Shown here: positions 1 through 64,000 of the stretch, one piece after another | Layout: every line of letters begins with the position of its first letter | Numbering within the stretch: the first letter of the stretch is position 1 | Assembly (NCBI GenBank): GCA_016875395.1 | Contig: VGRF01000026.1 | Location: 1-64,000, forward strand | Length of the DNA: 64,000 nt | Reading direction: 5' to 3' | Source of the DNA: Deltaproteobacteria bacterium | GTDB taxonomy: Bacteria > Myxococcota_A > UBA9160 > UBA6930 | Made by a program: the position numbers and the translations under genes | Notes under the pieces: generated by a model | What the model saw: only the letters and a program-made list of their open reading frames with translations | What the model was told of the DNA's origin: nothing | Databases searched by the model: none

Positions 1-54
1 GGGGGGGGGGGGGGGGGGGGGGGAGGAGGGGGGGGGGGGGGGGGGGGGGGGGGG
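1..54. other. Poly-G run at the left edge (probable artefact)
   Basis: The first 54 bases are all G except A at 24 and 27. No known bacterial element looks like this, and it runs directly into an open reading frame. Two-colour Illumina chemistry reads absent signal as G, so an unpolished read end kept at a contig edge is the likely cause. The bases should not be used for annotation. Confidence 0.85.
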
Positions 55-2144
<2,090 letters not shown>

Positions 2145-2156
2145 GCGCGCGCGGAA

Positions 2157-2747
2157 CTACTTCACCGGCGTGGCCTTGAGCTTGGCGCGGCCTTCTTCCA
2201 CCACGACGCGGAAGCTCACCTTCGCGGCGCCGAACTTCGCGCGGATCGTTTCTTCCTGCTGGCGGAGCAGTGCGGAGAACTTGTCCCTGGTCAGGCCCGC
2301 TGCGCCTTGGCCGGTGCTGCTGCGCGCCTTCGCGTACTCGGTGAAGAGCGCGTCCTCACCGCTCTCCGCGCCGGTCGCGAGCTGAGCGCCAGCCGCCGCC
2401 TTGCCGGGCTTCTTGTGTTGCTTCTCCGCGCGCTCGCGCTCGTGGAGGTCGGCCTTGAACAGGTGCCGCTCGTACGTGCCCTCTTCGATCTTGCGGCACG
2501 TCTCGTCCCAGAGGCGCTTATGCGTGAAGTAGCGGGCGCGCAGGTTGTTGAAGAGAAAGCGCAGCGCGGTGTTGCGGATCGGCGCGTTGGCATAATAAGC
2601 GACGATCTTGTTGACCTCGCCGCGCAGAAGGCTCGGCTCGCGCTTGCGCGCGCCGAGGAAGTACTGCTCGTACTCCATGCGCAGCGTCTTCAGCTTCACG
2701 TCGAGCTGATGAAGGTCGGTTTCGGTGTCGGCGCCGAGCTCGGCCAT
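2157..2747 (-). CDS. MXAN_5187 C-terminal-domain-like protein
   Basis: A 196-residue soluble protein without signal peptide or membrane segment. It opens MAELGADTETDLHQLDVKLK and carries a helical block with LRMEYEQYFLG, EPSLLRGEV and NNLRARYFTHKRLWDE. This pattern is recalled from the C-terminal domain of Myxococcus MXAN_5187-type proteins; the function is unknown. The middle (about 100-150) is Lys/Ala-rich and low complexity. The end (LTRDKFSALLRQQEETIRAKFGAAKVSFRV) resembles a second small conserved module. The frame stays open upstream, but the ATG at 2747 is chosen because the extra residues are low complexity and overlap the divergent nagA region. It converges with the GGDEF-EAL gene. 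Its presence is one argument for a myxobacterial or deltaproteobacterial host. Confidence 0.7.
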   Translation of the reverse strand: MAELGADTETDLHQLDVKLKTLRMEYEQYFLGARKREPSLLRGEVNKIVAYYANAPIRNTALRFLFNNLRARYFTHKRLWDETCRKIEEGTYERHLFKADLHERERAEKQHKKPGKAAAGAQLATGAESGEDALFTEYAKARSSTGQGAAGLTRDKFSALLRQQEETIRAKFGAAKVSFRVVVEEGRAKLKATPVK

Positions 2748-2829
2748 CCCGGATGAATCGGCCTCGCTGCGCGGGGGCTTGATGCGCCGCCCGTTGCGCG
2801 CGGTCTGCCGGTGAACCGAGACTCGGGCG

Positions 2830-4011
2830 ATGCTCGCGCTCGAACCCGACGTGCTGCTGGATCCCGAGGCCGCCGCCCCGAGCGGCGGCGTGCTGCTCGT
2901 CGAGAACGGGCGCATCGCCGCGCGGCTCGCGGCGGGTGTGCGGACGCCGGAGTCGGCGCGCCGCGTCGCGCTCCCCGGCCTCGCGCTCGCCCCGGGGTTT
3001 CTCGACGTGCACTACCACGGTGCGCTCATCTTCACGCTGCCACGCGCAGCACGCGCCGCGCTCGAAGCCGCGGGCCGCGAGCTCCTGGCGACCGGCGTCA
3101 CCGGCTTTCTCGCAACGACGGTCACTTGGCCCGCGCGCGAGCTGAGCGCGTACGTCGAGGCGTGGGCGGCCGCGGCAGCGCAGCTCGCGAACGCAGCGGA
3201 AGCGGCCTCGGTGCTCGGGCTCCACCTCGAAGGTCCGTGGATTCGCCCCGAGGCAGCGGGCGCGCAGCCGCGTTCGGGCATCCGCCCCTATCGCGCCGAG
3301 GATGCCGCGCTGTTCGACCGCGCCGCGGGCCTCGTACCCCTCGTCACGCTGGCACCTGAAGCCGAGGGCGCGGACCTCCTCCTCGCCGAGCTCGCGCGGC
3401 GCGGCATCGCGGCGTCGCTCGGCCACACGCTGGCGAGCGCCGAGCAGTGCGAGCGCGCGATCGCACAGGGCGCGCGCCACGCGACCCACCTGTTCAACGC
3501 GATGGGCGCGTTCCACCAGCGCGCGCCCGGCCTGATCGGCACCGCGCTCGCGAGCGACGCGCTCAGCTGCGACCTCATTTGCGACGGCGTGCACGTGCAC
3601 CCGAGCGCCGTGCGAGCGGCGGCACGCGCAAAGCGGGATCGGCTCGCGCTGATCACGGACAATGTGGCCGTGCCGGCCGCAGATCAGAATGCGAACGCGC
3701 TTGCGTCATTCGATGCGGGCGCCGTTCACGACGACGGCGTCGCGCTGCGCCTCGCCGACGGCACGCTCGCGGGCTCGCGCCTCAGCCTCGACCGCGCCGT
3801 CGCGAACGCCGAGGCATTCGGCGCGATGTCGCGCCTCGAAGCGGTGCGCGCCGCCACGCTCGCGCCCGCGCGGCTGCTCGGCATCGAGCGCGAGCGAGGC
3901 ACGCTGCGTGAAGGTGCTCGCGCCGACTTCGCGCTGCTCGATGCGAGCGGCGCGATCGCTGAAACCTGGCTTGCGGGGCGTTGCGTCTACCGACGCGGAG
4001 ACGATCGATGA
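2830..4011 (+). CDS. nagA: N-acetylglucosamine-6-phosphate deacetylase
   Basis: An amidohydrolase that removes acetate from GlcNAc-6-phosphate in cytosolic amino-sugar or peptidoglycan recycling. The 393 residues match the family length. Visible signatures are the HxH metal motif (DVHYHG, His61 and His63), LHLEGPW, SLGHT, THLFNAMGAFH, CDGVHVHP and ITDNV with the catalytic Asp. The family norm is HVHG rather than HYHG. The start is the ATG at 2830, 82 bases from the divergent MXAN_5187-like gene. Its stop overlaps the next start as ATGA, so it is probably co-transcribed with the persulfide dioxygenase. No nagB or GlcNAc transporter is nearby, so the substrate may come from wall recycling. Confidence 0.93.
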   Translation: MLALEPDVLLDPEAAAPSGGVLLVENGRIAARLAAGVRTPESARRVALPGLALAPGFLDVHYHGALIFTLPRAARAALEAAGRELLATGVTGFLATTVTWPARELSAYVEAWAAAAAQLANAAEAASVLGLHLEGPWIRPEAAGAQPRSGIRPYRAEDAALFDRAAGLVPLVTLAPEAEGADLLLAELARRGIAASLGHTLASAEQCERAIAQGARHATHLFNAMGAFHQRAPGLIGTALASDALSCDLICDGVHVHPSAVRAAARAKRDRLALITDNVAVPAADQNANALASFDAGAVHDDGVALRLADGTLAGSRLSLDRAVANAEAFGAMSRLEAVRAATLAPARLLGIERERGTLREGARADFALLDASGAIAETWLAGRCVYRRGDDR

Positions 4012-4793
4012 TCTTCCGGCAACTCTTCGATCCCGAGACCTCGACCTACACCTACTTGCTGGCGGACGAGACGACGCGGGAAGCCGTGCTGATCGACCCG
4101 GTCCGCGAGCACTCCGAGCGCGACGCAACGCTGGTACGCGAGCTCGGTCTCGCGCTGCGCTTCACGCTCGAGACGCATGTCCACGCGGACCACATCACGG
4201 GGGCCGACGCGCTGCGCGAAAAGCTCGGTTCGCGCGCCGGGGTGGGCGCCGCCGCGGGTGTCGGGTGCGCGGACCTCGCGCTCGCGGACGGCGCGGCGGT
4301 GCGCGTGGGCGGGCTCGAGCTGCGCGCGATCGCGACGCCGGGGCACACGAGCGGCTGCACCACCTACACCTGCGCCGCCGCCGGCATGGCCTTCACCGGC
4401 GACGCGCTCTTGATCCGCGGCTGCGGCCGCACCGACTTCCAGCAGGGCGACGCGCGCACGCTCTTCCGCTCCGTGCGCGAGCGCATCCTCACCCTGCCGG
4501 ACGCGACGCTGCTCTACCCCGGCCACGACTACCGCGGCCGCACCGTCACGACCGTCGCCGAGGAAAAACGCTGGAACCCGCGCCTCGGCCTCGCGCGCAG
4601 CGAGGACGACTTCGTCGCGATCATGGCCGCGCTGAAGCTCGACTACCCGAGGCGCATGGACGAGTCCGTGCCTGCGAACCTGCGCTGCGGCACCGGCCCG
4701 ATGCCCGCACTGCGCGCGCCCGCGGTCGCGAACCTCGTCGCTGGCCAGGCAGGCCGGCAGGACGTCGAGGTGGACTTCGGCGCGGGCATCTAG
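4008..4793 (+). CDS. ETHE1-like persulfide dioxygenase (MBL fold)
   Basis: A 261-residue metallo-beta-lactamase-fold protein of the persulfide dioxygenase/ETHE1 group, which oxidises glutathione persulfide to sulfite. Motifs in order: THVHADHITGA (the HxHxDH metal site), GHTSGC, FTGDALLIRGCGRTDFQ with the metal Asp, and LYPGHDYRG. GCGRTDFQ separates this group from glyoxalase II. The ATG at 4008 overlaps the nagA stop (ATGA). An upstream in-frame ATG at 3981 lies inside nagA and adds only basic residues. The C-terminus is about 20 residues longer than the human enzyme core. A TauE/SafE exporter that could remove sulfite is encoded at 16.1-16.9 kb, but the two are not linked. Confidence 0.9.
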   Translation: MIFRQLFDPETSTYTYLLADETTREAVLIDPVREHSERDATLVRELGLALRFTLETHVHADHITGADALREKLGSRAGVGAAAGVGCADLALADGAAVRVGGLELRAIATPGHTSGCTTYTCAAAGMAFTGDALLIRGCGRTDFQQGDARTLFRSVRERILTLPDATLLYPGHDYRGRTVTTVAEEKRWNPRLGLARSEDDFVAIMAALKLDYPRRMDESVPANLRCGTGPMPALRAPAVANLVAGQAGRQDVEVDFGAGI

Positions 4794-4804
4794 CCCGCGG
4801 CAGC

Positions 4805-5428
4805 TCAGCGCACGCCCACGCCTCGGTACATCTCCCCGAACATGCGCGGCGCATCGGGCGCGAGGAACCGGTCGAGCCTCGCGAGCGTGAAGCCGCCCTC
4901 GCGCACCACGGCGTCGATGCGGCGGTTCACGTTGCAGCCGCACGCGAGCACGCGGTGAATCGGGTTCCAGCGGTCCTGCCAGCGCGCGGTCTTCTCGTCG
5001 TCGCTGCGCCCATGCTCGATGAAGTGCAGCGTCGCGCCGGGCTTCAGCACGCGGTGCGCCTCGCGCAGCGCGGCCACGGGGTCCGGAATCGTGCACAGCG
5101 TCCACGTGATCGCGCACGAGTCGAAGCGCGCGTCGTCAAACGGGAGCCGCCCGTCGGCGCGCAGGTGATGCACGTCCACCGGAAACGGCGCCGCCGCGAT
5201 GCGCGCCCGCACGCGCTCCGGCAGCGCGTCCATCGGGTCCACCGTGGTGACGCGCGAAACGCCCGCTGGGTAGTACCTGAGATTCAGCCCCGTGCCGAAG
5301 CCGATCTCCAGCACATCGCCGTGTGCGCCGGCGAGGGCCTCGCCGCGCATCTCGCCCATGTTCTTCATGATCGCGTCGAGCGCGCGGGGAAAGACCTTGC
5401 GCTCGTAGAAGTCGTAGATGAAGCCCAC
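4805..5428 (-). CDS. METTL7/TMT1-like class I SAM-dependent methyltransferase
   Basis: A 207-residue Rossmann methyltransferase. SAM-binding motif I is LEIGFGTGLN; the acidic end of beta-2 is VTTVDP; ITWTLCTI and VLKPGATLHFIEHG form the later strands. FIEHGRS, the Trp-rich stretch and CGCNVNR resemble the METTL7 (thiol S-methyltransferase) family, so a thiol or other small lipophilic acceptor is plausible but unproven. The start is set at the GTG at 5428 because GGAGG sits 4 bases upstream and the product begins MGFIYDFYERK as in homologues. A longer open frame upstream runs through unconserved sequence. The gene converges with the persulfide dioxygenase, 11 bases away. A thiol methyltransferase beside a persulfide enzyme is a weak hint of shared sulfur chemistry. 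Confidence 0.8.
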   Translation of the reverse strand: MGFIYDFYERKVFPRALDAIMKNMGEMRGEALAGAHGDVLEIGFGTGLNLRYYPAGVSRVTTVDPMDALPERVRARIAAAPFPVDVHHLRADGRLPFDDARFDSCAITWTLCTIPDPVAALREAHRVLKPGATLHFIEHGRSDDEKTARWQDRWNPIHRVLACGCNVNRRIDAVVREGGFTLARLDRFLAPDAPRMFGEMYRGVGVR

Positions 5429-5566
5429 ATGACCTCCGCATCCGAACGCTCGATGTAGCGCGGCTCGCCGGCGGAGCGGTTTGCGAAGTCGACAAGGAGA
5501 GAAGTGCGCCTCGATTTGATCGAAGAGCGCACCGCCGCCGCACGCCCCCGCTACGGTCGGCCCTCC

Positions 5567-5580
5567 CGGTCCCGCGGAAG
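5567..5580 (+). promoter_or_regulatory. 14-base element CGGTCCCGCGGAAG before radA
   Basis: The word CGGTCCCGCGGAAG ends 9 bases before the radA start codon. The same 14 bases end 9 bases before the comEA-like start at 8219. It contains the palindrome CCGCGG and ends in GGAAG, which could double as a weak ribosome-binding site. The function is unknown. Confidence 0.5.
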
Positions 5581-5589
5581 TGAGAAAGA

Positions 5590-7023
5590 ATGGCGCGCGC
5601 ACGTTCGGTGTTCGTTTGCTCGGAGTGCGGGACGCAGCAGCCTCGAATGCTCGGGCGCTGTCCTGGCTGCGGAGCATGGGAGACGCTCGTCGAGGAGTCG
5701 GTGGGCGGCGCGGAGAGCGCGCCCGCTTCGAGCCTCGTCGCGGCGCCGGAAGCGACGTCGGGCTGCGCGCGTCCGCTTGCGGATGTGGACGCCGAAGCGG
5801 CGCCGCGAGTCGTCACGGGCATCGCGGAGCTGGATCGCGTGCTCGGCGGCGGGCTCGTGCCGGGCAGCGTCGTGTTGTTAGGCGGCGAGCCGGGGATCGG
5901 GAAGAGCACGCTGTGCCTACAGCTCGCGGCCAACGTCGCAGCGGCGCACGGCGCGGTGCTCTACGTCAGCGGCGAGGAGAGCCTCGAGCAGGTGCGGATG
6001 CGCGCGGGGCGGCTCGGCGCGGTGCCGAAGTCGCTGCTCGCGCTCGCGGAGACCCGCGTCGAGGCGCTCGCGGCGCCGTGGCAGGACGCGCGACCGAAGC
6101 TCGTGCTCGTGGATTCGGTGCAGACGCTGCGCACCGAGCGCGTGCCGTCGGCACCGGGCTCCGTCGCGCAGGTGCGCGAGAGCGCGGCGCTGCTCGCCGC
6201 CACGGCGAAGGCGCAGGGCGTGCCGCTCGTGCTCGTCGGCCACGTGACGAAAGACGGCGCGCTCGCCGGCCCGCGCGTGCTCGAGCACCTCGTCGACGTC
6301 GTGCTCACCTTCGAGGGCGATCGCGGCCACCCCTATCGAATCTTGCGGGCCACGAAGAACCGCTTCGGTGCGACCGACGAGCTCGGCGTGTTCACGCACG
6401 AGGAGAAGGGGCTCGTCGCGGTCGAGAATCCGAGCGAGCTGTTCCTCGCGGAGCGCCAAGCCGGCGCGCCGGGCTCGTGCGTCATGCCCGTGATCGAGGG
6501 CACGCGCCCGTTGTTGTTGGAAGTGCAGGCGCTCGTTGCGCCCGCGGGCTACGGCACCGCGCGCCGCACGTGTCTCGGCGTCGACGACGGCCGCGTTGCG
6601 CTGCTGCTCGCCGTGCTCGATCGCCGCACCGACGTCGACCTGCTCTCGCGCGACGTGTTCGTGAACGTGGTCGGCGGCATGCGCATCACGGAGCCCGCCG
6701 CGGATCTCGCGGTCGCGCTCGCGATCGCTTCGAGCCGCCTCGATCTGCCGCTGCCCGCCGACGTTGCCGCGTGCGGCGAGGTCGGCCTCGGCGGCGAGGT
6801 GCGCCGCGTCGGCCGCATCGAGCAGCGCCTGCGCGAGGCCGCGCGGCTCGGCTTTCGCCGCGTGCTCGTTCCCGCACAGCTCGCCGCCACGAGTGTCGGC
6901 GGCGCGGAGGCGATCGGCGTCGCGGACATCGCGGCAGCCGTGGCGTGGCTGCGCGCGCAGCCTCCGAAAGCAAGCTCCGAGCGGCCGCGTGAACGCAGCT
7001 CGTTCACGCCCCGTGACTTCTAG
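5590..7023 (+). CDS. radA: DNA repair/recombination protein RadA
   Basis: A RecA-like ATPase that drives branch migration in recombination repair and, where natural transformation occurs, helps integrate incoming DNA. The 477 residues include an N-terminal four-Cys zinc finger (CSECG ... CPGCG, starting at Cys10), Walker A GEPGIGKST (about residue 100), Walker B KLVLVDSVQ, the RadA signature KNRFGATDELGVF (about residue 255) and a C-terminal Lon-protease-like domain. The start is the ATG at 5590, just after the 14-base element shared with the comEA-like gene. The stop TAG runs into GTTAAC. A poly-T-containing 80-base gap separates it from the prenyl synthase. Confidence 0.96.
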   Translation: MARARSVFVCSECGTQQPRMLGRCPGCGAWETLVEESVGGAESAPASSLVAAPEATSGCARPLADVDAEAAPRVVTGIAELDRVLGGGLVPGSVVLLGGEPGIGKSTLCLQLAANVAAAHGAVLYVSGEESLEQVRMRAGRLGAVPKSLLALAETRVEALAAPWQDARPKLVLVDSVQTLRTERVPSAPGSVAQVRESAALLAATAKAQGVPLVLVGHVTKDGALAGPRVLEHLVDVVLTFEGDRGHPYRILRATKNRFGATDELGVFTHEEKGLVAVENPSELFLAERQAGAPGSCVMPVIEGTRPLLLEVQALVAPAGYGTARRTCLGVDDGRVALLLAVLDRRTDVDLLSRDVFVNVVGGMRITEPAADLAVALAIASSRLDLPLPADVAACGEVGLGGEVRRVGRIEQRLREAARLGFRRVLVPAQLAATSVGGAEAIGVADIAAAVAWLRAQPPKASSERPRERSSFTPRDF

Positions 7024-7103
7024 TTAACTACTCGTTTTTGCTCGTTTTTTCCTGCTTCTCCCATTGCGCGCCGCGAGCGGCGCAGGGTAGGCTCGAAAGC
7101 CTA

Positions 7104-8153
7104 ATGACTGAGCGAGTTGCAACGCCCGCTGCCCTCTCCGCCGCGCTGAAGCGAAGCGCGCCCGTGCTCGAGCAAGTCGAGCGCACGATGCGCGAAGCGA
7201 TCGCCGGCGATCACGCGCTGATCGGCGAGATCGGCGATCACGTGCTGTCGAGCGGCGGCAAGCGCCTACGCCCGCTGCTCGTGATGCTCGCCGCCGAGCT
7301 GTGCGGCTACGACGGCCCGCGCCGCGTGCAGATCGCCGCCGCGATCGAGCTGCTCCACACCGCGACGCTGCTGCACGACGACGTGGTCGACCTCGCGACG
7401 CTGCGCCGCGGCAAGGAGGCCGCGCGTGCGATCTGGGGCAACCGCCGCGCCGTGCTCGTGGGCGATTACTTCTATGCGCGCGCGTCTTCGATGATCGTCG
7501 AAGATGGCAACTTGGACATTCTCTCGATCTTCGCCGACACGATCCGGCGCATGTCCGAAGGCGAGCTGCTGCAGCTCGAGCGCAGCTTCGATCCCGACGT
7601 GACCGAGGCGCACTACTACGCGGTGATCGATCGCAAGAGCGCGTCGCTGATCGCCGCCGCAGCCGAGGCCGGCGCGATTCTCGCGGGCGTGACGCGCGCC
7701 GAGCGCCGCCGCCTCGCGCAGTACGGCCGCGAGTTCGGCCTCGCCTTCCAGCTGCGCGACGACGCGCTCGACTACTCGGCCAGCGAAGCCGAGCTCGGCA
7801 AGAGCCCGTACACCGACGTGCGCGAAGGCAAGGTCACCCTGCCGCTCCTGCTCACGCTGAAGCGCGCGACCGCGACCGAGCGCGATGCCGTCGCCGCGGT
7901 GCTGAAGACGGCGGCGCGCCGCGCGGCGGAGCTGCAGGCCGAGGGCATCACCGCGATCGACCAGGCGTTGGGGCGCGGCGAGCTCGCGCCGGTGGTCGAG
8001 CTGATCGAGCGCCACCACGGCATCGCCGACACGAATCGCCGCGCGCGCGAGCACATCGCGCGCGCCGCCGAAGCCATCGCGCCGTTCCCCGACGGCCCGA
8101 GCAAGAACGCCCTCCTCGCCGCGGCGGACTACGCCGTCGGCCGCGAAAGCTGA
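7104..8153 (+). CDS. ispB: Long-chain polyprenyl diphosphate synthase
   Basis: A trans-isoprenyl diphosphate synthase that extends FPP or GPP with IPP to make the quinone side chain. The 349 residues have both aspartate-rich motifs: LLHDDVVD (first) and FQLRDDALDY (second). GGKRLRPLL supplies the IPP-binding Lys/Arg. No bulky residue pair is apparent just before the first motif, which agrees with a long product; octaprenyl is typical of IspB but the chain length cannot be read from sequence. The start is the ATG at 7104 (MTERVATP). The open frame begins earlier at 7038, but that stretch is unconserved. It is followed by the comEA-like gene after 65 bases. Confidence 0.92.
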   Translation: MTERVATPAALSAALKRSAPVLEQVERTMREAIAGDHALIGEIGDHVLSSGGKRLRPLLVMLAAELCGYDGPRRVQIAAAIELLHTATLLHDDVVDLATLRRGKEAARAIWGNRRAVLVGDYFYARASSMIVEDGNLDILSIFADTIRRMSEGELLQLERSFDPDVTEAHYYAVIDRKSASLIAAAAEAGAILAGVTRAERRRLAQYGREFGLAFQLRDDALDYSASEAELGKSPYTDVREGKVTLPLLLTLKRATATERDAVAAVLKTAARRAAELQAEGITAIDQALGRGELAPVVELIERHHGIADTNRRAREHIARAAEAIAPFPDGPSKNALLAAADYAVGRES

Positions 8154-8195
8154 GCTCGCGCGCGCCTCGGCGCGCGTGTCCCAGGTCTCTCCCCG

Positions 8196-8209
8196 CGGTC
8201 CCGCGGAAG
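8196..8209 (+). promoter_or_regulatory. 14-base element CGGTCCCGCGGAAG before the comEA-like gene
   Basis: This is the second copy of the word found at 5567-5580. It ends 9 bases before the ATG at 8219, exactly as before radA. The surrounding bases differ, so this is a short shared element and not a duplicated gene start. Confidence 0.5.
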
Positions 8210-8218
8210 CAACACGCA

Positions 8219-8542
8219 ATGACCCGCAACATCGGGCGCATCCGCGCCCTTCTCTCGGCCCTCGCTCTCGGACTTGTCCTCCTCACCACCTCGGCCCCCA
8301 CGTTCGCCGCGGCGAAGCTCTCGGGCGTCGTCAACGTGAACACCGCCTCGCCGGAGCAGCTGTCGCTGCTGCCGGGCATCGGCGAAGCGCGCGCCCGCGA
8401 GATCGTCGCCGCGCGCGCGAAGCAAGGCGGCTTCAAGCGCGTCGAGGATCTGCTCGCGGTCAAGGGCATCGGCGAAGCGAGCCTCGCCAAGCTGCGCCCG
8501 TACGTCGCGCTGCAGGGCGAGACGACGCTGAAGCAGCAGTAG
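8219..8542 (+). CDS. ComEA-like helix-hairpin-helix DNA-binding protein
   Basis: A 107-residue protein with a signal peptide (about 1-31, ending TFAAA) followed by paired helix-hairpin-helix motifs: VNVNTASPEQLSLLPGIGEA and VEDLLAVKGIGEASLAKLRPY. This is the competence protein ComEA domain, which binds double-stranded DNA in the periplasm during uptake, although similar short HhH proteins occur in bacteria not known to be competent. The start is the ATG at 8219, 9 bases after the element shared with radA. No comEC or pilus genes lie in the window. A strong hairpin follows the stop. Confidence 0.85.
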   Translation: MTRNIGRIRALLSALALGLVLLTTSAPTFAAAKLSGVVNVNTASPEQLSLLPGIGEARAREIVAARAKQGGFKRVEDLLAVKGIGEASLAKLRPYVALQGETTLKQQ

Positions 8543-8553
8543 CGAGAACGGAG

Positions 8554-8587
8554 CGCCGGAGCGCCGCGGTGCCGCGGCGCTCCGGCG
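8554..8587 (+). terminator. Perfect 16-bp inverted repeat after the comEA-like gene
   Basis: The arms at 8554-8569 and 8572-8587 are perfectly complementary (CGCCGGAGCGCCGCGG and its complement) with a 2-base centre. It starts 11 bases after the stop and ends 16 bases before btuF. No T-run follows, so intrinsic termination is uncertain. It could also cap the upstream mRNA or insulate btuF. Confidence 0.55.
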
Positions 8588-8603
8588 TGCTATCCGGCGC
8601 TCC

Positions 8604-9428
8604 GTGCCTCGACGCGCCATCACTCTCGCCGCGCTCTGCTTCTCGCTCGCGTTCGCTGCGCGCGCGGAGCCAGCGCAGCGCGTCGTCTCGCTGAATCCGT
8701 CGCTCACTGCGATGGCGCTTGCGCTCGGAGCGCGCGCGCAGCTCGTGGGCGTGGACGACTTCTCCGCGCGGCAAGAGCCCGCGGCTCGCGACCTCACACG
8801 CGTCGGCGGGCTCTATGACTCGAGCCTCGAGGCGGTCGTCGCGCTGCGGCCCGATCTCGTGATGCTCGTGCCGAGCGCCGAGCAGCGCAGCTTTCAGGAG
8901 CAGCTCGCCGCGCTGGGGATTCGCCGATTCGTCGCCGACCCCACGAGCTACGACGAAGTGCTCGCGACGATCCGCGCCGTCGGGAGTGAGCTCGGGCGCG
9001 AGCGCGAGGCCGCAGCGCGCGTGGCGCAGCTGCGCGCCGCACGCGAGCGCGCCGAGGCTGCGAGCGCGCGCCGGCCGCGTGTGCGCGCGCTGCTCGTGCT
9101 GCAACGCGACCCGCTCTTCGTCGCGGGCGCGGGCACATTCGTGGACGACATGCTGCGCGCCGCCGGCGCTGACAACATCGCCACCGAGCTGCCTGGCACC
9201 TGGCCGCGCGGCTCGCGCGAGTGGCTGCTCGCGGCCAAGCCCGAAGTGATCCTCGATTCCACCGACGAGCCCGAGCCTGCCGCCGAGTTCTGGGCGCGCT
9301 GGCCTTCGCTGCGCGCGCGCGTGGTCTCGTTGCCGGCGGGCGCCGTCACGCTGCCCGGGCCGTACCTCGATCGCGCGCTCGCGCTGATCGAGGCTGCGCT
9401 GCATCCGCAAACCGCAGCCGCGCCGTGA
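8604..9428 (+). CDS. btuF: Corrinoid/siderophore ABC transporter substrate-binding protein (BtuF-like)
   Basis: A 274-residue periplasmic binding protein with a cleavable signal peptide (residues 1-21, SLAFAARAE). The class III helical-backbone fold is shown by RVVSLNPSLTAMALALGA, VGGLYDSSLEAVVALRPDLVM and PEVILDST. It begins a three-gene importer, btuF-btuC-btuD, with overlapping stops and starts (GTGA twice). B12 is the best guess because BtuF-type proteins start with this motif, but ferric-siderophore proteins look similar and no B12 riboswitch or TonB receptor is nearby to decide. The start is the GTG at 8604. Confidence 0.85.
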   Translation: MPRRAITLAALCFSLAFAARAEPAQRVVSLNPSLTAMALALGARAQLVGVDDFSARQEPAARDLTRVGGLYDSSLEAVVALRPDLVMLVPSAEQRSFQEQLAALGIRRFVADPTSYDEVLATIRAVGSELGREREAAARVAQLRAARERAEAASARRPRVRALLVLQRDPLFVAGAGTFVDDMLRAAGADNIATELPGTWPRGSREWLLAAKPEVILDSTDEPEPAAEFWARWPSLRARVVSLPAGAVTLPGPYLDRALALIEAALHPQTAAAP

Positions 9429-10441
9429 GCGACTCGCTGACCCTCGCGCGCCTTGCGCGCGTGCTCGCAGGTCTCGCGCTGCTGCTGTTCTTCGCGCTCG
9501 CGCTCGGCGTCGCGGTCGGCCCGTCGGGGCTCGCGCTCGGCGAGGTGCTCGCCGCGCTGCGGGGAGGCGCGGACGACGTCGCGCGCGACATCGTCGTGCG
9601 CGTGCGGCTCCCGCGCGTGCTGCTCGCCGCCGGTGTCGGCGCCTCGCTCGCGACCGCGGGCGCAGCGTTCCAAGCGCTGCTGCGCAACCCGCTCGCGGAC
9701 CCGTTCATCCTCGGCGTCTCGGGCGGCGCCGCGCTCGGCTCCATTGTCGTGATTTCGCTCGGTGCGGCCCTCGGCGTCGCAGCGAGCGCCGCACCCGTCG
9801 CCGCGTTCGCCGGAGCGGTCGCCACCGTGTTGTCATTGCTCGCGACCGCCGGCCCGCGCGGCCGGCTCGATCCGACGCGTCTGCTTCTGATCGGCGTCGT
9901 GTTCAACGCGCTCGCCTCCGCCGCGATCGTGTTCCTCGCCTCGATCGCCGGGCTCGCCGAGGGCTCGAAGATCTTCCTCTACCTGATCGGCAACCTCTCC
10001 GACGCGCGGCCCGCGCTCGCGGGCTGGATCGCCGCCTTCCTCGCGCTCGGCCTCGCCGGCGCGCTGCCGTTCGCGCGCGCGCTCAATGCGCTCGCGCTGG
10101 GCGACGACACCGCCGCGCTGCTCGGCTTCGAGCCCGCGCGCGTGAAGCTCGCGCTGCTGCTGACGACCTCGCTCTTGGTGGGCGCCGCGGTTGCGGTCGC
10201 GGGCCTCGTCGGCTTCGTCGGCCTGATCGTTCCGCACGCGCTGCGGCTGCTCTTCGGCGCGGACCATCGGCTGCTGTTGCCGGCCTCCGCGCTCGGCGGC
10301 GCGGCGTTCCTCGTCGCGTGCGATGCGCTCGCGCGCACCGCGCTCGGCGGGCCCGAGCTTCCCGTGGGCGCCATCACGGCGCTGGTCGGCGGGCCGCTCT
10401 TCCTCGTGTTGTTACGGAAGCGCGCGGGGCTCAGCTCGTGA
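9425..10441 (+). CDS. btuC: FecCD/BtuC-family ABC transporter permease
   Basis: A 338-residue inner-membrane permease with about ten hydrophobic segments. Family signatures are RLPRVLLAAGVGASLATAGA followed by FQALLRNPLADPFILGVSGGAALG near the N-terminus, and VAGLVGFVGLIVPHALRLLFG near the C-terminus, which forms the ATPase contact. The GTG at 9425 overlaps the btuF stop as GTGA, and the stop overlaps btuD the same way, so translation of the three genes is probably coupled. Confidence 0.92.
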   Translation: MSDSLTLARLARVLAGLALLLFFALALGVAVGPSGLALGEVLAALRGGADDVARDIVVRVRLPRVLLAAGVGASLATAGAAFQALLRNPLADPFILGVSGGAALGSIVVISLGAALGVAASAAPVAAFAGAVATVLSLLATAGPRGRLDPTRLLLIGVVFNALASAAIVFLASIAGLAEGSKIFLYLIGNLSDARPALAGWIAAFLALGLAGALPFARALNALALGDDTAALLGFEPARVKLALLLTTSLLVGAAVAVAGLVGFVGLIVPHALRLLFGADHRLLLPASALGGAAFLVACDALARTALGGPELPVGAITALVGGPLFLVLLRKRAGLSS

Positions 10442-11214
10442 CCGCGGCGCTCGCGCTCGACTCCGTCACGGCGCTGCGCGGCGCTCGGCGCGTGCTCGAC
10501 GGCGCGTCGCTCGCGCTCGCGTTCGGCGAGGTGCTCGTGCTCGCGGGGCGCAACGGCGCGGGCAAGACGACGCTGCTGCGCGTGGCGACGGGTCTCGCCG
10601 TGCCGAGCGCGGGGCGCGTTGTGCTCGCTGGCCGTGCGCTCGCGGAGCTGCCCCGCGCCGAGATCGCGCGCAGCGTTGCGCTCGTGCCGCAGGACACGCA
10701 CGTGCCCTTCCCGTTCAGCGCGTTCGAGATCGTGCTGATGGGCCGCGCGCCGCATCTCGGCGCGTTCGGCTTCGAGTCGCGCGAGGACCGCCGCATCGCG
10801 AGCGCGTGCCTGGAGCGCCTCGGCATCGCGGCGCTCGCAGCACGCGGCATCGACGAGCTCTCGGGCGGCGAGCGCCAGCTCGTCACGATCGCGCGCGCGC
10901 TCGCGCAGGAGCCGCGCGTGCTGCTGCTCGACGAGCCCACCGCGCACCTCGACCTCGCGCACCGCCTCGCGCTCGAAGCGCTGCTGCGCGACCTCGCGCG
11001 CGAAGGCAAGGCGGCGCTGCTCGTGTCGCACGATCTTGCCGGCGCAGCGCGCGTGGCGGACCGCATCGCGCTGCTCGCGAGCGGCCGCGTGCTCGCGAGC
11101 GGCACGGCGCGCGAGGTGCTGCGCCCCGAGCTGATGCGCGAGGCGTTCGGCGTCGAGGCGACGCTCGTGGAAACGAGCGAAGGGCCCGTAGTAGCGCCGA
11201 AGCGAGCAGGTTAG
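10438..11214 (+). CDS. btuD: ABC transporter ATP-binding protein (BtuD-like)
   Basis: A 258-residue ATPase that powers the BtuFC importer. Walker A is GRNGAGKTT, the Q-loop is VPQDTHVPFPF, the ABC signature is LSGGERQLV, Walker B is VLLLDEPTAHLD, and the switch His is in VSHDLAG. The GTG at 10438 overlaps the permease stop. The C-terminal 40 residues (EVLRPELMREAFGVEATLVE) are typical of iron and B12 importer ATPases. Enolase begins 30 bases later. Confidence 0.92.
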   Translation: MTAALALDSVTALRGARRVLDGASLALAFGEVLVLAGRNGAGKTTLLRVATGLAVPSAGRVVLAGRALAELPRAEIARSVALVPQDTHVPFPFSAFEIVLMGRAPHLGAFGFESREDRRIASACLERLGIAALAARGIDELSGGERQLVTIARALAQEPRVLLLDEPTAHLDLAHRLALEALLRDLAREGKAALLVSHDLAGAARVADRIALLASGRVLASGTAREVLRPELMREAFGVEATLVETSEGPVVAPKRAG

Positions 11215-13304
<2,090 letters not shown>

Positions 13305-13413
13305 GACGGATTCGAACGCGCGGCCGACGGCAGCCGCGAGCCGTGACGGCAACTCCATCTCGCCTGCGCTGGGCTCGACCTGCCCGCGCGGTCTCCCGCT
13401 AGCGTCGCGCCTC

Positions 13414-14502
13414 ATGCGCTCCCTCGAGCACACGCGCCCGCGCCCAGGACTCTCGGTACCAGTTGTTACGGCGCTGTCGGCGCGCGGCGAGCTGATCGAA
13501 GCGGATCAGCGTGCGCTCGTACGCTTCGTGATTCAGAGCGGCTGGGGCGCGGACATCGTGTTCGCGAACGGCACGACGGGCGAATGGGATCGCGTCGGTC
13601 CCGAGACGGGGCGGCGCGTCGTCGCGATCTGCGCGGAGGAAGTGAAGAAGGCGAGCACGGAGCTCGCCGAGGGAGAGCGCGTCGAGTGCTGGGCGGGCGT
13701 GACCGCGGCGACGCGCGCCGAGACGCTCGCGAGCGCGAGCGCTGCAATCGCCGCCGGCGCCGATGCGCTCGTGATCGCGCCGCTCGCGATTCGCGACGTC
13801 AGCGACGCGGTGCAGTTCGTCGCACGCGACGTGGGTGATCTGCTCGACGCGAGCCCGCGGCGAGTCCCGGTCTATCTCTACGACAACGCCGCGATCGCGG
13901 CTGATCCGCACCGCACGCACATCCGCACGAAGCAGGTGAAGGCGCTCTCGCGGCTCGACTTCGTGCGCGGCATCAAGGTGAGTGCGCCGCGGAAGGTGCT
14001 CGGCAACTACACGCAGGCCGCGCGCCAGTTCCGCGAGCGCGGCGAGTTCGGCATCTACGTCGGCGACGCGATGACGATCTTCGACGTGTTCCGCCCGCGC
14101 GCCGGAATCGCCGGCGTGCTGAGTGATTACTGGCAGCGCTTCTGGCTCTCGGGCGGGCTCCCGATCGGCGTCGTGTCGGGCCCCGCGAACGCGCTGCCGC
14201 GCGAGTGGGCGCACGCGTGGCAGGCGTGCCGCGCGGGAGACGCGGAGCGCATGGCCGCAGCGGAGCGCGTGCTCAGCGAGTTTCGCGCGGCGACGAAGGC
14301 CGGCGGCGCGAGCCGCACGATCGCGTGCCTCAAGCGCGCGCTGCTCGCGCAGGGCGTGCTCACGAGCGATGCCGTCGCTTCGGGCACGCCCGCGCTCGGA
14401 GCGGAGGATGCGGCGCGCTTCGATGCCGCGTTCGCCCGCGTGCGCGCGCTCGCGCGGGAGGTCCTCGAGCCAACCTGGGTGACCCATGAGCGATCGGCCT
14501 AA
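13414..14502 (+). CDS. DHDPS/N-acetylneuraminate lyase-superfamily aldolase
   Basis: A 362-residue class I aldolase or dehydratase of the DapA superfamily, distinct from the dapA at 30.4 kb. NGTTGEWDRVGPETGRRVV matches the phosphate/carboxylate-binding GTTGE loop, VYLYDNAAIA carries the conserved Tyr, and VRGIKVSAP holds the Schiff-base Lys. It is about 60 residues longer than DapA. No lysine genes are adjacent; the next gene, overlapping by 17 bases, is a PfkB kinase-SIS isomerase fusion, so the substrate is more likely a sugar acid such as a 2-keto-3-deoxy sugar. The specific substrate cannot be assigned. The ATG at 13414 is used. The stop TAA lies within a TAACAA word. Confidence 0.78.
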   Translation: MRSLEHTRPRPGLSVPVVTALSARGELIEADQRALVRFVIQSGWGADIVFANGTTGEWDRVGPETGRRVVAICAEEVKKASTELAEGERVECWAGVTAATRAETLASASAAIAAGADALVIAPLAIRDVSDAVQFVARDVGDLLDASPRRVPVYLYDNAAIAADPHRTHIRTKQVKALSRLDFVRGIKVSAPRKVLGNYTQAARQFRERGEFGIYVGDAMTIFDVFRPRAGIAGVLSDYWQRFWLSGGLPIGVVSGPANALPREWAHAWQACRAGDAERMAAAERVLSEFRAATKAGGASRTIACLKRALLAQGVLTSDAVASGTPALGAEDAARFDAAFARVRALAREVLEPTWVTHERSA

Positions 14503-16111
14503 CAAGCGGACCGTCGGCATCGGCAGCATGGTCGCGGACCGCATTCACCGCGTGCCGCGCATTCTCGCGAGCGACCAGAAGGGCATCATGCGCGCCGGCG
14601 CGGACGGGCGCACCGCGGAGCTGCGCGTCGGCGGCGTCGTGCTGAATCACCTCGGCTGGGCCGCGGTGCTCGGGCTGCCGGTGGGCATCTTCGGCAAGCA
14701 GGCCGACGACGCGAACGGGCGCTTCCTGCGCGACGCGATGGATCGCTTCGGCATCGCGAAGGACATCGTGCTCGACGGCTCGGCCAGCTCGTTCGCCGAC
14801 ATTTACGTCGACGACTCCGGCGGCCGCGCGATCTACATGGCGCCCGGCGCGACGAGCGAGACGACCTACTCGCACGTGCGCCGCCACCACGAGCGCACGA
14901 TCGCGAGCGCGCTGCGCGCGACGACGGAGGTCTCGCAGCTGCCGCTCGCTGCGGCGAACGAGGTGTGCCGGCTCGCGGAGGTGGCGGGCGTGCCCACGCT
15001 CGTCGACCTCGACGTCCCGCCTTCGGACGCCGTGCCGCAGCTCGGCACGCAGGCCGAGCTGGAGCAGCTGCTGCGGCGCGCGAAGATCCTGAAGCCGTCG
15101 AGCGCGGCGGCGCGCGAGCTCGTGCTCACGGCGAGCGGCGACGCGCTCGCGAGCGCAAGGAAGCTCCGCGAGCGCTACGGGAACGAAGCCGTGGTCGTTA
15201 CGGACGGCGAGGCGGGCTGCGCCGTCGCCACCGCGCGCGAGGCGCTGCGCGTGCCGGCGTACGCGGTCGCGAGCGTCGTCGACACCACGGGCGCGGGCGA
15301 CGCGTTTCTCGGCGGCGTACTCGTCGGGCTCGCCGCGGGTCTCGGCTGGGAAGACATCGCGCGGCTCGGCAACGCCTGCGGCGCGGCATGCGTCGAGAAG
15401 CTCGGCGCGTTCCCCGACGACGCCATCGCCGCGCGCGACGCCGTGCTCGCGCGCTACGACGGCGCCGCGCTGCCGAGCTGGGTGATACGCGGGCTCGCGG
15501 TCACGCCCGAGGCGCTGCCGGCAAACGAGGCGCTCGTCGCCTACGACGTTGCGCTCAGCGAGCTCGCCGGGCTGCGCAAGCGGCTCGACGCGGCGGCGTT
15601 CGAGCGCGTGGTCGGATTGATCGACGCGGCGCGCGCGAGCGGCGGGCGGGTGCACGTGACGGGCATCGGCAAGCCCGAGCACATCGCACGCTACGGGGCG
15701 GCGCTGCTCGCCTCGGTGGGCACCCCTGCGTCGTTCCTGCACGCGACCGAGACGATGCACGGCAGCGCCGGGCAAGTCGTGCGAGGCGACGTCGTGATCG
15801 CGATCAGCAACAGCGGCGAGACGCGCGAGCTGCTCGCGGCCGTCGGCGCGGTGAAGGCGCTCGGCGCGCAGCTCGTCGCGATCACGGGCGCCCCGCGCTC
15901 CTCGCTCGCGCAGCTCGCTGCGGTCGTGCTCGACGCGGGCGTCGCGCAGGAAGGCGGCGGCCTCGGCCTCGCTCCGCGCGCGAGCGCGGCGGCCGAGTTG
16001 TTAGTGGTCGCCGCGCTCTCCGCCGCACTCGAGCACGCGCGCGGCCTCACGCGCGCCGAGTACCACGCGCTGCACCCGGCGGGCGGGCTCGGAGCGAAGA
16101 GCGGCGGCTAG
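14486..16111 (+). CDS. PfkB-family sugar kinase fused to a SIS sugar-phosphate isomerase
   Basis: A 541-residue two-domain protein. Residues about 1-330 form a ribokinase/PfkB kinase: GIGSMVADRIHRVP, GGVVLNHLGWAAVLG, and the catalytic signature VVDTTGAGDAFLGG. Residues about 350-540 form a SIS domain: VTGIGKPEHIARYGAALLASV, ETMHGSAGQVV, AISNSGETREL, and a C-terminal YHALHPAGGLGAK that matches the end of the isomerase core in KdsD/GutQ arabinose-5-phosphate isomerases. CBS domains, usual in KdsD, are absent. The protein would phosphorylate a sugar or keto-sugar and interconvert a phosphosugar. It overlaps the aldolase by 17 bases, so the two should act in one pathway. The substrate is unknown. 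Confidence 0.85.
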   Translation: MSDRPNKRTVGIGSMVADRIHRVPRILASDQKGIMRAGADGRTAELRVGGVVLNHLGWAAVLGLPVGIFGKQADDANGRFLRDAMDRFGIAKDIVLDGSASSFADIYVDDSGGRAIYMAPGATSETTYSHVRRHHERTIASALRATTEVSQLPLAAANEVCRLAEVAGVPTLVDLDVPPSDAVPQLGTQAELEQLLRRAKILKPSSAAARELVLTASGDALASARKLRERYGNEAVVVTDGEAGCAVATAREALRVPAYAVASVVDTTGAGDAFLGGVLVGLAAGLGWEDIARLGNACGAACVEKLGAFPDDAIAARDAVLARYDGAALPSWVIRGLAVTPEALPANEALVAYDVALSELAGLRKRLDAAAFERVVGLIDAARASGGRVHVTGIGKPEHIARYGAALLASVGTPASFLHATETMHGSAGQVVRGDVVIAISNSGETRELLAAVGAVKALGAQLVAITGAPRSSLAQLAAVVLDAGVAQEGGGLGLAPRASAAAELLVVAALSAALEHARGLTRAEYHALHPAGGLGAKSGG

Positions 16112-16137
16112 CGGATTCCGCCTGCGCGGAAGCTTCG

Positions 16138-16872
16138 TCACGTGAAGACCAGCTTCAGGCCCGCGATCACGAGCACCAGCGCGAGCAGCTGGCGGATCCG
16201 CGACGACGGCAAGCGCTTGCTGCCGAGGTAAGAACCGATCGCGCCGCCGGCTCCCGCGGCGCCGGCGAGCGCGAGGGCGCCGATCGGGAACTCGCGCGTC
16301 GCGGTGAGGTTGCCCGCGAGGCCGGCGATCGAGTTCACCAGGATGAAGGGCGCGCTCACGGCGGCGGCGGTGCGCAAGCTCGCCCAGCGGAAGAACAGCA
16401 GCAGCGGCGTGAGGAAGATGCCGCCGCCCGTACCTGTTAGGCCCGCGAGCACGCCGATCGCGCCGCCGCTCGCGATCGCCGCGGCGCGCGGTGGCAGGCG
16501 CGTCTCCTCGGCGTCGCGCTGCGGGATGACGAGGCGCGTAGCCGCGAAGAGCAGCACCGCGCCGACGATCAGCTTGAACGCGCGCGGCGGCAGCTCCGCG
16601 GCGCCCCCGAAGAACGCGAGCGGCGCCGCGAGCACGGCGAACGGCCAGAACAGCGCGAAGGAGAAGAAGCCCGCGCGAAAGAACTGCACGCTGCCGATGC
16701 TCGCGACGAGGATGTTCAGCGCGAGCGCGGTGGGCTTGATGAACGCCGGCGCGAGCGCGAACAGCGACATCACCGCGATGTAGCCCGACGAGCCGCCGTG
16801 CCCGACCGACGAGTACAGCACCGCCATCGCGAAGATCGCGGCGAGCAGCGCGGGCGTGATCTCGGGCGTCAT
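16138..16872 (-). CDS. TauE/SafE-family sulfite/sulfonate permease
   Basis: A 244-residue inner-membrane protein with about eight hydrophobic segments. Its two DUF81-type repeats are recognisable by SSVGHGGSSGYIAVM near the N-terminus and GVLAGLTGTGGGIFLTPLLL in the middle. The family exports sulfite, sulfoacetate or related anions. It converges with the kinase-isomerase gene, 26 bases away. Palindromic repeats lie behind its start. The sulfur link to the persulfide dioxygenase at 4 kb is only suggestive. Confidence 0.85.
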   Translation of the reverse strand: MTPEITPALLAAIFAMAVLYSSVGHGGSSGYIAVMSLFALAPAFIKPTALALNILVASIGSVQFFRAGFFSFALFWPFAVLAAPLAFFGGAAELPPRAFKLIVGAVLLFAATRLVIPQRDAEETRLPPRAAAIASGGAIGVLAGLTGTGGGIFLTPLLLFFRWASLRTAAAVSAPFILVNSIAGLAGNLTATREFPIGALALAGAAGAGGAIGSYLGSKRLPSSRIRQLLALVLVIAGLKLVFT

Positions 16873-16952
16873 TGCGCGCGGTGAATAGCGCGGACGCGGA
16901 CGCGACCGGACACCAGCGCCTGCCCGCGAACACTCCGCGAGCCGAGAGGAGC

Positions 16953-17011
16953 GGGGACGTTCCGCAAGAAAGTAAAGCAGGACTTTCTTTACCTACTTGC
17001 GGAACGTCCCC
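16953..17011. repeat. GGGGACGTTCCGC palindromic repeat, copy 1
   Basis: An imperfect palindrome whose left arm starts GGGGACGTTCCGCAAG and whose right arm ends CTTGCGGAACGTCCCC, with an A/T-rich AAAGTAAAG / CTTTCTTTAC centre. Copies also lie at 17106, 26560 and 45836. The size, intergenic location and palindromy fit REP/MITE-like elements moved by RAYT (TnpA-REP) transposases. No transposase is encoded in the window. Confidence 0.75.
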
Positions 17012-17035
17012 GGCTGGCTCGTCCCCGACTGGCAC

Positions 17036-17080
17036 TCAGCCCTTCTCTTCTGACAGCCGCACAGTCAGCAGGACGCCCGT
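17036..17080 (-). pseudogene. Remnant 3' end of a universal stress protein gene
   Basis: On the minus strand this 45-base stretch reads TGVLLTVRLSEEKG then TGA. The intact usp gene at 17173 ends QVLTVRLPEGKH then a stop. The two tails share VLxTVRL-E-K and each is followed by a copy of the GGGGACGTTCCGC palindrome. This looks like the last 14 codons of a lost second usp gene, or the scar of a duplication. It is too short for certainty. Confidence 0.5.
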
Positions 17081-17105
17081 ACCCGCCCGCGAACCGAGAG
17101 GAGCA

Positions 17106-17163
17106 GGGACGTTCCGCAAGAAAGTAAAGCAGGACTTTCTTTACTTACTTGCGGAACGTCCCC
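17106..17163. repeat. GGGGACGTTCCGC palindromic repeat, copy 2
   Basis: The second copy, with the same arms as copy 1 except that the left end begins GGGACG after an A. CCGAGAGGAGC precedes both copies on the plus strand, so the duplicated unit (about 153 bp) is larger than the palindrome. It starts 9 bases beyond the uspA stop and may serve as its transcription end. Confidence 0.75.
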
Positions 17164-17172
17164 GAATCGCGC

Positions 17173-17628
17173 TCAGTGCTTCCCCTCCGGCAGGCGCACA
17201 GTCAGGACCTGGCACGGCGCCTTCTGCACGACGCGCTCTGCGATCGAGCCGAGCAGCAGGTGCTTCAGCCCCGAACGCCCGCGCGTGCCGATCACGATCA
17301 TGTCGGCGCGCTGCGCCACCGCCTCGTCCTCGATCACCGTGGCGGGGTAGCCCTCGCGCGCCAGCACCTCGACCGGAACCTTCGCCTCGCGCACGCGCGC
17401 CGCGAACTGCTCGAGGTTCGCCTCTGCCTCCGCCTTCACCGAGGCCCAGAACTCCTGCGGGAGATAGGCGCCCTCGAGCTGCTGGAACTCGACCGGCAGG
17501 TGGTAGGCGTGCAGCAGCACGAGGGTCGAGCCGTGCTCCTCGGCGAGATGAAGCGCCCAGCGGATCACGGGCTCGGCGTGGGCCGAGAAGTCGATCGGCA
17601 CGAGGATGCGGCGGACATCGATGTGCAT
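17173..17628 (-). CDS. Universal stress protein, UspA family
   Basis: A 151-residue single-domain Usp. The fold signatures are RRILVPIDFSAHAEPVIRWA at the N-terminus and the ATP-binding motif G-2x-G-9x-G-S/T near the C-terminus, read as IGTRGRSGLKHLLLGSIAE, so nucleotide binding is likely. The ATG at 17628 (MHIDVRRIL) is chosen over an upstream in-frame ATG at 17670 whose extra residues are unconserved. Usp proteins act in the cytosol during growth arrest or stress. A palindromic repeat follows the stop, then a probable remnant of a second usp gene. The start lies 115 bases from the divergently read tRNA gene. Confidence 0.92.
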   Translation of the reverse strand: MHIDVRRILVPIDFSAHAEPVIRWALHLAEEHGSTLVLLHAYHLPVEFQQLEGAYLPQEFWASVKAEAEANLEQFAARVREAKVPVEVLAREGYPATVIEDEAVAQRADMIVIGTRGRSGLKHLLLGSIAERVVQKAPCQVLTVRLPEGKH

Positions 17629-17742
17629 GGCCGCATCCTGCGCCTCGGCCCCTGCGCTTGGCAAGGACACTCATCACGCCCGAAACGGCGTTTTTCGGCG
17701 TTGCGGCCAGGGGGGTCGGTCCGTACCGTGTCGCGCCTTTCC

Positions 17743-17818
17743 GGGGCCGTAGCTCAACTGGGAGAGCGCCGCGTTCGCAACGCGGAGGTTGGCGGTTCGA
17801 TCCCGCTCGGCTCCACCA
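17743..17818 (+). tRNA. tRNA-Ala (anticodon CGC)
   Basis: A full cloverleaf of 76 bases with an encoded CCA tail (17816-17818). The acceptor stem pairs GGGGCCG with CGGCTCC, with one G-U pair. The D arm is GCTCAACTGGGAGAGC. The anticodon stem CCGCG/CGCGG holds the loop TTCGCAA, giving anticodon CGC for GCG alanine codons. The T arm is GGCGG TTCGATC CCGCT. It stands alone, with no rRNA or other tRNA nearby. There is no visible integrated element at its 3' end. Confidence 0.96.
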
Positions 17819-17907
17819 CCGCCGCCTGAGTCGGCGCGCTGCGGACTCCTTGCTCCGCGTGTCTTCGAGACGTGCGACCCGGAGCTGCCCCCTCAGCGCC
17901 CGCGGAG

Positions 17908-18653
17908 TCAACCCGGGGCGAGCACGTACGCGCCGAGCCCGCCGACCAGCAGCGCGCCGTCCACCGCCACCGCCCCGAAGCGCTCCCCGCTCCGGAACGC
18001 GACGACCGCGACTGACATCGCGAGCGGCAGCGCCGCGAGCGCGCGCAGCTCGCTCGGCCCGAGCAGCGCGAGCCCGAGCGCGGCGGCGCAGAACGCCCCC
18101 GCGACCCCGCGAGCTGGGCGTGCGCCGACGCGGCCCGCGATGCCCTCGGCATCGCGCAGGTTCGAGAGCACGACATTGGCCTGCACCGTGCTCGCGACGA
18201 TCGCGAGCGTGAAGCCGAGCCGCGCGAGATCGAGCGGCACGCTCACGCCAGCTGCGGGCAGGCCCACGGTCACGGCGGTCCACGAGCCGGTCAGGTAGAG
18301 CGGCTTCACCCACGCGAAGCGCTTCAGCCTGCGGTGCGCGAAGCCGAGCGCCGCCGCCCCGCCCGCGACGGCGACGACACGCGCGCCGGCGATCACGCCC
18401 GCCGCGAGAGCGCAGCACGCGCACAGCGCTGCGGCGAAGTGTGCGCATCGCGCGCGAGATCGCGCACGCGGTCGACGCAGTACACGGCGACGGTGCCGCA
18501 GAACGCGAGCGCGAGAACTTCGGCCGCGGGAGCGGTGCCGAGCGCGCGGGATGAAGCCGCGGCGAGCGCGGCCGCAGCGCACGCGACGAGGGCGCTCGAG
18601 AACGCGAAGGCGTCGAGGAACGACACGCCGGGGAGATCGCGCGCGTCGCTCAC
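17908..18653 (-). CDS. UbiA-like prenyltransferase-family membrane protein, frameshifted
   Basis: Two minus-strand frames together encode one membrane protein. The first half, from the GTG at 18653 (MSDARDLPGVSFLDAFAF), ends in YCVDRVRDLARD, a UbiA-type D-x3-D prenyl-diphosphate-binding motif. The second half begins near 18455 in another frame with FAAALCACCALAAG and continues through hydrophobic segments to 17908. The span is 746 bases; adding one base gives 248 codons, so a single missing base between about 18437 and 18460 accounts for the break. Whether this is an assembly error or a recent mutation cannot be told. At 248 residues it is shorter than UbiA (about 290) and the second Asp motif is weak. 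The substrate is unknown. Confidence 0.6.
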
Positions 18654-18668
18654 GGTTCTATCGCGCGA

Positions 18669-18710
18669 TGCACGTACGTCCCCGTTGCACGTCTGTCCCC
18701 GCTGCACGCC
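18669..18710. repeat. 17-bp tandem repeat, 2.5 copies
   Basis: The units TGCACGTACGTCCCCGT (18669-18685), TGCACGTCTGTCCCCGC (18686-18702) and TGCACGCC (18703-18710) follow each other without gaps. They fill the space between the UbiA-like gene start and the end of the luciferase-like gene on the same strand. GTCCCCG recalls the right end of the GGGGACGTTCCGC palindromes, so this may be a decayed relative. The function is unknown. Confidence 0.6.
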
Positions 18711-19730
18711 TCAGTGCGCGAACTTCGCCTTGAGCCGAGGCATCACGTCCTGCGCGAAGCGCTCGAGGCTCGCGTCCATCGCTTCCGGCGCGACGCCGGG
18801 CGGCGCGGCCCAAGTCACGACGTCGGTGAAGCCGAACTTCGCGATGTAGGCGGCGAGCTGTTCGAACACCGCATCCGCGTCGCCGACGATCCAGGTCTGC
18901 GGGATCGCGGTCTCCTCGCCGCTCATGAACGAGACGTTGTCGCCGCTCTCGCGAATCCAGTCGGCATAGATGCGCGCCTTGTAACGCTCGGCCTCGCGAA
19001 TCGCGGGCCAGTCTCGCGCGCGGTCCGTCGTGATCAGCCACGGGCGAATGATGCCGACGCGCCTTCGGGCGGGGTCGCCGCCTAAAGTTGTTACGGCCGC
19101 GCGCCACGGATCGAGCACGAAGCGGCGGTCGCCTTGCGGGAGCAGGTTCAGCCCGAGCCGCGCGCAGCGCCTCGCGCCGGCCTCGCTCATCGCCGCGAGC
19201 CAGAGCGGCGGGCCGCCGGGCTGCACGGGGCGCGGTCGCAGGCGCGCGCCGCGGAACTGCCAATGTTTGCCGTCGAAGTCGAACGCATCGCCTGTGAACG
19301 CGCGCTGCAGCACGCGCACGCCTTCCTCGGTGCGCGATACGCGCTCTTTGCGGTCCATGCCGAACGCCGCGAACTCGTGCGGCGCGTAGCCCATGCCGAT
19401 GCCGAGCTCGATGCGGCCGCCCGAGAGGTTGTCGAGCACTGCGAGGTCTTCAGCGAAGCGCAGCGGGTGCTGGAACGGCATCAGCACGATGTCGGACGAG
19501 ATGCGCACGCGCTTCGTGCGCGCGGCGAGCGCGCCGGCGACGGGCGCGAACGAGGGCAGGTAGCCGTCGTCGACGAAGTGATGCTCGGTGAGCCAGATCT
19601 GATCGAAGCCGAGCGCGTCGACGCGCTCCGCTTGCGCGAGCACGCGCGCGTAGAGGTCGGCGTTCGCGATGCCGCTGCCTTCGGGATTCCTGAAGTCGTA
19701 CGCAACGCCAAAGCGGAGGGCGGGCCTCAT
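18711..19730 (-). CDS. LLM-class (luciferase-like) flavin-dependent oxidoreductase
   Basis: A 339-residue TIM-barrel monooxygenase of the bacterial luciferase-like superfamily, which uses reduced FMN or F420 with oxygen. Family hallmarks are LGFDQIWLTEHHFVDDGYLPSFAPVAGALAARTKRV near the N-terminus, PLRFAEDLAVLDNLSGGRIELGIGMGY, and PPLWLAAMSEAGARRCARLG. The start is the ATG at 19730. The substrate cannot be inferred. It is divergent from the FAH-family gene, with 55 bases between starts. The TAACAA/TTGTTA word occurs inside it at 19088. Confidence 0.88.
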   Translation of the reverse strand: MRPALRFGVAYDFRNPEGSGIANADLYARVLAQAERVDALGFDQIWLTEHHFVDDGYLPSFAPVAGALAARTKRVRISSDIVLMPFQHPLRFAEDLAVLDNLSGGRIELGIGMGYAPHEFAAFGMDRKERVSRTEEGVRVLQRAFTGDAFDFDGKHWQFRGARLRPRPVQPGGPPLWLAAMSEAGARRCARLGLNLLPQGDRRFVLDPWRAAVTTLGGDPARRRVGIIRPWLITTDRARDWPAIREAERYKARIYADWIRESGDNVSFMSGEETAIPQTWIVGDADAVFEQLAAYIAKFGFTDVVTWAAPPGVAPEAMDASLERFAQDVMPRLKAKFAH

Positions 19731-19785
19731 CTCATCTCCGAGCCTGAGAGAATTCGCTTCTCATCTTGGAGCAGCAGCCTCCACA

Positions 19786-20885
19786 ATGCTGCGCATGAGA
19801 AAGCTCGTACTCGCGGCACTCCTCCTTCTCGCGAATTCGCTTCACGCCGCGCCGCCGGAGCTGCTGCCGGCAAGCGAGGCGCACACCATCGCGTTCGCGC
19901 AGCAGGGCGGCGTGCGCACCGCCTTTCTCGTGGTGAGCGCGAGCGAGGACGCGATCGAGGCGGCGCTGCTCGGCGCGGGCGATGCGTTCGCGGCGCTCGG
20001 CTCGCGCAGCGACGCGGAGCTCGCAGCGCTGCGCGAGGGGCCGCGAACGCGGCTCGCATTCGCGGAGCTGCTGCCCGTGATCGAGGGCACGCATCACGTC
20101 GCGGGCGGCGCGAACTACGCGGAGCACGGCGAGGAGGTGGACATCGCGGCGCCGTTCTTGTTTCCGAAGATCGCGGCGCCGACTCCGCCGCGCGGCTCGC
20201 TCGCGGCGCAGCCGGGCTGGCTGCTCGACTACGAAGTCGAGATCGGCCTCGTGTTCGATCGCGACCTGATGACTCCCGTCGATCTCGCGAACGCGCGCGC
20301 CGGCGTCTTTCTCGCGAACGACTTCACCGAGCGCGCACAGCTCACGCGCGAGGCCGATCTCTCGGTGCCGGGAGTGGGAGGCGGATTTCCGAACGCGAAG
20401 GGGAAGCCGGGCTTCCTGCCGACGGGCCGTTCCTCGTGATTCCGCGCGACTGGCGCGCGTTCGTGCGCGCGTGCGAGATCCGCCTGCACGTGAACGGCGG
20501 CGAGCGCCAGCGCGCGCGCGGCGGCGAGATGATCTGGGGTCCCGAGGATCTCGTGCGCCGCACGCACGCGCTCGGTGCCGAGCCCCGCTTCGCGTACGAG
20601 TCGCGGCGAGTCGGGCTCACGCCGAGCCCTGGTCTCGCGCGCGGCGTCGCAGCGATTACGGGAACGCCGGGCGGCGTCGTGTTCCGCACGCCGGGCGTGG
20701 GCTTCATGGCCGCGAACGCGGCCTGGTGGGCAGTGAGCTTCTCGTTCTTCGCGGGCGGCGTGACGGACTACGTGAAAGAGCGCTGGATCGAGGAGCTGCG
20801 CGCGAGCGGCTCGTTCCTGCGCGCGGGAGATGTCGTGGTGGCCGAATCGCACGGGCTCGGCGCGATCATCACGCGCATCGAGTAG
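19786..20885 (+). CDS. Fumarylacetoacetate hydrolase-family protein with signal peptide, frameshifted
   Basis: The N-terminal part begins MLRMRKLVLAALLLLANSLH, a clear signal peptide, unusual because FAH-family enzymes are normally cytosolic. Next come GTHHVAGGANYAEHGEEV and LLDYEVEIGLVFDRD with the acidic metal ligands. In that frame the product stops at 20439 after LPTGRSS. The other frame supplies GPFLVIPRDW and then the conserved remainder (WGPEDLVRRTHALG, TGTPGGVVFRTPG) to 20885. One missing base in the G/C run near 20427 restores a 366-residue protein (1,100 bases plus one equals 367 codons). The enzyme would cleave a C-C bond in a diketo acid. The second ATG at 19795 is an alternative start. 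Confidence 0.7.
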
Positions 20886-20941
20886 CCGCCCGCGGCGCCG
20901 CGCTTTCGGGCCATTTGGCGCGCGTCTACTCTGGTTTCCCC

Positions 20942-21988
20942 ATGACGCAGCCGCGCGGATACGCCGAGAAGAACCGCTTCGGGCGGGTGCTGCGCATTCC
21001 CACGCCCACGCCCGAGTGGACGGGCCTCGGCGCGATCAACAGCTACGTCGTGCTGCCGCCCGAGGGCTCGCGCCGCGGCGTCACGCTGATCGACACGGGC
21101 ATGCGCATGGACGCCTCGTTCGAGGCGATGCGGCGCGGCTTCAAGGAGTTCGGCCTCGCGCTCGAGTCGATCGAGCGCATCCTCGTGACGCACGCGCACG
21201 GCGATCACTTCGGCCAGGCGAAGCGGCTGCGCGATCTCACCGGCGCGCAGGTGTTCGCGAGCGCGGGCGAGGCGGAGCGCATGCGCACGGGCTCCTCGCC
21301 CGCGGCGATGCGCGGTGGAAACGGCGCGCACTGGATGCGGCGCTTCGGGATGCCCGACGAAGTCGTGGAGGCGAAGGCGCCCAGCGGCGCGATGCCGTCC
21401 GATCTCTCCGAGCCGATCGAGGTCGACGGCGTGCTCGCCGAGGGCGACCGCATCGACCTCGGCGAGTTCACGCTCGAAGTCGTCGCGACGCCGGGCCACT
21501 GCGACGACCACATCGTCTTCATCGAGCGCGATCTCGGCCTGATCTTCTCCGGCGACCACCTGCTCACCGACATCTCGCCCGTGCCGCTCTTGCACGTGCC
21601 GCCGCCGGGCCAAGAGCGCCGCCCGAGCCTAATCACTTTCATGCGCTCGCTCGCGAAGGCGGAGGCGCTACATGCGGAGGCGACGTACCCCGCGCACGGC
21701 GACGTGATCTGGGACCACAAGAAGCTGATCGCGGGCTACCGGCTGCATCACGAGCGCCGCAAGCTCCAGATCGCACGCCGCCTCGGGCAGCGCGTGATGA
21801 CGCCCTACGAGCTCGGCGCCGAGATCTTCCCGAAGTACTTCCGCGATCCGCGCCAGAGTTTCCTCGTGATGAGCGAGGTCGTCGGCCATCTCGACCTGCT
21901 CATCGAGGACGGCACCTGCGCCTGGGAGGACGACGGCGTCGCCCTTCGCGTGAGGTTGGTGAACGATGTCCATCTTCAAGACCAATGA
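20942..21988 (+). CDS. MBL-fold metallohydrolase
   Basis: A 348-residue metallo-beta-lactamase-fold hydrolase. Metal ligands appear as THAHGDHFGQ (HxHxDH), TPGHCDDHIVF, FSGDHLLTDISP and YPAHGDVIWD. The C-terminal 80 residues, with HHERRKLQIARRLGQR and YELGAEIFPKYF, form a helical tail like that of LACTB2-type proteins, which are nucleases or acyl-thioester hydrolases. No specific substrate is assigned. The ATG at 20942 is used; upstream sequence in that frame is unconserved. Its end overlaps the first dodecin by 23 bases, so the two are probably in one transcript. Confidence 0.87.
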   Translation: MTQPRGYAEKNRFGRVLRIPTPTPEWTGLGAINSYVVLPPEGSRRGVTLIDTGMRMDASFEAMRRGFKEFGLALESIERILVTHAHGDHFGQAKRLRDLTGAQVFASAGEAERMRTGSSPAAMRGGNGAHWMRRFGMPDEVVEAKAPSGAMPSDLSEPIEVDGVLAEGDRIDLGEFTLEVVATPGHCDDHIVFIERDLGLIFSGDHLLTDISPVPLLHVPPPGQERRPSLITFMRSLAKAEALHAEATYPAHGDVIWDHKKLIAGYRLHHERRKLQIARRLGQRVMTPYELGAEIFPKYFRDPRQSFLVMSEVVGHLDLLIEDGTCAWEDDGVALRVRLVNDVHLQDQ

Positions 21989-22187
21989 GCTTATCGGCTC
22001 GTCGCCCGACTCGTTCGAGGACGCGGCCCGCCGCGTGATCGCGCGCGCGCACGAGACGCTGCGCGGCATCACGGGCTTCGACGTGGTGGAGAAGCGCGTG
22101 AAGGTGGAGGCGGGCGGCTTGCGGGAGTACCGCGTGCGTCTACGGCTCCACTTCGAGATGGCGCCGGAGACGGCTCTTCACTGGTAA
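21966..22187 (+). CDS. Dodecin-family protein, copy 1
   Basis: A 73-residue protein with the dodecin pattern: IGSSPDSFEDAARRVIARAHETLRGITGF, then a beta hairpin VKVEAGGLREYRVRLRLHFEM. Dodecins form hollow dodecamers that store or buffer flavins or CoA in the cytosol. It overlaps the MBL hydrolase gene by 23 bases, and the second dodecin begins 21 bases after its stop. Its C-terminal APETALHW differs from copy 2. Confidence 0.88.
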   Translation: MSIFKTNELIGSSPDSFEDAARRVIARAHETLRGITGFDVVEKRVKVEAGGLREYRVRLRLHFEMAPETALHW

Positions 22188-22208
22188 GGAACTGTCAGGG
22201 ACGAAGTC

Positions 22209-22415
22209 ATGTCGATCGCATCGGTATCCACGATCACGTCCGCGTCGCCGCTCAGCTGGCAGGATGCGGTGGAGCGCGGCTTCGAGCGCGCGAAAAAGAC
22301 GCTGCGCGGCATCACGGGGCTGCAGGTGATCGAGGAGAAGGCGCGCGTCGAGGACGGCAAGATCACCGAGTTTCTCGTGACGATGCAGGTGATCTTTTTG
22401 CTGGAAGAGAGCTGA
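22209..22415 (+). CDS. Dodecin-family protein, copy 2
   Basis: A 68-residue dodecin: WQDAVERGFERAKKTLRGITGLQV, then KARVEDGKITEFLVTMQVIFLLEES, which is closer to the canonical sequence (VEDGKI, FLLE) than copy 1. The two copies share TLRGITG and the hairpin spacing but differ at most other positions, so they are an old duplication and could form a mixed shell. The nucleotidyltransferase gene starts 4 bases after its stop. Confidence 0.9.
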   Translation: MSIASVSTITSASPLSWQDAVERGFERAKKTLRGITGLQVIEEKARVEDGKITEFLVTMQVIFLLEES

Positions 22416-22419
22416 AGCC

Positions 22420-23451
22420 GTGCAGCGAGTTCCCGCGATCGTCACGGCGGGCGACGGCAAGGCGTCGCGCGCCGTCTACGGCGACGCGAAGGTCTATCTC
22501 GACCTCGCGGGGCGCGCGCTCGTCTCGCGCACGGTCGGCACGCTGATGCGGGTTCCCGAGGTGAGTGAAGTCTGGGTCGTCGGCAACGCGGAGCGGCTCG
22601 AGAAGACGCTGCGCGAGGACCGCGAGCTGGTCGCATCGCTCACGAAGCCGGTCTACGTCGTTCCGCAGTTCGGCAACCTCTACGAGAACGCGTGGCAAAC
22701 CTTCCGCCGCCTGCTGCCGGGCGCGCCGCCCGAAGGTCGCGATCCGCAAGGCGACGCCGAGCTCGATCAGCGCGTGCTCTATCTGTCGGCTGATCTCCCC
22801 TTCGCGACTCCGCAAGAGATCTCGGTCTTCATCCAGCGCGCGGTCGCGGCGGGCTGCGATTACGGCCTCGGCCTCGTCACCGAAGATTCGCTCGCGCCGT
22901 TCTATCCCGATCGCGGCAAGCCGGGCATCGAGCTCGCGTACTTCAACGTCGCGAACGGCCGCGTGCGGCAGAGCAACCTCCACGTTGTTAGGCCCGGTCG
23001 GCTCGGGCATCGCTGGTACATCGAGCACATGTACGAGCACCGCTACCAGAAGGAGCTGTTTCACGCGCTGGCGCTCGCGTGGCGCATCCTCACGCTCGAG
23101 GGCGGCGGCATCAGCCTCGTGCTGTATTTCGCCGTGATGCACCTCGCAGGCCTGTTCGACCGCATGCGCCTGCGCGGCATCGCCGACTCGCTGCGCCAGT
23201 TCGTCTCGTTCGAGCGAATCAACCGCGCCTGCTCGCAGCTGCTCGCGACGCGCTTCCAGCTGATCGTCACCGAGGTGGGCGGCAGCGGGCTCGACATCGA
23301 CAGCGAGCGCGACATCGACATCGCGCGCGAGCGCTTCGAGGAGTGGACGACGCAGCAGGCGGAGTACGCGGCGACTCTGCACGGAGTCCCGCTGCTGCCC
23401 GCGGACGCTGGGAGCAGCGAGGCGCGCATCACGCGCCTGGAGCGCCGGTGA
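22420..23451 (+). CDS. MobA/IspD-like NTP transferase-domain protein
   Basis: A 343-residue protein whose N-terminal 200 residues resemble a nucleotidyltransferase (GT-A Rossmann) domain: VPAIVTAGDGKASRAVYGDAKVYLDLAGRALVSRTV, then VLYLSADLPFATPQEISVFI, in which SADLPF is the family's metal-binding acidic motif. The C-terminal part has a hydrophobic stretch ISLVLYFAVMHLAGLFDRMRL and a second acidic motif near VGGSGLDIDSERDIDIA. The domain transfers a nucleotide to a phosphate acceptor; the acceptor is unknown. GTG start at 22420. The stop overlaps the start of the YgfZ-like gene. Together with the DUF2064 gene two positions on, it may serve a glycoconjugate or cofactor pathway. Confidence 0.7.
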   Translation: MQRVPAIVTAGDGKASRAVYGDAKVYLDLAGRALVSRTVGTLMRVPEVSEVWVVGNAERLEKTLREDRELVASLTKPVYVVPQFGNLYENAWQTFRRLLPGAPPEGRDPQGDAELDQRVLYLSADLPFATPQEISVFIQRAVAAGCDYGLGLVTEDSLAPFYPDRGKPGIELAYFNVANGRVRQSNLHVVRPGRLGHRWYIEHMYEHRYQKELFHALALAWRILTLEGGGISLVLYFAVMHLAGLFDRMRLRGIADSLRQFVSFERINRACSQLLATRFQLIVTEVGGSGLDIDSERDIDIARERFEEWTTQQAEYAATLHGVPLLPADAGSSEARITRLERR

Positions 23452-24398
23452 GCTCGCGGCTGTTTCAGCTGCCGTCGCGCGGAGTGATTACGGTGCGCGG
23501 CGACGATCGGCAGCGCTGGCTCGACGGCATGCTCACCTGCAACGTGAAGAAGCTCGCGCCAGGCGGCGGCGCGCACGGGCTGCTGCTGACGCCGCAGGGC
23601 CGAATCGTGGGCGAGATGCACGTCCTGAATCGCGGCGATGCGATCTGGCTCGAGACCGAGAGCGCCGCGATCGCGGGCGTGATCGCACGGCTCGAGAAGT
23701 TCGTGATCGCGGACGACGTGACGCTGCGCGACGAGTCCGCGAGCTGGGCGCGCATCGCGGTCGAGGGCGATGGCGCGGTCGACCTGATCACTGGACTCGG
23801 CGCGCAAGCCCCCGCGAACGACCACGCCGCGAACGACGCGCAGATCGCAGGCGCAGCGTGCGTGCTCGCGCGCTTCGGCTTCACGCACGGCGAGGCGCTG
23901 CAGCTGTTCGCGCCTCGCGCAGACGTAGCCGCCGTGGTCGCAGCGCTCATCGGCGCGGGCGCAGCGCTCGCGAGCGACGCCGACTTCGAGCTCGCTCGCA
24001 TCGAGGCCGGCACGCCGTGGCTCGCGCGCGAGCTCGACGAGAGCGTGCTGCCGGCGGAAGTGCGCCTCGACGGCCTCGCAGTCGCCGTCGACAAGGGCTG
24101 CTACACGGGCCAAGAAGTCGTCGCGCGCATGCGCAGCCGCGGCCGACTCTCACATCTCCTCGTCGGCCTGCGCCTGACGACTCGCGCGCTGCCGGCGCCG
24201 CGCAGCGCACTCACGAACGATCGGGGCGAAGTCGGCAGCGTCACCAGCGCCGCGCACTCCCCGCGCTTCGGCGCGATCGCGCTCGGCTTCGTGCAGGCGC
24301 CACTCGCCGAGCCGGGCACCAAGCTGGCGCTCGCGAGCGGCGGCGAGGCCGAGGTCGTCGCGCTTCCGTTCGCGGTGAGACAATTCGGCCCGGCCTGA
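23448..24398 (+). CDS. ygfZ: YgfZ/GcvT-like folate-binding protein
   Basis: A 316-residue tetrahydrofolate-binding protein of the YgfZ (iron-sulfur cluster repair) family. It carries the signature KGCYTGQEVVARMRSRG, whose Cys is needed in E. coli YgfZ, and an N-terminal GcvT-like fold (FQLPSRGVITVRGDDRQRWL, LLLTPQGRIVGEMHV). The start is the GTG at 23448, which overlaps the preceding stop. YgfZ proteins keep MiaB-like and other Fe-S enzymes active under oxidative stress. Confidence 0.9.
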   Translation: MSSRLFQLPSRGVITVRGDDRQRWLDGMLTCNVKKLAPGGGAHGLLLTPQGRIVGEMHVLNRGDAIWLETESAAIAGVIARLEKFVIADDVTLRDESASWARIAVEGDGAVDLITGLGAQAPANDHAANDAQIAGAACVLARFGFTHGEALQLFAPRADVAAVVAALIGAGAALASDADFELARIEAGTPWLARELDESVLPAEVRLDGLAVAVDKGCYTGQEVVARMRSRGRLSHLLVGLRLTTRALPAPRSALTNDRGEVGSVTSAAHSPRFGAIALGFVQAPLAEPGTKLALASGGEAEVVALPFAVRQFGPA

Positions 24399-24426
24399 AT
24401 GTCTCAGCGCCGAGCGGGTCGGCCGC

Positions 24427-25101
24427 GTGACCGGCACACTCGTCGTCTTCGCGAAGTGGCCCGAGCCCGGCGCGGTGAAGACGCGGCTCTGCCCGCCCCT
24501 CACACCGGAGCAGGCCGCGGCGTTCTACGACGCGATGCTCGGCGACGTGCTGGACGCGACGGCGCGCGAGGCGCCGCGGCGCGGGCTCGCTCTCGCTCTC
24601 GCGGTGACGCCCGCGGAGCGCGCACGTGACTTCTCCGCGCGTGCGCCTGCGTATCGCGTGTTCGCGCAGCAGGGCGCCGATCTCTCGCAGCGCATGGAGC
24701 ACGCCGCTGCGAGCGAGCTCGCGCGCGGCGCGCAGCGCGTGCTGCTGCGCGGCAGCGACAGCCCCGCGCTCGCGCCCGAGGTGCTCGATGCCGCGCTCGC
24801 AGCGCTCGCGCGCGTCGACGTCGCGCTCAGCCCCGATCGCGACGGCGGCTACAACCTCGTCGCGCTGCGCCGCTTCGCGCCGGGCCTGTTTGCGCACGCG
24901 ATGAGCACGAGCACCGTGCTCGACGACACGCGCACAGCAGCTGCGCGCCTCGGTCTCGCGAGCGAAGTGCTCGCGCCGGGCTTCGACATCGATACCGCCG
25001 CCGACTTCGCGCCGCTGCGCGAGGCGCGCCCGCGCGCGAGTGCGCTGTGCCCGCGCACGTACGCGTGGCTCGATGCGCATGCCGAGCTGACGCGCGCGTA
25101 G
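24427..25101 (+). CDS. TIGR04282/DUF2064-family glycosyltransferase-like protein
   Basis: A 224-residue GT-A-fold protein. FAKWPEPGAVKTRLCPPL matches the nucleotide-binding N-terminus of the TIGR04282 family (named after an arsenosugar biosynthesis glycosyltransferase), with RVLLRGSDSPALAP and DGGYNLVALRR as metal-site motifs. GTG start at 24427. The assigned family role (arsenosugar) is not supported by any neighbouring arsenic gene, so the true substrate is open. It closes the group that starts with the MBL hydrolase and dodecins; the porin promoter region follows. Confidence 0.83.
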   Translation: MTGTLVVFAKWPEPGAVKTRLCPPLTPEQAAAFYDAMLGDVLDATAREAPRRGLALALAVTPAERARDFSARAPAYRVFAQQGADLSQRMEHAAASELARGAQRVLLRGSDSPALAPEVLDAALAALARVDVALSPDRDGGYNLVALRRFAPGLFAHAMSTSTVLDDTRTAAARLGLASEVLAPGFDIDTAADFAPLREARPRASALCPRTYAWLDAHAELTRA

Positions 25102-25190
25102 TCAGCGCGCGCTCGCGGCAAGAGCACGCGAGCGTGCAGGAATCGGCTCAATGGGCCGCGCCGCGACCGCTGTGCGCCGCAGCGCGCGCA

Positions 25191-25206
25191 AGGCATGCGG
25201 CTTGCT
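25191..25206 (+). promoter_or_regulatory. Sigma-54-type promoter for the porin gene
   Basis: The sequence AGGCATGcggcTTGCT matches the consensus TGGCACG-N4-TTGCT at 10 of 12 positions, with the key GG and GC dinucleotides exactly spaced. It would start transcription near 25217, giving a leader of about 24 bases that contains AAGGAGG just before the ATG at 25241. The same TTGCTCTC sequence follows at the glnB promoter. Confidence 0.55.
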
Positions 25207-25240
25207 CTCGGCCTCCGCATTCACAAGGAGGCTTCTGACC

Positions 25241-26491
25241 ATGTCCCGGTTCGTTTTCGCTGTGCTCACCGTGGTTTGTTATGCGCTCGGCGCCAAAGCC
25301 GAGACCGACGTCGACGCGCGCTTCGCCGCGATGCAGGCGCGCATCGAGCAGCTCGAAGCGAAGCTCGTCGCTCAGGGCGAGGAGCTGGCGGCGGCGAAGG
25401 CCGCAGCGCCTGCAGCTGCAGCGCTCCCCGACGTCGCCGCGGAGGGCGGATCGTTCTTCGACACGATCAACGTGAGCGGCTTCGTCGCGGCGTCGTACTT
25501 CTACAACTTCAACGACCCCGACGGAGATTCGCTCGGCGGCTCGAACGCGCCGGTCGACCTGCTCCACCCCGACAGCAACAGCTTCTCGCTCGACCAGCTG
25601 TGGCTCACGATCTCGCGCGACGCGTCTGAAGATGCGCGCGCGGGCTTCAAGGCCGACTTCGTGTACGGCAAGACCGCGTCGATTCTCTCCGGCAACAACG
25701 TCGACGGGAATGCCGGCAACGATTTCGACCTGTACCAGGGCTACGTGACGTACCTCGCGCCGATCGGCGAGGGCGTGACGATTCAGGCCGGCAAGTTCGC
25801 GACGCTGATCGGCGCGGAAGTCGCCCAGGCGAACGGCAACTGGAACATCACGCGCGGCAACGTCTACAACTTCCTGCAGCCGATCAATCACACCGGCATT
25901 CTCGCCTCGACGCCGCTCGGGCCCGTGACCGCGTCGCTCGGCTTCGTCGACGAGACGCGGAACTTACCCGCGCTGAACGTCGATCGCAATAACAACAAGG
26001 CGATCTTGTTCGGTCTGAGCGGCGGCGGCGAGACGTTCTCCGGATCGTTCGCCGGCACCTGGGGCGACTCGCCGTCCTCGTTCTCGAGCGACTCGGACGA
26101 CAACGAGGTCATCCTCGACTTCATCGGGCGCTGGACGCCGAACGAGCGCTTCGCGAGCTACGTGAACTTCGACTACGTGAAGAGCGACTTCGGCGCCGGC
26201 GATCTCGTGGGCCTCGGCGTCGCCGCCGCGGCGCGCTTCGCGGTCACCGACAGCACGGGCGTGGCAGGGCGCGTCGAGTACCTGAACCTCGATCCCGACG
26301 GCGGAAGCGACTTCGGCATCTGGGGCCTCACGGGCACACTCGACCACGCCCTCGGCGGCGGCCTCACCGTGCGCGGCGAGGTCCGCTACGACGCGCTCAC
26401 CGAGAGCGGCACGTTTTACTTCGGCGACGACGGCGCTTTCGACGACGACAGTCAGGTCACCGCCGGCATCGAGCTGATCTACGCGCTCTGA
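25241..26491 (+). CDS. Outer-membrane porin (BBP2/OmpL-like beta-barrel)
   Basis: A 416-residue beta-barrel protein. It has a signal peptide (residues 1-20, VVCYALGAKAE), a short coiled-coil (RFAAMQARIEQLEAKLVAQG, about 26-50), an Ala-rich linker, then alternating amphipathic strands to a C-terminal hydrophobic strand GIELIYAL. Motifs such as NVSGFVAASYFYNFNDPDG, FDLYQGYVTYLAPIGEGVTIQAGKF and GLGVAAAARFAVTDS are typical of the BBP2 porin family. The ATG at 25241 is preceded by AAGGAGG. The adjacent sigma-54-type promoter and the downstream gln genes suggest it brings in a nitrogen source such as amino acids, ammonium or nitrate; this is inference. Confidence 0.88.
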   Translation: MSRFVFAVLTVVCYALGAKAETDVDARFAAMQARIEQLEAKLVAQGEELAAAKAAAPAAAALPDVAAEGGSFFDTINVSGFVAASYFYNFNDPDGDSLGGSNAPVDLLHPDSNSFSLDQLWLTISRDASEDARAGFKADFVYGKTASILSGNNVDGNAGNDFDLYQGYVTYLAPIGEGVTIQAGKFATLIGAEVAQANGNWNITRGNVYNFLQPINHTGILASTPLGPVTASLGFVDETRNLPALNVDRNNNKAILFGLSGGGETFSGSFAGTWGDSPSSFSSDSDDNEVILDFIGRWTPNERFASYVNFDYVKSDFGAGDLVGLGVAAAARFAVTDSTGVAGRVEYLNLDPDGGSDFGIWGLTGTLDHALGGGLTVRGEVRYDALTESGTFYFGDDGAFDDDSQVTAGIELIYAL

Positions 26492-26517
26492 GGCTGGTCC
26501 CCATCAGAGCAGTGGAC

Positions 26518-26547
26518 GGGCGCGGATCCCTCGCGGGGTCCGCGCCC
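26518..26547 (+). terminator. Terminator after the porin gene
   Basis: A 13-bp stem (GGGCGCGGATCCC, 26518-26530, pairing with 26535-26547 with one G-T pair) and a TCGC loop, followed by GATTCGCTTTTCG with a T4 run. A palindromic repeat follows directly. Confidence 0.75.
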
Positions 26548-26559
26548 GATTCGCTTTTC

Positions 26560-26618
26560 GGGGACGTTCCGCAAGTAAGTCAACTTGCCCGAAGTTGCTT
26601 TCCTTGCGGAACGTCCCC
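26560..26618. repeat. GGGGACGTTCCGC palindromic repeat, copy 3
   Basis: Outer arms GGGGACGTTCCGCAAG and CTTGCGGAACGTCCCC as in the other copies, but the centre (TAAGTCAACTTGCCCGAAGTTG) differs and contains its own small palindrome CAACTT...AAGTTG. It lies between the porin terminator and the end of the Fis-type HTH gene. No transposase is near. Confidence 0.75.
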
Positions 26619-26656
26619 GACTGGAAGCTCGACGCGCGTGGCCAGTGGCGGCGCCG

Positions 26657-26938
26657 CTACCAGATCGAGAACTTCGGGGCGATGCCGAGCTTCTCCATCT
26701 TCGTGTAGAGCGTGCGGCGCCCGATGCCGAGGGCGCGCGCGGCGGCGGCGCGGTTGCCGCGGGCTTCGCGCAGCGCACGCACGATGCGCCAGCCCTCGGC
26801 GAGGTCGACCCACTCCGTGAGATTGGGTGCGGTCCCGCGTTTGGCGGCGGCGGTGTCGAAGAACTTCTCGAAGAACTCGTCGAGCCCTGCGGGCTCGGCA
26901 CGATGCAGTGCAGGGATCGGGGCGTGTGCAGTTGCCAT
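26657..26938 (-). CDS. Orphan Fis-type helix-turn-helix protein
   Basis: A 93-residue protein: a 35-residue N-terminal part (PAGLDEFFEKFFDTAA) and a C-terminal Fis-type HTH, GNRAAAARALGIGRRTLYTKMEKLGI, which is the DNA-binding domain of NtrC-type activators. No receiver or AAA+ domain is present. The ATG at 26938 (MATAHAPIPALH) is chosen; an in-frame start at 27013 would add unconserved residues. It is divergent from glnB, between two sigma-54-type promoters, so it may modulate one of them, for example by competing for activator sites. Confidence 0.78.
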   Translation of the reverse strand: MATAHAPIPALHRAEPAGLDEFFEKFFDTAAAKRGTAPNLTEWVDLAEGWRIVRALREARGNRAAAARALGIGRRTLYTKMEKLGIAPKFSIW

Positions 26939-27042
26939 CGGGGTTGGCCTCCCGCCCGCGCTTAGAGCAAGCCGCGTTCCACCGCCCCCGTGCACGCACA
27001 GCACGCGGCGCATGCGCTCGTGCCCACGACTTCAGCACGCGC

Positions 27043-27059
27043 TGCTCACGACATGAGCA
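27043..27059. promoter_or_regulatory. NtrC-type palindrome upstream of glnB
   Basis: The palindrome TGCTCAcgacaTGAGCA has 6-bp arms and a 5-bp spacer, the geometry of NtrC enhancer sites (TGCACY-N5-RGTGCA), although the inner bases differ from consensus. Its centre is about 85 bp before the predicted start of the glnB sigma-54 promoter and about 110 bp from the divergent HTH gene start. Confidence 0.45.
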
Positions 27060-27109
27060 CGCTTCGGCACACTCGGGCTCGCTCGCGCGCCATCGCAGCG
27101 TTTCGCGCG

Positions 27110-27125
27110 TGGCACGCGAGTTGCT
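27110..27125 (+). promoter_or_regulatory. Sigma-54 promoter for glnB-glnA
   Basis: TGGCACGcgagTTGCT matches the sigma-54 consensus TGGCACG-N4-TTGCW at every position. Transcription would start near 27136, about 80 bases before glnB. This indicates NtrC/RpoN control in response to nitrogen limitation. Confidence 0.85.
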
Positions 27126-27182
27126 CTCTCCGACGGTGCTCACAGCCACTTCGCCCTGCTCGCGCCGGATGATCCGTGATAG

Positions 27183-27554
<372 letters not shown>

Positions 27555-27635
27555 CCCCGCAGAGTTTCCCGCGGCGCGGATTCGCCGCCCGCGTGCATCG
27601 CTCGCACTGCGAGCTCAAAGGAAAGACCCCGGACC

Positions 27636-29051
27636 ATGACTCCCAAGCAGGTTCTCGAGTACGCCAAGAAGAACAACGTCGTGATGGTCGACTGCCGCAT
27701 CATCGACTCGCCCGGCCTGTGGCAGCACTGCTCGCACCCGATCTCGCAGCTCGAAGAGTCGACCTTCGAGGACGGTTACGGCTTCGACGGCTCGTCGATC
27801 CGCGGTTGGAAGGCGATCAACGAGAGCGACATGCTCATGATCCCCGACCCGAACACCGCGTTCATCGATCCGTTCATGGCGCACCCGACGCTCGTGCTGA
27901 TCTGCGACGTGGTCGATCCGCTCACGCGCGAGCCCTACGGCCGCGACCCGCGCCACATCGCGAAGAAGGCCGAGCTGTATCTCAAGCAGACCGGCATCGC
28001 GGACACCGCGTTCATGGGCCCAGAGGCCGAGTTCTTCGTGTTCGACAACGCGAAGTTCGGCTCGGGCGCGAACCACGGTTATTACGAGATCGACTCCGTC
28101 GAAGCGGCGTGGAACAGCGCGCGCGACGAGGACGGCGGAAACCTCGGATACAAGATCCGGCACAAGGAGGGCTACTTCCCGGTGCCGCCGCACGACACCC
28201 AGCAAGACATCCGGACCGAGATGTGTCTCGAGATGGAGAAGATGGGCATCGTGATCGAGACCCAGCACCACGAAGTGGCGACGGCGGGTCAGGCCGAGAT
28301 CGACATGAAGTTCGACACGCTGACCGTCATGGCCGACAAGCTGATGAAGTACAAGTACGTGGTGAAGAACGTCGCGAAGCGGCACGGCATGACCGCGACG
28401 TTCATGCCGAAGCCGCTGTTCAAGGACAACGGCTCGGGCATGCACACGCACCAGTCGCTGTGGAAGGACGGCAAGCCGCTCTTCGCGGGCAATGGCTACG
28501 CCGGGCTCTCCGACATCGCGCTCTGGTACATCGGCGGCATCCTGAAGCACTCGCGCGCGCTGGCCGCGTTCACCAACCCGACCACGAACTCGTACAAGCG
28601 GCTCGTGCCGGGCTACGAGGCCCCGGTGAACCTCGCTTACTCCTCGCGCAACCGCTCCGCGTCGTGCCGCATCCCGACCTACTCGCAGAGCCCGAAGGCG
28701 AAGCGCGTGGAAGTCCGGTACCCGGATCCGGCCTGCAATCCGTACATCGCGTTCGCAGCGATGCTGATGGCGGGCATCGACGGCGTGATCAACAAGATCC
28801 ACCCCGGCGATCCGCTCGACAAGAACATCTACGCGCTCTCCGCCGAGGAAGCGAAGGGTGTTCCGACCATGCCCGGCTCGCTCGACGAAGCCGTGCGTGA
28901 GCTCGAAGCCGATCACGACTTCCTGCTCCAGGGCGGCGTGTTCAGCATGGACCTGATCGAGTCGTGGATCGCCTACAAGCGCGACAACGACATCGACCCC
29001 GTCCGCCTGCGCCCGCATCCCCACGAGTTCGAGCTCTACTACGACTGCTGA
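27636..29051 (+). CDS. glnA: Glutamine synthetase, type I
   Basis: ATP-dependent ligation of ammonia to glutamate. The 471 residues match GSI-beta. Signatures: [21 protein letters not shown] near the N-terminus, [27 protein letters not shown], the ATP-binding [35 protein letters not shown], and the adenylylation-site Tyr399 in DKNIYAL, which predicts control by GlnE. It is co-transcribed with glnB and followed by a strong hairpin. The enzyme is the main route for ammonium assimilation in this window. Confidence 0.98.
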
Positions 29052-29084
29052 GCAGTCGCGCTGAAGCTCGGCGCACCCAACAAG

Positions 29085-29117
29085 AAGGCCCCGCAGCAGG
29101 TGATGCTGCGGGGCCTT
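29085..29117 (+). terminator. Terminator hairpin after glnA
   Basis: The stem GGCCCCGCAGCA (29087-29098) pairs perfectly with TGCTGCGGGGCC (29104-29115) around a GGTGA loop, flanked by AA and TT. Only a TT follows, so efficient intrinsic termination is uncertain. The 197 bases beyond it, up to 29314, contain no gene that I can support. Confidence 0.7.
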
Positions 29118-29314
29118 CGGAGTTGAGAACGACACGACCTTTGAGAGCATGGCCTCGCAAACGCGAAGCTCACACCGCAAAATGGGGAGCGCAGACTCCC
29201 GCGAGGCGGCGAAGCTCTTCGCGCGCGGACTTCGCACGGAGTACGCAATACGGTGTTGGGAGCTCCGGTCCGCTTTCGCAGCATCGGCCGGATGGCGCAG
29301 GTGTCCGCGCCGCT

Positions 29315-29488
29315 TCAGCGCACTGCGCTGCGATTGAGGCGGACCCAGTCGACGCCGCCTTCTTCCGTGCGCAGCGGACCCGCGTCTAAGACCAGTGTCG
29401 ACGAGACGTGCATGTGCACGTACGGCGTTTCCCAGAGCAGGAACGAGTTGTCTTGGGGGGAGAGGCGCTCGAAGCTGTAGCTAGGCAT
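29315..29488 (-). pseudogene. Remnant N-terminus of a wax ester synthase/DGAT gene
   Basis: The minus strand from the ATG at 29488 reads MPSYSFERLSPQDNSFLLWE, then TPYVHMHVSSTLVLDAG, and stops at 29315 after 57 codons. ERLSPxDxxFL-WETP-MHV is the N-terminal signature of bifunctional wax ester synthase/diacylglycerol acyltransferase (WS/DGAT, about 450-500 residues). The catalytic HHxxxDG motif, near residue 135 in the family, is absent. The similarity breaks off near 29335. No continuation is visible in the 200 bases beyond. This appears to be the left-over start of a deleted gene, and it may no longer be expressed. Confidence 0.65.
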
Positions 29489-29593
29489 GGGGGCTCCGCA
29501 GGTTTCGGATCATGACACGAGGGTGTGTTACTCGGGCGTGCGAAGAGGTCGCGGACGGGCTCACGCGCCGGCAACGGAGCCGCAGCTCGCGCG

Positions 29594-30379
29594 CTACGCG
29601 AGCCCGATCACCTGCTTCATCTCGTACAGGCCCGCGGGCTTCGCGCGCAGCCACGCGGCGGCGCGCACGGCGCCGCGCGCGAAGTGGTCGCGAGTCGCGG
29701 CGCGGTGCACGAGCTCGAGGCGCTCGCCGCGACCCACGAACATCACGGTGTGCTCGCCGGGGTTGTCGCCGCCGCGCAGCGTCTGCATCCCGATCGGGCC
29801 GCGCGGCCGCGCTCCGGTGTGGCCCTCGCGCGCGAGCACGCGGCCGTGGTCTGCGCCGCGGCCCTGCTCGATCGCGCGCGCCAGCTCGAGCGCGGTGCCG
29901 CTCGGGGCGTCGACCTTCGCGGTGTGGTGCAGCTCCACGATCTCGGCGTCGTAGTCGTCGCCGAGCAGGCGCGCAGTCTCGCGCGTCAGGTGCTGCAGCA
30001 CGTTTACGGCGACGGAGAAGTTCGCGGCGAGAAGGATCGGCGCGCGCCTCGCGAGCGCGTCGATCTCGAGCCGCTCGTCTGCGCTGAAGCCCGTGGTGCC
30101 GACGACGCACGGCAGCGCGCGCTCCGCTGCCGCGCGGAGGAGCGCGAGCGTCGCACTCGGAGTCGCGAACGCGATCGCGACGTCGGCGATCCCGAGCGCT
30201 GCTGTCAGGTCCGCGCTCAGCTTCACTCCCGGCGCCAGCTCACTCCCGAGCGCGGGATGCGCGGGCGATTCGAGCGCGGCGCCGAGCGCCAGCGAAGCGT
30301 CGTCCGCGAGCGCCGCGCGTACCCGTTCTCCCATGCGCCCCATCGCGCCGAGCAAGAGAACCCGACCGCGCGAGCTCAC
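29594..30379 (-). CDS. dapB: 4-hydroxy-tetrahydrodipicolinate reductase
   Basis: NAD(P)H-dependent reduction in the diaminopimelate/lysine pathway. The 261 residues begin MSSRGRVLLLGAMGRMGERV with the dinucleotide-binding G-x-MG-RMG motif, and include VVGTTGF, ANFSVAVNVL, the catalytic ELHHTAKVDAPSGTAL, and EMKQVIGLA at the end. The start is the GTG at 30379, overlapping the dapA stop (GTGA). It is the last gene of the argH-lptM-dapF-dapA-dapB operon. Confidence 0.95.
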   Translation of the reverse strand: MSSRGRVLLLGAMGRMGERVRAALADDASLALGAALESPAHPALGSELAPGVKLSADLTAALGIADVAIAFATPSATLALLRAAAERALPCVVGTTGFSADERLEIDALARRAPILLAANFSVAVNVLQHLTRETARLLGDDYDAEIVELHHTAKVDAPSGTALELARAIEQGRGADHGRVLAREGHTGARPRGPIGMQTLRGGDNPGEHTVMFVGRGERLELVHRAATRDHFARGAVRAAAWLRAKPAGLYEMKQVIGLA

Positions 30380-31251
30380 AGCAGGCCGCCGAACTCTTTC
30401 ATCGCGAGCTCGAGCCGCTTCTTGTTGGGCGCGGTCATCTTCACGAGCGGAAGGCGCAGCTCCTCCTCGAGCTTGCCGCGCATCGCGAGCGCGGCCTTGA
30501 TCGGGATCGGATTCGTCTCGCAGAAGAGGGAGTCGCACAGGGGAAGCAGCCGGTAGTGCAGCTCGCGCGCGCGCGCGAGATCGCCGCGCCGGAAGGCATG
30601 CACCAGCTCGCACATCTCGCGCGGCACGAGGTTCGAGCAGGTCGAGATCACGCCCGCGCCGCCGATCGCGAGCTGCGGCAGGGTCGCCCAGTCGTCGCCC
30701 GCGAGCACCGCGAAGTCGCTCGGCACGCGCGCGATCACCTGCGAGATCTGGTGGAGATCGCCGCTGCTCTCCTTCACGCCCACCACGTGCTCGATCTCGG
30801 CGAGCCGCGCGATCGTGTCGGGCTGCACGTTCGAGCCCGTGCGGCCCGGCACGTTGTACGCGACGAGCGGGAACTGCGTCGCGTTCGCGACCGCGGCGTA
30901 GTGCGCGACGACGCCGTCGGGCGTGGGCTTGTTGTAGTACGGCGAGATCAGCAGCGCGCCGTCGGCGCCCGCCTGCTTCGCGTGCGCGGTGAGCTCGATC
31001 GCCTCGGCGGTCGCGTTCGAGCCGGTGCCGGCGATCACGCGCACGCGCCACGCGACGGTGCGCACCACGAGCTCGACCACGCGCTTGTGCTCTTCGTGCG
31101 AGAGCGTCGCGGCTTCACCCGTCGAGCCGCACGGCACGACGCCGTCGACGCCCGCCGCGATCTGGTCCTCGACGTGCTTCACCAGCGCGGCTTCGTCCAC
31201 CGCGCCGCTCTTGAACGGCGTAACGAGTGCCGTGTACACGCCTCGGAACAT
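30376..31251 (-). CDS. dapA: 4-hydroxy-tetrahydrodipicolinate synthase
   Basis: Condenses pyruvate with aspartate semialdehyde, the first committed step of lysine and meso-DAP synthesis. The 291 residues contain CGSTGEAATLSHEEH, SPYYNKPTPDG, Tyr132 in AYNVPGRTG and the Schiff-base Lys160 in GVKESSGD, as in the E. coli enzyme. ATG start at 31251. dapB overlaps its stop, and dapF ends 9 bases upstream of its start. This is the second DapA-superfamily gene in the window; the one at 13.4 kb differs in its key motifs. Confidence 0.97.
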   Translation of the reverse strand: MFRGVYTALVTPFKSGAVDEAALVKHVEDQIAAGVDGVVPCGSTGEAATLSHEEHKRVVELVVRTVAWRVRVIAGTGSNATAEAIELTAHAKQAGADGALLISPYYNKPTPDGVVAHYAAVANATQFPLVAYNVPGRTGSNVQPDTIARLAEIEHVVGVKESSGDLHQISQVIARVPSDFAVLAGDDWATLPQLAIGGAGVISTCSNLVPREMCELVHAFRRGDLARARELHYRLLPLCDSLFCETNPIPIKAALAMRGKLEEELRLPLVKMTAPNKKRLELAMKEFGGLL

Positions 31252-31260
31252 CGGAATCTC

Positions 31261-32097
31261 CTAGAGCTCGATCTCGCCGGTGAACACCGTCGCCGCCGGG
31301 CCCGTCATGAACACGCTCTTGCCCGGGCCTTCCCACTCGATCGCGAGCGTGCCGCCGCGCAGCTCGATCTCGACGCGGCGACTGGCGATGCCGCGCAGCA
31401 TCGACGCGACGCCGACCGCGCACGCGCCGCTGCCGCACGCGAGCGTTTCGCCGGTGCCGCGTTCCCAAGTGCGCTGCTTCAGCTTCGTGCGCGAGAGGGG
31501 CTGCACGAACTCGACGTTCACGCGATTCGGGAACGCCTCGTGGTGCTCGATCTTCGGACCGAGCGTCGTCACGGGCGCGGTCTCCACGTCGTCGACGAAG
31601 AGCACGCAGTGCGGGTTGCCCATCGAGACGCACGTGGCGCGCAGGACCTGCCCTTCCGCGCGCAGCTCGGCGTCGACGAGCGGGCCCGGGCTCGCGGCGT
31701 CGCCGAGCTTCGTCGGGATCTTCGCGGGCGCGAGGATCGGCGGGCCCATGTCGACGCGCACGAGGTCGCCATCCCAGCGCGGCGTCACGATGCCGCCGAG
31801 CGTCTCGACCGTGACCGCGTCCTTCGTGGTGTGCCCCGCATCGCGCAGGTACTTCAGCACGCAGCGGATGCCATTGCCGCACATCTCCACCTGCGAGCCG
31901 TCGGCGTCGTAGATCTCCATGCGCACGTCGGCGTTCTTCGTCGGCTTCAGCACGAGCAGCTGATCGAAGCCGATGCCGAAGCGCCGGTCGCCGAGCTTGC
32001 GGACGTGCGGCTCGAACGCGGGCAGCGCCTCGCGCAGGCCGTCGAGCACGACGAGATCGTTGCCGGCGCCATGCATCTTCGTGAATCGCAGCTTCAT
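31261..32097 (-). CDS. dapF: Diaminopimelate epimerase
   Basis: Converts LL-DAP to meso-DAP, used for peptidoglycan and lysine. The 278 residues carry both catalytic cysteines: Cys73 in MCGNGIRCV and Cys221 in LACGSGACAVG. Also visible are MKLRFTKMHGAGND at the start and VSMGNPHCVLF. The ATG at 32097 is used because it matches the family N-terminus. It overlaps the upstream lipoprotein gene (ATGA). lysA, usual next to this gene in other bacteria, is absent from the operon. Confidence 0.97.
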   Translation of the reverse strand: MKLRFTKMHGAGNDLVVLDGLREALPAFEPHVRKLGDRRFGIGFDQLLVLKPTKNADVRMEIYDADGSQVEMCGNGIRCVLKYLRDAGHTTKDAVTVETLGGIVTPRWDGDLVRVDMGPPILAPAKIPTKLGDAASPGPLVDAELRAEGQVLRATCVSMGNPHCVLFVDDVETAPVTTLGPKIEHHEAFPNRVNVEFVQPLSRTKLKQRTWERGTGETLACGSGACAVGVASMLRGIASRRVEIELRGGTLAIEWEGPGKSVFMTGPAATVFTGEIEL

Positions 32098-32222
32098 GGC
32101 CTCGCCTCTTCGTTCTGCGCCGGCGGCTCCGGCGCACGCCGCACCGGCGGTCCGTACTTCCCGCACGCGAGCGCGCCGCACACGAGCGCGATCCCTAACA
32201 ACATGGACGCCGCGCGCCTCAC
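32094..32222 (-). CDS. lptM: LptM-like small lipoprotein
   Basis: A 42-residue lipoprotein too short for routine calling. The product begins MRRAASMLLGIALVCGALAC, with the lipobox Cys at residue 20, followed by GKYGPPVRRAP and a short acidic end. CGxxGP next to argH or lysA genes is the pattern of LptM (formerly YifL), which helps the LptDE translocon fold. The GTG at 32222 overlaps the argH stop, and its TGA overlaps the dapF ATG, so all are translationally coupled. The TAACAA word falls at its Leu-Leu codons. Confidence 0.75.
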   Translation of the reverse strand: MRRAASMLLGIALVCGALACGKYGPPVRRAPEPPAQNEEARP

Positions 32223-33622
32223 GCCAGTTCCTCCAGCGCCGCGCTCTCGGCCGCGAGCCGCTGGTCCGCCGCCGCGAGCGCCTCGAGCACGCGCGCGCGC
32301 GCAGTTCCGCCCGGAAGTGCGCGCTCTTCCAGCGCGCGCTCGAGCGCGAGCAGCTCGCCGCTGCCGGACGGGAACGCGGCGTGGAATTGGCGCAGCTCGT
32401 CGCGCGAGAGCGCGCGCAGATCGCGCTTCGCGGCGACGCAGTGCGCGACGACTTTGCCCACCGCCTCGTGCGCCTCGCGGAAAGGCACGCCCTGGCGCAC
32501 GAGCGCCTCGGCGAGATCCGTCGCGAGCAGCATCGGATCCTGCGCCGCCGCGAGCATCTTGTCCGCGTTGACCCGCAGCGTCGCGAGCGCGCCGGCGGTC
32601 ACTTCGAGCGAGTCGCCCAGCGTGCGCGCGCTGTCGAAGAGCGGCTCCTTGTCTTCCTGCAGGTCGCGGTTGTAGGTGAGCGGCAGGCCCTTCACGGTCG
32701 TCAGCAGCGCGACGAGGTTGCCGACCGCGCGGCCGGCCTTTCCGCGCACCAGCTCCTGCACGTCCGAGTTCTTCTTCTGCGGCATCAGGCTCGAGCCGGT
32801 CGAGTACGCATCTGCGAGCTCGACGAAGCCGAACTCCGTCGTCGACCAAAGCACGAGCTCCTCCGACATGCGCGAGAGGTTCACCATCGCGATCGCGGCG
32901 GCGGCGAGGAACTCGAGCGCGTGATCGCGCGCGGCGACGGAGTCCATGCTGTTCGCACTCGGGCCATCGAAGCCGAGCTCGCGCGCAGTCATCGCGCGAT
33001 CGAGCGGCAGCGTGGTGCCCGCGATCGCGCCGGCGCCGAGCGGCGAGCGCGAGATGCGCGCGCGCATGTCGGCGAAGCGCCCGGCATCGCGCGTGAGCAG
33101 CTCCTCGTACGCGAGCCAGTGATGCGCGAGGCGCACGGGCTGAGCGCGCTGGAGGTGCGTGTAGCCGGGCAGCACGGTCTCGACGTGCTCGCGCGCGCGC
33201 TCGATCAGCACGCCGCGCAGCGAAGCGATGCCGCGCCGAGCCGCGAGCGCGGCGTCGCGCAGGTACAGCGCGAGGTCGGTCGCGACCTGGTCGTTGCGAC
33301 TGCGCCCCGTGTGCAGCTTGCCCGCGACGGCGCCGAGCTTGTCGCGCAGCCTCGACTCCACGTTCATGTGGATGTCTTCCAGCTTCGCGTCGAAGGGGAA
33401 CTCGCCGCGCTCGATCTCGCGCAGCACGTCCTCGAGGCCCGCGATCAGCTGCGCCGACTCCGCGGCGGTGACGATGCCGACCGCGCCGAGCATGCGCGCA
33501 TGCGCGATCGAGCCGCGGATGTCGTAGCGGGCGAGCGCGCGATCGAACGCGATGGACGCGCTGAAGCGCTCCACCGTCGGATCGAGGTCCTGCGAGAATC
33601 GCCCGCCCCAAAGCTTCGCCAT
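32219..33622 (-). CDS. argH: Argininosuccinate lyase
   Basis: Cleaves argininosuccinate to arginine and fumarate. The 467 residues begin MAKLWGGRFSQDLDPTVERF and include KLHTGRSRNDQVATD, PGYTHLQRAQPVRLAHH, and the signature GSSLMPQKKNSDV with the catalytic Ser. The ATG at 33622 is chosen; an open frame continues to 33760 but that stretch is the inverted repeat, not coding. It leads the argH-lptM-dapFAB operon. Other arginine genes are not in the window. Confidence 0.97.
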   Translation of the reverse strand: MAKLWGGRFSQDLDPTVERFSASIAFDRALARYDIRGSIAHARMLGAVGIVTAAESAQLIAGLEDVLREIERGEFPFDAKLEDIHMNVESRLRDKLGAVAGKLHTGRSRNDQVATDLALYLRDAALAARRGIASLRGVLIERAREHVETVLPGYTHLQRAQPVRLAHHWLAYEELLTRDAGRFADMRARISRSPLGAGAIAGTTLPLDRAMTARELGFDGPSANSMDSVAARDHALEFLAAAAIAMVNLSRMSEELVLWSTTEFGFVELADAYSTGSSLMPQKKNSDVQELVRGKAGRAVGNLVALLTTVKGLPLTYNRDLQEDKEPLFDSARTLGDSLEVTAGALATLRVNADKMLAAAQDPMLLATDLAEALVRQGVPFREAHEAVGKVVAHCVAAKRDLRALSRDELRQFHAAFPSGSGELLALERALEERALPGGTARARVLEALAAADQRLAAESAALEELA

Positions 33623-33664
33623 GGCGACGGAATCTCTGCGATGCGCGGGGGAGTTGCAACGCCC

Positions 33665-33739
33665 GTAGCCATCGGTGCCAGGCACGGATGGCCACCGGCG
33701 ATGCGCGGTTGGCCTTTCGTGCCTGGCACCGATGGCTAC
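33665..33739. repeat. GGTGCCAGGCACG inverted repeat between argH and the PBP gene
   Basis: Two perfect 22-bp arms, 33665-33686 (starting GTAGCCATCGG) and 33718-33739 (ending CCGATGGCTAC), around a 31-bp spacer. The inner part of each arm is GGTGCCAGGCACG. It lies between the divergent argH and penicillin-binding-protein starts (33622 and 33811). A lone half-copy sits at 39888. It is a REP-like family different from the GGGGACGTTCCGC palindromes and could also form a cruciform or bind a regulator. Confidence 0.75.
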
Positions 33740-33810
33740 TCGAGGGGGCGAACTCGTCACTGACTGCGGGCGTCGCTGTGTGTCAGCCTGAATTCGGGGG
33801 ACGGCGCGGC

Positions 33811-36249
33811 GTGGCAGCTCGCAGGAATCACGGCGGCAGCAGCCGCGGGGCGCGCTGGTGGGTGCGGCGCACGGCGGCGGTGCTGCTGTTCCTCGCGTCC
33901 GCCGCGGCGGGCGGCATCGTCGGGCGCCAGCTGCTCACGCTCGACCGCATCGTGCGCGAGCGCTTCGACGGGAAGCTGTTTCGGGTGCCGTCGCGCGTGA
34001 TGTCGGCGCCGATCGTGCTGATGCCCGGCCTCGATCCCGGGCTGCTCGACCTGCGCGGCACGCTGGCGCGCCTCGGCTACCGCGAGGCCACGGGCGATTC
34101 GCTCCCGCTCGGGCGCTACCGCTGGAGCGAGCGCGAGCTCCGCATCCACCTGCGCGCCTTCGAGCACCCGAGCCGCGCGCAGCCCGCACGCCTCGTCGCG
34201 GGCGCGCTCTCGCCGCGCAGCATCGAGTCGATTCGCAACCTCCGGACGAAGCGCGAGCTCACCACGCTCGTGCTCGAGCCCGAGAGCGTCGGCGCGTACT
34301 ACGGCCCCGACCGCGAGCAGCGCGAGCTGGTGCATCTCGATCAGCTCCCGGAGCAGCTCACCCTCGCGGTCATGGCCGTCGAGGATCAGCGCTTCTACGA
34401 CCACTTCGGGCTCGATTTCTGGCGCATCGGCGGCGCGATGGCGGCGAACCTGCGAGCGCGCAGCCTCGTGCAGGGCGGCTCGACGCTCACGCAGCAGCTG
34501 GTGAAGAACTTCTTCCTCACGCCCGACCGGCGGCTGAAGCGCAAGCTGCAAGAAGCCGCGATGGCCCTGATCGTCGAGTACCGGTACGAGAAGGACGCGA
34601 TCCTCGAGGCCTATCTCAACGAGATCTACCTCGGGCAGCGAGGTGCGACGCAGATTCACGGGGTCGGCGAGGCGGCGCGCTTCTACTTCGGGAAGCCCGT
34701 CGCGGACCTCTCGCTCGCCGAGGCCGCCACGATCGCGGGCCTGATCCAGAGCCCGAATCGCCTCTCGCCGCACCGCTCGCCCGACGCCGCGACCGCGCGT
34801 CGCGACCTCGTGCTGCGCTTGATGCTGCGACAGGGGAAGATCACGCAGGAAGCGTTCGCCGAGGCGACCGCCGAGCCGCTGCGCGTCGCCACGATCACGC
34901 CGGACCTGCGCGACGCGCGCTTCTTCCTCGACGCGCTGCGCCGCGAGCTGCCCAACTTCTATGGCGAGGAGACGCTCGCGGCCGAGGGCCTGCGCATCTA
35001 CTCGACGCTCGATCTGCGCCTGCAGCGCACCGCGGCGCGCGTGATCACGGAGGAGCTCGCGCGACTCGAGAAGTCGTCGAAGGCACTCGCTCCTAAGGAT
35101 GGGCGGCGGCTCGAGGCGTGCCTCGTCGCGCTGCGCCCCGAGACCGGTCAGGTGCTCGCGCTGGTTGGCGGGCGCGACTACACGGCGAGTCAATTCGATC
35201 GCTGCACGCAGGCGCGCCGCCCCGCGGGCAGCGTGTTCAAGGCGTTCGTCTACGCCGCCGCGCTCGAGCCGGCGAACGGCACGCCCGCGATCACGCTCGC
35301 GAGCACGCTCGATGACTCCGCGCTGATCGTGCCGGTATGGCGCGGCAACTGGGCGCCGCAGAACTTTGATCGCCAGTTCCACGGCACGGTGCCCGTCCGC
35401 ACCGCATTCGAAAACTCCTACAACGTTGCGGCGGCGCGCCTCGCGCAGCAGCTCGGGATCGAGCGCGTGCGCGAGATGGCGCAGCGCCTCGGCGTGAGCG
35501 GCCCGTTGCCGAAGGTGCCGAGCCTCGCGCTCGGCGCCGCCGACGTGACGCCGCTCGAGCTGGCGCGCGCGTACGCGACGTTCGCGAGCGGCGGGATTCG
35601 CCCGCGCGTCCGCACGTTCGAGGACGTGATCGACGCCGAGGGCCAGACGCTCGAGCGCCAGCCGCAGTCGTTCGAGCGCGTGCTCGATCCGGGCACCGCG
35701 TACTTGATGACGAGCCTGCTACAGGGCGTCGTCGATCGCGGAACGGCGGCGGGCATTCGGAGTGCGGGCGTCACGGGCCCGATCGCGGGCAAGACCGGCA
35801 CGAGCAACGACGAACGCGACGCCTGGTTCGCGGGCTACACGCCCGAAATGGTGGTCGTGCTGTGGGTCGGCTTCGACGAGCCGCGCTCGCTCGGGCAGGC
35901 GTCCGCGCGCATCGCGGTGCCGATCTGGGCCCGCTTCGTGAAAGAGGCGACTGGCGGCGAGGTGGCGGGCGTGTTCCGCGTGCCCGACGACATCGCGGAG
36001 ATCGAGATCGATCCCGCGAGCGGCGCCGTCGCGCTCGAAGACTGCCCAGCCCGCCGCAGCGAGTTCTTCCTGCGCGGCACCGAGCCGCTCGAGACCTGCC
36101 CCGCCTGGCAGGGCGCTCCGCTCGCCGCGAGTGCGCGCGAGGACGAGCCGCGCCCCGAACCCACCCGCGAAACGCCTCCGCCGCGGCGCAGGCGCGCGGA
36201 CGACGACGCAGGCCTACTCGAGCGCTTCCGCCGCTGGCTCGAGGATTGA
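33811..36249 (+). CDS. mrcB: Bifunctional penicillin-binding protein, PBP1b type
   Basis: Polymerises and cross-links peptidoglycan at the inner membrane. About 812 residues: a basic N-terminus, one transmembrane helix (TAAVLLFLASAAAGGIVG, near residue 25), a UB2H-like region (SRVMSAPIVLMPG) seen in PBP1b, a GT51 glycosyltransferase (MAVEDQRFYDHFGLDFW, QGGSTLTQQLVKN) and a transpeptidase with the active-site Ser in RRPAGSVFKAF, ENSYNVAAARL and KTGTSNDERDAW. The C-terminus is charged and Pro/Arg-rich. The GTG at 33811 is preferred; the upstream open frame runs through the inverted repeat. lspA follows 36 bases later. Confidence 0.93.
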   Translation: MAARRNHGGSSRGARWWVRRTAAVLLFLASAAAGGIVGRQLLTLDRIVRERFDGKLFRVPSRVMSAPIVLMPGLDPGLLDLRGTLARLGYREATGDSLPLGRYRWSERELRIHLRAFEHPSRAQPARLVAGALSPRSIESIRNLRTKRELTTLVLEPESVGAYYGPDREQRELVHLDQLPEQLTLAVMAVEDQRFYDHFGLDFWRIGGAMAANLRARSLVQGGSTLTQQLVKNFFLTPDRRLKRKLQEAAMALIVEYRYEKDAILEAYLNEIYLGQRGATQIHGVGEAARFYFGKPVADLSLAEAATIAGLIQSPNRLSPHRSPDAATARRDLVLRLMLRQGKITQEAFAEATAEPLRVATITPDLRDARFFLDALRRELPNFYGEETLAAEGLRIYSTLDLRLQRTAARVITEELARLEKSSKALAPKDGRRLEACLVALRPETGQVLALVGGRDYTASQFDRCTQARRPAGSVFKAFVYAAALEPANGTPAITLASTLDDSALIVPVWRGNWAPQNFDRQFHGTVPVRTAFENSYNVAAARLAQQLGIERVREMAQRLGVSGPLPKVPSLALGAADVTPLELARAYATFASGGIRPRVRTFEDVIDAEGQTLERQPQSFERVLDPGTAYLMTSLLQGVVDRGTAAGIRSAGVTGPIAGKTGTSNDERDAWFAGYTPEMVVVLWVGFDEPRSLGQASARIAVPIWARFVKEATGGEVAGVFRVPDDIAEIEIDPASGAVALEDCPARRSEFFLRGTEPLETCPAWQGAPLAASAREDEPRPEPTRETPPPRRRRADDDAGLLERFRRWLED

Positions 36250-36285
36250 CGCGCGCGCACTCGCGCGGGGCTACGGTGCTCGGCG

Positions 36286-36801
36286 ATGCAGGCGAAGCAC
36301 AAGTTCTTCTTCAGCGCGCTCGCAGTCGCGTTCGCTCTCGACGTGGGCTCGAAGCAGCTCGTGATCGACCACCTCGCGCGCTACGAGCTGGCGCCCGTGA
36401 TCGAGGGCTTCTTCTACCTCACGCACGTTCGCAATCCCGGCGCCGCGTTCAGCATGCTCGCGAACGCGCCCGACTGGTTCCGCACGTACTTCTTTCCCGG
36501 CATGACGATCTTCGCGCTCGGGCTCGTGATCTCGATGTTCCGTCAGCTGAAGCCGAACGAGCGCCTCGCCGCATGCGCGCTCGGCCTGCTGCTCGGAGGC
36601 GCGTCAGGAAACCTTCTCGATCGCCTCCGCCACGGCGAAGTGGTCGACTTCTTGCACGTCGTGCTGTGGGGTGGGCGCTCTTGGCCCGATTTCAACTTCG
36701 CCGATTCGTTCATCGTGATCGGCGTGGGCCTGTTGATCTTCGAGATGTTCGCGTCCGAGGGCGAAACGCTCGAGAGCGATCGCCCCGCGGGCGCGGCGTA
36801 G
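36286..36801 (+). CDS. lspA: Lipoprotein signal peptidase (signal peptidase II)
   Basis: Inner-membrane aspartyl protease that removes signal peptides from prolipoproteins. The 171 residues have four membrane segments. Catalytic Asp121 lies in GNLLDRLRHGEVVDFLH and Asp140 in WPDFNFADSFI; NPGAAFSML is another conserved motif. The ATG at 36286 follows the PBP gene by 36 bases, so a shared transcript is likely. It should process the LptM-like lipoprotein. Confidence 0.95.
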   Translation: MQAKHKFFFSALAVAFALDVGSKQLVIDHLARYELAPVIEGFFYLTHVRNPGAAFSMLANAPDWFRTYFFPGMTIFALGLVISMFRQLKPNERLAACALGLLLGGASGNLLDRLRHGEVVDFLHVVLWGGRSWPDFNFADSFIVIGVGLLIFEMFASEGETLESDRPAGAA

Positions 36802-36972
36802 CGAGCAGCGCTTCGCCGCGCGGAGTGGGACCGTGGCTTCGAAGTCGGCGGCGGCGCGGTGGCGGCGATCGGGCATCCGCCGTGAAACGCGCGCTCGCGG
36901 CGTTTCGCGGCGAGCTCGCGATTCCATAATAACTTTCGCGCAGTTTTTTTCGTCGGAGCCGCACGAGATCGC

Positions 36973-37001
36973 TTGACACGAATTTCGCGCGCCGGTTAAA
37001 T
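36973..37001 (+). promoter_or_regulatory. Sigma-70-type promoter upstream of transaldolase
   Basis: A perfect -35 box TTGACA (36973-36978) and a -10-like TTAAAT (36996-37001) stand 17 bp apart, with an A/T-rich stretch (CATAATAACTTTCG and T7, about 36926-36950) upstream that may act as an UP element. Transcription would start near 37008, leaving a leader of about 108 bases before the ATG at 37116. Elsewhere in the 36802-37115 gap I see no gene. Confidence 0.75.
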
Positions 37002-37115
37002 GCCGCGCGTTGCAGAGCTGAAGCAAGCGGCGCGGTTCCCCTCCACGTTCAGCCATCACCGGCGACGAACTCCCCACTTGCACGGCGGCGCGCGTTCACA
37101 GCGAGGACGTCCTTC

Positions 37116-37766
37116 ATGAAGTTCTTCATCGACACCGCGAGCGTGAAGGAGATCCGCGAAGCCGCGGCGCTCGGCCTGCTCGACGGCGTGACGACGAACC
37201 CGAGCCTGCTCTCGAAGGAGAGCGGCGACCCGCTGGAGATCCTGCGCGACATCACCAAGATCGTGGACGGCCCGGTGAGCGCAGAGGTCACGGCGCTCGA
37301 CTGCGACGGCATGCTCTCCGAGGCGGCGAAGCTGCAGCGCATCGCGCCGAACATCGTGATCAAGGTGCCGATGACGCTCGAAGGGCTGAAGGCGATCCGC
37401 CGCCTCTCGGACCAGGGCGTGCAGACGAACTGCACGCTGATCTTCAGCCCGACGCAGGCGCTGATGGCCGCGAAGGCGGGTGCGACGTACGCGTCGCCGT
37501 TCGTCGGCCGGCTCGACGACATCTCGCAAGACGGGATGGGCCTGATCCGCTCGATCTGCACGATCTACAGGAACTACGGCTTTGCGACGCAGGTGCTGGT
37601 CGCGAGCGTTCGTCATCCGATCCACGTGGTGCAGGCCGCCGAGATCGGCGCGCACGTCGTCACGATGCCGACGAAGGTGATCGAGCAGCTCGTGAAGCAC
37701 CCGCTCACGAACAGCGGACTCGAACAGTTCCTCGCGGACTGGGAGAAGGTCAAGAACCGGTCCTAG
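37116..37766 (+). CDS. tal: Transaldolase/fructose-6-phosphate aldolase (TalC type)
   Basis: Class I aldolase of the small transaldolase family. The 216 residues carry [26 protein letters not shown], the Schiff-base Lys83 in [27 protein letters not shown] and [10 protein letters not shown]. It transfers or cleaves dihydroxyacetone units in the pentose phosphate pathway; true transaldolase and FSA activity cannot be distinguished here. ATG start at 37116. The upstream promoter is one of the best in the window, which fits a well-expressed central enzyme. The IclR gene follows after 58 bases. Confidence 0.94.
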
Positions 37767-37824
37767 CCCCATCCATCTGGCCCGGTGTCTGGGCCGCAGA
37801 CCCGACGCGGAGATCCCCCCTTCC

Positions 37825-38625
37825 ATGCGACGGTCGAAGAGCGACTACGTCATTCAGACGGTGGCGAATGCCTTCCGTCTCCTCGAAGAGTTCGGCGGAA
37901 GCACCTGTGAGCTCGGCGTAACCGAGCTCTCGGATCGGCTGAAGCTGCACAAGAACAACGTGTTCCGGCTGCTCGCGACGCTGCAGCAGCAGGGCTACGT
38001 CGAGCAGTGCGCCGAGACCGAGCAGTATCGGTTGGGCCGCAGCTGCCTCGCGCTCGGCCAGGCGTTCAGTGAGACGCGCTCGCTGCTGCGCTTCGGTCGC
38101 CCAGTGCTCGCGCGGCTCGCCGAGGACACGCACGAGTCGGCGCACATCGCCGTGCTCTCGAGCTACGAGGTCGTCCACCTCGATGGCGAGCAGCCGAAGC
38201 AGCTCGTCGCCACGTCCCTGCGCACGGGCGAGCGGCTCGCGGCGCATTGCACCGCGCTCGGCAAGGTGCTGCTCGCGTCTCGCAGCGCCGCGGCGCTCGC
38301 GCAGCTCGACAAGGAGCGCGTGAAGGCGGGCAAGCTCGTCGCCCACACGCCGGCCACGATCACGGACCGCGACAAGTTCTTCGAGCACCTGCGCGCCGTC
38401 GCCTCCCAAGGCTGGGCGCTCGACCTCGAAGAGTGCGCACCGGGCCTCTGCTGCGTCGCCGCGCCAGTGCACGACGCGACGGGCGCCGTCGTCGCCGCGA
38501 TCTCCGTCTCCGCCCCGGCCTTCCGCGCGAGTGAGGCTCGCATCCACAGCGACGTGATGCCGAACGTGCTCGCAGCCGCGCGAGAGCTCTCCGCGCGCAT
38601 GGGCTTCGTCGCGACGGCGGCCTGA
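37825..38625 (+). CDS. IclR-family transcriptional regulator
   Basis: A 266-residue regulator: N-terminal winged HTH ([47 protein letters not shown]) and a C-terminal GAF-like effector domain ([52 protein letters not shown]). Family members usually control catabolic operons. It ends 110 bases before the acyl-CoA dehydrogenase gene on the same strand, and an inverted repeat lies between them, so it may regulate the acyl-CoA genes downstream. Confidence 0.93.
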
Positions 38626-38657
38626 AGCGCGCGAAACGGCCTCGCGCCCGTCGGCGA

Positions 38658-38695
38658 GAATCGTTACGCAGCGTCAGACACCCCCGTAACGATTC
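38658..38695. promoter_or_regulatory. Inverted repeat, candidate operator upstream of acyl-CoA dehydrogenase
   Basis: Perfect 11-bp arms GAATCGTTACG (38658-38668) and CGTAACGATTC (38685-38695) are separated by 16 bases. They lie 33 bases after the IclR stop and 41 before the next start. A/T-containing arms in such GC-rich DNA stand out. It could be an IclR operator or part of a terminator; no T-run follows. Confidence 0.5.
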
Positions 38696-38735
38696 TTCGC
38701 GGTGCGCGTCCGCGCCGCGCCCGAAAGGCCCGTGC

Positions 38736-39875
38736 ATGGACTTCGCTCTCTCCGACGAACAGCTCGCCCTCCAGGACACCGCGCGCCGCTTCGCGGAGAC
38801 CGAGATGAAGCCCCTCGCCGCGGCGCACGACCAGAGCGGCGAGATGCCGATGGGGATCATGCGCAAGGCGTGGGAGCTCGGGCTCTCGCACGTCTACATC
38901 CCGGCGGAGTACGGCGGCGTCGGCCTCAGCGCGCTCGACGCCTCGATCGTGGTCGAGGAGCTGTCTTGGGCGTGCGCGGGCATGACCACATCGATCATGG
39001 CCAACGATCTCGGCCTCACGCCGATCCTCGTGGCGGGCAGCGACGCGCAGAAGCGTGAGTGGCTCGGGCGCTTCACGCAGCGCTTCGAGATGGTCGCGTT
39101 CTGCCTCTCGGAGCCCGGTGCCGGCTCCGATGTCGCGGGCCTGGCGCTCACCGCGCGCCGCGACGGCGATCACTACGTGCTGAACGGCACGAAGTGCTGG
39201 ATCACGAACGGCGGCGTTGCGGACGTGTTCACCGTGTTCGCGCGGCTCGAGGGCTCGAAGCGCCACGACGGCGTGTGCGCATTCGTGATGGAGGCGAAGA
39301 CGCCGGGGGTCACGGCGGGCAAGAAGGAGGACAAGATGGGGCAGCGTGCGAGCGACACGCGCGTGCTCCACTTCGACGGCGCGCGCGTGCCCGCCGCGAA
39401 CCGCCTCGGCGAGGAAGGCGAGGGCTTCCGCACCGCGATGAAGACGCTCGACACCACGCGCCCGTCGATCGGCGCGCTCGCGAACGGCATCACGCGGCGC
39501 GCACTCGACGAGAGCGTCGCCTACGCCAAGGAGCGCAAAGCGTTCGGCGCCCCGATCGGCGGCTTCCAGGCCGTGCAGTTCTTGCTTGCCGACATGGCGA
39601 AGGACCTCGAGGCCGCGCGTCTGCTCACTTACCAGTCCGCCTGGGCGCTCGACCGCGGCGCCCCCGCCTCGAAGCTCAGCTCGTTCGCGAAGTGCTTCGC
39701 CACCGACACCGCGATGCGTGCGTCGACGGACGCCGTCCAGGTGTTCGGCGGCAACGGCTACACGAAGGAGTACCCCGTCGAGAAGCTGATGCGCGATGCG
39801 AAGCTGATGCAGATCTACGAAGGCACGAACCAGATCCAGCGCGTCGTGATCGCACGCGAGCTGCTGAAGGGCTGA
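38736..39875 (+). CDS. Acyl-CoA dehydrogenase
   Basis: FAD-dependent alpha,beta-desaturation of an acyl-CoA. The 379 residues show [85 protein letters not shown] and the catalytic Glu362 in [11 protein letters not shown], as in short/medium-chain enzymes. Chain length cannot be read. ATG start at 38736. An IclR regulator and a palindromic operator candidate lie upstream, and malic enzyme and acyl-CoA carboxylase genes lie downstream, so a role in fatty-acid or branched-acyl breakdown is likely. Confidence 0.95.
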
Positions 39876-39887
39876 GCCCCGTCATTC

Positions 39888-39902
39888 CGTGCCTGGCACG
39901 GA
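39888..39902. repeat. Solo CCGTGCCTGGCACGG half-copy
   Basis: This near-palindrome shares TGCCTGGCAC with the arms of the inverted repeat at 33665-33739 and sits 13 bases after the acyl-CoA dehydrogenase stop. It is a likely half-element of the same family, and could double as the gene's terminator hairpin. Confidence 0.5.
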
Positions 39903-40011
39903 TGGGCCCCCGCGCCCCGCTTTCGGGGCCGTTCCCCCGGGTCAGCGCGCCCTTTCTCGGGCTATGCTCGACTGCCTTCGCCTCCCCCCTTTCTGACCTG
40001 AGGTCATTGCT

Positions 40012-41301
40012 TTGTCGTACGAGACCGAGAAGGCGCTCCGCTACCACGAGGATGGGCGCCCGGGGAAGATCAAAGTCGTCCCCACCAAGGCCACGCGGAC
40101 CGCGGCCGATCTCTCCCTCGCTTACAGCCCCGGTGTCGCCGCGCCGGTGCTCGAGATCGCGAAGAACCCCGACGACGCCTACCGCTACACCGCGCGCGCC
40201 AATCTGGTCGCGGTCATCTCCAACGGCACCGCGATCCTCGGCCTCGGGAATCTCGGCGCCCTCGCCAGCAAGCCCGTGATGGAAGGCAAGGGCGTGCTCT
40301 TCAAGCGCTTCGCCGACATCGACGTGTTCGACATCGAGGTCGACTCGCTCGATACCGACGAGATCGTGCGCTTCTGCCAGATGATCGCGCCGACCTTCGG
40401 CGGCATAAACCTCGAAGACATCCGCGCGCCCGAGTGCTTCGAGATCGAGCGCCGCCTCGTCGAGACGCTAGACATTCCCGTCTTCCACGACGACCAGCAC
40501 GGCACCGCGATCATCTCGGGCGCCGCGCTGCTGAACGCGGCGCTGCTCACGAAGCGCAAGCTCGAAGACATGCGCGTCGTGTTCTCTGGCGCCGGCGCCT
40601 CCGGCATCGCGTGCGCGAAGCTCTACAGGGATCTCGGCGTGCGCGGCGAGAACATCCTGCTGCTCGATACGAAGGGCGTGATCTACAAGGGCCGCAAGGA
40701 CGGCATGACCCCGCAGAAGGAAGAGTTCGCGGCGGAGACGAACAAGCGCACGCTCGCCGACGCGCTCGACGGCGCAGACGTGTTCGTCGGCCTCTCCCAG
40801 GCGGGCCTCGTGACGCAGGACATGGTGAAGAAGATGGCGCCGGAGCCGATCGTGTTCGCGATGGCGAACCCGGATCCGGAGATCACGCCGCCGGAAGTGG
40901 AAGCTGTCAGGCCCGACGCGATCACGGCGACCGGCCGCAGCGACTACCACAACCAAGTCAACAACGTGCTCGGCTTCCCCTTCATCTTCCGCGGTGCGCT
41001 CGACGTGCGCGCGCGCCGCATCAACGAGCCGATGAAGCTCGCCGCGGTGCACGCGCTGGCGGAGCTCGCGCGGCGTGGGGAGGGCGTGCCGGAAGTCGTG
41101 CGACGCGCGTATCCGGGCGAAGACCTCGCGTTCGGGCGCAAGTCGATCATCCCGAAGCCGTTCGACCCGCGCGTGCTCACGTATGTGGCGCCGGCCGTCG
41201 CGCTCGCAGCGATGGAGAGCGGTGTCGCGCGCAATCCCGTGAACATCCGGGAGTATCGCGAGGGGTTGAACGCGCGCCTCGGCGAGATCTCCGCTCTCTA
41301 A
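40012..41301 (+). CDS. maeB: NAD(P)-dependent malic enzyme
   Basis: Oxidative decarboxylation of malate to pyruvate. The 429 residues have LSLAYSPGVAAPVLEIAKN, GTAILGLGNLGALASKPVMEGKGVLFK, the metal and catalytic site INLEDIRAPECFEIE, VFHDDQHGTAIIS and the dinucleotide site VVFSGAGASGIA. The phosphotransacetylase-like C-terminal domain of E. coli MaeB is absent. The start is the TTG at 40012 (MSYETEKALRYH) preceded by GAGGT; no ATG lies near it. The stop codon TAA is in a TAACAA word. It may supply pyruvate or NADPH alongside the acyl-CoA genes. Confidence 0.95.
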   Translation: MSYETEKALRYHEDGRPGKIKVVPTKATRTAADLSLAYSPGVAAPVLEIAKNPDDAYRYTARANLVAVISNGTAILGLGNLGALASKPVMEGKGVLFKRFADIDVFDIEVDSLDTDEIVRFCQMIAPTFGGINLEDIRAPECFEIERRLVETLDIPVFHDDQHGTAIISGAALLNAALLTKRKLEDMRVVFSGAGASGIACAKLYRDLGVRGENILLLDTKGVIYKGRKDGMTPQKEEFAAETNKRTLADALDGADVFVGLSQAGLVTQDMVKKMAPEPIVFAMANPDPEITPPEVEAVRPDAITATGRSDYHNQVNNVLGFPFIFRGALDVRARRINEPMKLAAVHALAELARRGEGVPEVVRRAYPGEDLAFGRKSIIPKPFDPRVLTYVAPAVALAAMESGVARNPVNIREYREGLNARLGEISAL

Positions 41302-41388
41302 CAACCCCGCCTGCCCCGGAATCAGCGCGCTGGTTCGCTCGAATGCAGCGGAAGCGCAGGGCGAGGCGCCAGCTCGAAAGAAGAAGCG

Positions 41389-43065
41389 ATGGATGCGCCC
41401 CTCGCGAAGTTCAGCCTAGAGAACCCGCTCGCGCCGCCTGCAGCAGCGGCCGCCGACAACAGCTCGCCGCACCCGTCGGCAGCGCTCTACGAGGAGGCGC
41501 TCGCGCTCGGCCGCGAGCTCACCGTGCGGCCCTTGCGCGGCGGTGGCCTCGCGCGCGTGCGCGTGCAGCACGCGAAGAACCGCATGACCGTGTTCGAGCG
41601 CATCAAGGTGCTCACGAAGAGCGAGCCGAACCTGATGTGGCAGAACTGGGGCCGCGCGCTCGACGGCGCCTCGCTGGTGACGGGCATCCTGCGCATCGGC
41701 GAGCGCGACGTCGCGGTCTACGGCCACGACTTCACCCTGCGCGCCGGCTCGATGGACTCCACCAACGGCGCCAAGCTCGCGCGGCTGATCACCATGGCAG
41801 CCGAGCGCGGCATCCCGCTGATCGGCATGAACGACTCCGCGGGCGCCTTCGTGCCTGCGGGCGTCGGCGGGCTCGACGGCTACAGCGAGGCCTTCGCCGC
41901 GCTGCGCCGCATCTCCGGCATCGTGCCCACGATCAGCTTGATGTTCGGATACAACGCCGGCGGCGGCGCCTATCTGCCGCGCCAAGGCTCGTTCATGATC
42001 CAGTGCGCGGACACGTTCATCGGCCTGACCGGCCCGGGCGTGGTGAAGAGCTCCCTCGGCGAGGACATCACCGCCGACGCGCTCGGCGGCCCCGGCGTGC
42101 ACGCGCTGAACGGCGTGTGCGATCTCGTGACCACCGACGAAGTGGGCTCGCTGCGCACGGCGCTGCGCCTGCTCTCGTACCTACCGAACAACAACCGCGA
42201 GGGCGCGCCGTTCTCGCCCACGAGCGATCCGATCGATCGCTTCACGCTCGAAGAGGACATTCTCTTCCGCAAGACGTTCGACTCGCCGGCCGGCATGAAC
42301 GCGCCGCTCGACGTGACGCTGTTCCTGCAGCAGATCGTCGACCACGGCGAGTACTTCGAGCTGCAGCCGCTGCGCGCGCGCAACATGATCACCGCGTTCG
42401 GGCGCATGGGCGGCCACGTGGCCGGCTTCGTCGCGAACAACTCGGCGGTGGGCAGCGGGCAGATCGACGTCGACGCGGCGCGCAAGGCCACCCGCTTCAT
42501 CCGCTTCTGCAACGTCTACAACATCCCGCTGATCTTCCTCGAGGACGTGTCGGGCTTCACGCCGGGCCGCGAGCAGGAGTCGCGCGGGATCATCCTCGAA
42601 GGCCGCCGCTTGCTCGACGCGATCGTCGACGTTCGCGTGCCCTCGATGACGCTGATCATTCGCAACGCGTTCGGCGGCGCGTACGCCGCATACAACTCGC
42701 ACTTCATCGGCGCCGACGCCGTGTTCGCGATGCCGCACGCGCGCATCGCCGTGATGGGCCCCGGCGGCGGGCGCGAGTTCGTGTTCAAGGACGAGATTCG
42801 CGCCCTCGACGACGCGTACCGCAAGGCGCTCGCGAGCGGCGCGTCCGAGGCCGAGGCGAAGCGCACGCGCGACGCGGCGCTGCTGAAGATCAACGAGCGC
42901 TACGAGCGCGAGCTGATGAACCCGAAGGAAGCGCTCGCGCTCGGCAGCGTGTCGCGCATCGTGCTGCCCGGCACGACGCGCCGCGTGCTCGGCGAGCACC
43001 TCGCCTTCCTGATGCGCACCTACCAGCCGTCGCCGATGGGCGGCGTCCAGCGGGAGTTCGAATAG
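41389..43065 (+). CDS. Acyl-CoA carboxylase, carboxyltransferase subunit
   Basis: A 558-residue carboxyltransferase of the PCC/MCC/GCC beta type, with both crotonase-fold halves: [22 protein letters not shown] and [19 protein letters not shown] in the N-half, and [18 protein letters not shown] and [25 protein letters not shown] in the C-half. The substrate (propionyl-, methylcrotonyl-, geranyl- or another acyl-CoA) cannot be set from sequence. The start is the ATG at 41389. Its stop overlaps the start of the biotin carboxylase gene (TAGTG), so the two subunits are made together. It sits beside malic enzyme and an acyl-CoA dehydrogenase. Confidence 0.94.
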
Positions 43066-45803
43066 TGCTGGATCAGAATCTCGTCCGCGGGCGCTTCGAT
43101 CAGTCGGAGAGCGAGTGGCTGCGCTCGCTTTCGCTCACGCACTTGAAGGTGCTCGTGGTGTGCCGCGGGCCCGTGCGCATGGAAGCGTTCCAGGTCTTCG
43201 ACCAGATCGGCGTGCGCGAGTACGGAATGCTCCTGTCGGAGAAGGACTCGGTCGTCTACCCGCGCTGCCTCGCGCCTGAGCTGCGCGCGTTCAAGTTCCC
43301 GAACAACGTCCACCGCGTTCAGGACTACATGGGCGCGGGCCAGGAGCAGAAGCAGAAGCGCATCCGCGAGATCGTCGCGATCGCGATGGATCACGGATAC
43401 ACGCACATCTTCGCGGGTTACGGCTTCATGGCCGAGGACGCGGAGTTCGTGGAAGCGATCGAGGCGGCCGGCGTCGGCTTCATGGGCCCCGCGTCGAGCG
43501 TGCTGAAGCGCGCCGGCGCGAAGGACGAGGCAAAGAAGCTCGCGCGCGGCCTCGGCAACGCGGTGATCCCGGGCATCGACGACGTGTCGGCGCGCGCGCT
43601 CGTCGCGAAGGCGAAGAACCGCGCGGGGCTCGAAGCCGCTGCGAAGAAGCACCGCCTCGGGTTCAAGTACGACGCGAAGCAGTCGCTCCACGAGAACGCG
43701 GAGCAGTTACTGCAGGCGGGCTACGCGCGGACCGCTGAGCTCGTGACGATCGCGGACTTGCAGGCGCAGGCCGAGGCGCAGTGCGCCGAGATCTGGGCCG
43801 AGTTCCCGAAGCACCGCATTCGCTTCAAGTACATCGGCGGCGGCGGCGGCAAAGGCCAGCGCGTGGTCGCGAAGCCCGAAGAAGTGGCGGCGGCCGTGAT
43901 GGACGTGTGCGCCGAGTCGAAGGTGATCGAGAAGGGCTCGAACCGGAACTTCTTGATCGAGCTCAACATCGAGAAGACGCGCCACAACGAGATTCAGCTG
44001 ATCGGCAACGGCGAGTGGTGCCTCTCGCTCGGCGGGCGCGACTGCTCGGTGCAGATGCACGAGCAGAAGCTGGTCGAGGTGTCGCTGACCAAGGAGCTGC
44101 TCGAGCACGAGCTGAAGAGCGCGAAGGGCGCGACGAAGAAGACGCTGCAGGGCGATCTCGAGTACCTCGCGCGCATGGAGGCCGAGAGCGAGAAGTTCGG
44201 CGCCGCGACCGGCCTCAACTCGGTTTCGACCTTCGAGTGCATCATCGAAGGCTTCAATCACTTCTTCATGGAGATGAACACGCGCATCCAGGTGGAGCAC
44301 GTGGTCACGGAGCTCGCGTACCGGCTCAAGTTCACGAATCCGAAGAAGAAGACCGAGTTCTTCTACGTCGACGAGCTGATCGAGGCGATGGCGCTGCTCG
44401 CCGCGCACGGCCCGCGCGTACCGAAGCCCGAGCGCGTCGTCCGCAATCTCTCGGGCCTCGAAGTGCGCATCAACGCGACGAACGCGGCGCTGCAGCCGCA
44501 CGCGGGCGGCCTGATCAAGATCTGGTCGCCGCCGACGAGCGGCGAGATTCGCTTCGACCAGGGCATCGGCCTGCGCAATCCCGACACGCGCTCGTTCGTC
44601 TACTACAACGTCGCGGGCGCGTACGACTCGAACATCGCGCTGCTCCTGTGCGCCGGCGACTCGCGGCGCGAGAACTACGAGCGCATGGCCGAGATTCTGC
44701 GCCGCACCGAGCTGCGCGGCGACGACGTGCAGACGAACCTCGAGGTGCACTACGGCCTGATCCAGTGGTTCCTCGGCCGCGGCGTGATGGCCGAGCCGAC
44801 CACGCGCTTCATGACCTCGTACCTCGGCGCCGTCGGCGCGCTGCGCAAGACCGTCGACGACATCGACCTCGACCTCGCCTTCGATGCGATCGCGAAGAAG
44901 TCGGACAAAGAGGCGCGCGCCGCGCTCGACGCGAAGGAGACGCTGCTGAAGCGCCCTCTCGCGCGCTTGTTCGCGAACGCGCACGTGCTCGGCGGCTTCC
45001 TCGGACGCTTCGACGGCGAGCTGTGGGCGGTCGAGAACGGTAGGCCGCGCTTCGTCGCGAACCCCGTCCGCTTCCTCGAGGAGCTCTACCACTTCCTCGA
45101 TCTCGAAGCGCGTGCCGACAAGCCGCCCGCGGAGCAGATCTGGGAGCACGACGCCGAGATCCTCGACGCCGCGCGCGCGTTCTACGCCGAAGTCGAGGCG
45201 CGCACCGGCGCCGCGGGCGCCAAGGAGCTCGACGCTCTGTTCGCGGGCAAGCCCAACAAGAAGCTGTGCGGCGGCGACGAAGCGCTCTGGCGCCGCTGCA
45301 TCGCTTCGCACCGCGGCTTCCAGCTCGGTAGCGAGTTGTTACTGCTCGTGCCGCGCGCCGGCGCGAAGTCCGGGTTCCTCGGCATCACGGTCGACGACCA
45401 GCTGCAGCCCGTGTTACCGCCGCAGTTCCTCGACGCGAAGCACGCGGCCGAGCTCGCGCGCGCGCTCGCGCCGCCGCCGGCGGCCGCGAGCGACGAGATC
45501 GTCACGCCGATGGGCGGCACGTTCTACGCGCGCGAGGCGCCGCACCTACCGCCGCTCGTCGAAGAGGGCGGGCACTTCGAGGCGGGCCAGCCGCTGTTCG
45601 TGATCGAGGTGATGAAGATGTTCAACAAGGTGCTCGCGCCGTTCAGCGGCACCGTGGTGAAGAGCCTGATGGCGGGCAAAGACGGCAGCGTCGTGAAGAA
45701 GGGCGAAGCGATCTTCCGCATCGAGCCCGACGAGCGCCGCGAGCCGGAGACGCCCGAAGCCACCGCCGCGCGCCGGCGAGAGGCGACGCTGGCGCTGCTC
45801 TAG
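43065..45803 (+). CDS. Divergent biotin carboxylase-BCCP fusion subunit
   Basis: A 912-residue partner of the carboxyltransferase. An ATP-grasp biotin carboxylase occupies about 1-520: IFAGYGFMAEDAEFVEAIEA, YIGGGGGKGQRVV (ATP-binding), GGRDCSVQMHEQKLVE and MEMNTRIQVEHVVTE. A biotin carrier domain ends the protein, with biotin on Lys851 in IEVMKMFN. Compared with E. coli AccC (449 residues) there is an extra insertion of about 55 residues before the ATP-binding loop (around 170-240), and about 250 residues separate the two domains with no match I recognise. GTG start at 43065, overlapping the upstream stop. The family reaction is ATP-dependent carboxylation of biotin. Confidence 0.9.
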   Translation: MLDQNLVRGRFDQSESEWLRSLSLTHLKVLVVCRGPVRMEAFQVFDQIGVREYGMLLSEKDSVVYPRCLAPELRAFKFPNNVHRVQDYMGAGQEQKQKRIREIVAIAMDHGYTHIFAGYGFMAEDAEFVEAIEAAGVGFMGPASSVLKRAGAKDEAKKLARGLGNAVIPGIDDVSARALVAKAKNRAGLEAAAKKHRLGFKYDAKQSLHENAEQLLQAGYARTAELVTIADLQAQAEAQCAEIWAEFPKHRIRFKYIGGGGGKGQRVVAKPEEVAAAVMDVCAESKVIEKGSNRNFLIELNIEKTRHNEIQLIGNGEWCLSLGGRDCSVQMHEQKLVEVSLTKELLEHELKSAKGATKKTLQGDLEYLARMEAESEKFGAATGLNSVSTFECIIEGFNHFFMEMNTRIQVEHVVTELAYRLKFTNPKKKTEFFYVDELIEAMALLAAHGPRVPKPERVVRNLSGLEVRINATNAALQPHAGGLIKIWSPPTSGEIRFDQGIGLRNPDTRSFVYYNVAGAYDSNIALLLCAGDSRRENYERMAEILRRTELRGDDVQTNLEVHYGLIQWFLGRGVMAEPTTRFMTSYLGAVGALRKTVDDIDLDLAFDAIAKKSDKEARAALDAKETLLKRPLARLFANAHVLGGFLGRFDGELWAVENGRPRFVANPVRFLEELYHFLDLEARADKPPAEQIWEHDAEILDAARAFYAEVEARTGAAGAKELDALFAGKPNKKLCGGDEALWRRCIASHRGFQLGSELLLLVPRAGAKSGFLGITVDDQLQPVLPPQFLDAKHAAELARALAPPPAAASDEIVTPMGGTFYAREAPHLPPLVEEGGHFEAGQPLFVIEVMKMFNKVLAPFSGTVVKSLMAGKDGSVVKKGEAIFRIEPDERREPETPEATAARRREATLALL

Positions 45804-45893
45804 GGGGCGCCCAAGCCCCAGGGGCGCCCAAGCCCGGGGACGTTCCGCAAGTAAGTAAAGAAAGCCAGCTTTACTTTCTTTCGGAACGTCCCC
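45803..45893. repeat. GGGGCGCCCAAGCCC direct repeats and GGGGACGTTCCGC palindrome, copy 4
   Basis: Two direct copies of GGGGCGCCCAAGCCC follow the carboxylase stop (about 45805-45819 and 45821-45835). They are followed at once by a palindrome of the GGGGACGTTCCGC family (45836-45893) with the centre AAAGAAAGCCAGCTTTACTT. The direct repeats may be a local duplication made when the element inserted or slipped. This is the fourth copy in the window. Confidence 0.7.
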
Positions 45894-45942
45894 GCTTCGG
45901 ACCGCCTCGACGCGCCGCGCCCACTCCCGCACCGTCCGTCAC

Positions 45943-46884
45943 ATGCAGCCGACCCCCGTTCTCTTCGACACCGACATCTCCGGCGACGTCGACGACGCCG
46001 TCGCGCTCACGCTGCTGCTCTCGGCGCCCGAGCGGCTGCGCGTCGTCGCGATCACCACGGTCTCCGGCGACACGCGCGCCCGCGCTTGGGGTGCGGGGCG
46101 TCTGCTCGCAGAGGCGGGCCGCAGCGAGATCGATCTGTGCGCGGGCGTCGCGCAGCCGCTCGTGCGGCGCCGCGAGTATCCGATCGACATGGAGAGCTAC
46201 GGCGACGGCCCCGCGGTCGCGATCAGCGCGGAGCCCGCGCCAGAGCGCATCGTGCGCGCCGCGCGCGAGGAGCCGGGCCTCGAGCTGGTGTTCGTCGGCC
46301 CGCTCACGAACCTCGCCCACGCGCTCGCGCTCGACCCGAAGCTGCCGAAGCGCGTCGCGCGGCTCACGATCATGGGCGGCCACATCCGCCGCGTCGCGAT
46401 CGGCGAGAAAGTCGTGCCGCCCGGCATCGACTACAACCTGTGCAGCGACCCCGAGTCCGCGGTGATGGTGCTCGGCGCCGGCTTCAACACGCGGCTCGTT
46501 ACGGCCGACGTGACGCTTCAGGTGTGGATGACCGAGGCGCAGCGTGCCGCGTTCGCCGCCTCGCCGCGCGCGGTGCCGCGCATCCTCGCGCGCCTGATCT
46601 CACGCTGGACGCCGCGGCAGATCGAGCTGTTCACGGGAATGGGCGGCACGCTCGCGCCCGACAACGCCGCGTTCCTGCACGATCCGCTGACGGTTCTCTC
46701 GCTCGTCGACGAGAGCACGCTCGGCTTCGAGCGCCTGCACATCGTGCCCACGATTCAGCGCGGAGTGCTGCGCACGATCGAAGTGCCGCCCGCGCTAGCG
46801 CTCGGCGCCGAGATCGAGTGCGCGATGCGCGTGGATGCGGTGCGCGCGAGGGACGAGATCGTGGCGCGCGTGCTGCGATTGTAG
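45943..46884 (+). CDS. Nucleoside hydrolase (inosine-uridine preferring family)
   Basis: A 313-residue N-ribohydrolase that splits nucleosides into base and ribose. The calcium-binding DTDISGDVDD (residues 9-18) is intact, and LVFVGPLTNLAHAL, IMGGHIRR, DYNLCSDPESAVMVL and DNAAFLHDPLTV complete the family signature. ATG start at 45943, without a signal peptide, so it acts on imported or internal nucleosides. Its neighbours are not purine or pyrimidine genes. Confidence 0.93.
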   Translation: MQPTPVLFDTDISGDVDDAVALTLLLSAPERLRVVAITTVSGDTRARAWGAGRLLAEAGRSEIDLCAGVAQPLVRRREYPIDMESYGDGPAVAISAEPAPERIVRAAREEPGLELVFVGPLTNLAHALALDPKLPKRVARLTIMGGHIRRVAIGEKVVPPGIDYNLCSDPESAVMVLGAGFNTRLVTADVTLQVWMTEAQRAAFAASPRAVPRILARLISRWTPRQIELFTGMGGTLAPDNAAFLHDPLTVLSLVDESTLGFERLHIVPTIQRGVLRTIEVPPALALGAEIECAMRVDAVRARDEIVARVLRL

Positions 46885-46940
46885 GGACTGAGGCCGCACA
46901 GCCGGGCGGCGCGGTCGCACGCGCCGCCCGGCTCGCTAGA

Positions 46941-48279
46941 TCAGCGCCCGCACGATGAGCTCGCAGAGGCTGCAACGAGGGCAGCCCTCTGCGTCGCCGT
47001 AATCAGTCCGCTTGTGACGAACGTCTGGGACGCCCGGGATACGCATGAGACGTACTGACCGTGGTTCTTCCACGGAAGCGTCGACCCTGATGGCCCCGCG
47101 CAAGGGCAGAGTTGCTCGAGAGGGGGTGCGGTCGAACCGAAGATCTCCGCGCTCGCGAGAGCCGAAAAAGGTGCCGAAGGGGAGGAGCCCCCGGCCACAA
47201 GTACTCGCCCATCATGCAGTGCCGCGCCGTAGAGAGCCGCTCGCGGTTCCGCCATCGAAGCCATCGATGACCACACACCCAAGCTCGAATCGAAGATCTC
47301 CACAGATGACTTCACCACTGTCCCCTCGAAGCCGCCCGCCACAAGAAGGCGTCCGTCGGGGCGCAGGACGGCCGCGTGGCCCGCGCGCGCATCTGCCATG
47401 GATGCTGCAGCCACGAACGAATTGGTGGACGGGTCGAAGAACTCGCTGCTGGACTGCGCCGCCGACTCAGCGAATCCGCTCCCCCCCAACGATCAGCACG
47501 CGCCCATCCCCGAGCCGGGTCGCGGTGTGATAGGTCCGGATCGTCGTCATCGGGCCGACAGACATCCACGAATTCGAAACCGGGTCGTAGACTGCCGCAG
47601 TATTGGTGCTGACGTAAGGAACGATCCCGCCGGTCACCAGCACGCGGCCGTCTGCGAGCAGGACGCCGAAGCCTCCAGTCTTCGCTTCCGGTGGGGATGC
47701 TGCGGGAGAGAATGCTCCGGTCGCGGGATCGAAGATCTCCGCGGAGGCGAGGTAGTTAAAGTTGCTGCTTCGGCCACCAGATATCAGCACGCGTCCGTCG
47801 GAAAGGACAACGGCCGTGTGATTCATCCGGGGAACCGACATCGACCCCGTAGATGTGAATCCCTCGACGCTCGGGTCGAAAATCTCGGCGCTTGCTGTGT
47901 GCCCTTCCGCATAACCGGACGCAGAGTTCCCACCCGCCAGCAGAATGCGCCCATCCGTGAGAAGCGTGGCTGTGTGATCCCATCGAGGGACCGACATGGA
48001 GCCTGCTGAGCTCCACGTGCCCGATGAAGGGTTGAAGATCTCGGCGGAGGCTCTTGCGATCGTCCCGTTGGGCCCGATGTCTCGTCCTCCGGCAACGAAC
48101 ACCCTTCCATCACTGAGCGTGACTGCGACACCGCCGTGCCAGGAGTCCAAGAGGCGCGTCTCGCTCATCGATCCGGTCGACTGCCAGCCTTCGACCGCGC
48201 TCGCAGGAACGCCAACCCAGAGGATCGCGCCGGCAATTGAGACCGACGCACTTCGTCGCCAGAAAGAGGCAGAGGTCAT
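46941..48279 (-). CDS. Exported kelch-repeat protein, out of frame at a G7 tract
   Basis: A secreted or surface beta-propeller. A signal peptide (MTSASFWRRSASVSIAGAIL, cleavage near ASA) precedes kelch repeats of the form DGRVLVAGG ... SAEIFDP ... W (about eight in all). The first frame ends at 47467 after LIVGGERIR, while the rest continues as MGGSGFAESAAQSSS in another frame. The junction is a run of seven G on the coding strand (near 47480-47490); six G would rejoin the frames. The total length, 1,339 bases, is one too long for a whole number of codons, as this predicts. The C-terminus has a CPCAG...WKNHGQYVSCV...SSCGR motif, a Cys-rich tail seen in other deltaproteobacterial exported proteins. 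Confidence 0.8.
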
Positions 48280-48423
48280 AGGTCATAGTCCTTCGTTGTT
48301 TGCTTCGAAGCACAGCGCTTCGCGCAGCGCCACCCTATGACGCTCTCAGGTAGAAGTTCGGGTAGTTGTCGGCGGCATCGCGATACAGTCGAAATGGGGC
48401 CGCTGTAGAGAGGCGACGACGGG

Positions 48424-50307
48424 GTGGCGAAGACAGATCGAGTCGCGGGCGCAATTCGCCGGCGACGTTGGGCCGAGGTGTCGGAACTTCTGACGATGGA
48501 AGCGGGGCCACTCGCCGCTCAGGGGCGATTCGATGCGATCGAACGGTGGGTCTCGACCATCCCAGAGGAAGTACTCCTCGAGGACCTCGCCTTGTCCTAT
48601 TGGGGCGGTATCGCCGTTCTCACGCGAGCGCCTGCTCTGGCGAGAGATCGCTTCCGGCGAGCGTTCGATTTGTCGCGAGCACAGCACGACGACCTCGGCG
48701 CATGGAGGTCGCTCGCTGCGCTCTGCGAGGCTGAGATCTTCGTCTATCGCGATCTGCAGGGGTTGGACGAAGTGCTCTCGTGGATGACACCCGATCGCGA
48801 GCAGGGGCTCGATCGCCTTCCGAGACTCATCCGGGCTCCGATCGTGTGCGGCGTCCTGATGGGCCTCGCATTCCGACAGCCGAATCATCCTCGAATCGAA
48901 GATTGGAGAACGCGCGCCGAGAAGCTGGTCGAGGAGGATCCCACCGCGGAGATCAGCGGGCGCCTGGCGTTCGCTCTTGTTACGAACGCGACGTGGCGGG
49001 GTGACCTGGCTGGCGCTTCCCTCACGCGCGAACGGTTTCACGCAGCCCGACGAGTTGGCCCATCCTCACCACAGCTTTTGGTGCTGGAGCACTTGGTGGA
49101 TGCGACGCACTACCTCCACACCGGCGAGATCGCCGCAGGCCACGGAGCCATACACGCGGGGTTGAAGGCGTCAGAGATGAACGCGGTGCACATTTGGGAC
49201 GGCGTTCTGCGCTGCCATGGTGCGTCGATTGCGTGTAGCGCTGGCGATCTGGCAGGCGCTCGCGCCCATCTCGAAGCGCTGACGCCGTTGCTTGCAACTG
49301 CCCTTCCGATCGACGAGAGCTATCGGCGCGGGATGCTCGCCTGGATTCGTTTTCTCGAAGATCAGGGTGCCGGCGTGGTCAGCGACTGTGGTCAGTCGAT
49401 TCAGTCTGCAGATGTGAAGGGCGTCCCCTACTTCCAGGGCGTGTGCAGGGTCGGCTGCGCGTTGATGTTGCACCACGCAGGCGAGCGCGAAGCCGCGTGG
49501 GAAGCGCTCAATCGCGGCGCCGAGTTCGCGCGCGACCTCGGGAATCGTCAACTCGAATGGGCGTCGCTGCTCTTTCGTGCGCACATGCACTATCGCGAGA
49601 GGGACGCTCTGAAGGGCGATGCGGCGCTGATCGCGGCAATGCGAATTGGCCACTCCTACCGCTACCGACACTTCTTCATGTGGCCGGGAGAGATCATCCG
49701 CGACCTCATCGACAGGTGCTTCTTACTCGACGAAGAAGTCGAAACCGCAGCGGATCTTGCTCGCTTCCATCGCATGCGGCCCCCCTCGCAGTACGCCCGA
49801 TCGGACCGGTGGCCCTTCGATGTTCGCATCTTCACGTTCGGCCAGCCGCGCATTCAGCTCGCAGACGGACGCGAGATCGCACTGTCGAGCCGCGCGCCAC
49901 GTCAGGCTGAGTTTCTCGCGTCGCTGATCGAGCGAGGCGGGCGTCCCGTGCGTCTACAAGAGCTGGCGGAAGAGCGAGAGGTTACGAGCCGGGCAACAGC
50001 GGCAGCGAAGACCGATGCTCGCCTGAATGCAGTCAAGCAGACGATCCATGGTTTGAGGAAAGTCCTGGGTAAGCATCTCGAGCAGAAGAACGGTGCGGTC
50101 CGATTGAACCCTGAGACCGTTTGGGTGGACGCTCTGAGTCTCCGGCAGCTGCAGCGGAGCGCGAGCGATCCGCGGGGCAGCGAGCGCTGGGCCCACCGCT
50201 ACTACCACGGCACCTTCATGCAAGGCGTTCCAGGGAGCGACACGATCGATCGGCTTCGGACGGACTTCGATCAGCTCATTTCGGCGCGGCTGCGCGCCTC
50301 GCGTTAA
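48424..50307 (+). CDS. TPR-like regulator with C-terminal OmpR-type winged helix
   Basis: A 627-residue probable transcription regulator. Residues about 1-460 are helical with TPR-like repeats (AAWRSLAAL, HHAGEREAAWEALNRGAEFA, WASLLFRAHMHYRER), and the last 150 residues form an OmpR/SARP-type DNA-binding domain: VRIFTFGQPRIQLADGREI, SRAPRQAEFLASLIERGG and LNAVKQTIHGLRKVLG. The P-loop ATPase of MalT-type STAND regulators is absent. The start is the GTG at 48424, 145 bases from the divergent kelch gene, which suggests that it controls that gene. The base composition here is less GC-rich than in the neighbours, as in the kelch gene, so the pair may have arrived by transfer. Confidence 0.7.
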   Translation: MAKTDRVAGAIRRRRWAEVSELLTMEAGPLAAQGRFDAIERWVSTIPEEVLLEDLALSYWGGIAVLTRAPALARDRFRRAFDLSRAQHDDLGAWRSLAALCEAEIFVYRDLQGLDEVLSWMTPDREQGLDRLPRLIRAPIVCGVLMGLAFRQPNHPRIEDWRTRAEKLVEEDPTAEISGRLAFALVTNATWRGDLAGASLTRERFHAARRVGPSSPQLLVLEHLVDATHYLHTGEIAAGHGAIHAGLKASEMNAVHIWDGVLRCHGASIACSAGDLAGARAHLEALTPLLATALPIDESYRRGMLAWIRFLEDQGAGVVSDCGQSIQSADVKGVPYFQGVCRVGCALMLHHAGEREAAWEALNRGAEFARDLGNRQLEWASLLFRAHMHYRERDALKGDAALIAAMRIGHSYRYRHFFMWPGEIIRDLIDRCFLLDEEVETAADLARFHRMRPPSQYARSDRWPFDVRIFTFGQPRIQLADGREIALSSRAPRQAEFLASLIERGGRPVRLQELAEEREVTSRATAAAKTDARLNAVKQTIHGLRKVLGKHLEQKNGAVRLNPETVWVDALSLRQLQRSASDPRGSERWAHRYYHGTFMQGVPGSDTIDRLRTDFDQLISARLRASR

Positions 50308-51062
50308 CGCGCCGCCACCGCGCTCTTCTCTTCGCTCTTCGCCCGCGGCGTCACCACCCACGCCACCGCGACACCGAGCAAGTAAAGCGCGATGAGCGGG
50401 CCCGCGAGCAGCGTCTGCGTCACGACATCGGGCGTCGGCGTCAGCACGGCCGCAATCACGAACGAGACGAGCACGGCGTACTTGGTCCAGCCGAACAGCT
50501 GCCGCGGCGTCACGATTCCGGAAAGCGCGAGGAAGAACACCACGACAGGCATCTCGAAGCACACGCCGAAGGCGAGGATCAGCTGGGTTGTCAGGGAGAA
50601 CACCTCGCGCATCGCCCACGAAGGGTCGACGAAGTCGGAGCGGAAGCTCGCGAAGAACGAGAACACTTTGGGGAACACGAGCTGGTGCGCGAACAGCGCA
50701 CCGCCCGCGAAGAGGGCGGTGGAGACGGCGACGAAGGGCAAGGCCGCCTTCTTCTCGGAGGGGTAGAGGCCCGGCGCGATGAAGGCCCAGATCTGCCAGA
50801 ACACCACCGGCGCCGCGGCTACGAAGCCCACGAGAAGCGCGGTCTTCAGGTACGTGAAGAAGATCTCGGCGGGCGAGATCGCCTGCAGCTTGCCGCCGTC
50901 GGGACCGAGCGCGGTGATCGCGGGCTCGAGCAGCGCGCGGAAGATCTCTTCGCTGTAGAACCACGCTGCCGTGGTCGCGAGCACCCACGCGAGCAGGATC
51001 TTGCCGATGCGCCCACGCAGCTCCGCGAGGTGCTCGGTCAGCGGCAGCGCCTTGTCGTCCAT
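50304..51062 (-). CDS. tatC: Sec-independent protein translocase TatC
   Basis: Inner-membrane receptor of twin-arginine export. The 252 residues have six membrane segments and the family N-terminus LTEHLAELRGRI, then APGLYPSEKKAALPFV and FALSGIVTPRQLFGW-type segments; Glu in EHL is the conserved signal-binding acid. ATG start at 51062. It overlaps the convergent regulator gene by 4 bases at its stop. tatB lies 3 bases upstream in the same operon. No tatA is seen in the window. Confidence 0.96.
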   Translation of the reverse strand: MDDKALPLTEHLAELRGRIGKILLAWVLATTAAWFYSEEIFRALLEPAITALGPDGGKLQAISPAEIFFTYLKTALLVGFVAAAPVVFWQIWAFIAPGLYPSEKKAALPFVAVSTALFAGGALFAHQLVFPKVFSFFASFRSDFVDPSWAMREVFSLTTQLILAFGVCFEMPVVVFFLALSGIVTPRQLFGWTKYAVLVSFVIAAVLTPTPDVVTQTLLAGPLIALYLLGVAVAWVVTPRAKSEEKSAVAAR

Positions 51063-51065
51063 GTG

Positions 51066-51371
51066 TTAGGCGCTCGGCCCGTTGCCCTTCTCTGGCGCGG
51101 GCGTCGTGAGCGGAGGCGTCGGGACCTCCGTGGTCGTGCTCGCCGGGAGCGGCGCCGCGGCGACTTCGTCTGCCGGGCCGCGCGGCGGCGCGGGCGGCGG
51201 CGGCGGCTGATCCGCCTCCATGATCGAGCGGCGCAGATCGTTCGAGGCGCGCCGAAACTCGCCGAGGCTCTTGCCGAGATTGCGCGCGAGCTCGGGCAGC
51301 TTGTTGGGCCCGAACACCAGCAGTGCGATCACGAGGATCAGCGCCATTTCGCCGAAGCCGAGGTTGAACAC
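51066..51371 (-). CDS. tatB: Twin-arginine translocase subunit TatB
   Basis: A 101-residue membrane protein: one N-terminal helix and an amphipathic helix, VFNLGFGEMALILVIALLVF, then GPNKLPELARNLGKSLGEFR and RASNDLRRSIMEA. The LGEFRRASNDL segment points to TatB more than TatA, and the Pro-rich tail (QPPPPPAPP) is typical of TatB too. The start is the GTG at 51371. Its stop is 3 bases before the tatC start. A single TatA/B-type protein may serve both roles if tatA is elsewhere. Confidence 0.88.
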   Translation of the reverse strand: MFNLGFGEMALILVIALLVFGPNKLPELARNLGKSLGEFRRASNDLRRSIMEADQPPPPPAPPRGPADEVAAAPLPASTTTEVPTPPLTTPAPEKGNGPSA

Positions 51372-51491
51372 GGCGGCGAAGCTAGCCCCGCCGCTTCGGC
51401 GACGAAACCGAGCCTGCGCGCCCGTTGCGCACGGGCTGCACTCGCGCTGCGCAACCTCAAGCGCGCGCGCAACGGGGCCGATGTCGCTGCG

Positions 51492-52337
51492 ATGCGTTTC
51501 CGTGCGCACATCGCCACTGCTGCGCTCGCCGCGAGCTTCGCGACCCTCGCGAGCGCGGAGATTTATCGCTGGGTCGACGGCGAGGGTCGGGTGCACTTCA
51601 CGCAGAACCTCTCGCAGGTGCCCGCGCACGCGCGCGCCGAAGCGGAGCGCACTGCGCGCAGCGAGTCGCCGCGCCGCACGCCGGCGGCGACGGTGGCGAG
51701 CGCGCCCGGCGAGTTCGCCGCCTCGCGCACGCGCGGGTTTCGCAGCGGCGCCCAGATCAAGTTCGAGAAGCAAGGCAACGCGATGCTCGTGTACGTGCGC
51801 ATCAACGACGCGGTCACCGCTCCGTTCCTGGTCGACACGGGCGCGAGCGATGTCGTCGTGCCGGCGCACGTGGCCGACGCCGCAGGCATTCACGTCACCT
51901 CCGATACGCCGCGCGAGGTCTACACGACGGCGAACGGCACGATCGAGTCGCCGGTCGTCACGCTGTCGAGCGTCGAAGTGGGCGACGTGCGCGTGGAGAA
52001 CGTGCGCGGCTCGCTCAGCGACTTGATGAACGTGGGCCTGCTCGGCGGGAGCTTTTTCAACAACTTCACGTTCCAGATCAACCCCGGCGAGAGCGTGATC
52101 ACGCTCTTCCCGAACGAGCACGTCCGCGCAGGCGGAAACGCCGAGGAGTGGCGCGAGCGCTTCGGTGGCCTGCGCCGCGACCTCGCCGCGCTCGATCGAC
52201 ACCTCTCGAACGGCGTGCTGCTCGACCAAGTGCGCGCTGCAGACCTCGCGCGGCGCCGCGCCGAGATCGCCGCCGAGCTCGAGGCGCTCGAAGACGAGGC
52301 GAATCGAGCGGGCGTGCCCGCGGCATGGAGGGAGTGA
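51492..52337 (+). CDS. Exported retropepsin-like aspartic protease with DUF4124 domain
   Basis: A 281-residue periplasmic protein. A signal peptide (1-22, ATLASAE) is followed by a DUF4124 motif (IYRWVDGEGRVHFTQNLSQV) and a retroviral-type aspartic protease domain with the active site FLVDTGASDVVVPAH, YTTANGTIESPVV and LLGGSFFNNFTFQI. A C-terminal helical tail (RRRAEIAAELEALEDEAN) follows. The domain cuts other periplasmic proteins or works in wall turnover; the substrate is unknown. ATG start at 51492, 120 bases from the divergent tatB start. The next gene also has a DUF4124 domain. Confidence 0.85.
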   Translation: MRFRAHIATAALAASFATLASAEIYRWVDGEGRVHFTQNLSQVPAHARAEAERTARSESPRRTPAATVASAPGEFAASRTRGFRSGAQIKFEKQGNAMLVYVRINDAVTAPFLVDTGASDVVVPAHVADAAGIHVTSDTPREVYTTANGTIESPVVTLSSVEVGDVRVENVRGSLSDLMNVGLLGGSFFNNFTFQINPGESVITLFPNEHVRAGGNAEEWRERFGGLRRDLAALDRHLSNGVLLDQVRAADLARRRAEIAAELEALEDEANRAGVPAAWRE

Positions 52338-52342
52338 TCGTG

Positions 52343-52894
52343 ATGCGGGCCGTCCTTCTCGCGAGCTTGCTCTGGCTCCTGTACGCCGCGAGCGCCGAGG
52401 CAGAGATCTTCCGCTGCAAGGGACCCAACGGCGAAGTGCGCTTCACGAGCGATGCGTCGAAGTGTCCGCACGCAGCGCCGCACGCCGCGAAGGACGGTTC
52501 GTTCCAGAAAGTCGAAGCGGCCTCGGCGCCGCTCGCGTCTGCTCGCCCCGGCTCGATCACCGCACCGCGCCGCGCCTCTCCTGCGGCAGCCGCAACGACT
52601 GCCGCAGCCGAAGCGAGTTGGCGCAAGAAGAAGAGCGACGCCGTGCAGAGCGTCGCGGACCTCGAGATGGCGCGCGCCCACGCCCTGCAGGCCGTCAAGT
52701 GGTGCAACAGGGGCTACGGCGTCAATCGCGAGAACGAACGCACGGGGCTGCGCGAAACCGTCCCGTGCGACCAAGTCGACGAAGAGTTCGCAGAGATCGA
52801 GCGACAGCTCACCGCCGCCCGCGACTACCTAACAACCGGCCTCGAAGAAGAATGCCGCACGAGCGGCTGCCTCCCGGGGTGGATCCGGGAGTGA
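52343..52894 (+). CDS. Exported DUF4124 protein
   Basis: A 183-residue secreted protein. A signal peptide (MRAVLLASLLWLLYAASAEA) leads into a DUF4124 motif (IFRCKGPNGEVRFTSDASKC), an Ala-rich linker and a helical C-terminus with four Cys residues (KWCNRGYG, VPCDQV, EECRTSGCLPGW) that could form disulfides. The ATG at 52343 is preferred because GGAG lies 9 bases upstream; an in-frame ATG at 52325 is an alternative. It starts 6 bases after the retropepsin-like gene, so the two are likely co-transcribed. The function is unknown. Confidence 0.75.
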   Translation: MRAVLLASLLWLLYAASAEAEIFRCKGPNGEVRFTSDASKCPHAAPHAAKDGSFQKVEAASAPLASARPGSITAPRRASPAAAATTAAAEASWRKKKSDAVQSVADLEMARAHALQAVKWCNRGYGVNRENERTGLRETVPCDQVDEEFAEIERQLTAARDYLTTGLEEECRTSGCLPGWIRE

Positions 52895-52953
52895 GCCCGG
52901 CTGCCGCGAGCGGGTGGGAATGCCAAGCAGGCCTGGCTGGCTGACGCGCCGCA

Positions 52954-53057
52954 GCGAATGCTGGGACGACCTCGGAGACGAACGATCCTCCAGAGCGGGT
53001 CGGCCGAGGCTGCAAGCGAAGCGCGCAGCATTCGCCGGAGTCTTCGGAGGCGAATGC
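52954..53057. other. Structured intergenic region with GCGAATGC repeats
   Basis: Within the 222-base gap 52895-53116 the word GCGAATGCTG (52954) pairs with CAGCATTCGC (53026-53035), and GCATTCGCC (53028-53036) pairs with GGCGAATGC (53049-53057). Two competing hairpins can therefore form over one arm. It might be a small RNA, an attenuator or a decayed repeat. No confident gene is present. Confidence 0.45.
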
Positions 53058-53116
53058 GAAGTAAACAAGGGAAACCGTGAACCTCGTGGTCGCTTCACAC
53101 CTGCATCTCGGCAGAC

Positions 53117-53863
53117 CTAAGACGTCAGATTTACCCCGTTGAGCCCGATCGTTTGGCCGGTGAGCCAGCTTGCTTCGATCGATGCGAGGAAGACGCACGC
53201 GGCGCCGACGTCGTCCGGCGTGCCGAGGCGGCCGACCGGCACCGTCTTCGCGAGCGCCGCCGTCACGTCGCTGCCGCCCGCGTTCGACATCAGGCCGAGC
53301 GCGAGCGTGTTCGCGGTGATGCCGGCGCTCGCGTTCTCGAGCGCGATGTGGCGCATGAACGCGATCTGCCCGCCCTTGCCCGCGGCGTAGGCGGAGACGC
53401 CCATCGCGAGGCCCGCTTGCCCCGCGCCCGAGGCAATCGTGACGATTCGCCCGAAGCGCCGCTCGCGCATGCCGTCGAGCACGGCGCGAATGCAGTTCAT
53501 CACGCCGTAGATGTTCACGTCGATGTAGGGGCGCCACGCCTCGGGCTGCGTGGTGCGGAACTGCGCGACGCCGATGCCGTCGGGGATGCCGGCATTGTTC
53601 ACGAGCGTGTCGATCGCACCGATCTCGCTCGCGACGCGCGCGACGCCAGTTGTTACGGCCTCGAAGCTCGTCACGTCGAACGGCGCTGCGATCGCGCGCG
53701 CGCCCGCGGCGCGAATCTCCCCCGCCACCGCCTCGGCGCGCTCGGGGCGCAGATCGTTCACCGCAACCGCTGCGCCCTGCTTCGCGAGAGCGCGTGCGAT
53801 GCCCGCGCCCTGGTTCTGCCCCGCGCCGGTGACGAGCGCGACGCGCCCCGTGAGCTCGAACAT
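53117..53863 (-). CDS. Short-chain dehydrogenase/reductase
   Basis: A 248-residue classical SDR. VALVTGAGQNQGAGIARALA is a variant of the TGxxxGxG nucleotide motif, ALVNNAG-type NNAGIPDGIG follows, IVTIASGAG holds the catalytic Ser, and SAYAAGKGG holds the Tyr and Lys. The C-terminus is TGQTIGLNG. It reduces or oxidises an alcohol or ketone with NAD(P). The family signature TGAGQNQGAG is less common than TGxxxGIG. ATG start at 53863. The substrate is unknown; nearby genes for haloalkane and acyl-CoA breakdown suggest a catabolic role. Confidence 0.9.
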   Translation of the reverse strand: MFELTGRVALVTGAGQNQGAGIARALAKQGAAVAVNDLRPERAEAVAGEIRAAGARAIAAPFDVTSFEAVTTGVARVASEIGAIDTLVNNAGIPDGIGVAQFRTTQPEAWRPYIDVNIYGVMNCIRAVLDGMRERRFGRIVTIASGAGQAGLAMGVSAYAAGKGGQIAFMRHIALENASAGITANTLALGLMSNAGGSDVTAALAKTVPVGRLGTPDDVGAACVFLASIEASWLTGQTIGLNGVNLTS

Positions 53864-53931
53864 GTGAGAAGCTCCTCGCCTCGAGCGCGCGACGGTGGCA
53901 CGCGCGCAATGCCGTCGCGAGGAGTTCGCGC

Positions 53932-54624
53932 ATGGAGTCGACTGCGCCCTGGCTCGTGCTCGCGCTCGTCTACGGCGGCACGACGCTGCTCGTGAGCCCG
54001 GCGAGCCGCGTGCTCGGCGCGCCCTACGGCCTGCGCGCGGGAATTCTCGGCAACGCGCTGCTCTGGGTTCTGTGCGCCGCGGCGCTCGCGATCGCGCTCG
54101 CGTGGCAACAGCTGCCTCTCGCTGCGCTCGGTCTCTCGAACCTCGCTCCGGCCTCGCTCGTTCGAGCGGCGCTGCTCTTCGCGTTGCTGCGCTGGATCGC
54201 CGTGCCGCTCAGCCTGCGCGTCGTCTCCGCGCTCGGCCTCGGCGGCTTTGGCGCAGGCATCGAGAGGCTGCTCGCACTTCCGCTCGCCTACCGTGTCTTC
54301 GCAGTCATTACGGCGGGCGTCGTCGAAGAGACGCTGTTCCGCGCCGTCGCACTCGCCGAGCTCGCGGAGCTCGGGGCGAGTCCGCTCGTGGCCGCGGTCG
54401 TTTCGACGCTCGTGTTCGCGATTCTCCACGGGCCGTTCTGGGGAGCTGGCGCCGTCGTGTCCCTCACGCTCACGAGCGCCGTGCTCACGCTGTTCTTTCT
54501 CTGGACGAACGACCTCGCAGCAAACGCGCTCGCACATTCGCTCACCGACGCGAGTGCATTCGTGATCGCACCGCTGCAAGCGGAGCGCGCAGCGAGGCGC
54601 AGCCGAGTGAAGTCGACGCGCTAG
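53932..54624 (+). CDS. CPBP-family intramembrane metalloprotease
   Basis: A 230-residue membrane protein with about seven hydrophobic segments. It carries the three CPBP (Rce1/CAAX-like) motifs: EETLFRAVALAEL, FAILHGPFW and NALAHSLTD, with the metal-ligand Glu and His residues intact. The family processes prenylated peptides or bacteriocin and immunity substrates, but the target is unknown here. ATG start at 53932, divergent from the SDR gene by 68 bases. Confidence 0.85.
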   Translation: MESTAPWLVLALVYGGTTLLVSPASRVLGAPYGLRAGILGNALLWVLCAAALAIALAWQQLPLAALGLSNLAPASLVRAALLFALLRWIAVPLSLRVVSALGLGGFGAGIERLLALPLAYRVFAVITAGVVEETLFRAVALAELAELGASPLVAAVVSTLVFAILHGPFWGAGAVVSLTLTSAVLTLFFLWTNDLAANALAHSLTDASAFVIAPLQAERAARRSRVKSTR

Positions 54625-54645
54625 CGGCGGCGCGGGCGAGCGGGT

Positions 54646-55257
54646 TCAGCCGCGCAGCTGACGCTGCCGCCAGCCCGCTGTGGTGAGCACGACCGCGATT
54701 CCCGCGAGCTCGACGAGCGAGCCGACGCGCAGGCCGAGTACTTCACGAGACGTCGCGATGTCGAAATGATGAAACGACGCGGCGCGCACGACGACGAAGG
54801 CGAGGATGGCGAGTGCGCCGGCGACGGCGAGGCGCACCGGAGGGGATGTCCGGCGCGCCGTCCAGAGCGCAGCAATCGCAGCAGCGGCGCCGGCGAGCGC
54901 GATGCAGGCGATGAACACGAACTGCACGCCGCGCCGCTCGCCGTACCACCCGCCGCTGCGCGCCGCGATGCGGCCCAGCTCGGTGAGAGCGCTCTGTAGG
55001 TCGAGCTGCTTGTTCACGCCGAGCGCCGCGAGCAGCGCGGCGAGCATCTGCCAGATGCGACTCTCGCGCCGCAGCATTTGCGCGCTCAGGAGCGCGGGCC
55101 CGATGCGCTGAGCCGCTCCGTAACAACTCCACGCCGCGGCGAAGTAGCCGAGCGTCGCGAGCCAACCCGCGGCGGTGGGGTCGCCGATGCCCGGCGACCA
55201 GCTGCCGATCCAGCCCGCGCCGTCACGCGCCATCGCGCTGAGCGCGAATCCGCTCAC
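54646..55257 (-). CDS. Hypothetical membrane protein
   Basis: A 203-residue protein with about five hydrophobic segments (LATLGYFAAAWSCYGAA, VQFVFIACIALAGAAAAIAAL, LAVAGALAILAFVVVRAASF and others). No family is recognised. The GTG at 55257 overlaps the stop of the VOC gene (GTGA), and an ATG at 55233 is an alternative start. The first 45 residues are polar, then AAWSCYGAAQRIGPALLSA begins the membrane part. The TAACAAC word lies in it at 55121. It converges with the CPBP gene. Confidence 0.55.
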   Translation of the reverse strand: MSGFALSAMARDGAGWIGSWSPGIGDPTAAGWLATLGYFAAAWSCYGAAQRIGPALLSAQMLRRESRIWQMLAALLAALGVNKQLDLQSALTELGRIAARSGGWYGERRGVQFVFIACIALAGAAAAIAALWTARRTSPPVRLAVAGALAILAFVVVRAASFHHFDIATSREVLGLRVGSLVELAGIAVVLTTAGWRQRQLRG

Positions 55258-55643
55258 GCGCGGCGCCCGATCAAGTCCCAGCGGTTGCCGTACAAGTCCT
55301 CGAACACCGCCGCCGTTCCGTACGCCTCGTCGTGCGGCGCCACCACGAACTTCACGCCGCGGGCGACGAAAGCGTCGTGATCGCGCCAGAAGTCGTCGGT
55401 GTTGAGGAACAAGAACACGCGGCCGCCCGTCTGGTTGCCGATGCGGCTCGCCTGCTCGGGGTTCACCGCGCGCGCCAGTAACAAGTCTGCGCCGCCGGGG
55501 CCGGGCGGGCGCATCACCACCCAGCGCTTCTCGCCGCCGAGCGGCGTGTCCTCCACGAGCGCGAAGCCGAGCGCGCGCGAGAACCACGCGATCGCCTCGT
55601 CGTAGTCGCGCACCGCCAGCGCGAGCTGCGCGAGCGTGAGCAT
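55254..55643 (-). CDS. VOC-family protein (glyoxalase/extradiol dioxygenase fold)
   Basis: A 129-residue single-domain VOC protein: LAQLALAVRDYDEAIAWFSR, DTPLGGEKRWVVMRPPGPG, RVFLFLNTDDFWRDHDAFVA and AVFEDLYGNRWDLIG with the C-terminal metal Glu. It could be a lyase, epoxide/antibiotic-resistance enzyme or glyoxalase-like protein; the substrate is unknown. ATG start at 55643. It sits immediately downstream of the haloalkane dehalogenase (no gap), so the two are in one operon, together with the following membrane protein. Confidence 0.87.
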   Translation of the reverse strand: MLTLAQLALAVRDYDEAIAWFSRALGFALVEDTPLGGEKRWVVMRPPGPGGADLLLARAVNPEQASRIGNQTGGRVFLFLNTDDFWRDHDAFVARGVKFVVAPHDEAYGTAAVFEDLYGNRWDLIGRRA

Positions 55644-56567
55644 CTAAGCGGCCTTGCCCGCGCGCCGCAGGATCACACTCGCGAGGTCCGCGCTCGCGTC
55701 CTCCTGCACGAAGTGCCCCGCGCCCGCGATGCGATCGAGCGTGGAGCCGGGCACGAGCGAGTGCCAGCGCTCCGCCCAGCTCCACGTGAACACTTCGTCA
55801 GCATCGCCGAAGGCGAAGTGCACGGGCCGCGGATAGGCACGCAGCGCATCGAAGCAACGCTGCTGATCGCGTGCGTTTCCCGCCTCGGGCTCGCCGAAAG
55901 GGATGCAGAACGGGAAGCGCCGCGCCCCGGCTTTGCTCGCGGCGCCGCTGAACGGCGCGTCGTAGGCACGCGTGAGCGCCGCGAGATCGTGTCCGGGGCG
56001 GCGCATCGAGCCCGCGACGATGCGGCCCGTCGGCATGTCGCCGCCGAGCCGCGCGGGATCGGTCGCCGCCGCGCGCCAGCCGCGAATCCCCGGCGAGTAC
56101 TCGAAGCCCTCGTGGTGCAGCCACGTATTCGCGACGACGAGACGCTCGAAGCGCTCGGGCATGTCGACGGCCTGCCGGAGCCCGATCGGTCCACCCCAGT
56201 CTTGGCACACGAGCGTGATGCGCTGCAGATCGAGCGCTTCGATCACGAAGCGCATCATCTCGCAGTGGCGCTCGATCACGTACCAGGTGTCGTCCGTGAC
56301 CTTGTCGCTCTTGCCGAAGCCGACGAGGTCGGGCGCGACGCAGCGGTAACCCGCCGCCACGAGCCGAGGGATCACGTTGCGATAGAGGTACGACCAGCTC
56401 GGCTCGCCGTGCAATAACAACATCACGGGCGCGCCGCGCGGCCCCTCGTCGAGGTGATGCACGCGCAGCCCGCGCCAGTCGAGCCAGTGCGGCGCGAAGG
56501 CGTAGCCCGGGAGGTCGCGAAAGCTCGCGTCAGGCGTGCGGACGAAGCTCGGCGTGCTCATCTGCAA
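55644..56567 (-). CDS. Haloalkane dehalogenase, HLD-I type
   Basis: Alpha/beta-hydrolase that swaps a halogen for hydroxyl. The 307 residues carry the oxyanion motif LLHGEPSWSYLYR, the nucleophile Asp123 in VCQDWGGPIGLRQ with the halide-binding Trp124, the acid in FGDADEVFTW, and His285 in GAGHFVQEDA. HGEPSW and CQDWGG point to the DhlA-like HLD-I subfamily, but the same fold includes epoxide hydrolases with the same Asp, so halide release must be tested. ATG start at 56567; MQMSTPSF allows the second ATG. It heads a short operon with VOC and membrane genes. Confidence 0.85.
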   Translation of the reverse strand: MQMSTPSFVRTPDASFRDLPGYAFAPHWLDWRGLRVHHLDEGPRGAPVMLLLHGEPSWSYLYRNVIPRLVAAGYRCVAPDLVGFGKSDKVTDDTWYVIERHCEMMRFVIEALDLQRITLVCQDWGGPIGLRQAVDMPERFERLVVANTWLHHEGFEYSPGIRGWRAAATDPARLGGDMPTGRIVAGSMRRPGHDLAALTRAYDAPFSGAASKAGARRFPFCIPFGEPEAGNARDQQRCFDALRAYPRPVHFAFGDADEVFTWSWAERWHSLVPGSTLDRIAGAGHFVQEDASADLASVILRRAGKAA

Positions 56568-56695
56568 CCTCCAACTCTCGCATCTACCCGAACGCAGCCC
56601 GACAGCGGATCAGCCGCGACGCGCAGCGTCGCCGACTGCATCCGCCGTGCTCTGCGCCCGCGCCATCTCCCGCAACCCGCTCGCGCTCACTCGGG

Positions 56696-57475
56696 CTAGC
56701 GCCCCTTGAACTGCGGCTTGCGCTTCTCCACGAACGCGCGCATCGCCTCGGCGGTGTCCTGCGTGCCGCCGGTGACGGTCTGCGCCATCGCCTCCCAGTG
56801 CAAGGACTCGCCCATGCTCATCGTGAGCCCGCTCGTGATCATGCGCTTCGTCATCTGCAGCGCGATCGGCGGCCCGGCGGCGAGCTTCGCGGCCCACTCA
56901 CCCACGAACTTGTCGAGCTCGGCGTCGGGCACGACGCGGTTTACGATGCCGATCCGCTCCGCTTCCTTCGCGGACACGATCTCCGCGAGCAGCGCCAGCT
57001 CCTTCGCCTTGTGAATGCCCACGAGGCGCGGCAGCAGCCACGAACCGCCGAGATCGATCGAGAGGCCGCGCTGCGCGAAGATTTCCGAGAAGCGCGCGCT
57101 CTCGCCGGCCACGATCAGGTCGCAGCCGAGCGCGATGTTGAGCCCGGCGCCCACCGCCACGCCGTTCACCTTCGCGATGCACGGCTTCGTGATCTCGTGC
57201 AGCGCGAGCCCGATGGAACCGAAGTGATGCATGCGGTCGAGCTGGTGGCGCGGGTCGCTGCCACCCGCCGTCAGGTCCGCGCCGCCGCAGAACGCATCGC
57301 CCGCGCCGGTCAGCACCATCACGCGATCCGTCGCGCTCGCGCGCACTTCGCGGAAGGTGGCGAGCAGCTCGTCCCACATCTTCCCGTTGATCGCGTTCTT
57401 CTTCTCGGGCCGGTTCAGCGTGACGGTCACGATGCCGTCGTCGCTGCGTTCCACGATGATCGTCTCGAGCTTCAT
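56696..57475 (-). CDS. Enoyl-CoA hydratase/isomerase family protein
   Basis: A 259-residue crotonase. TLNRPEKKNAINGKMWDEL, FCGGADLTAGG with the oxyanion hole, KVNGVAVGAGLNIALGCD, FSEIFAQRGLSIDLGGSWLLPRLVG and the C-terminal EAMRAFVEKRKPQFKGR match the family. The Glu pair of true hydratases is only partly present: GLSIDLGG replaces the second Glu with Asp, so it may act as an isomerase. The ATG at 57475 (MKLETIIVE) fits homologues. It is divergent from the NTF2-like gene. Confidence 0.92.
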   Translation of the reverse strand: MKLETIIVERSDDGIVTVTLNRPEKKNAINGKMWDELLATFREVRASATDRVMVLTGAGDAFCGGADLTAGGSDPRHQLDRMHHFGSIGLALHEITKPCIAKVNGVAVGAGLNIALGCDLIVAGESARFSEIFAQRGLSIDLGGSWLLPRLVGIHKAKELALLAEIVSAKEAERIGIVNRVVPDAELDKFVGEWAAKLAAGPPIALQMTKRMITSGLTMSMGESLHWEAMAQTVTGGTQDTAEAMRAFVEKRKPQFKGR

Positions 57476-57529
57476 CTCGGTCTCCGTGTGAGGCGTGCGA
57501 TGATGGCACGACTCGCACGGAGGTTCTCG

Positions 57530-57958
57530 ATGCCCGCCTTCCCCCGTTCCGAAGTCGAAGCCGCCTACAAGAACTTCATCGCAGTCGGCGACTCGGGTGA
57601 CTGGAGCGCGTGGGCCGATCTGCACAGCGAGGACGGCGTCTGGATCGAGCATCACCTCGGCACGTTTCGAGGGCGCGAGGCAATTCGTGCGGCGATCACA
57701 CGCGTGATGAAGCCGGTGCCGATGATGACGTTCCCGGTCGCGTGGCACGCGATCGAGGGCAACCGCGTCGTCTACTACCCGTGGCAGGTGATGCCCGATC
57801 CGAAGGGCGGCAGCGAGGTCTACCGCTTCGGCTGCGTGACGATCCTCGAGTACGCGGGGAACGGGCTCTTCAGCCTGCAGGAAGATCTCTACAACCCGAA
57901 GGAGGGCGAGGAGGTGATGAAGCGCTGGGCCGCGGCGGGCGGGAAGTTCGCGCGGTGA
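57530..57958 (+). CDS. NTF2/SnoaL-like protein
   Basis: A 142-residue protein with the SnoaL/NTF2-like cone fold: VEAAYKNFIAVGDSGDWSAWADLHSED, FRGREAIRAAITRV, VYYPWQVMPDP and YNPKEGEEVMKRW. Such proteins are isomerases, hydrolases, or binding domains; the function is unknown. The ATG at 57530 follows GGAGG. The stop overlaps the start of the M20 peptidase gene (GTGA). Confidence 0.8.
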   Translation: MPAFPRSEVEAAYKNFIAVGDSGDWSAWADLHSEDGVWIEHHLGTFRGREAIRAAITRVMKPVPMMTFPVAWHAIEGNRVVYYPWQVMPDPKGGSEVYRFGCVTILEYAGNGLFSLQEDLYNPKEGEEVMKRWAAAGGKFAR

Positions 57959-59049
57959 GGCGCACGCAAGCCGTCGCGCTGGCGATCGCCCTAATCACTG
58001 CGAGCGCCGAGGCGCGCGAGCTGAGCGCGCGCGAGCAGCTGGCGCGCGAGATCTACGAGCAGCTGATCGAGACCGACACGACGCAGAGCACGGGCTCGAC
58101 GACGCGCGCGGCCGAGGCGATGGCGAAGCGGCTGCGCGCCGCGGGCGTGCCCGAGCGCGACGTGCACGTGCTCGGGCCAGAGCGCAAAGGCAACCTCGTT
58201 GCGCGGCTGCGTGCGCGCGGCGAGCCGAAGCAGAAGCCGCTGCTGCTGCTCGCGCATCTCGACGTCGTGGAAGCGAAGTTCGCGCTGCAGGCCGCGGAGA
58301 AGACGAGCATGAACTTCGAGCTCGTCGCGCGCGACAAAGGCGGCCACAGCTCGCGTCCCGCGCCGGGCAACGCGATCTATCGCCTCGCCGCGGCGCTCGG
58401 GCGCGTCGACGCGCTCGCGTTCCCTGCGCAGCTGAACGAGGTGACGCGCGCGTACTTCGAGCGCCTCGCGCGCATCGAGAGCGGCGCGAACGCGCGCGCG
58501 ATGGCCGCGATCGCGAAGAATCCGCGCGACGACGCCGCGGCGAACCAGCTCGCCGCGCATCCGACCTACAACGCGACGCTGCGCACGACGTGCGTCGCGA
58601 CGCAGATCAGCGGCGGCCATGCACCGAACGCGCTGCCGCAGGAGGCGCGCGCGCTGGTGAACTGCCGCGCGCTACCGGGCCACGAACAGGCGGACGTGGA
58701 ACGCGCGCTCGTGGCTGCGGTCGCCGATGCGAGCATCGAAGTCACCGCAACCCGCAAGCGCGAGTCGAGTGCGCCCGCGCGCGTCGACGCGAAGTTCCTC
58801 GCCACGGTGACGCGCATCTCGAACGCGATGTGGCCCGGCGTGCCTGTCATTCCGACGATGGGCACCGGCGCGACCGACTCCACCTACTTCCGCCTCGCCG
58901 GCATCCCTGCGTACGGTGTCTCGGGCCTGTTCGACGACATCGACGACTACCGCGCCCACGGCCGCGACGAGCGCCTCGGCGTCGCGCAGTTCTATGACGG
59001 GCTCGAGTTCCTGCGCCGCCTCGTGCACGAGTTGGCCGTGCGCGACTGA
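57955..59049 (+). CDS. Exported M20-family peptidase with catalytic core deleted
   Basis: A 364-residue protein with a signal peptide (MRRTQAVALAIALITASAEA). The N-terminal metal His survives in LLLLAHLDVVEA (about residue 100), and the dimerisation and C-terminal parts are intact (GGHSSRPAPGNAIYRLAAAL, NALPQEARALVNCR, TGATDSTYFRLAGIPAYGVSG, HGRDERLG). But the text jumps from HLDVVEAK to FALQAAEKT, skipping roughly 95-100 residues that in homologues carry the GTxDDK and EEGG motifs with the bridging Asp and the general-base Glu. Such a protein should lack activity. The deletion keeps the frame. It may be a pseudoenzyme or a decaying gene. Confidence 0.8.
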   Translation: MRRTQAVALAIALITASAEARELSAREQLAREIYEQLIETDTTQSTGSTTRAAEAMAKRLRAAGVPERDVHVLGPERKGNLVARLRARGEPKQKPLLLLAHLDVVEAKFALQAAEKTSMNFELVARDKGGHSSRPAPGNAIYRLAAALGRVDALAFPAQLNEVTRAYFERLARIESGANARAMAAIAKNPRDDAAANQLAAHPTYNATLRTTCVATQISGGHAPNALPQEARALVNCRALPGHEQADVERALVAAVADASIEVTATRKRESSAPARVDAKFLATVTRISNAMWPGVPVIPTMGTGATDSTYFRLAGIPAYGVSGLFDDIDDYRAHGRDERLGVAQFYDGLEFLRRLVHELAVRD

Positions 59050-59065
59050 CACCCGCGGGATTGCG

Positions 59066-59428
59066 TTACTCCGTGACGAGCAGCTTGGCCGCCGCCAGCG
59101 CGAACACGCAGCAGCCCGCGAACGAGATCAGCCAGCCGAGCGCGCCCGCATAGCACCAGCTCATCACCCGCCACCAGCGCTCGGGCGGGATCGCGCCGTG
59201 AAGGCGCGTTGGGTGCAGCCACCAGCGCGGCGGTAGCTCGCCTGCGGCGACGAGTACGCGGCGCAGCTCGACGTGGTACCAGAAGCCCGTCGGCAAACCG
59301 AGCACGAGGCCCGCGCCGATGAGCCAGAGCGCGGCGACGAGCAGCGACTCGATGCCGGCGAGGCTCCACGCCAGCGCAGCGCCGCCGAGCAGCGCGACGA
59401 AGGCGAGCACGAGCAGCGCTTCGAGCAT
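59066..59428 (-). CDS. Small hypothetical membrane protein
   Basis: A 120-residue protein with three membrane segments: the N-terminus (MLEALLVLAFVALLGGAALA), a second (SLLVAALWLIGAGLVLGLP) and a C-terminal one (WCYAGALGWLISFAGCCVF). No family is recognised. It converges with the M20 gene and is divergent from the GNAT gene, with 44 bases between starts. Confidence 0.55.
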   Translation of the reverse strand: MLEALLVLAFVALLGGAALAWSLAGIESLLVAALWLIGAGLVLGLPTGFWYHVELRRVLVAAGELPPRWWLHPTRLHGAIPPERWWRVMSWCYAGALGWLISFAGCCVFALAAAKLLVTE

Positions 59429-59472
59429 GCGCGGCGTATCGGCTCGCGCGCGCCGCGGCCTAATCTGCGCGC

Positions 59473-59973
59473 ATGCTGACCACAGAGCGCCTCGAGCTTC
59501 GCCCCATCGCGCGCGCCGACCACGCGCGCCTGCTCGCGATCTTCCGCGACCCGTACGTGCGCCGATATCTGTGGGACTCGGTGATCTGCACGCCCGCCGA
59601 AGTCGAGGACGTGCTCGCGCAGAGCGAAGCCGCCTTTCGCGATCACGGCGTCGGCATCTTCGGCGTCGCCGTTTGCGGCGCGAGCGAGCTGATCGGCTTC
59701 GCCGGCGCGCGCCCCACGAAGAACGGCGAGCTCGAGCTGATCTACGGCCTTCTGCCCGAGCACTGGGGCCGCGGCTTCACGGACGAAGCCTCGCGCGCCG
59801 TGCTCGCCCTCGCGTTCGAGCGCGGCCACGCGCGCGTCTGGGCGGGCACCGACACCGAGAACAAGGCGAGCGAGCGCGTGATGCAGCGCCTCGGCATGCG
59901 CTTCGACCACCGCGTCACGGTGAACGGGCTGCCGCAGATCTACTACGTGCTGGATCGGGAGAGCCGCGTCTAA
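59473..59973 (+). CDS. GNAT-family N-acetyltransferase
   Basis: A 166-residue acetyl-CoA-dependent acetyltransferase of the RimJ/RimL type: MLTTERLELRPIARADHARL, GFAGARPTKNGELELIYGL, WGRGFTDEASRAVLALAFE (pyrophosphate-binding) and NKASERVMQRLGMRFDH. The acceptor is unknown. ATG start at 59473. Its stop codon TAA is part of a TAACAA word, and a bidirectional hairpin follows. Confidence 0.9.
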   Translation: MLTTERLELRPIARADHARLLAIFRDPYVRRYLWDSVICTPAEVEDVLAQSEAAFRDHGVGIFGVAVCGASELIGFAGARPTKNGELELIYGLLPEHWGRGFTDEASRAVLALAFERGHARVWAGTDTENKASERVMQRLGMRFDHRVTVNGLPQIYYVLDRESRV

Positions 59974-59981
59974 CAACACGA

Positions 59982-60012
59982 CGCCCCGGTGGAGATCACC
60001 TCCACCGGGGCG
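59982..60012. terminator. Bidirectional terminator between convergent genes
   Basis: A perfect 13-bp stem CGCCCCGGTGGAG / CTCCACCGGGGCG (59982-59994 and 60000-60012) around ATCAC. It lies between the convergent GNAT and 11-residue-repeat genes. On the minus strand the sequence after it is TCGTGTTGTT, giving a weak T-rich tail. Confidence 0.7.
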
Positions 60013-60042
60013 CGTGCAGTGAGAAGCTGCGAGGTGCTGGGC

Positions 60043-60378
60043 TCAGCGACCGCGTCGATCCAGCCGGCGGTCGATGCGCGCGCCCTTGCGGTCGAGGCGG
60101 CGATCGATGTGCTCGCCGCGTCGATCGAGGCGGCGGTCGATGCGGTCGCCCTTGCGGTCGAGGCGCTCGGCGCGCAGCTCGCGGCCGTTCGCTTCGGCGG
60201 CGTCAGCGCGTCGATCGAGGCGGCGGTCGATGCGATCGCCCTTGCGATCGAGACGCTCTTCGATGCGATCCCCCTTCTTGTCGAGGTGCTCCTCGATCGC
60301 GTCGCCGTGATCGGCGAAGGCGGCACTGGCGAGGAAGAGGCTGGCGAAGGCTGCGGCGGTCAGGTGAAGAGGCTTCAC
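60043..60378 (-). CDS. Exported 11-residue-repeat (hendecad) charged protein
   Basis: A 111-residue secreted protein. After a signal peptide (LFLASAAFA, cleaved near residue 22) almost all of it consists of 11-residue repeats of the form RRLDRKGDRID: about six full units plus one broken by ADAAEANGRELRAE. Residues alternate charge (D/E and R/K), with Leu and Ile at fixed steps, as in hendecad coiled coils or the 11-mer repeats of LEA-type stress proteins. The DNA is a 33-bp tandem repeat, easily misread as an array. ATG start at 60378. The function is unknown; similar GDRID-RLD repeat proteins occur in other proteobacteria. Confidence 0.75.
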   Translation of the reverse strand: MKPLHLTAAAFASLFLASAAFADHGDAIEEHLDKKGDRIEERLDRKGDRIDRRLDRRADAAEANGRELRAERLDRKGDRIDRRLDRRGEHIDRRLDRKGARIDRRLDRRGR

Positions 60379-60524
60379 GGTGGGCTCCTGGGTCTCGTTG
60401 GGTTGGTTGGGATGGTTTCGAACTCGATGCCTCCTTCAACGCGCCGCCTCGCCGCGGGTTGCGCGGCGTGCGGTTAGAGTTCGCTTTCCGGCGCACGAGC
60501 CGGCAAAAGGAAGTGGAGGCGGCG

Positions 60525-60719
60525 ATGGCGTCACGGACTCTCGGAGTTGCCTGCTCGTTGCTGGCGAACGCGGCGATCGCGCATCCGGGCCACGGAGCGA
60601 GTCCCGCCGCGAGTTGGCTTCATGGTCTCGAGCCGTCTCATCTCGTTCCCGCACTCCTGCTCGCCGCCAGCGCCCTCGTCTTTGCTTGGAAACGCATCGC
60701 CGCTCGTGAGCGCCGCTAG
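60525..60719 (+). CDS. Small exported or membrane protein
   Basis: A 64-residue protein beginning MASRTLGVACSLLANAAIAH, with PGHGASPAASWLHGLEPSHL, one C-terminal helix (VPALLLAASALVFAWKRIAA) and a basic end. His-Pro-Gly-His near the mature start could bind metal. No family is recognised. The ATG at 60525 follows GGAGG. It overlaps the next gene by 14 bases, which supports translation. Confidence 0.55.
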   Translation: MASRTLGVACSLLANAAIAHPGHGASPAASWLHGLEPSHLVPALLLAASALVFAWKRIAARERR

Positions 60720-61374
60720 CCCGCTGCGCATCGGCGAGCTCGAGGCGCTCGAGCTGCGCCCGGAGCGCGCCGAGACGTACTTGTTATTGGCGCATGGCGC
60801 GGGCGCCGGCATGCGGCACGCGTTCATGGAGGCGATCGCCGCGGCGCTCGCGGAGCGCGGCGTCGCGACGCTGCGCTTTCAGTTCCCGTGGATGCAGCGC
60901 GGCGAGAAGCGCATCGACGCGCCGCCGCTGCTGCACGCCGCCGTGCGCGACGCGTTCGCAGAAGCGCAGCGCCGCGCGGGCGCGCTGCCGCTGTTCGCGG
61001 GCGGGAAGTCGCTCGGCGGGCGCATGACTTCGCAGGTCGCCGCGAAGGGCGCGCTCGCGACTGCGCGCGGCATCGTGTTCCTCGGCTTCCCGCTGCACCC
61101 CGCCGGCAAGCCCGGCACGGAGCGCGCCGCGCATCTGCGCGAAGTCGCGCAGCCGATGCTGTTCGCGCAGGGCACGCGCGACGCGCTCGCCGAGCTCGCG
61201 CTGCTGCGCCCCGTCGTGGCGGCGCTCGGCTCGCGCGCGCGGCTGCATCTCGAGGACGACGCGGACCACGCGTTTCACGTGCGCAAGAAGTCGGGGCGCG
61301 ACGACGGGGCGGTGATCGCGTCGCTCGCGGACGCGGTGCGGAAGTTCACGCGAGAGCTGGAGAGCGAGCGATGA
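60706..61374 (+). CDS. KANL3/Tex30-like alpha/beta-hydrolase
   Basis: A 222-residue alpha/beta hydrolase. LLLAHGAGAGMRHAFMEAIA gives the oxyanion strand, ATLRFQFPWMQRGEKR the next strand, GGKSLGGRM the nucleophile Ser, and DDADHAFHV the catalytic His. The family is Tex30/KANL3-like (dienelactone-hydrolase-related) with unknown substrates. The start is the GTG at 60706 inside the end of the preceding small gene. Its stop overlaps the LOG gene start (ATGA). Confidence 0.82.
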   Translation: MSAASPLRIGELEALELRPERAETYLLLAHGAGAGMRHAFMEAIAAALAERGVATLRFQFPWMQRGEKRIDAPPLLHAAVRDAFAEAQRRAGALPLFAGGKSLGGRMTSQVAAKGALATARGIVFLGFPLHPAGKPGTERAAHLREVAQPMLFAQGTRDALAELALLRPVVAALGSRARLHLEDDADHAFHVRKKSGRDDGAVIASLADAVRKFTRELESER

Positions 61375-61943
61375 AGTGGGTGTGCGTGTTCTGCGGCGCG
61401 CGCGAAGGCGCGAGCGCCGCCTACGCGGAGGCGGCGCGCGCGTTCGGTGCGCTCGTCGCCGCGCGCGGCCTCGGACTCGTGACAGGCGGCGGCGCGCTCG
61501 GTCTGATGGGCGTCGTCACCGACGCCGCGCTCGCGGGCGGTGCGAGCGTCGTGGGCGTGATTCCCGCGTCGCTCGTCGACCGCGAAGTCGCGCACGTGCG
61601 GCTCACGGAGCGCGTCGTGGTGCGCGACATGTTCGAGCGCAAAGGCGAGATGATGCGCCGCGCCGACGCGTTTCTCGCGCTGCCCGGCGGCATGGGCACG
61701 CTCGACGAAATCACCGAGGTGCTCACGTGGACGCAGCTCGGTCTGTTCGCGAAGCCGTGCGGCCTCGTGAACGTGAGCGGCTACTGGGACCCGCTGCTCG
61801 CGATGCTCGACCGCGCCGTCGCGCAGGGCTTCCTCTCGCACGAGCACCGCGCGCTCACGCAGGTCGACAGCGACGCCGCGCGCCTTCTCGATCGCTTCGC
61901 CGCGTGGCAGCAGCCGTCAGCGTTCGCGGGCTCGCGCACGTGA
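61371..61943 (+). CDS. LOG-family phosphoribohydrolase (TIGR00730)
   Basis: A 190-residue LOG protein. PGGMGTLDEITEVLTW carries the PGGxGTxxE motif, and CVFCGAREGASAAYAEAARA the N-terminal Rossmann strand; LVTGGGALGLMGVVTDAAL is the nucleotide-binding loop. Family members cleave nucleoside 5'-monophosphates, including cytokinin precursors, but in bacteria the usual role is housekeeping nucleotide turnover. The ATG at 61371 overlaps the upstream stop, and its own stop overlaps the next GTG start. Confidence 0.93.
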   Translation: MKWVCVFCGAREGASAAYAEAARAFGALVAARGLGLVTGGGALGLMGVVTDAALAGGASVVGVIPASLVDREVAHVRLTERVVVRDMFERKGEMMRRADAFLALPGGMGTLDEITEVLTWTQLGLFAKPCGLVNVSGYWDPLLAMLDRAVAQGFLSHEHRALTQVDSDAARLLDRFAAWQQPSAFAGSRT

Positions 61944-62644
61944 GTCTCCCGCGCGCGCTGCTCTTCGATCTCGACGACACCATCCTGCGCGAGAGCGCGG
62001 GGGACGAGAACTTGTGGGCAGAGCTGTGCGACGCGTACGCGCCTCGCGCCGGCGTCGCGAGCGCAATGCTGCACGCCGCGGTGCTCGCTGCGCGCGATTC
62101 GTTCTGGGACGACCCGGTGCGCGAGAAGCGCGGGCGCCTCGCGATGCCGTGGGCGCGCCGCGCCGTCGCCGAGGCCGCGTTCCGCCGCCTCGCGTTGCGC
62201 GATCTCGCGCTCGCGCACGCGCTCGGCGACGCCTTCACGCGCACGCGCAGCGAGCGCATGCACTTCTTCCCCGGCGCGCGCGAGGCGCTCGTCGAGCTGC
62301 GCGCGCGCGGGCATGCGCTGGCGCTCGTGACGAACGGCGGCGCGGTGTTTCAGCGCGAGAAGATCGTGCGCTTCGAGGTGGCGCCGCTCTTCGACGCGAT
62401 CTTCGTAGAGGGCGAGCTCGGTTTCGGCAAGCCCGACCCGCGCGTCTTCCAGCGCGCGCTCGCCGCACTGCGCGCCGAGCCGACCGAGGCGCTGATGACC
62501 GGCAACGACCTGCGCTCCGACATCTTCGGCGCGAAGCGCGCAGGCATCCCCAGCGTGTGGGTCGACCACGCGCGTGCGGGTGTGCCCGCGAGCGCGCCCG
62601 CGCAGCCGGATCGCGTGGTGAGGGCGATCGCGGAGCTGCTCTGA
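61940..62644 (+). CDS. HAD-superfamily hydrolase
   Basis: A 234-residue haloacid-dehalogenase-like hydrolase with the DxDxT motif LLFDLDDTIL (Asp10 nucleophile, Asp12), LVTNGG (motif II), GKPDPRVFQ (motif III Lys) and GNDLRSDIFGAKRAG (motif IV). The cap is helical. Likely a small phosphatase; the substrate is unknown. GTG start at 61940, overlapping the LOG gene stop. It closes a four-gene chain of overlapping frames that begins at 60525. Confidence 0.88.
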   Translation: MSLPRALLFDLDDTILRESAGDENLWAELCDAYAPRAGVASAMLHAAVLAARDSFWDDPVREKRGRLAMPWARRAVAEAAFRRLALRDLALAHALGDAFTRTRSERMHFFPGAREALVELRARGHALALVTNGGAVFQREKIVRFEVAPLFDAIFVEGELGFGKPDPRVFQRALAALRAEPTEALMTGNDLRSDIFGAKRAGIPSVWVDHARAGVPASAPAQPDRVVRAIAELL

Positions 62645-62651
62645 CGCGCGG

Positions 62652-63629
62652 CTAGTAGTGCTCCCCCGCTGCCGGCGTCGGGTACCGATACAGCCCGGTT
62701 CGCACCCGGATCCCTAATTCCTCTCCGATCGCGCGCATGGTCTCCGGGCAGAACGCGTAGCCGCGCAGGCGCGCGATGCGACTCTCGTGCTCGTCGATAC
62801 GCATCACCTGCTCCAGCGCCTCGCGACCGCGGCGCGTGACGAAGCCCAGCGCAACGGGCTCGCCGCCGACGAGCGCGAGCTGCATGCGCGGCGCCTCGTA
62901 CTGCAACTCCGCGGGCCACTCGGCGTGACCTTGCAGCGCTGCGTGGAACCAGCTCTGGCGCGTGCGGAAGTTGTCGCTGCCGTACTCGAGCCCGCAGCCG
63001 ACGTTCTCGACCTGGCCGCCGTCCTGCATCAACGCCAGGAGCGCCTCCAGGTCGGCGGCGTTGTAGGCGGCGACGAACGCGTCGACGAGCTCGCGCGAGG
63101 TGCGCGGCCTTCGCGGCGGCGCTTCGTCGCGAAGACGCTCGCGCCCGCGATGCAGCGCAGCCTTCACTGCGCCGACGCTGGTGTTCAGAGTGGCCGCAAT
63201 CTCTTCGAGGCTCAGCTCGAACGCTTCCTTGAGCACGAGCGCTGCACGCTCCTGCGGCGCGAGGCGCTGGAGCAGCGCTGCGCTCGCATCGCGCAGCTCG
63301 TCCACGCGAGGCTTTGCGGAGGGCTCAGGCGCTGCGAGCGCCGCCTCGCGCGCTTCGAGCTCGCGCCGCCGGGCCGCGTCGATCCACGAGTTCGAGGCGA
63401 CCCGTAACAAGTACCCGCGCGGGTTCGCGATCTCGTGATGGATGCTGCCGAGCGTCGCGAACGCGCGCAGCAGCGTGTCCTGCACGAGGTCCTCCGCGTC
63501 CCAGAGATTGCCCGTGAGCCGCCGGCAGTAGCCGTGTAGCGCGGGACGCAGCGGCGCAGTGAGGTCGACGTAGCGGTGCCAGGCCGCACGCAGCTCGTCG
63601 CGCAGCGCGCCGGGAAGCTCGTCCGCCAT
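62652..63629 (-). CDS. ECF sigma factor with SnoaL-like C-terminal domain
   Basis: A 325-residue sigma-70-family factor. Region 2: LHGYCRRLTGNLWDAEDLVQDTLLRAFATL. Region 4: RLAPQERAALVLKEAFELSLEEIAATLNTSVGAVKAALHRGRERL. A SnoaL/NTF2-like domain follows (VDAFVAAYNAADLEALLALM, then FHAALQGHAEWPAELQYEAP), a fusion typical of ECF41/SigJ-type sigma factors, in which the tail tunes promoter use and may replace an anti-sigma factor. The start is the ATG at 63629, which overlaps the thioesterase gene stop by one base. No anti-sigma gene is adjacent. It converges with the HAD gene. Confidence 0.9.
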   Translation of the reverse strand: MADELPGALRDELRAAWHRYVDLTAPLRPALHGYCRRLTGNLWDAEDLVQDTLLRAFATLGSIHHEIANPRGYLLRVASNSWIDAARRRELEAREAALAAPEPSAKPRVDELRDASAALLQRLAPQERAALVLKEAFELSLEEIAATLNTSVGAVKAALHRGRERLRDEAPPRRPRTSRELVDAFVAAYNAADLEALLALMQDGGQVENVGCGLEYGSDNFRTRQSWFHAALQGHAEWPAELQYEAPRMQLALVGGEPVALGFVTRRGREALEQVMRIDEHESRIARLRGYAFCPETMRAIGEELGIRVRTGLYRYPTPAAGEHY

Positions 63630-64000
63630 CAGCGCATCTCCCCCACGAGCGCCTCGCTCGTCACGGTCGCGACCAGCGCGCCATCGCGCGCGAACAGCTC
63701 GCGCGTTCCCACCGCGCGCCCGTCCGAGGCGACGCGCGAGCTCGCGCGCAAGAGGAACCAGCCCTCGGGTCGCAGCGCGCGCTGGAGGCGCACGGCGTGC
63801 GTGCGAAAACACAGCGCGGCGTAGTCGAATCGCTCGCCGATGCGGCGCTCGAACTCCCAGTGCGCGTAGTAAGTGGCGAGGAATACGAGCGCTGCCTGCT
63901 CGAGGTGGGCAGCGCGCGGCAGCGGCGCGCGCAGCTTCAGCCACGTCACGTGGTCGCTCGATTCACCGCGCGCGCGATCGGGGCGCAGTGCGCTGACGCG
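63629..64000 (-). CDS. Acyl-CoA thioesterase II-like protein, truncated at the window edge
   Basis: The C-terminal part of a hot-dog-fold thioesterase. The frame stays open to the window edge (RVSALRPDRARGESSDHVTW...), so the start lies beyond 64000. LQRALRPEGWFLLRASSRVASDGRAVG and ELFARDGALVATVTSEALV match the second hot-dog repeat of TesB-type enzymes. In TesB the reaction is hydrolysis of acyl-CoA. It lies upstream of the ECF sigma gene in the same direction, overlapping by one base. Confidence 0.75.
   Translation of the reverse strand, partial: RVSALRPDRARGESSDHVTWLKLRAPLPRAAHLEQAALVFLATYYAHWEFERRIGERFDYAALCFRTHAVRLQRALRPEGWFLLRASSRVASDGRAVGTRELFARDGALVATVTSEALVGEMR

Follow-up and report, generated by a model that had tools for sequence, protein, structure and literature searches.

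Kdo is the sugar acid that anchors outer-membrane polysaccharide. Its breakdown by Kdo aldolase (EC 4.1.2.23) has long been known as a reaction to which, to our knowledge, no dedicated gene has been assigned; the open literature that we searched contained nothing on genes for Kdo catabolism and no gene for a Kdo aldolase. Arabinose-5-phosphate isomerases without CBS domains exist, and we take PDB entry 5uqi to be the CBS-less c3406 of E. coli CFT073. KDG kinases, which phosphorylate KDG, belong among the PfkB families. N-acetylneuraminate lyases form Kdo from D-arabinose and pyruvate at 1-1.5% of their ManNAc activity (PMC4016182), and Kdo is cleaved by E. coli NanA and human NPL (PMC13220900).

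The locus described here lies in a 64,000-nucleotide stretch of DNA (the window) and encodes an aldolase followed by a fusion of a PfkB kinase with a SIS isomerase. All three activities are those of known enzyme families. The first-pass annotation had not recognised the fusion from known pathways, and we likewise found no description of a PfkB-SIS protein in the open literature searched. So far the fusion, the aldolase that constantly partners it, and the fusion's likely role as a stand-in for KdsD appear to be undescribed.

Layout and conservation of the two-gene unit

The features of the locus are as follows.

11245 to 12612: enolase gene
12609 to 13304, plus strand: gene for a 231-residue protein without a Pfam match, between enolase and aldolase
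13414 to 14502, plus strand: class I (Schiff-base) pyruvate aldolase of the DHDPS/NAL superfamily, 362 residues (PF00701)
14486 to 14502, plus strand: 17-base overlap of the aldolase 3' end with the start of the fusion (open reading frame coordinates)
14486 to 16111, plus strand: PfkB kinase-SIS isomerase fusion, 541 residues (Pfam PfkB and SIS)
14519 to 15409, plus strand: ribokinase-like PfkB domain, residues 12-308 of the fusion (profile and fold matches, motifs)
15410 to 15520, plus strand: linker between kinase and SIS, approximately residues 309-345, weakly conserved (alignment, lowest pLDDT)
15644 to 16099, plus strand: SIS domain of the KdsD/KpsF/GutQ type without CBS domains, approximately residues 387-538 (TIGR00393)

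Both open reading frames were found where the first-pass annotation had placed them, with the 17-base overlap that it had claimed. In most relatives the overlap is 4 or 8 bases. An overlap of this kind is consistent with co-translation of the aldolase and the fusion. Enolase had also been described as lying next to the unit; it is not adjacent, and the 231-residue gene intervenes.

A fusion of this kind could be an artefact, in which two genes are joined through a missed stop codon or an assembly error. In one genome (G197) the kinase and SIS genes are in fact split (L035, on the same contig as L085), and loss of the kinase also occurs. Against an artefact, the window's reading frame runs through the join without an interrupting stop, and 71 distinct uninterrupted PfkB-SIS sequences were found in other genomes, from independent assemblies in several phyla. 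The fusion is thus genuine, and we give the artefact practically no chance.

Of the 284 genomes searched in the window's phylum, 43 had strong matches to the fusion (E <= 1e-60), all of them within the window's order or class. The surroundings of the aldolase were surveyed with one genome per species, which gave 80 loci; by their record titles, these belong to Myxococcota, unclassified Deltaproteobacteria or Proteobacteria, Binatota, and Acidobacteriota. The fusion lies directly downstream of the aldolase in 63 of the 80. Five loci have a SIS gene alone in that position, one has adjacent but unfused genes for the kinase and SIS (L035 of G197), one has a kinase at a contig end, and the remaining ten have neither. 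Of these ten, two stop at a contig edge, one being Myxococcota-like; the rest have record titles that name Acidobacteria, Blastocatellia, or Chloracidobacterium. When nine unlinked Acidobacteriota-type genomes were searched for the rest of the unit, two had the fusion elsewhere, four had SIS alone, one had a SIS fragment, and one had the kinase alone; the ninth had no convincing fusion, SIS, or kinase anywhere. The two-gene unit is conserved in Myxococcota (the window's order and class), Binatota, and some Acidobacteriota, and its carriers are soil and water bacteria of these three phyla.

The kinase is the looser part of the unit, repeatedly lost or separated. Five genomes (G120, G168, G071, G099, and G139) pair the aldolase with SIS but contain no close homologue of the kinase, and G154 has its kinase on another contig. 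The view that three activities form one unit therefore stands in that they travel together across three phyla, and has to be qualified by the missing kinase in several lineages. Fused and unfused members were intermixed in a tree built from 85 SIS domains, with nine changes of the fused label, at least four of them forced. The tree is best read as an early fusion after which the kinase was repeatedly lost or split off; the direction of change is not proven.

Several single loci deserve mention. In two Acidobacteriota (L163:7660-12737, L164:3640-10736) the fusion sits away from its aldolase, after genes for an FAD-linked oxidase, a GDSL hydrolase, and an isocitrate/isopropylmalate-type dehydrogenase. 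In G289 (L169) the kinase domain stands alone as a gene of 333 residues, and no SIS partner was found in that genome. One acidobacterial aldolase is in two overlapping pieces (L132:7968-9337), likely through a frameshift or an assembly error. In the phylum-level group of one Binatota carrier, that carrier had the only fusion among 118 genomes; 52 of the others had SIS matches of approximately 170-190 bits in frames mostly of 320-400 codons, which are probably canonical KdsD. A plasmid or mobile origin was considered and dropped; 72,556 plasmids were scanned and had no aldolase match and no full-length fusion.

The genes around the unit vary. In the window's class it follows enolase and the 231-residue gene; the Binatota units have prfA and prmC nearby, and the unaccompanied aldolase of Acidobacteriota is often preceded by genes of the def-fmt-rsmB type (both named by eye from sequence). 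Because the neighbours differ across phyla while the unit stays, we do not count enolase as part of it; its synteny is confined to the window's class and it is missing from the Binatota and Acidobacteriota surroundings. The 231-residue gene lies between enolase and aldolase in most relatives read, and its family has 16 members over 20 relatives and the window. A response-regulator receiver domain joined to an XRE-type helix-turn-helix (approximately 200 residues) is encoded close upstream in nine of 20 relatives (L049:1603-2193, L044:7205 onward, L043:7065 onward, L037:7178-7771, L045, L048, L050, L052, and L054) and not in the window. This protein is a possible regulator of the unit.

Sequence and structure of the three domains

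The aldolase matched PF00701 (DHDPS) with 34.3 bits (cut-off 22.1). It retains the Schiff-base lysine (K188), Y156, and the GTTGE motif, and K188, Y156, T54, G56, and E57 were invariant across 88 aligned sequences. Several arginines and lysines of the aldolase, including R263 and K307, are also invariant. The AlphaFold model had a pLDDT of 89.6. Its best PDB folds were N-acetylneuraminate lyases, and the nearest solved structure by both fold and profile was the C. glutamicum lyase 5c54. The aldolase fell below every curated equivalog cut-off, including those of the DapA, KdgD, and HpaI-like models; the DapA, KdgD, and archaeal KDG aldolase equivalogs all gave 31 bits or less against cut-offs of 206-397.

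The kinase domain matched PF00294 (PfkB) with 127.1 bits (cut-off 25.8) over residues 12-308, and its best folds were ribokinases. Its GG..N motif is conserved; D18, G50, E148, and the TGAGD motif with the catalytic-base aspartate D272 were conserved in 77 sequences. The score with the bacterial ribokinase equivalog TIGR02152 was 94.5 bits, below the cut-off of 299.65. The AlphaFold model of the fusion (pLDDT 90.2) is confident in both domains and weak only at the N-terminus and the linker, where residues 338-343 had a pLDDT below 50. An HldE or heptose route was rejected, since SIS forms the C-terminal domain and the kinase matches ribokinase with a higher score than RfaE.

The SIS domain matched PF01380 with 75 bits at fusion residues 388-511. 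In the KpsF/GutQ/KdsD model TIGR00393, only the SIS part was matched (E 2.9e-38, model positions 1-152 of 268), with 132 bits against a full-length family cut-off of 203.7, and a profile search of the fusion found no CBS domain. The SIS fold and the likely class of function stand; full-length membership in the KdsD/KpsF/GutQ family does not. K396, H425, E448, E489, and H530 align with K59, H88, E111, E152, and H193 of E. coli KdsD, which we take to be its catalytic residues, and these five positions were conserved in 82-84 of 84 sequences. The closest PDB chains were 5uqi, 2xhz, and 3etn, all of the arabinose-5-phosphate isomerase type. The domain probably has an arabinose-5-phosphate isomerase role.

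One position speaks for caution. All 84 members have arginine at position 498, where c3406 and canonical KdsD have serine. With this serine replaced by an invariant R498, the SIS domain may use a substrate other than arabinose 5-phosphate. The unit might then act on another sugar acid (KDN, KDG, or another 2-keto-3-deoxy acid) with altered SIS specificity, which the general proposal of the first-pass annotation would permit, and the position of the aldolase under all curated cut-offs would agree. The catalytic positions of KdsD are nevertheless retained in the SIS domain, which is much nearer KdsD than hexose-phosphate SIS enzymes such as HxlB or GlmS. We regard another sugar acid as unlikely.

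Kdo genes in the carriers and a possible salvage route

The aldolase was present in 40 of the 41 SIS carriers of the window's class whose surroundings were read, and was absent from all 15 non-carriers of the order, one of which (G240) had a weak partial DHDPS-like match. This co-occurrence had a Fisher p of approximately 1e-12, with kinship ignored. The sole aldolase-less carrier read, G222 (L170), is a 74%-complete genome with enolase, the neighbour gene, and the fusion in place.

The window's genome has KdsB, as do 43 of the 44 genomes sampled. Among sampled carriers, KdsA was present in all but four and KdsB in all but one; the fusion carriers G286 and G305 had no KdsA match above cut-off, and G305 was also without KdsB. 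With KdsA and KdsB in nearly all carriers, we conclude that the carriers make Kdo. The SIS of the fusion was the only KdsD-like SIS in 45 class carriers, except for a short second fragment in G277. Within the order, canonical KdsD with CBS domains was found only in the non-carriers G001 and G022, and the contrast (0 of 45 carriers, two of 15 non-carriers) was not significant (p 0.06). On these sequence data, no better candidate than the SIS domain is available for the arabinose-5-phosphate isomerase of these Kdo makers. To be the sole candidate is weak proof, because 13 of the 15 non-carriers in the order (G012, G041, G061, G076, G080, G094, G107, G149, G192, G227, G240, G245, and G250) lack a KdsD-like isomerase altogether. 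Four of the 13 were tested for Kdo genes (G012, G061, G076, and G094) and have both KdsA and KdsB. A hidden second isomerase in the non-carriers was considered and rejected; the SIS matches read there look MurQ-like by eye.

We tentatively propose, with the chances somewhat below even, that the two genes form a catabolic or salvage unit for a 3-deoxy-2-ulosonic acid of the Kdo type. Through a Schiff base, the aldolase would split Kdo to give pyruvate and D-arabinose, and the PfkB domain would convert D-arabinose to D-arabinose 5-phosphate. The SIS domain, whose step is well supported by its sequence, would interconvert D-arabinose 5-phosphate and D-ribulose 5-phosphate, and the latter would enter the pentose phosphate pool. 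We infer the substrates and the direction of these reactions chiefly from chemical fit: cleavage of Kdo yields D-arabinose, the 5-phosphate of which is used by KdsD-type isomerases, and a ribokinase-type kinase would fill the missing phosphorylation step. Because the isomerase points to arabinose 5-phosphate, an eight-carbon acid of the Kdo type is likelier than KDG. The first-pass annotation had suggested a compact pathway, next to enolase, that acts on a deoxy or keto sugar acid; the conserved active sites agree with such a route, here narrowed to the Kdo type, and enolase drops out of it.

Several observations stand against this proposal. In the window, neither kds nor other LPS genes are linked to the unit. 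The invariant R498 speaks against it too, as do the non-carriers without a KdsD-like isomerase and the gaps in KdsA and KdsB in G286 and G305. Several lineages have the aldolase and SIS without the kinase, which would leave the second step to another enzyme, and known lyases act on Kdo and D-arabinose only weakly. That Kdo is the substrate of this aldolase is a real possibility but one held with doubt.

Nearly every one of these Kdo-making genomes has no other KdsD-like isomerase, and for this reason the SIS domain probably also feeds KdsA with arabinose 5-phosphate for the synthesis of Kdo. Such dual use would explain why SIS was kept where the kinase was lost. It is also conceivable that supply is the whole of its role. 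SIS would then be only the arabinose-5-phosphate isomerase of the Kdo pathway, and the kinase and aldolase would either make or balance its precursor (for example, by phosphorylation of D-ribulose or D-arabinose) or use another substrate and be merely co-expressed. The KdsA and KdsB genes, the lack of another KdsD-like SIS in nearly all carriers, and the dispensable kinase fit supply, as does G285, where the unfused SIS gene adjoins a DUF374 gene and an lpxA-like acyltransferase gene in a lipid A context; the salvage unit with dual use draws support from G285 as well. Supply alone leaves unexplained both the aldolase, the most constant partner, and the transporter genes of family f11. In that family, genes for an Opp/Dpp-type solute-binding protein and two permeases lie directly upstream of the aldolase (L049:3451-7159, L050, L051, L037, and L161), with no ATPase gene alongside, which suggests an imported substrate. 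We consider supply alone, in either form, rather improbable.

A phosphorylated order of the salvage steps must also be weighed. PfkB would make Kdo 8-phosphate, the aldolase would yield arabinose 5-phosphate and pyruvate, and SIS would yield ribulose 5-phosphate. The presence of KDG kinases among the PfkB families, the several invariant arginines and lysines of the aldolase, and the kinase-less aldolase-SIS pairs, which would suit a phosphorylated aldolase product, are all in keeping with this order. The kinase, however, is ribokinase-like in fold and sugar-site residues, the aldolase is nearest N-acetylneuraminate lyase, and the route would oppose KdsA in the same cell. We judge it quite unlikely.

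Returning to the Kdo salvage unit, its fullest form would be a new Kdo-specific aldolase family coupled to a bifunctional D-arabinose kinase and arabinose-5-phosphate isomerase that also takes the place of KdsD in LPS synthesis, spread over Myxococcota, Binatota, and Acidobacteriota. That full form is doubtful. If true, it would give Kdo breakdown its genes, explain how whole Kdo-making lineages manage without canonical KdsD, and add a PfkB-SIS enzyme that takes an aldose to a ketose phosphate within one chain. Even with a different sugar, a three-activity unit so tightly conserved in uncultured phyla is tractable for assignment of function.

Comparison with known systems

The aldolase shares the TIM-barrel, GTTGE motif, tyrosine, and Schiff-base lysine of the NAL/DHDPS superfamily (5c54, E. 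coli NanA, and YagE), but has approximately 20% identity to these proteins and is 50-70 residues longer. The kinase resembles ribokinase in fold, in the aspartate and GG..N motif of the sugar site, and in the TGAGD catalytic motif; it differs in its fusion to SIS and in what seems to be Q151 in place of the ribose-site glutamate. HldE likewise holds a PfkB kinase within a bifunctional fusion tied to surface sugars. It is nevertheless a different fusion, as the first-pass annotation had said, with a nucleotidyltransferase where the window's protein has SIS, and the window's kinase is nearer ribokinase.

With the KdsD/KpsF/GutQ proteins, including c3406 and 3etn, the isomerase shares the SIS fold and the five catalytic positions, and its SIS-only length is that of c3406. 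It differs in sitting behind a PfkB kinase without CBS domains, and in an invariant APRAS motif containing R498. The c3406 gene lies in a PTS operon, whereas the window's SIS adjoins an aldolase; the c3406-type operon was rejected as a model, its CFT073 neighbours being PTS genes, a MalY/PatB protein, and a dehydrogenase, with no aldolase. The reaction logic of the unit is shared with classical Kdo aldolase (EC 4.1.2.23) and with the isomerase-kinase-aldolase sets of the sulfo-EMP type, although the isomerase and aldolase families of those sets are unrelated to those of the window's unit.

Follow-up and report, generated by a model that had tools for sequence, protein, structure and literature searches.

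Whether a tract of seven G in the gene of an exported kelch protein acts as a switch that turns the protein on and off, as the earlier note had proposed, or is simply the site of an ordinary one-base slip, is the question raised by a frame break on the minus strand of the window (the whole 64,000-nucleotide stretch of DNA that was analysed). The window belongs to a 4.51 Mb, 96-contig MAG in which the kelch gene is present as a single copy. The gene and its immediate surroundings are laid out as follows.

48279..47467, minus strand: ORF1, the upstream kelch part, 270 aa; a putative signal peptide is followed by kelch repeats 1-4, by repeat 5 as far as its first strand and by a short off-frame tail
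47489..46941, minus strand: ORF2, the downstream kelch part, 182 aa; it completes kelch repeat 5 and continues with repeats 6-7 and a Cys-containing domain at the C terminus
47481-47487, coding strand minus: G7 tract; it supplies the Gly-Gly codons of the fifth kelch repeat and is where the +1 frame break occurs
46944..47132, minus strand: C-terminal WKNHGQYVSCV domain, about 62 aa, common to the C termini of other exported proteins
48289..48293, minus strand: Shine-Dalgarno-like AAGGA, read by eye, 9 nt 5' of the ORF1 ATG
48424..50307, plus strand: divergent ORF next to the kelch gene, 627 aa, with no Pfam match

The two ORFs overlap by 23 bases at the G7 tract, which appears on the plus strand as seven consecutive C at 47481-47487, and reading through the tract in one frame yields 445 residues with no further stop; the 445-residue frame is thus broken by one surplus G, at the position and in the direction given by the earlier note. 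That note had also called the product an exported kelch protein. The kelch part of this description is borne out by Pfam matches in both halves (Kelch_4, 2.2e-29, in ORF1; Kelch_1, 1e-12, in ORF2; Kelch_1, Kelch_4 and Kelch_6 above the cut-off across the two), and export is predicted from the signal-peptide-like start of the 445-residue reading, recognized by inspection. The reading contains seven diglycine kelch repeats; the Gly-Gly codons are mixed in six of them, and repeat 5 carries the G run. ORF1 and ORF2 are the separated halves of a single kelch protein with seven repeats, predicted to be exported. A candidate identity as radical copper oxidase GlxA or galactose oxidase was not supported, with ORF1 scoring 63.1 bits against the curated GlxA cut-off of 800 when the halves were scanned separately.

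The downstream half retains an open frame and all the hallmark residues of a complete C-terminal domain, and no second lesion was seen in it; for this reason, the slip is either recent or unreal. The only full-length kelch relative found, a 776-codon protein of the Nitrospiraceae MAG SURF_66 (L083), is intact, lacks a G7 tract and is collinear with both halves across the tract (33% identity, E 3e-52). Like the kelch protein of the window, it has a signal-peptide-like start, a kelch propeller (the region of the 33% identity) and, at its C terminus, the same domain, which is 49% identical to that of ORF2; it differs in having one intact frame, TSP3 repeats between the propeller and the C-terminal domain, and no G7. 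No ortholog of the kelch gene was found in 60 relatives searched with ORF2 as the query, in 90 genomes of the class or in a genome contig search (5 loci), and ORF2 had no match in viral contigs. The stretch from 46876 to 50307 is mostly unrecognized as coding by the host codon model, with a G+C content of mostly 62-65% compared to 70% for the window; in the kelch gene, 71% of third codon positions are G or C. The atypical composition and codon usage, together with the lack of an ortholog in the class, suggest that the kelch gene was probably acquired laterally. The divergent 627-aa ORF has the same lower G+C and the same poorly host-like codon usage, and was perhaps acquired jointly with the kelch gene.

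Exact G7 tracts number 42 in the 4.51 Mb genome, that is, about 0.6 per 64 kb, so that one such tract in the window is expected by chance; the kelch tract is the sole G/C run of exactly seven there, if longer poly-G at the start of the contig is disregarded. Four relatives of the same order have 290-353 exact G7 runs each, so that the present genome is depleted in them. To place the kelch tract among the others, frames were scanned by codon usage over 458,906 bases made up of the window, the sequence flanking each of the 42 G7 tracts and several longer runs, and ten samples of 20 kb. Sixteen of the 42 tracts are each spanned by an uninterrupted coding frame, three interrupt a gene whose upstream frame continues for more than 200 nt, one (L069) coincides with an ordinary gene boundary, and 21 are unclassified or in or near non-coding sequence, including one in contig-end poly-C; the remaining tract belongs to the kelch gene, whose atypical codon usage keeps the scan from scoring it as coding, and genes of foreign usage elsewhere may conceal more breaks. 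Among the fetched stretches, none of the 13 G/C runs of at least eight is inside an intact coding frame.

The three genes broken at exact G7 tracts, each one base over and in the same direction as the kelch gene, are the following.

L043, G7 at 1998-2004: sulfatase, with the Pfam Sulfatase match split 1-89 / 76-299
L044, G7 at 1993-1999: NosD-like protein, with the Pfam NosD match split 15-100 / 107-186
L081, G7 at 1994-2000: DUF4124 protein, on a 3.8-kb contig that carries a second break

With the kelch gene, four broken G7 genes are known, including the one on the doubtful 3.8-kb contig. In relatives, the NosD site is intact and free of a homopolymer at all 14 loci, and the sulfatase site at 13 of 14, the 14th giving no alignment across it. 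The breaks, therefore, are not confined to variable surface functions, and neither the sulfatase nor the NosD-like protein is an obvious candidate for phase variation. Altogether, the scan yielded 91 close same-strand junctions, of which 80 are ordinary overlaps; among the other 11, the upstream frame continues for more than 60 nt past the junction in four (L043, L044 and two in L081). Apart from the second break on the L081 contig, no scan-recognized gene was clearly broken outside a G7 tract in the 459 kb. The earlier note's mention of other one-base defects in the window was not upheld: no junction there has an upstream frame running past it, as seen by a codon-usage scan that is blind to genes of foreign usage. 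Counting as broken only those tracts past which the upstream frame stays open for more than 60 nt, three of the 19 recognized coding G7 tracts are broken here (the 16 in frame plus these three) and none of 38 in-frame tracts in samples of two control genomes (G036 and G034), a comparison from which the kelch gene drops out by its early stop and in which the control genomes are richer in G6 tracts. Eight frame switches at G7 in the controls (seven in G036, one in G034) all have a nearby stop and are outside this count, and we make no claim of a difference in break rate.

Long poly-G or poly-C occurs at positions 1-54 of the window, at the start of C7, at the end of C36 (L076) and internally as a G23 run at C1:324015-324037 (L082). 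These runs are probably artefacts of two-colour sequencing, and the internal one may mark a doubtful join; the contig-end poly-G, from which alone the platform is deduced, suggests two-colour short reads. Such reads are less prone than long reads to a one-base consensus error at G7, and the short-read majority consensus at a G7 is usually correct.

Because unrelated genes are broken likewise, the best reading of the locus is an ordinary slip rather than a special switch: very probably, a non-programmed one-base slip occurred at a short G run, either as a recent mutation or as a consensus error. The fifth kelch repeat spells its obligatory Gly-Gly as a G run, with the assembled sequence holding one G beyond the frame, and the extra base would stem from recent slippage in the sampled population or from the consensus. 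Translation would then end four codons past the tract, giving a 270-aa product, presumably non-functional, in which repeat 5 is largely missing and repeats 6-7 and the C-terminal domain are absent. Homopolymer frameshift indels in general, whether slipped-strand mutations or consensus errors, have the same hallmarks, namely, a one-base change in a G run, a broken frame, recent occurrence and unrelated genes affected, and no difference from them was apparent for the kelch case. What weighs against this reading is that the broken G7 genes number only four, one of them on the doubtful contig, and that the controls provide no dependable difference in rate. The two sources of the extra base are about equally likely, each being quite possible in its own right. 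A pure consensus or assembly error, with the gene intact in the organism, is consistent with the clustering of the breaks on G7 tracts, all in the same direction, and with the absence of decay in the downstream kelch half; it fits less well with the 16 of 42 exact G7 tracts in clean coding frames, which indicate that the assembly copes with most of them, and with the general reliability of short-read consensus at this length. Short-read homopolymer accuracy does drop with tract length, and poly-G 8-mers were the worst on one dichromatic platform (PMC11140927). A real, fixed slippage mutation, which would make the kelch gene a young pseudogene in the population, accords with a gene that looks dispensable and foreign, with atypical codon usage, lower G+C and no ortholog in the 90 class genomes or the genome contig search, and short-read data would favour a true consensus. 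Against fixation, the sulfatase and the NosD-like protein, both conserved in relatives, are broken likewise, and the downstream half of the kelch gene has no second lesion.

Phase variation, in which reversible slipping of the G7 tract would switch production of the exported kelch protein within the population, is improbable by comparison. The tract does lie inside the ORF of a predicted exported protein, with the frame open on both sides, and a one-base change in length toggles the frame; moreover, phase variation is documented for a G7 tract in glpK of Mycobacterium tuberculosis, and mycobacterial tracts of seven bases gain or lose bases at up to 3.8e-5 indels per CFU (PMC11898584). Likewise, at least seven G/C is the cut-off in Campylobacter surveys, but the kelch tract is only at this minimum of the lengths usually considered, and the switching described in the same source for C. 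jejuni involves tracts of at least eight (PMC6321876). The likeness to glpK extends to a seven-G tract within an ORF of a high-GC bacterium, where a one-base indel would inactivate the product, whereas the kelch gene is seen as one assembled copy, has no known selection acting on it and no ortholog series, and belongs to a genome that encodes MutS. By this analogy, the kelch gene could be a G7 contingency locus that switches the protein together with its C-terminal NHGxYVSCV domain, a possibility that we rate marginally lower still. The Campylobacter contingency loci resemble it in having poly-G within the ORF of an exported protein, and differ in that the kelch tract is at the lower limit and belongs to a genome poor in coding G tracts, as the census of exact and longer runs above attests. 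The tract simply spells a kelch diglycine, its presence is no more than chance predicts, the full-length relative does without it, and three unrelated genes, the sulfatase and the NosD-like protein among them, are broken in the same direction, so that the proposal of phase variation made in the earlier note is unsupported; nothing indicates a selected switch. Even less credence can be given to the idea that the full protein is restored on the G run, whether by transcriptional slippage or by programmed +1 frameshifting of the ribosome. The G run is read in a phase that could let a glycine tRNA slip one base, which would permit such a mechanism; however, the run is missing from the kelch relative L083, as it is at the corresponding sites of the NosD and sulfatase relatives, and the same kind of break recurs in four unrelated genes.

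The part of the protein that the slip would remove is itself of interest. The C-terminal domain, with the consensus PWKNHGQYVSCV ... SxCGK, is found at residues 714-776 of the L083 protein and also in L160-L179. Of 282 genomes sampled from the phylum, 32 contain it. Among the loci that were read, it mostly ends proteins with TSP3-like (DxDxDG) repeats; it is also present in Idiomarina, Pseudidiomarina, a Nitrospiraceae MAG and two Deltaproteobacteria MAGs, and so has carriers in several phyla, among kelch as well as TSP3-repeat exported proteins. In the proteins tested, the domain had no match in Pfam or NCBIfam, and a literature search with four forms of the motif found no mention of it in the papers covered. 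A role as a sorting or anchoring module is a guess.

The kelch break counsels caution: before a draft-genome gene that loses its frame at a G7 tract is put forward as phase-variable, it should be weighed against every other G7 tract that the genome contains. Were the tract a true switch after all, homopolymer phase variation would be extended to a lineage that is uncultured, encodes MutS and has few long runs of G. As it stands, the unnamed C-terminal domain is a more promising lead than the G7 tract.
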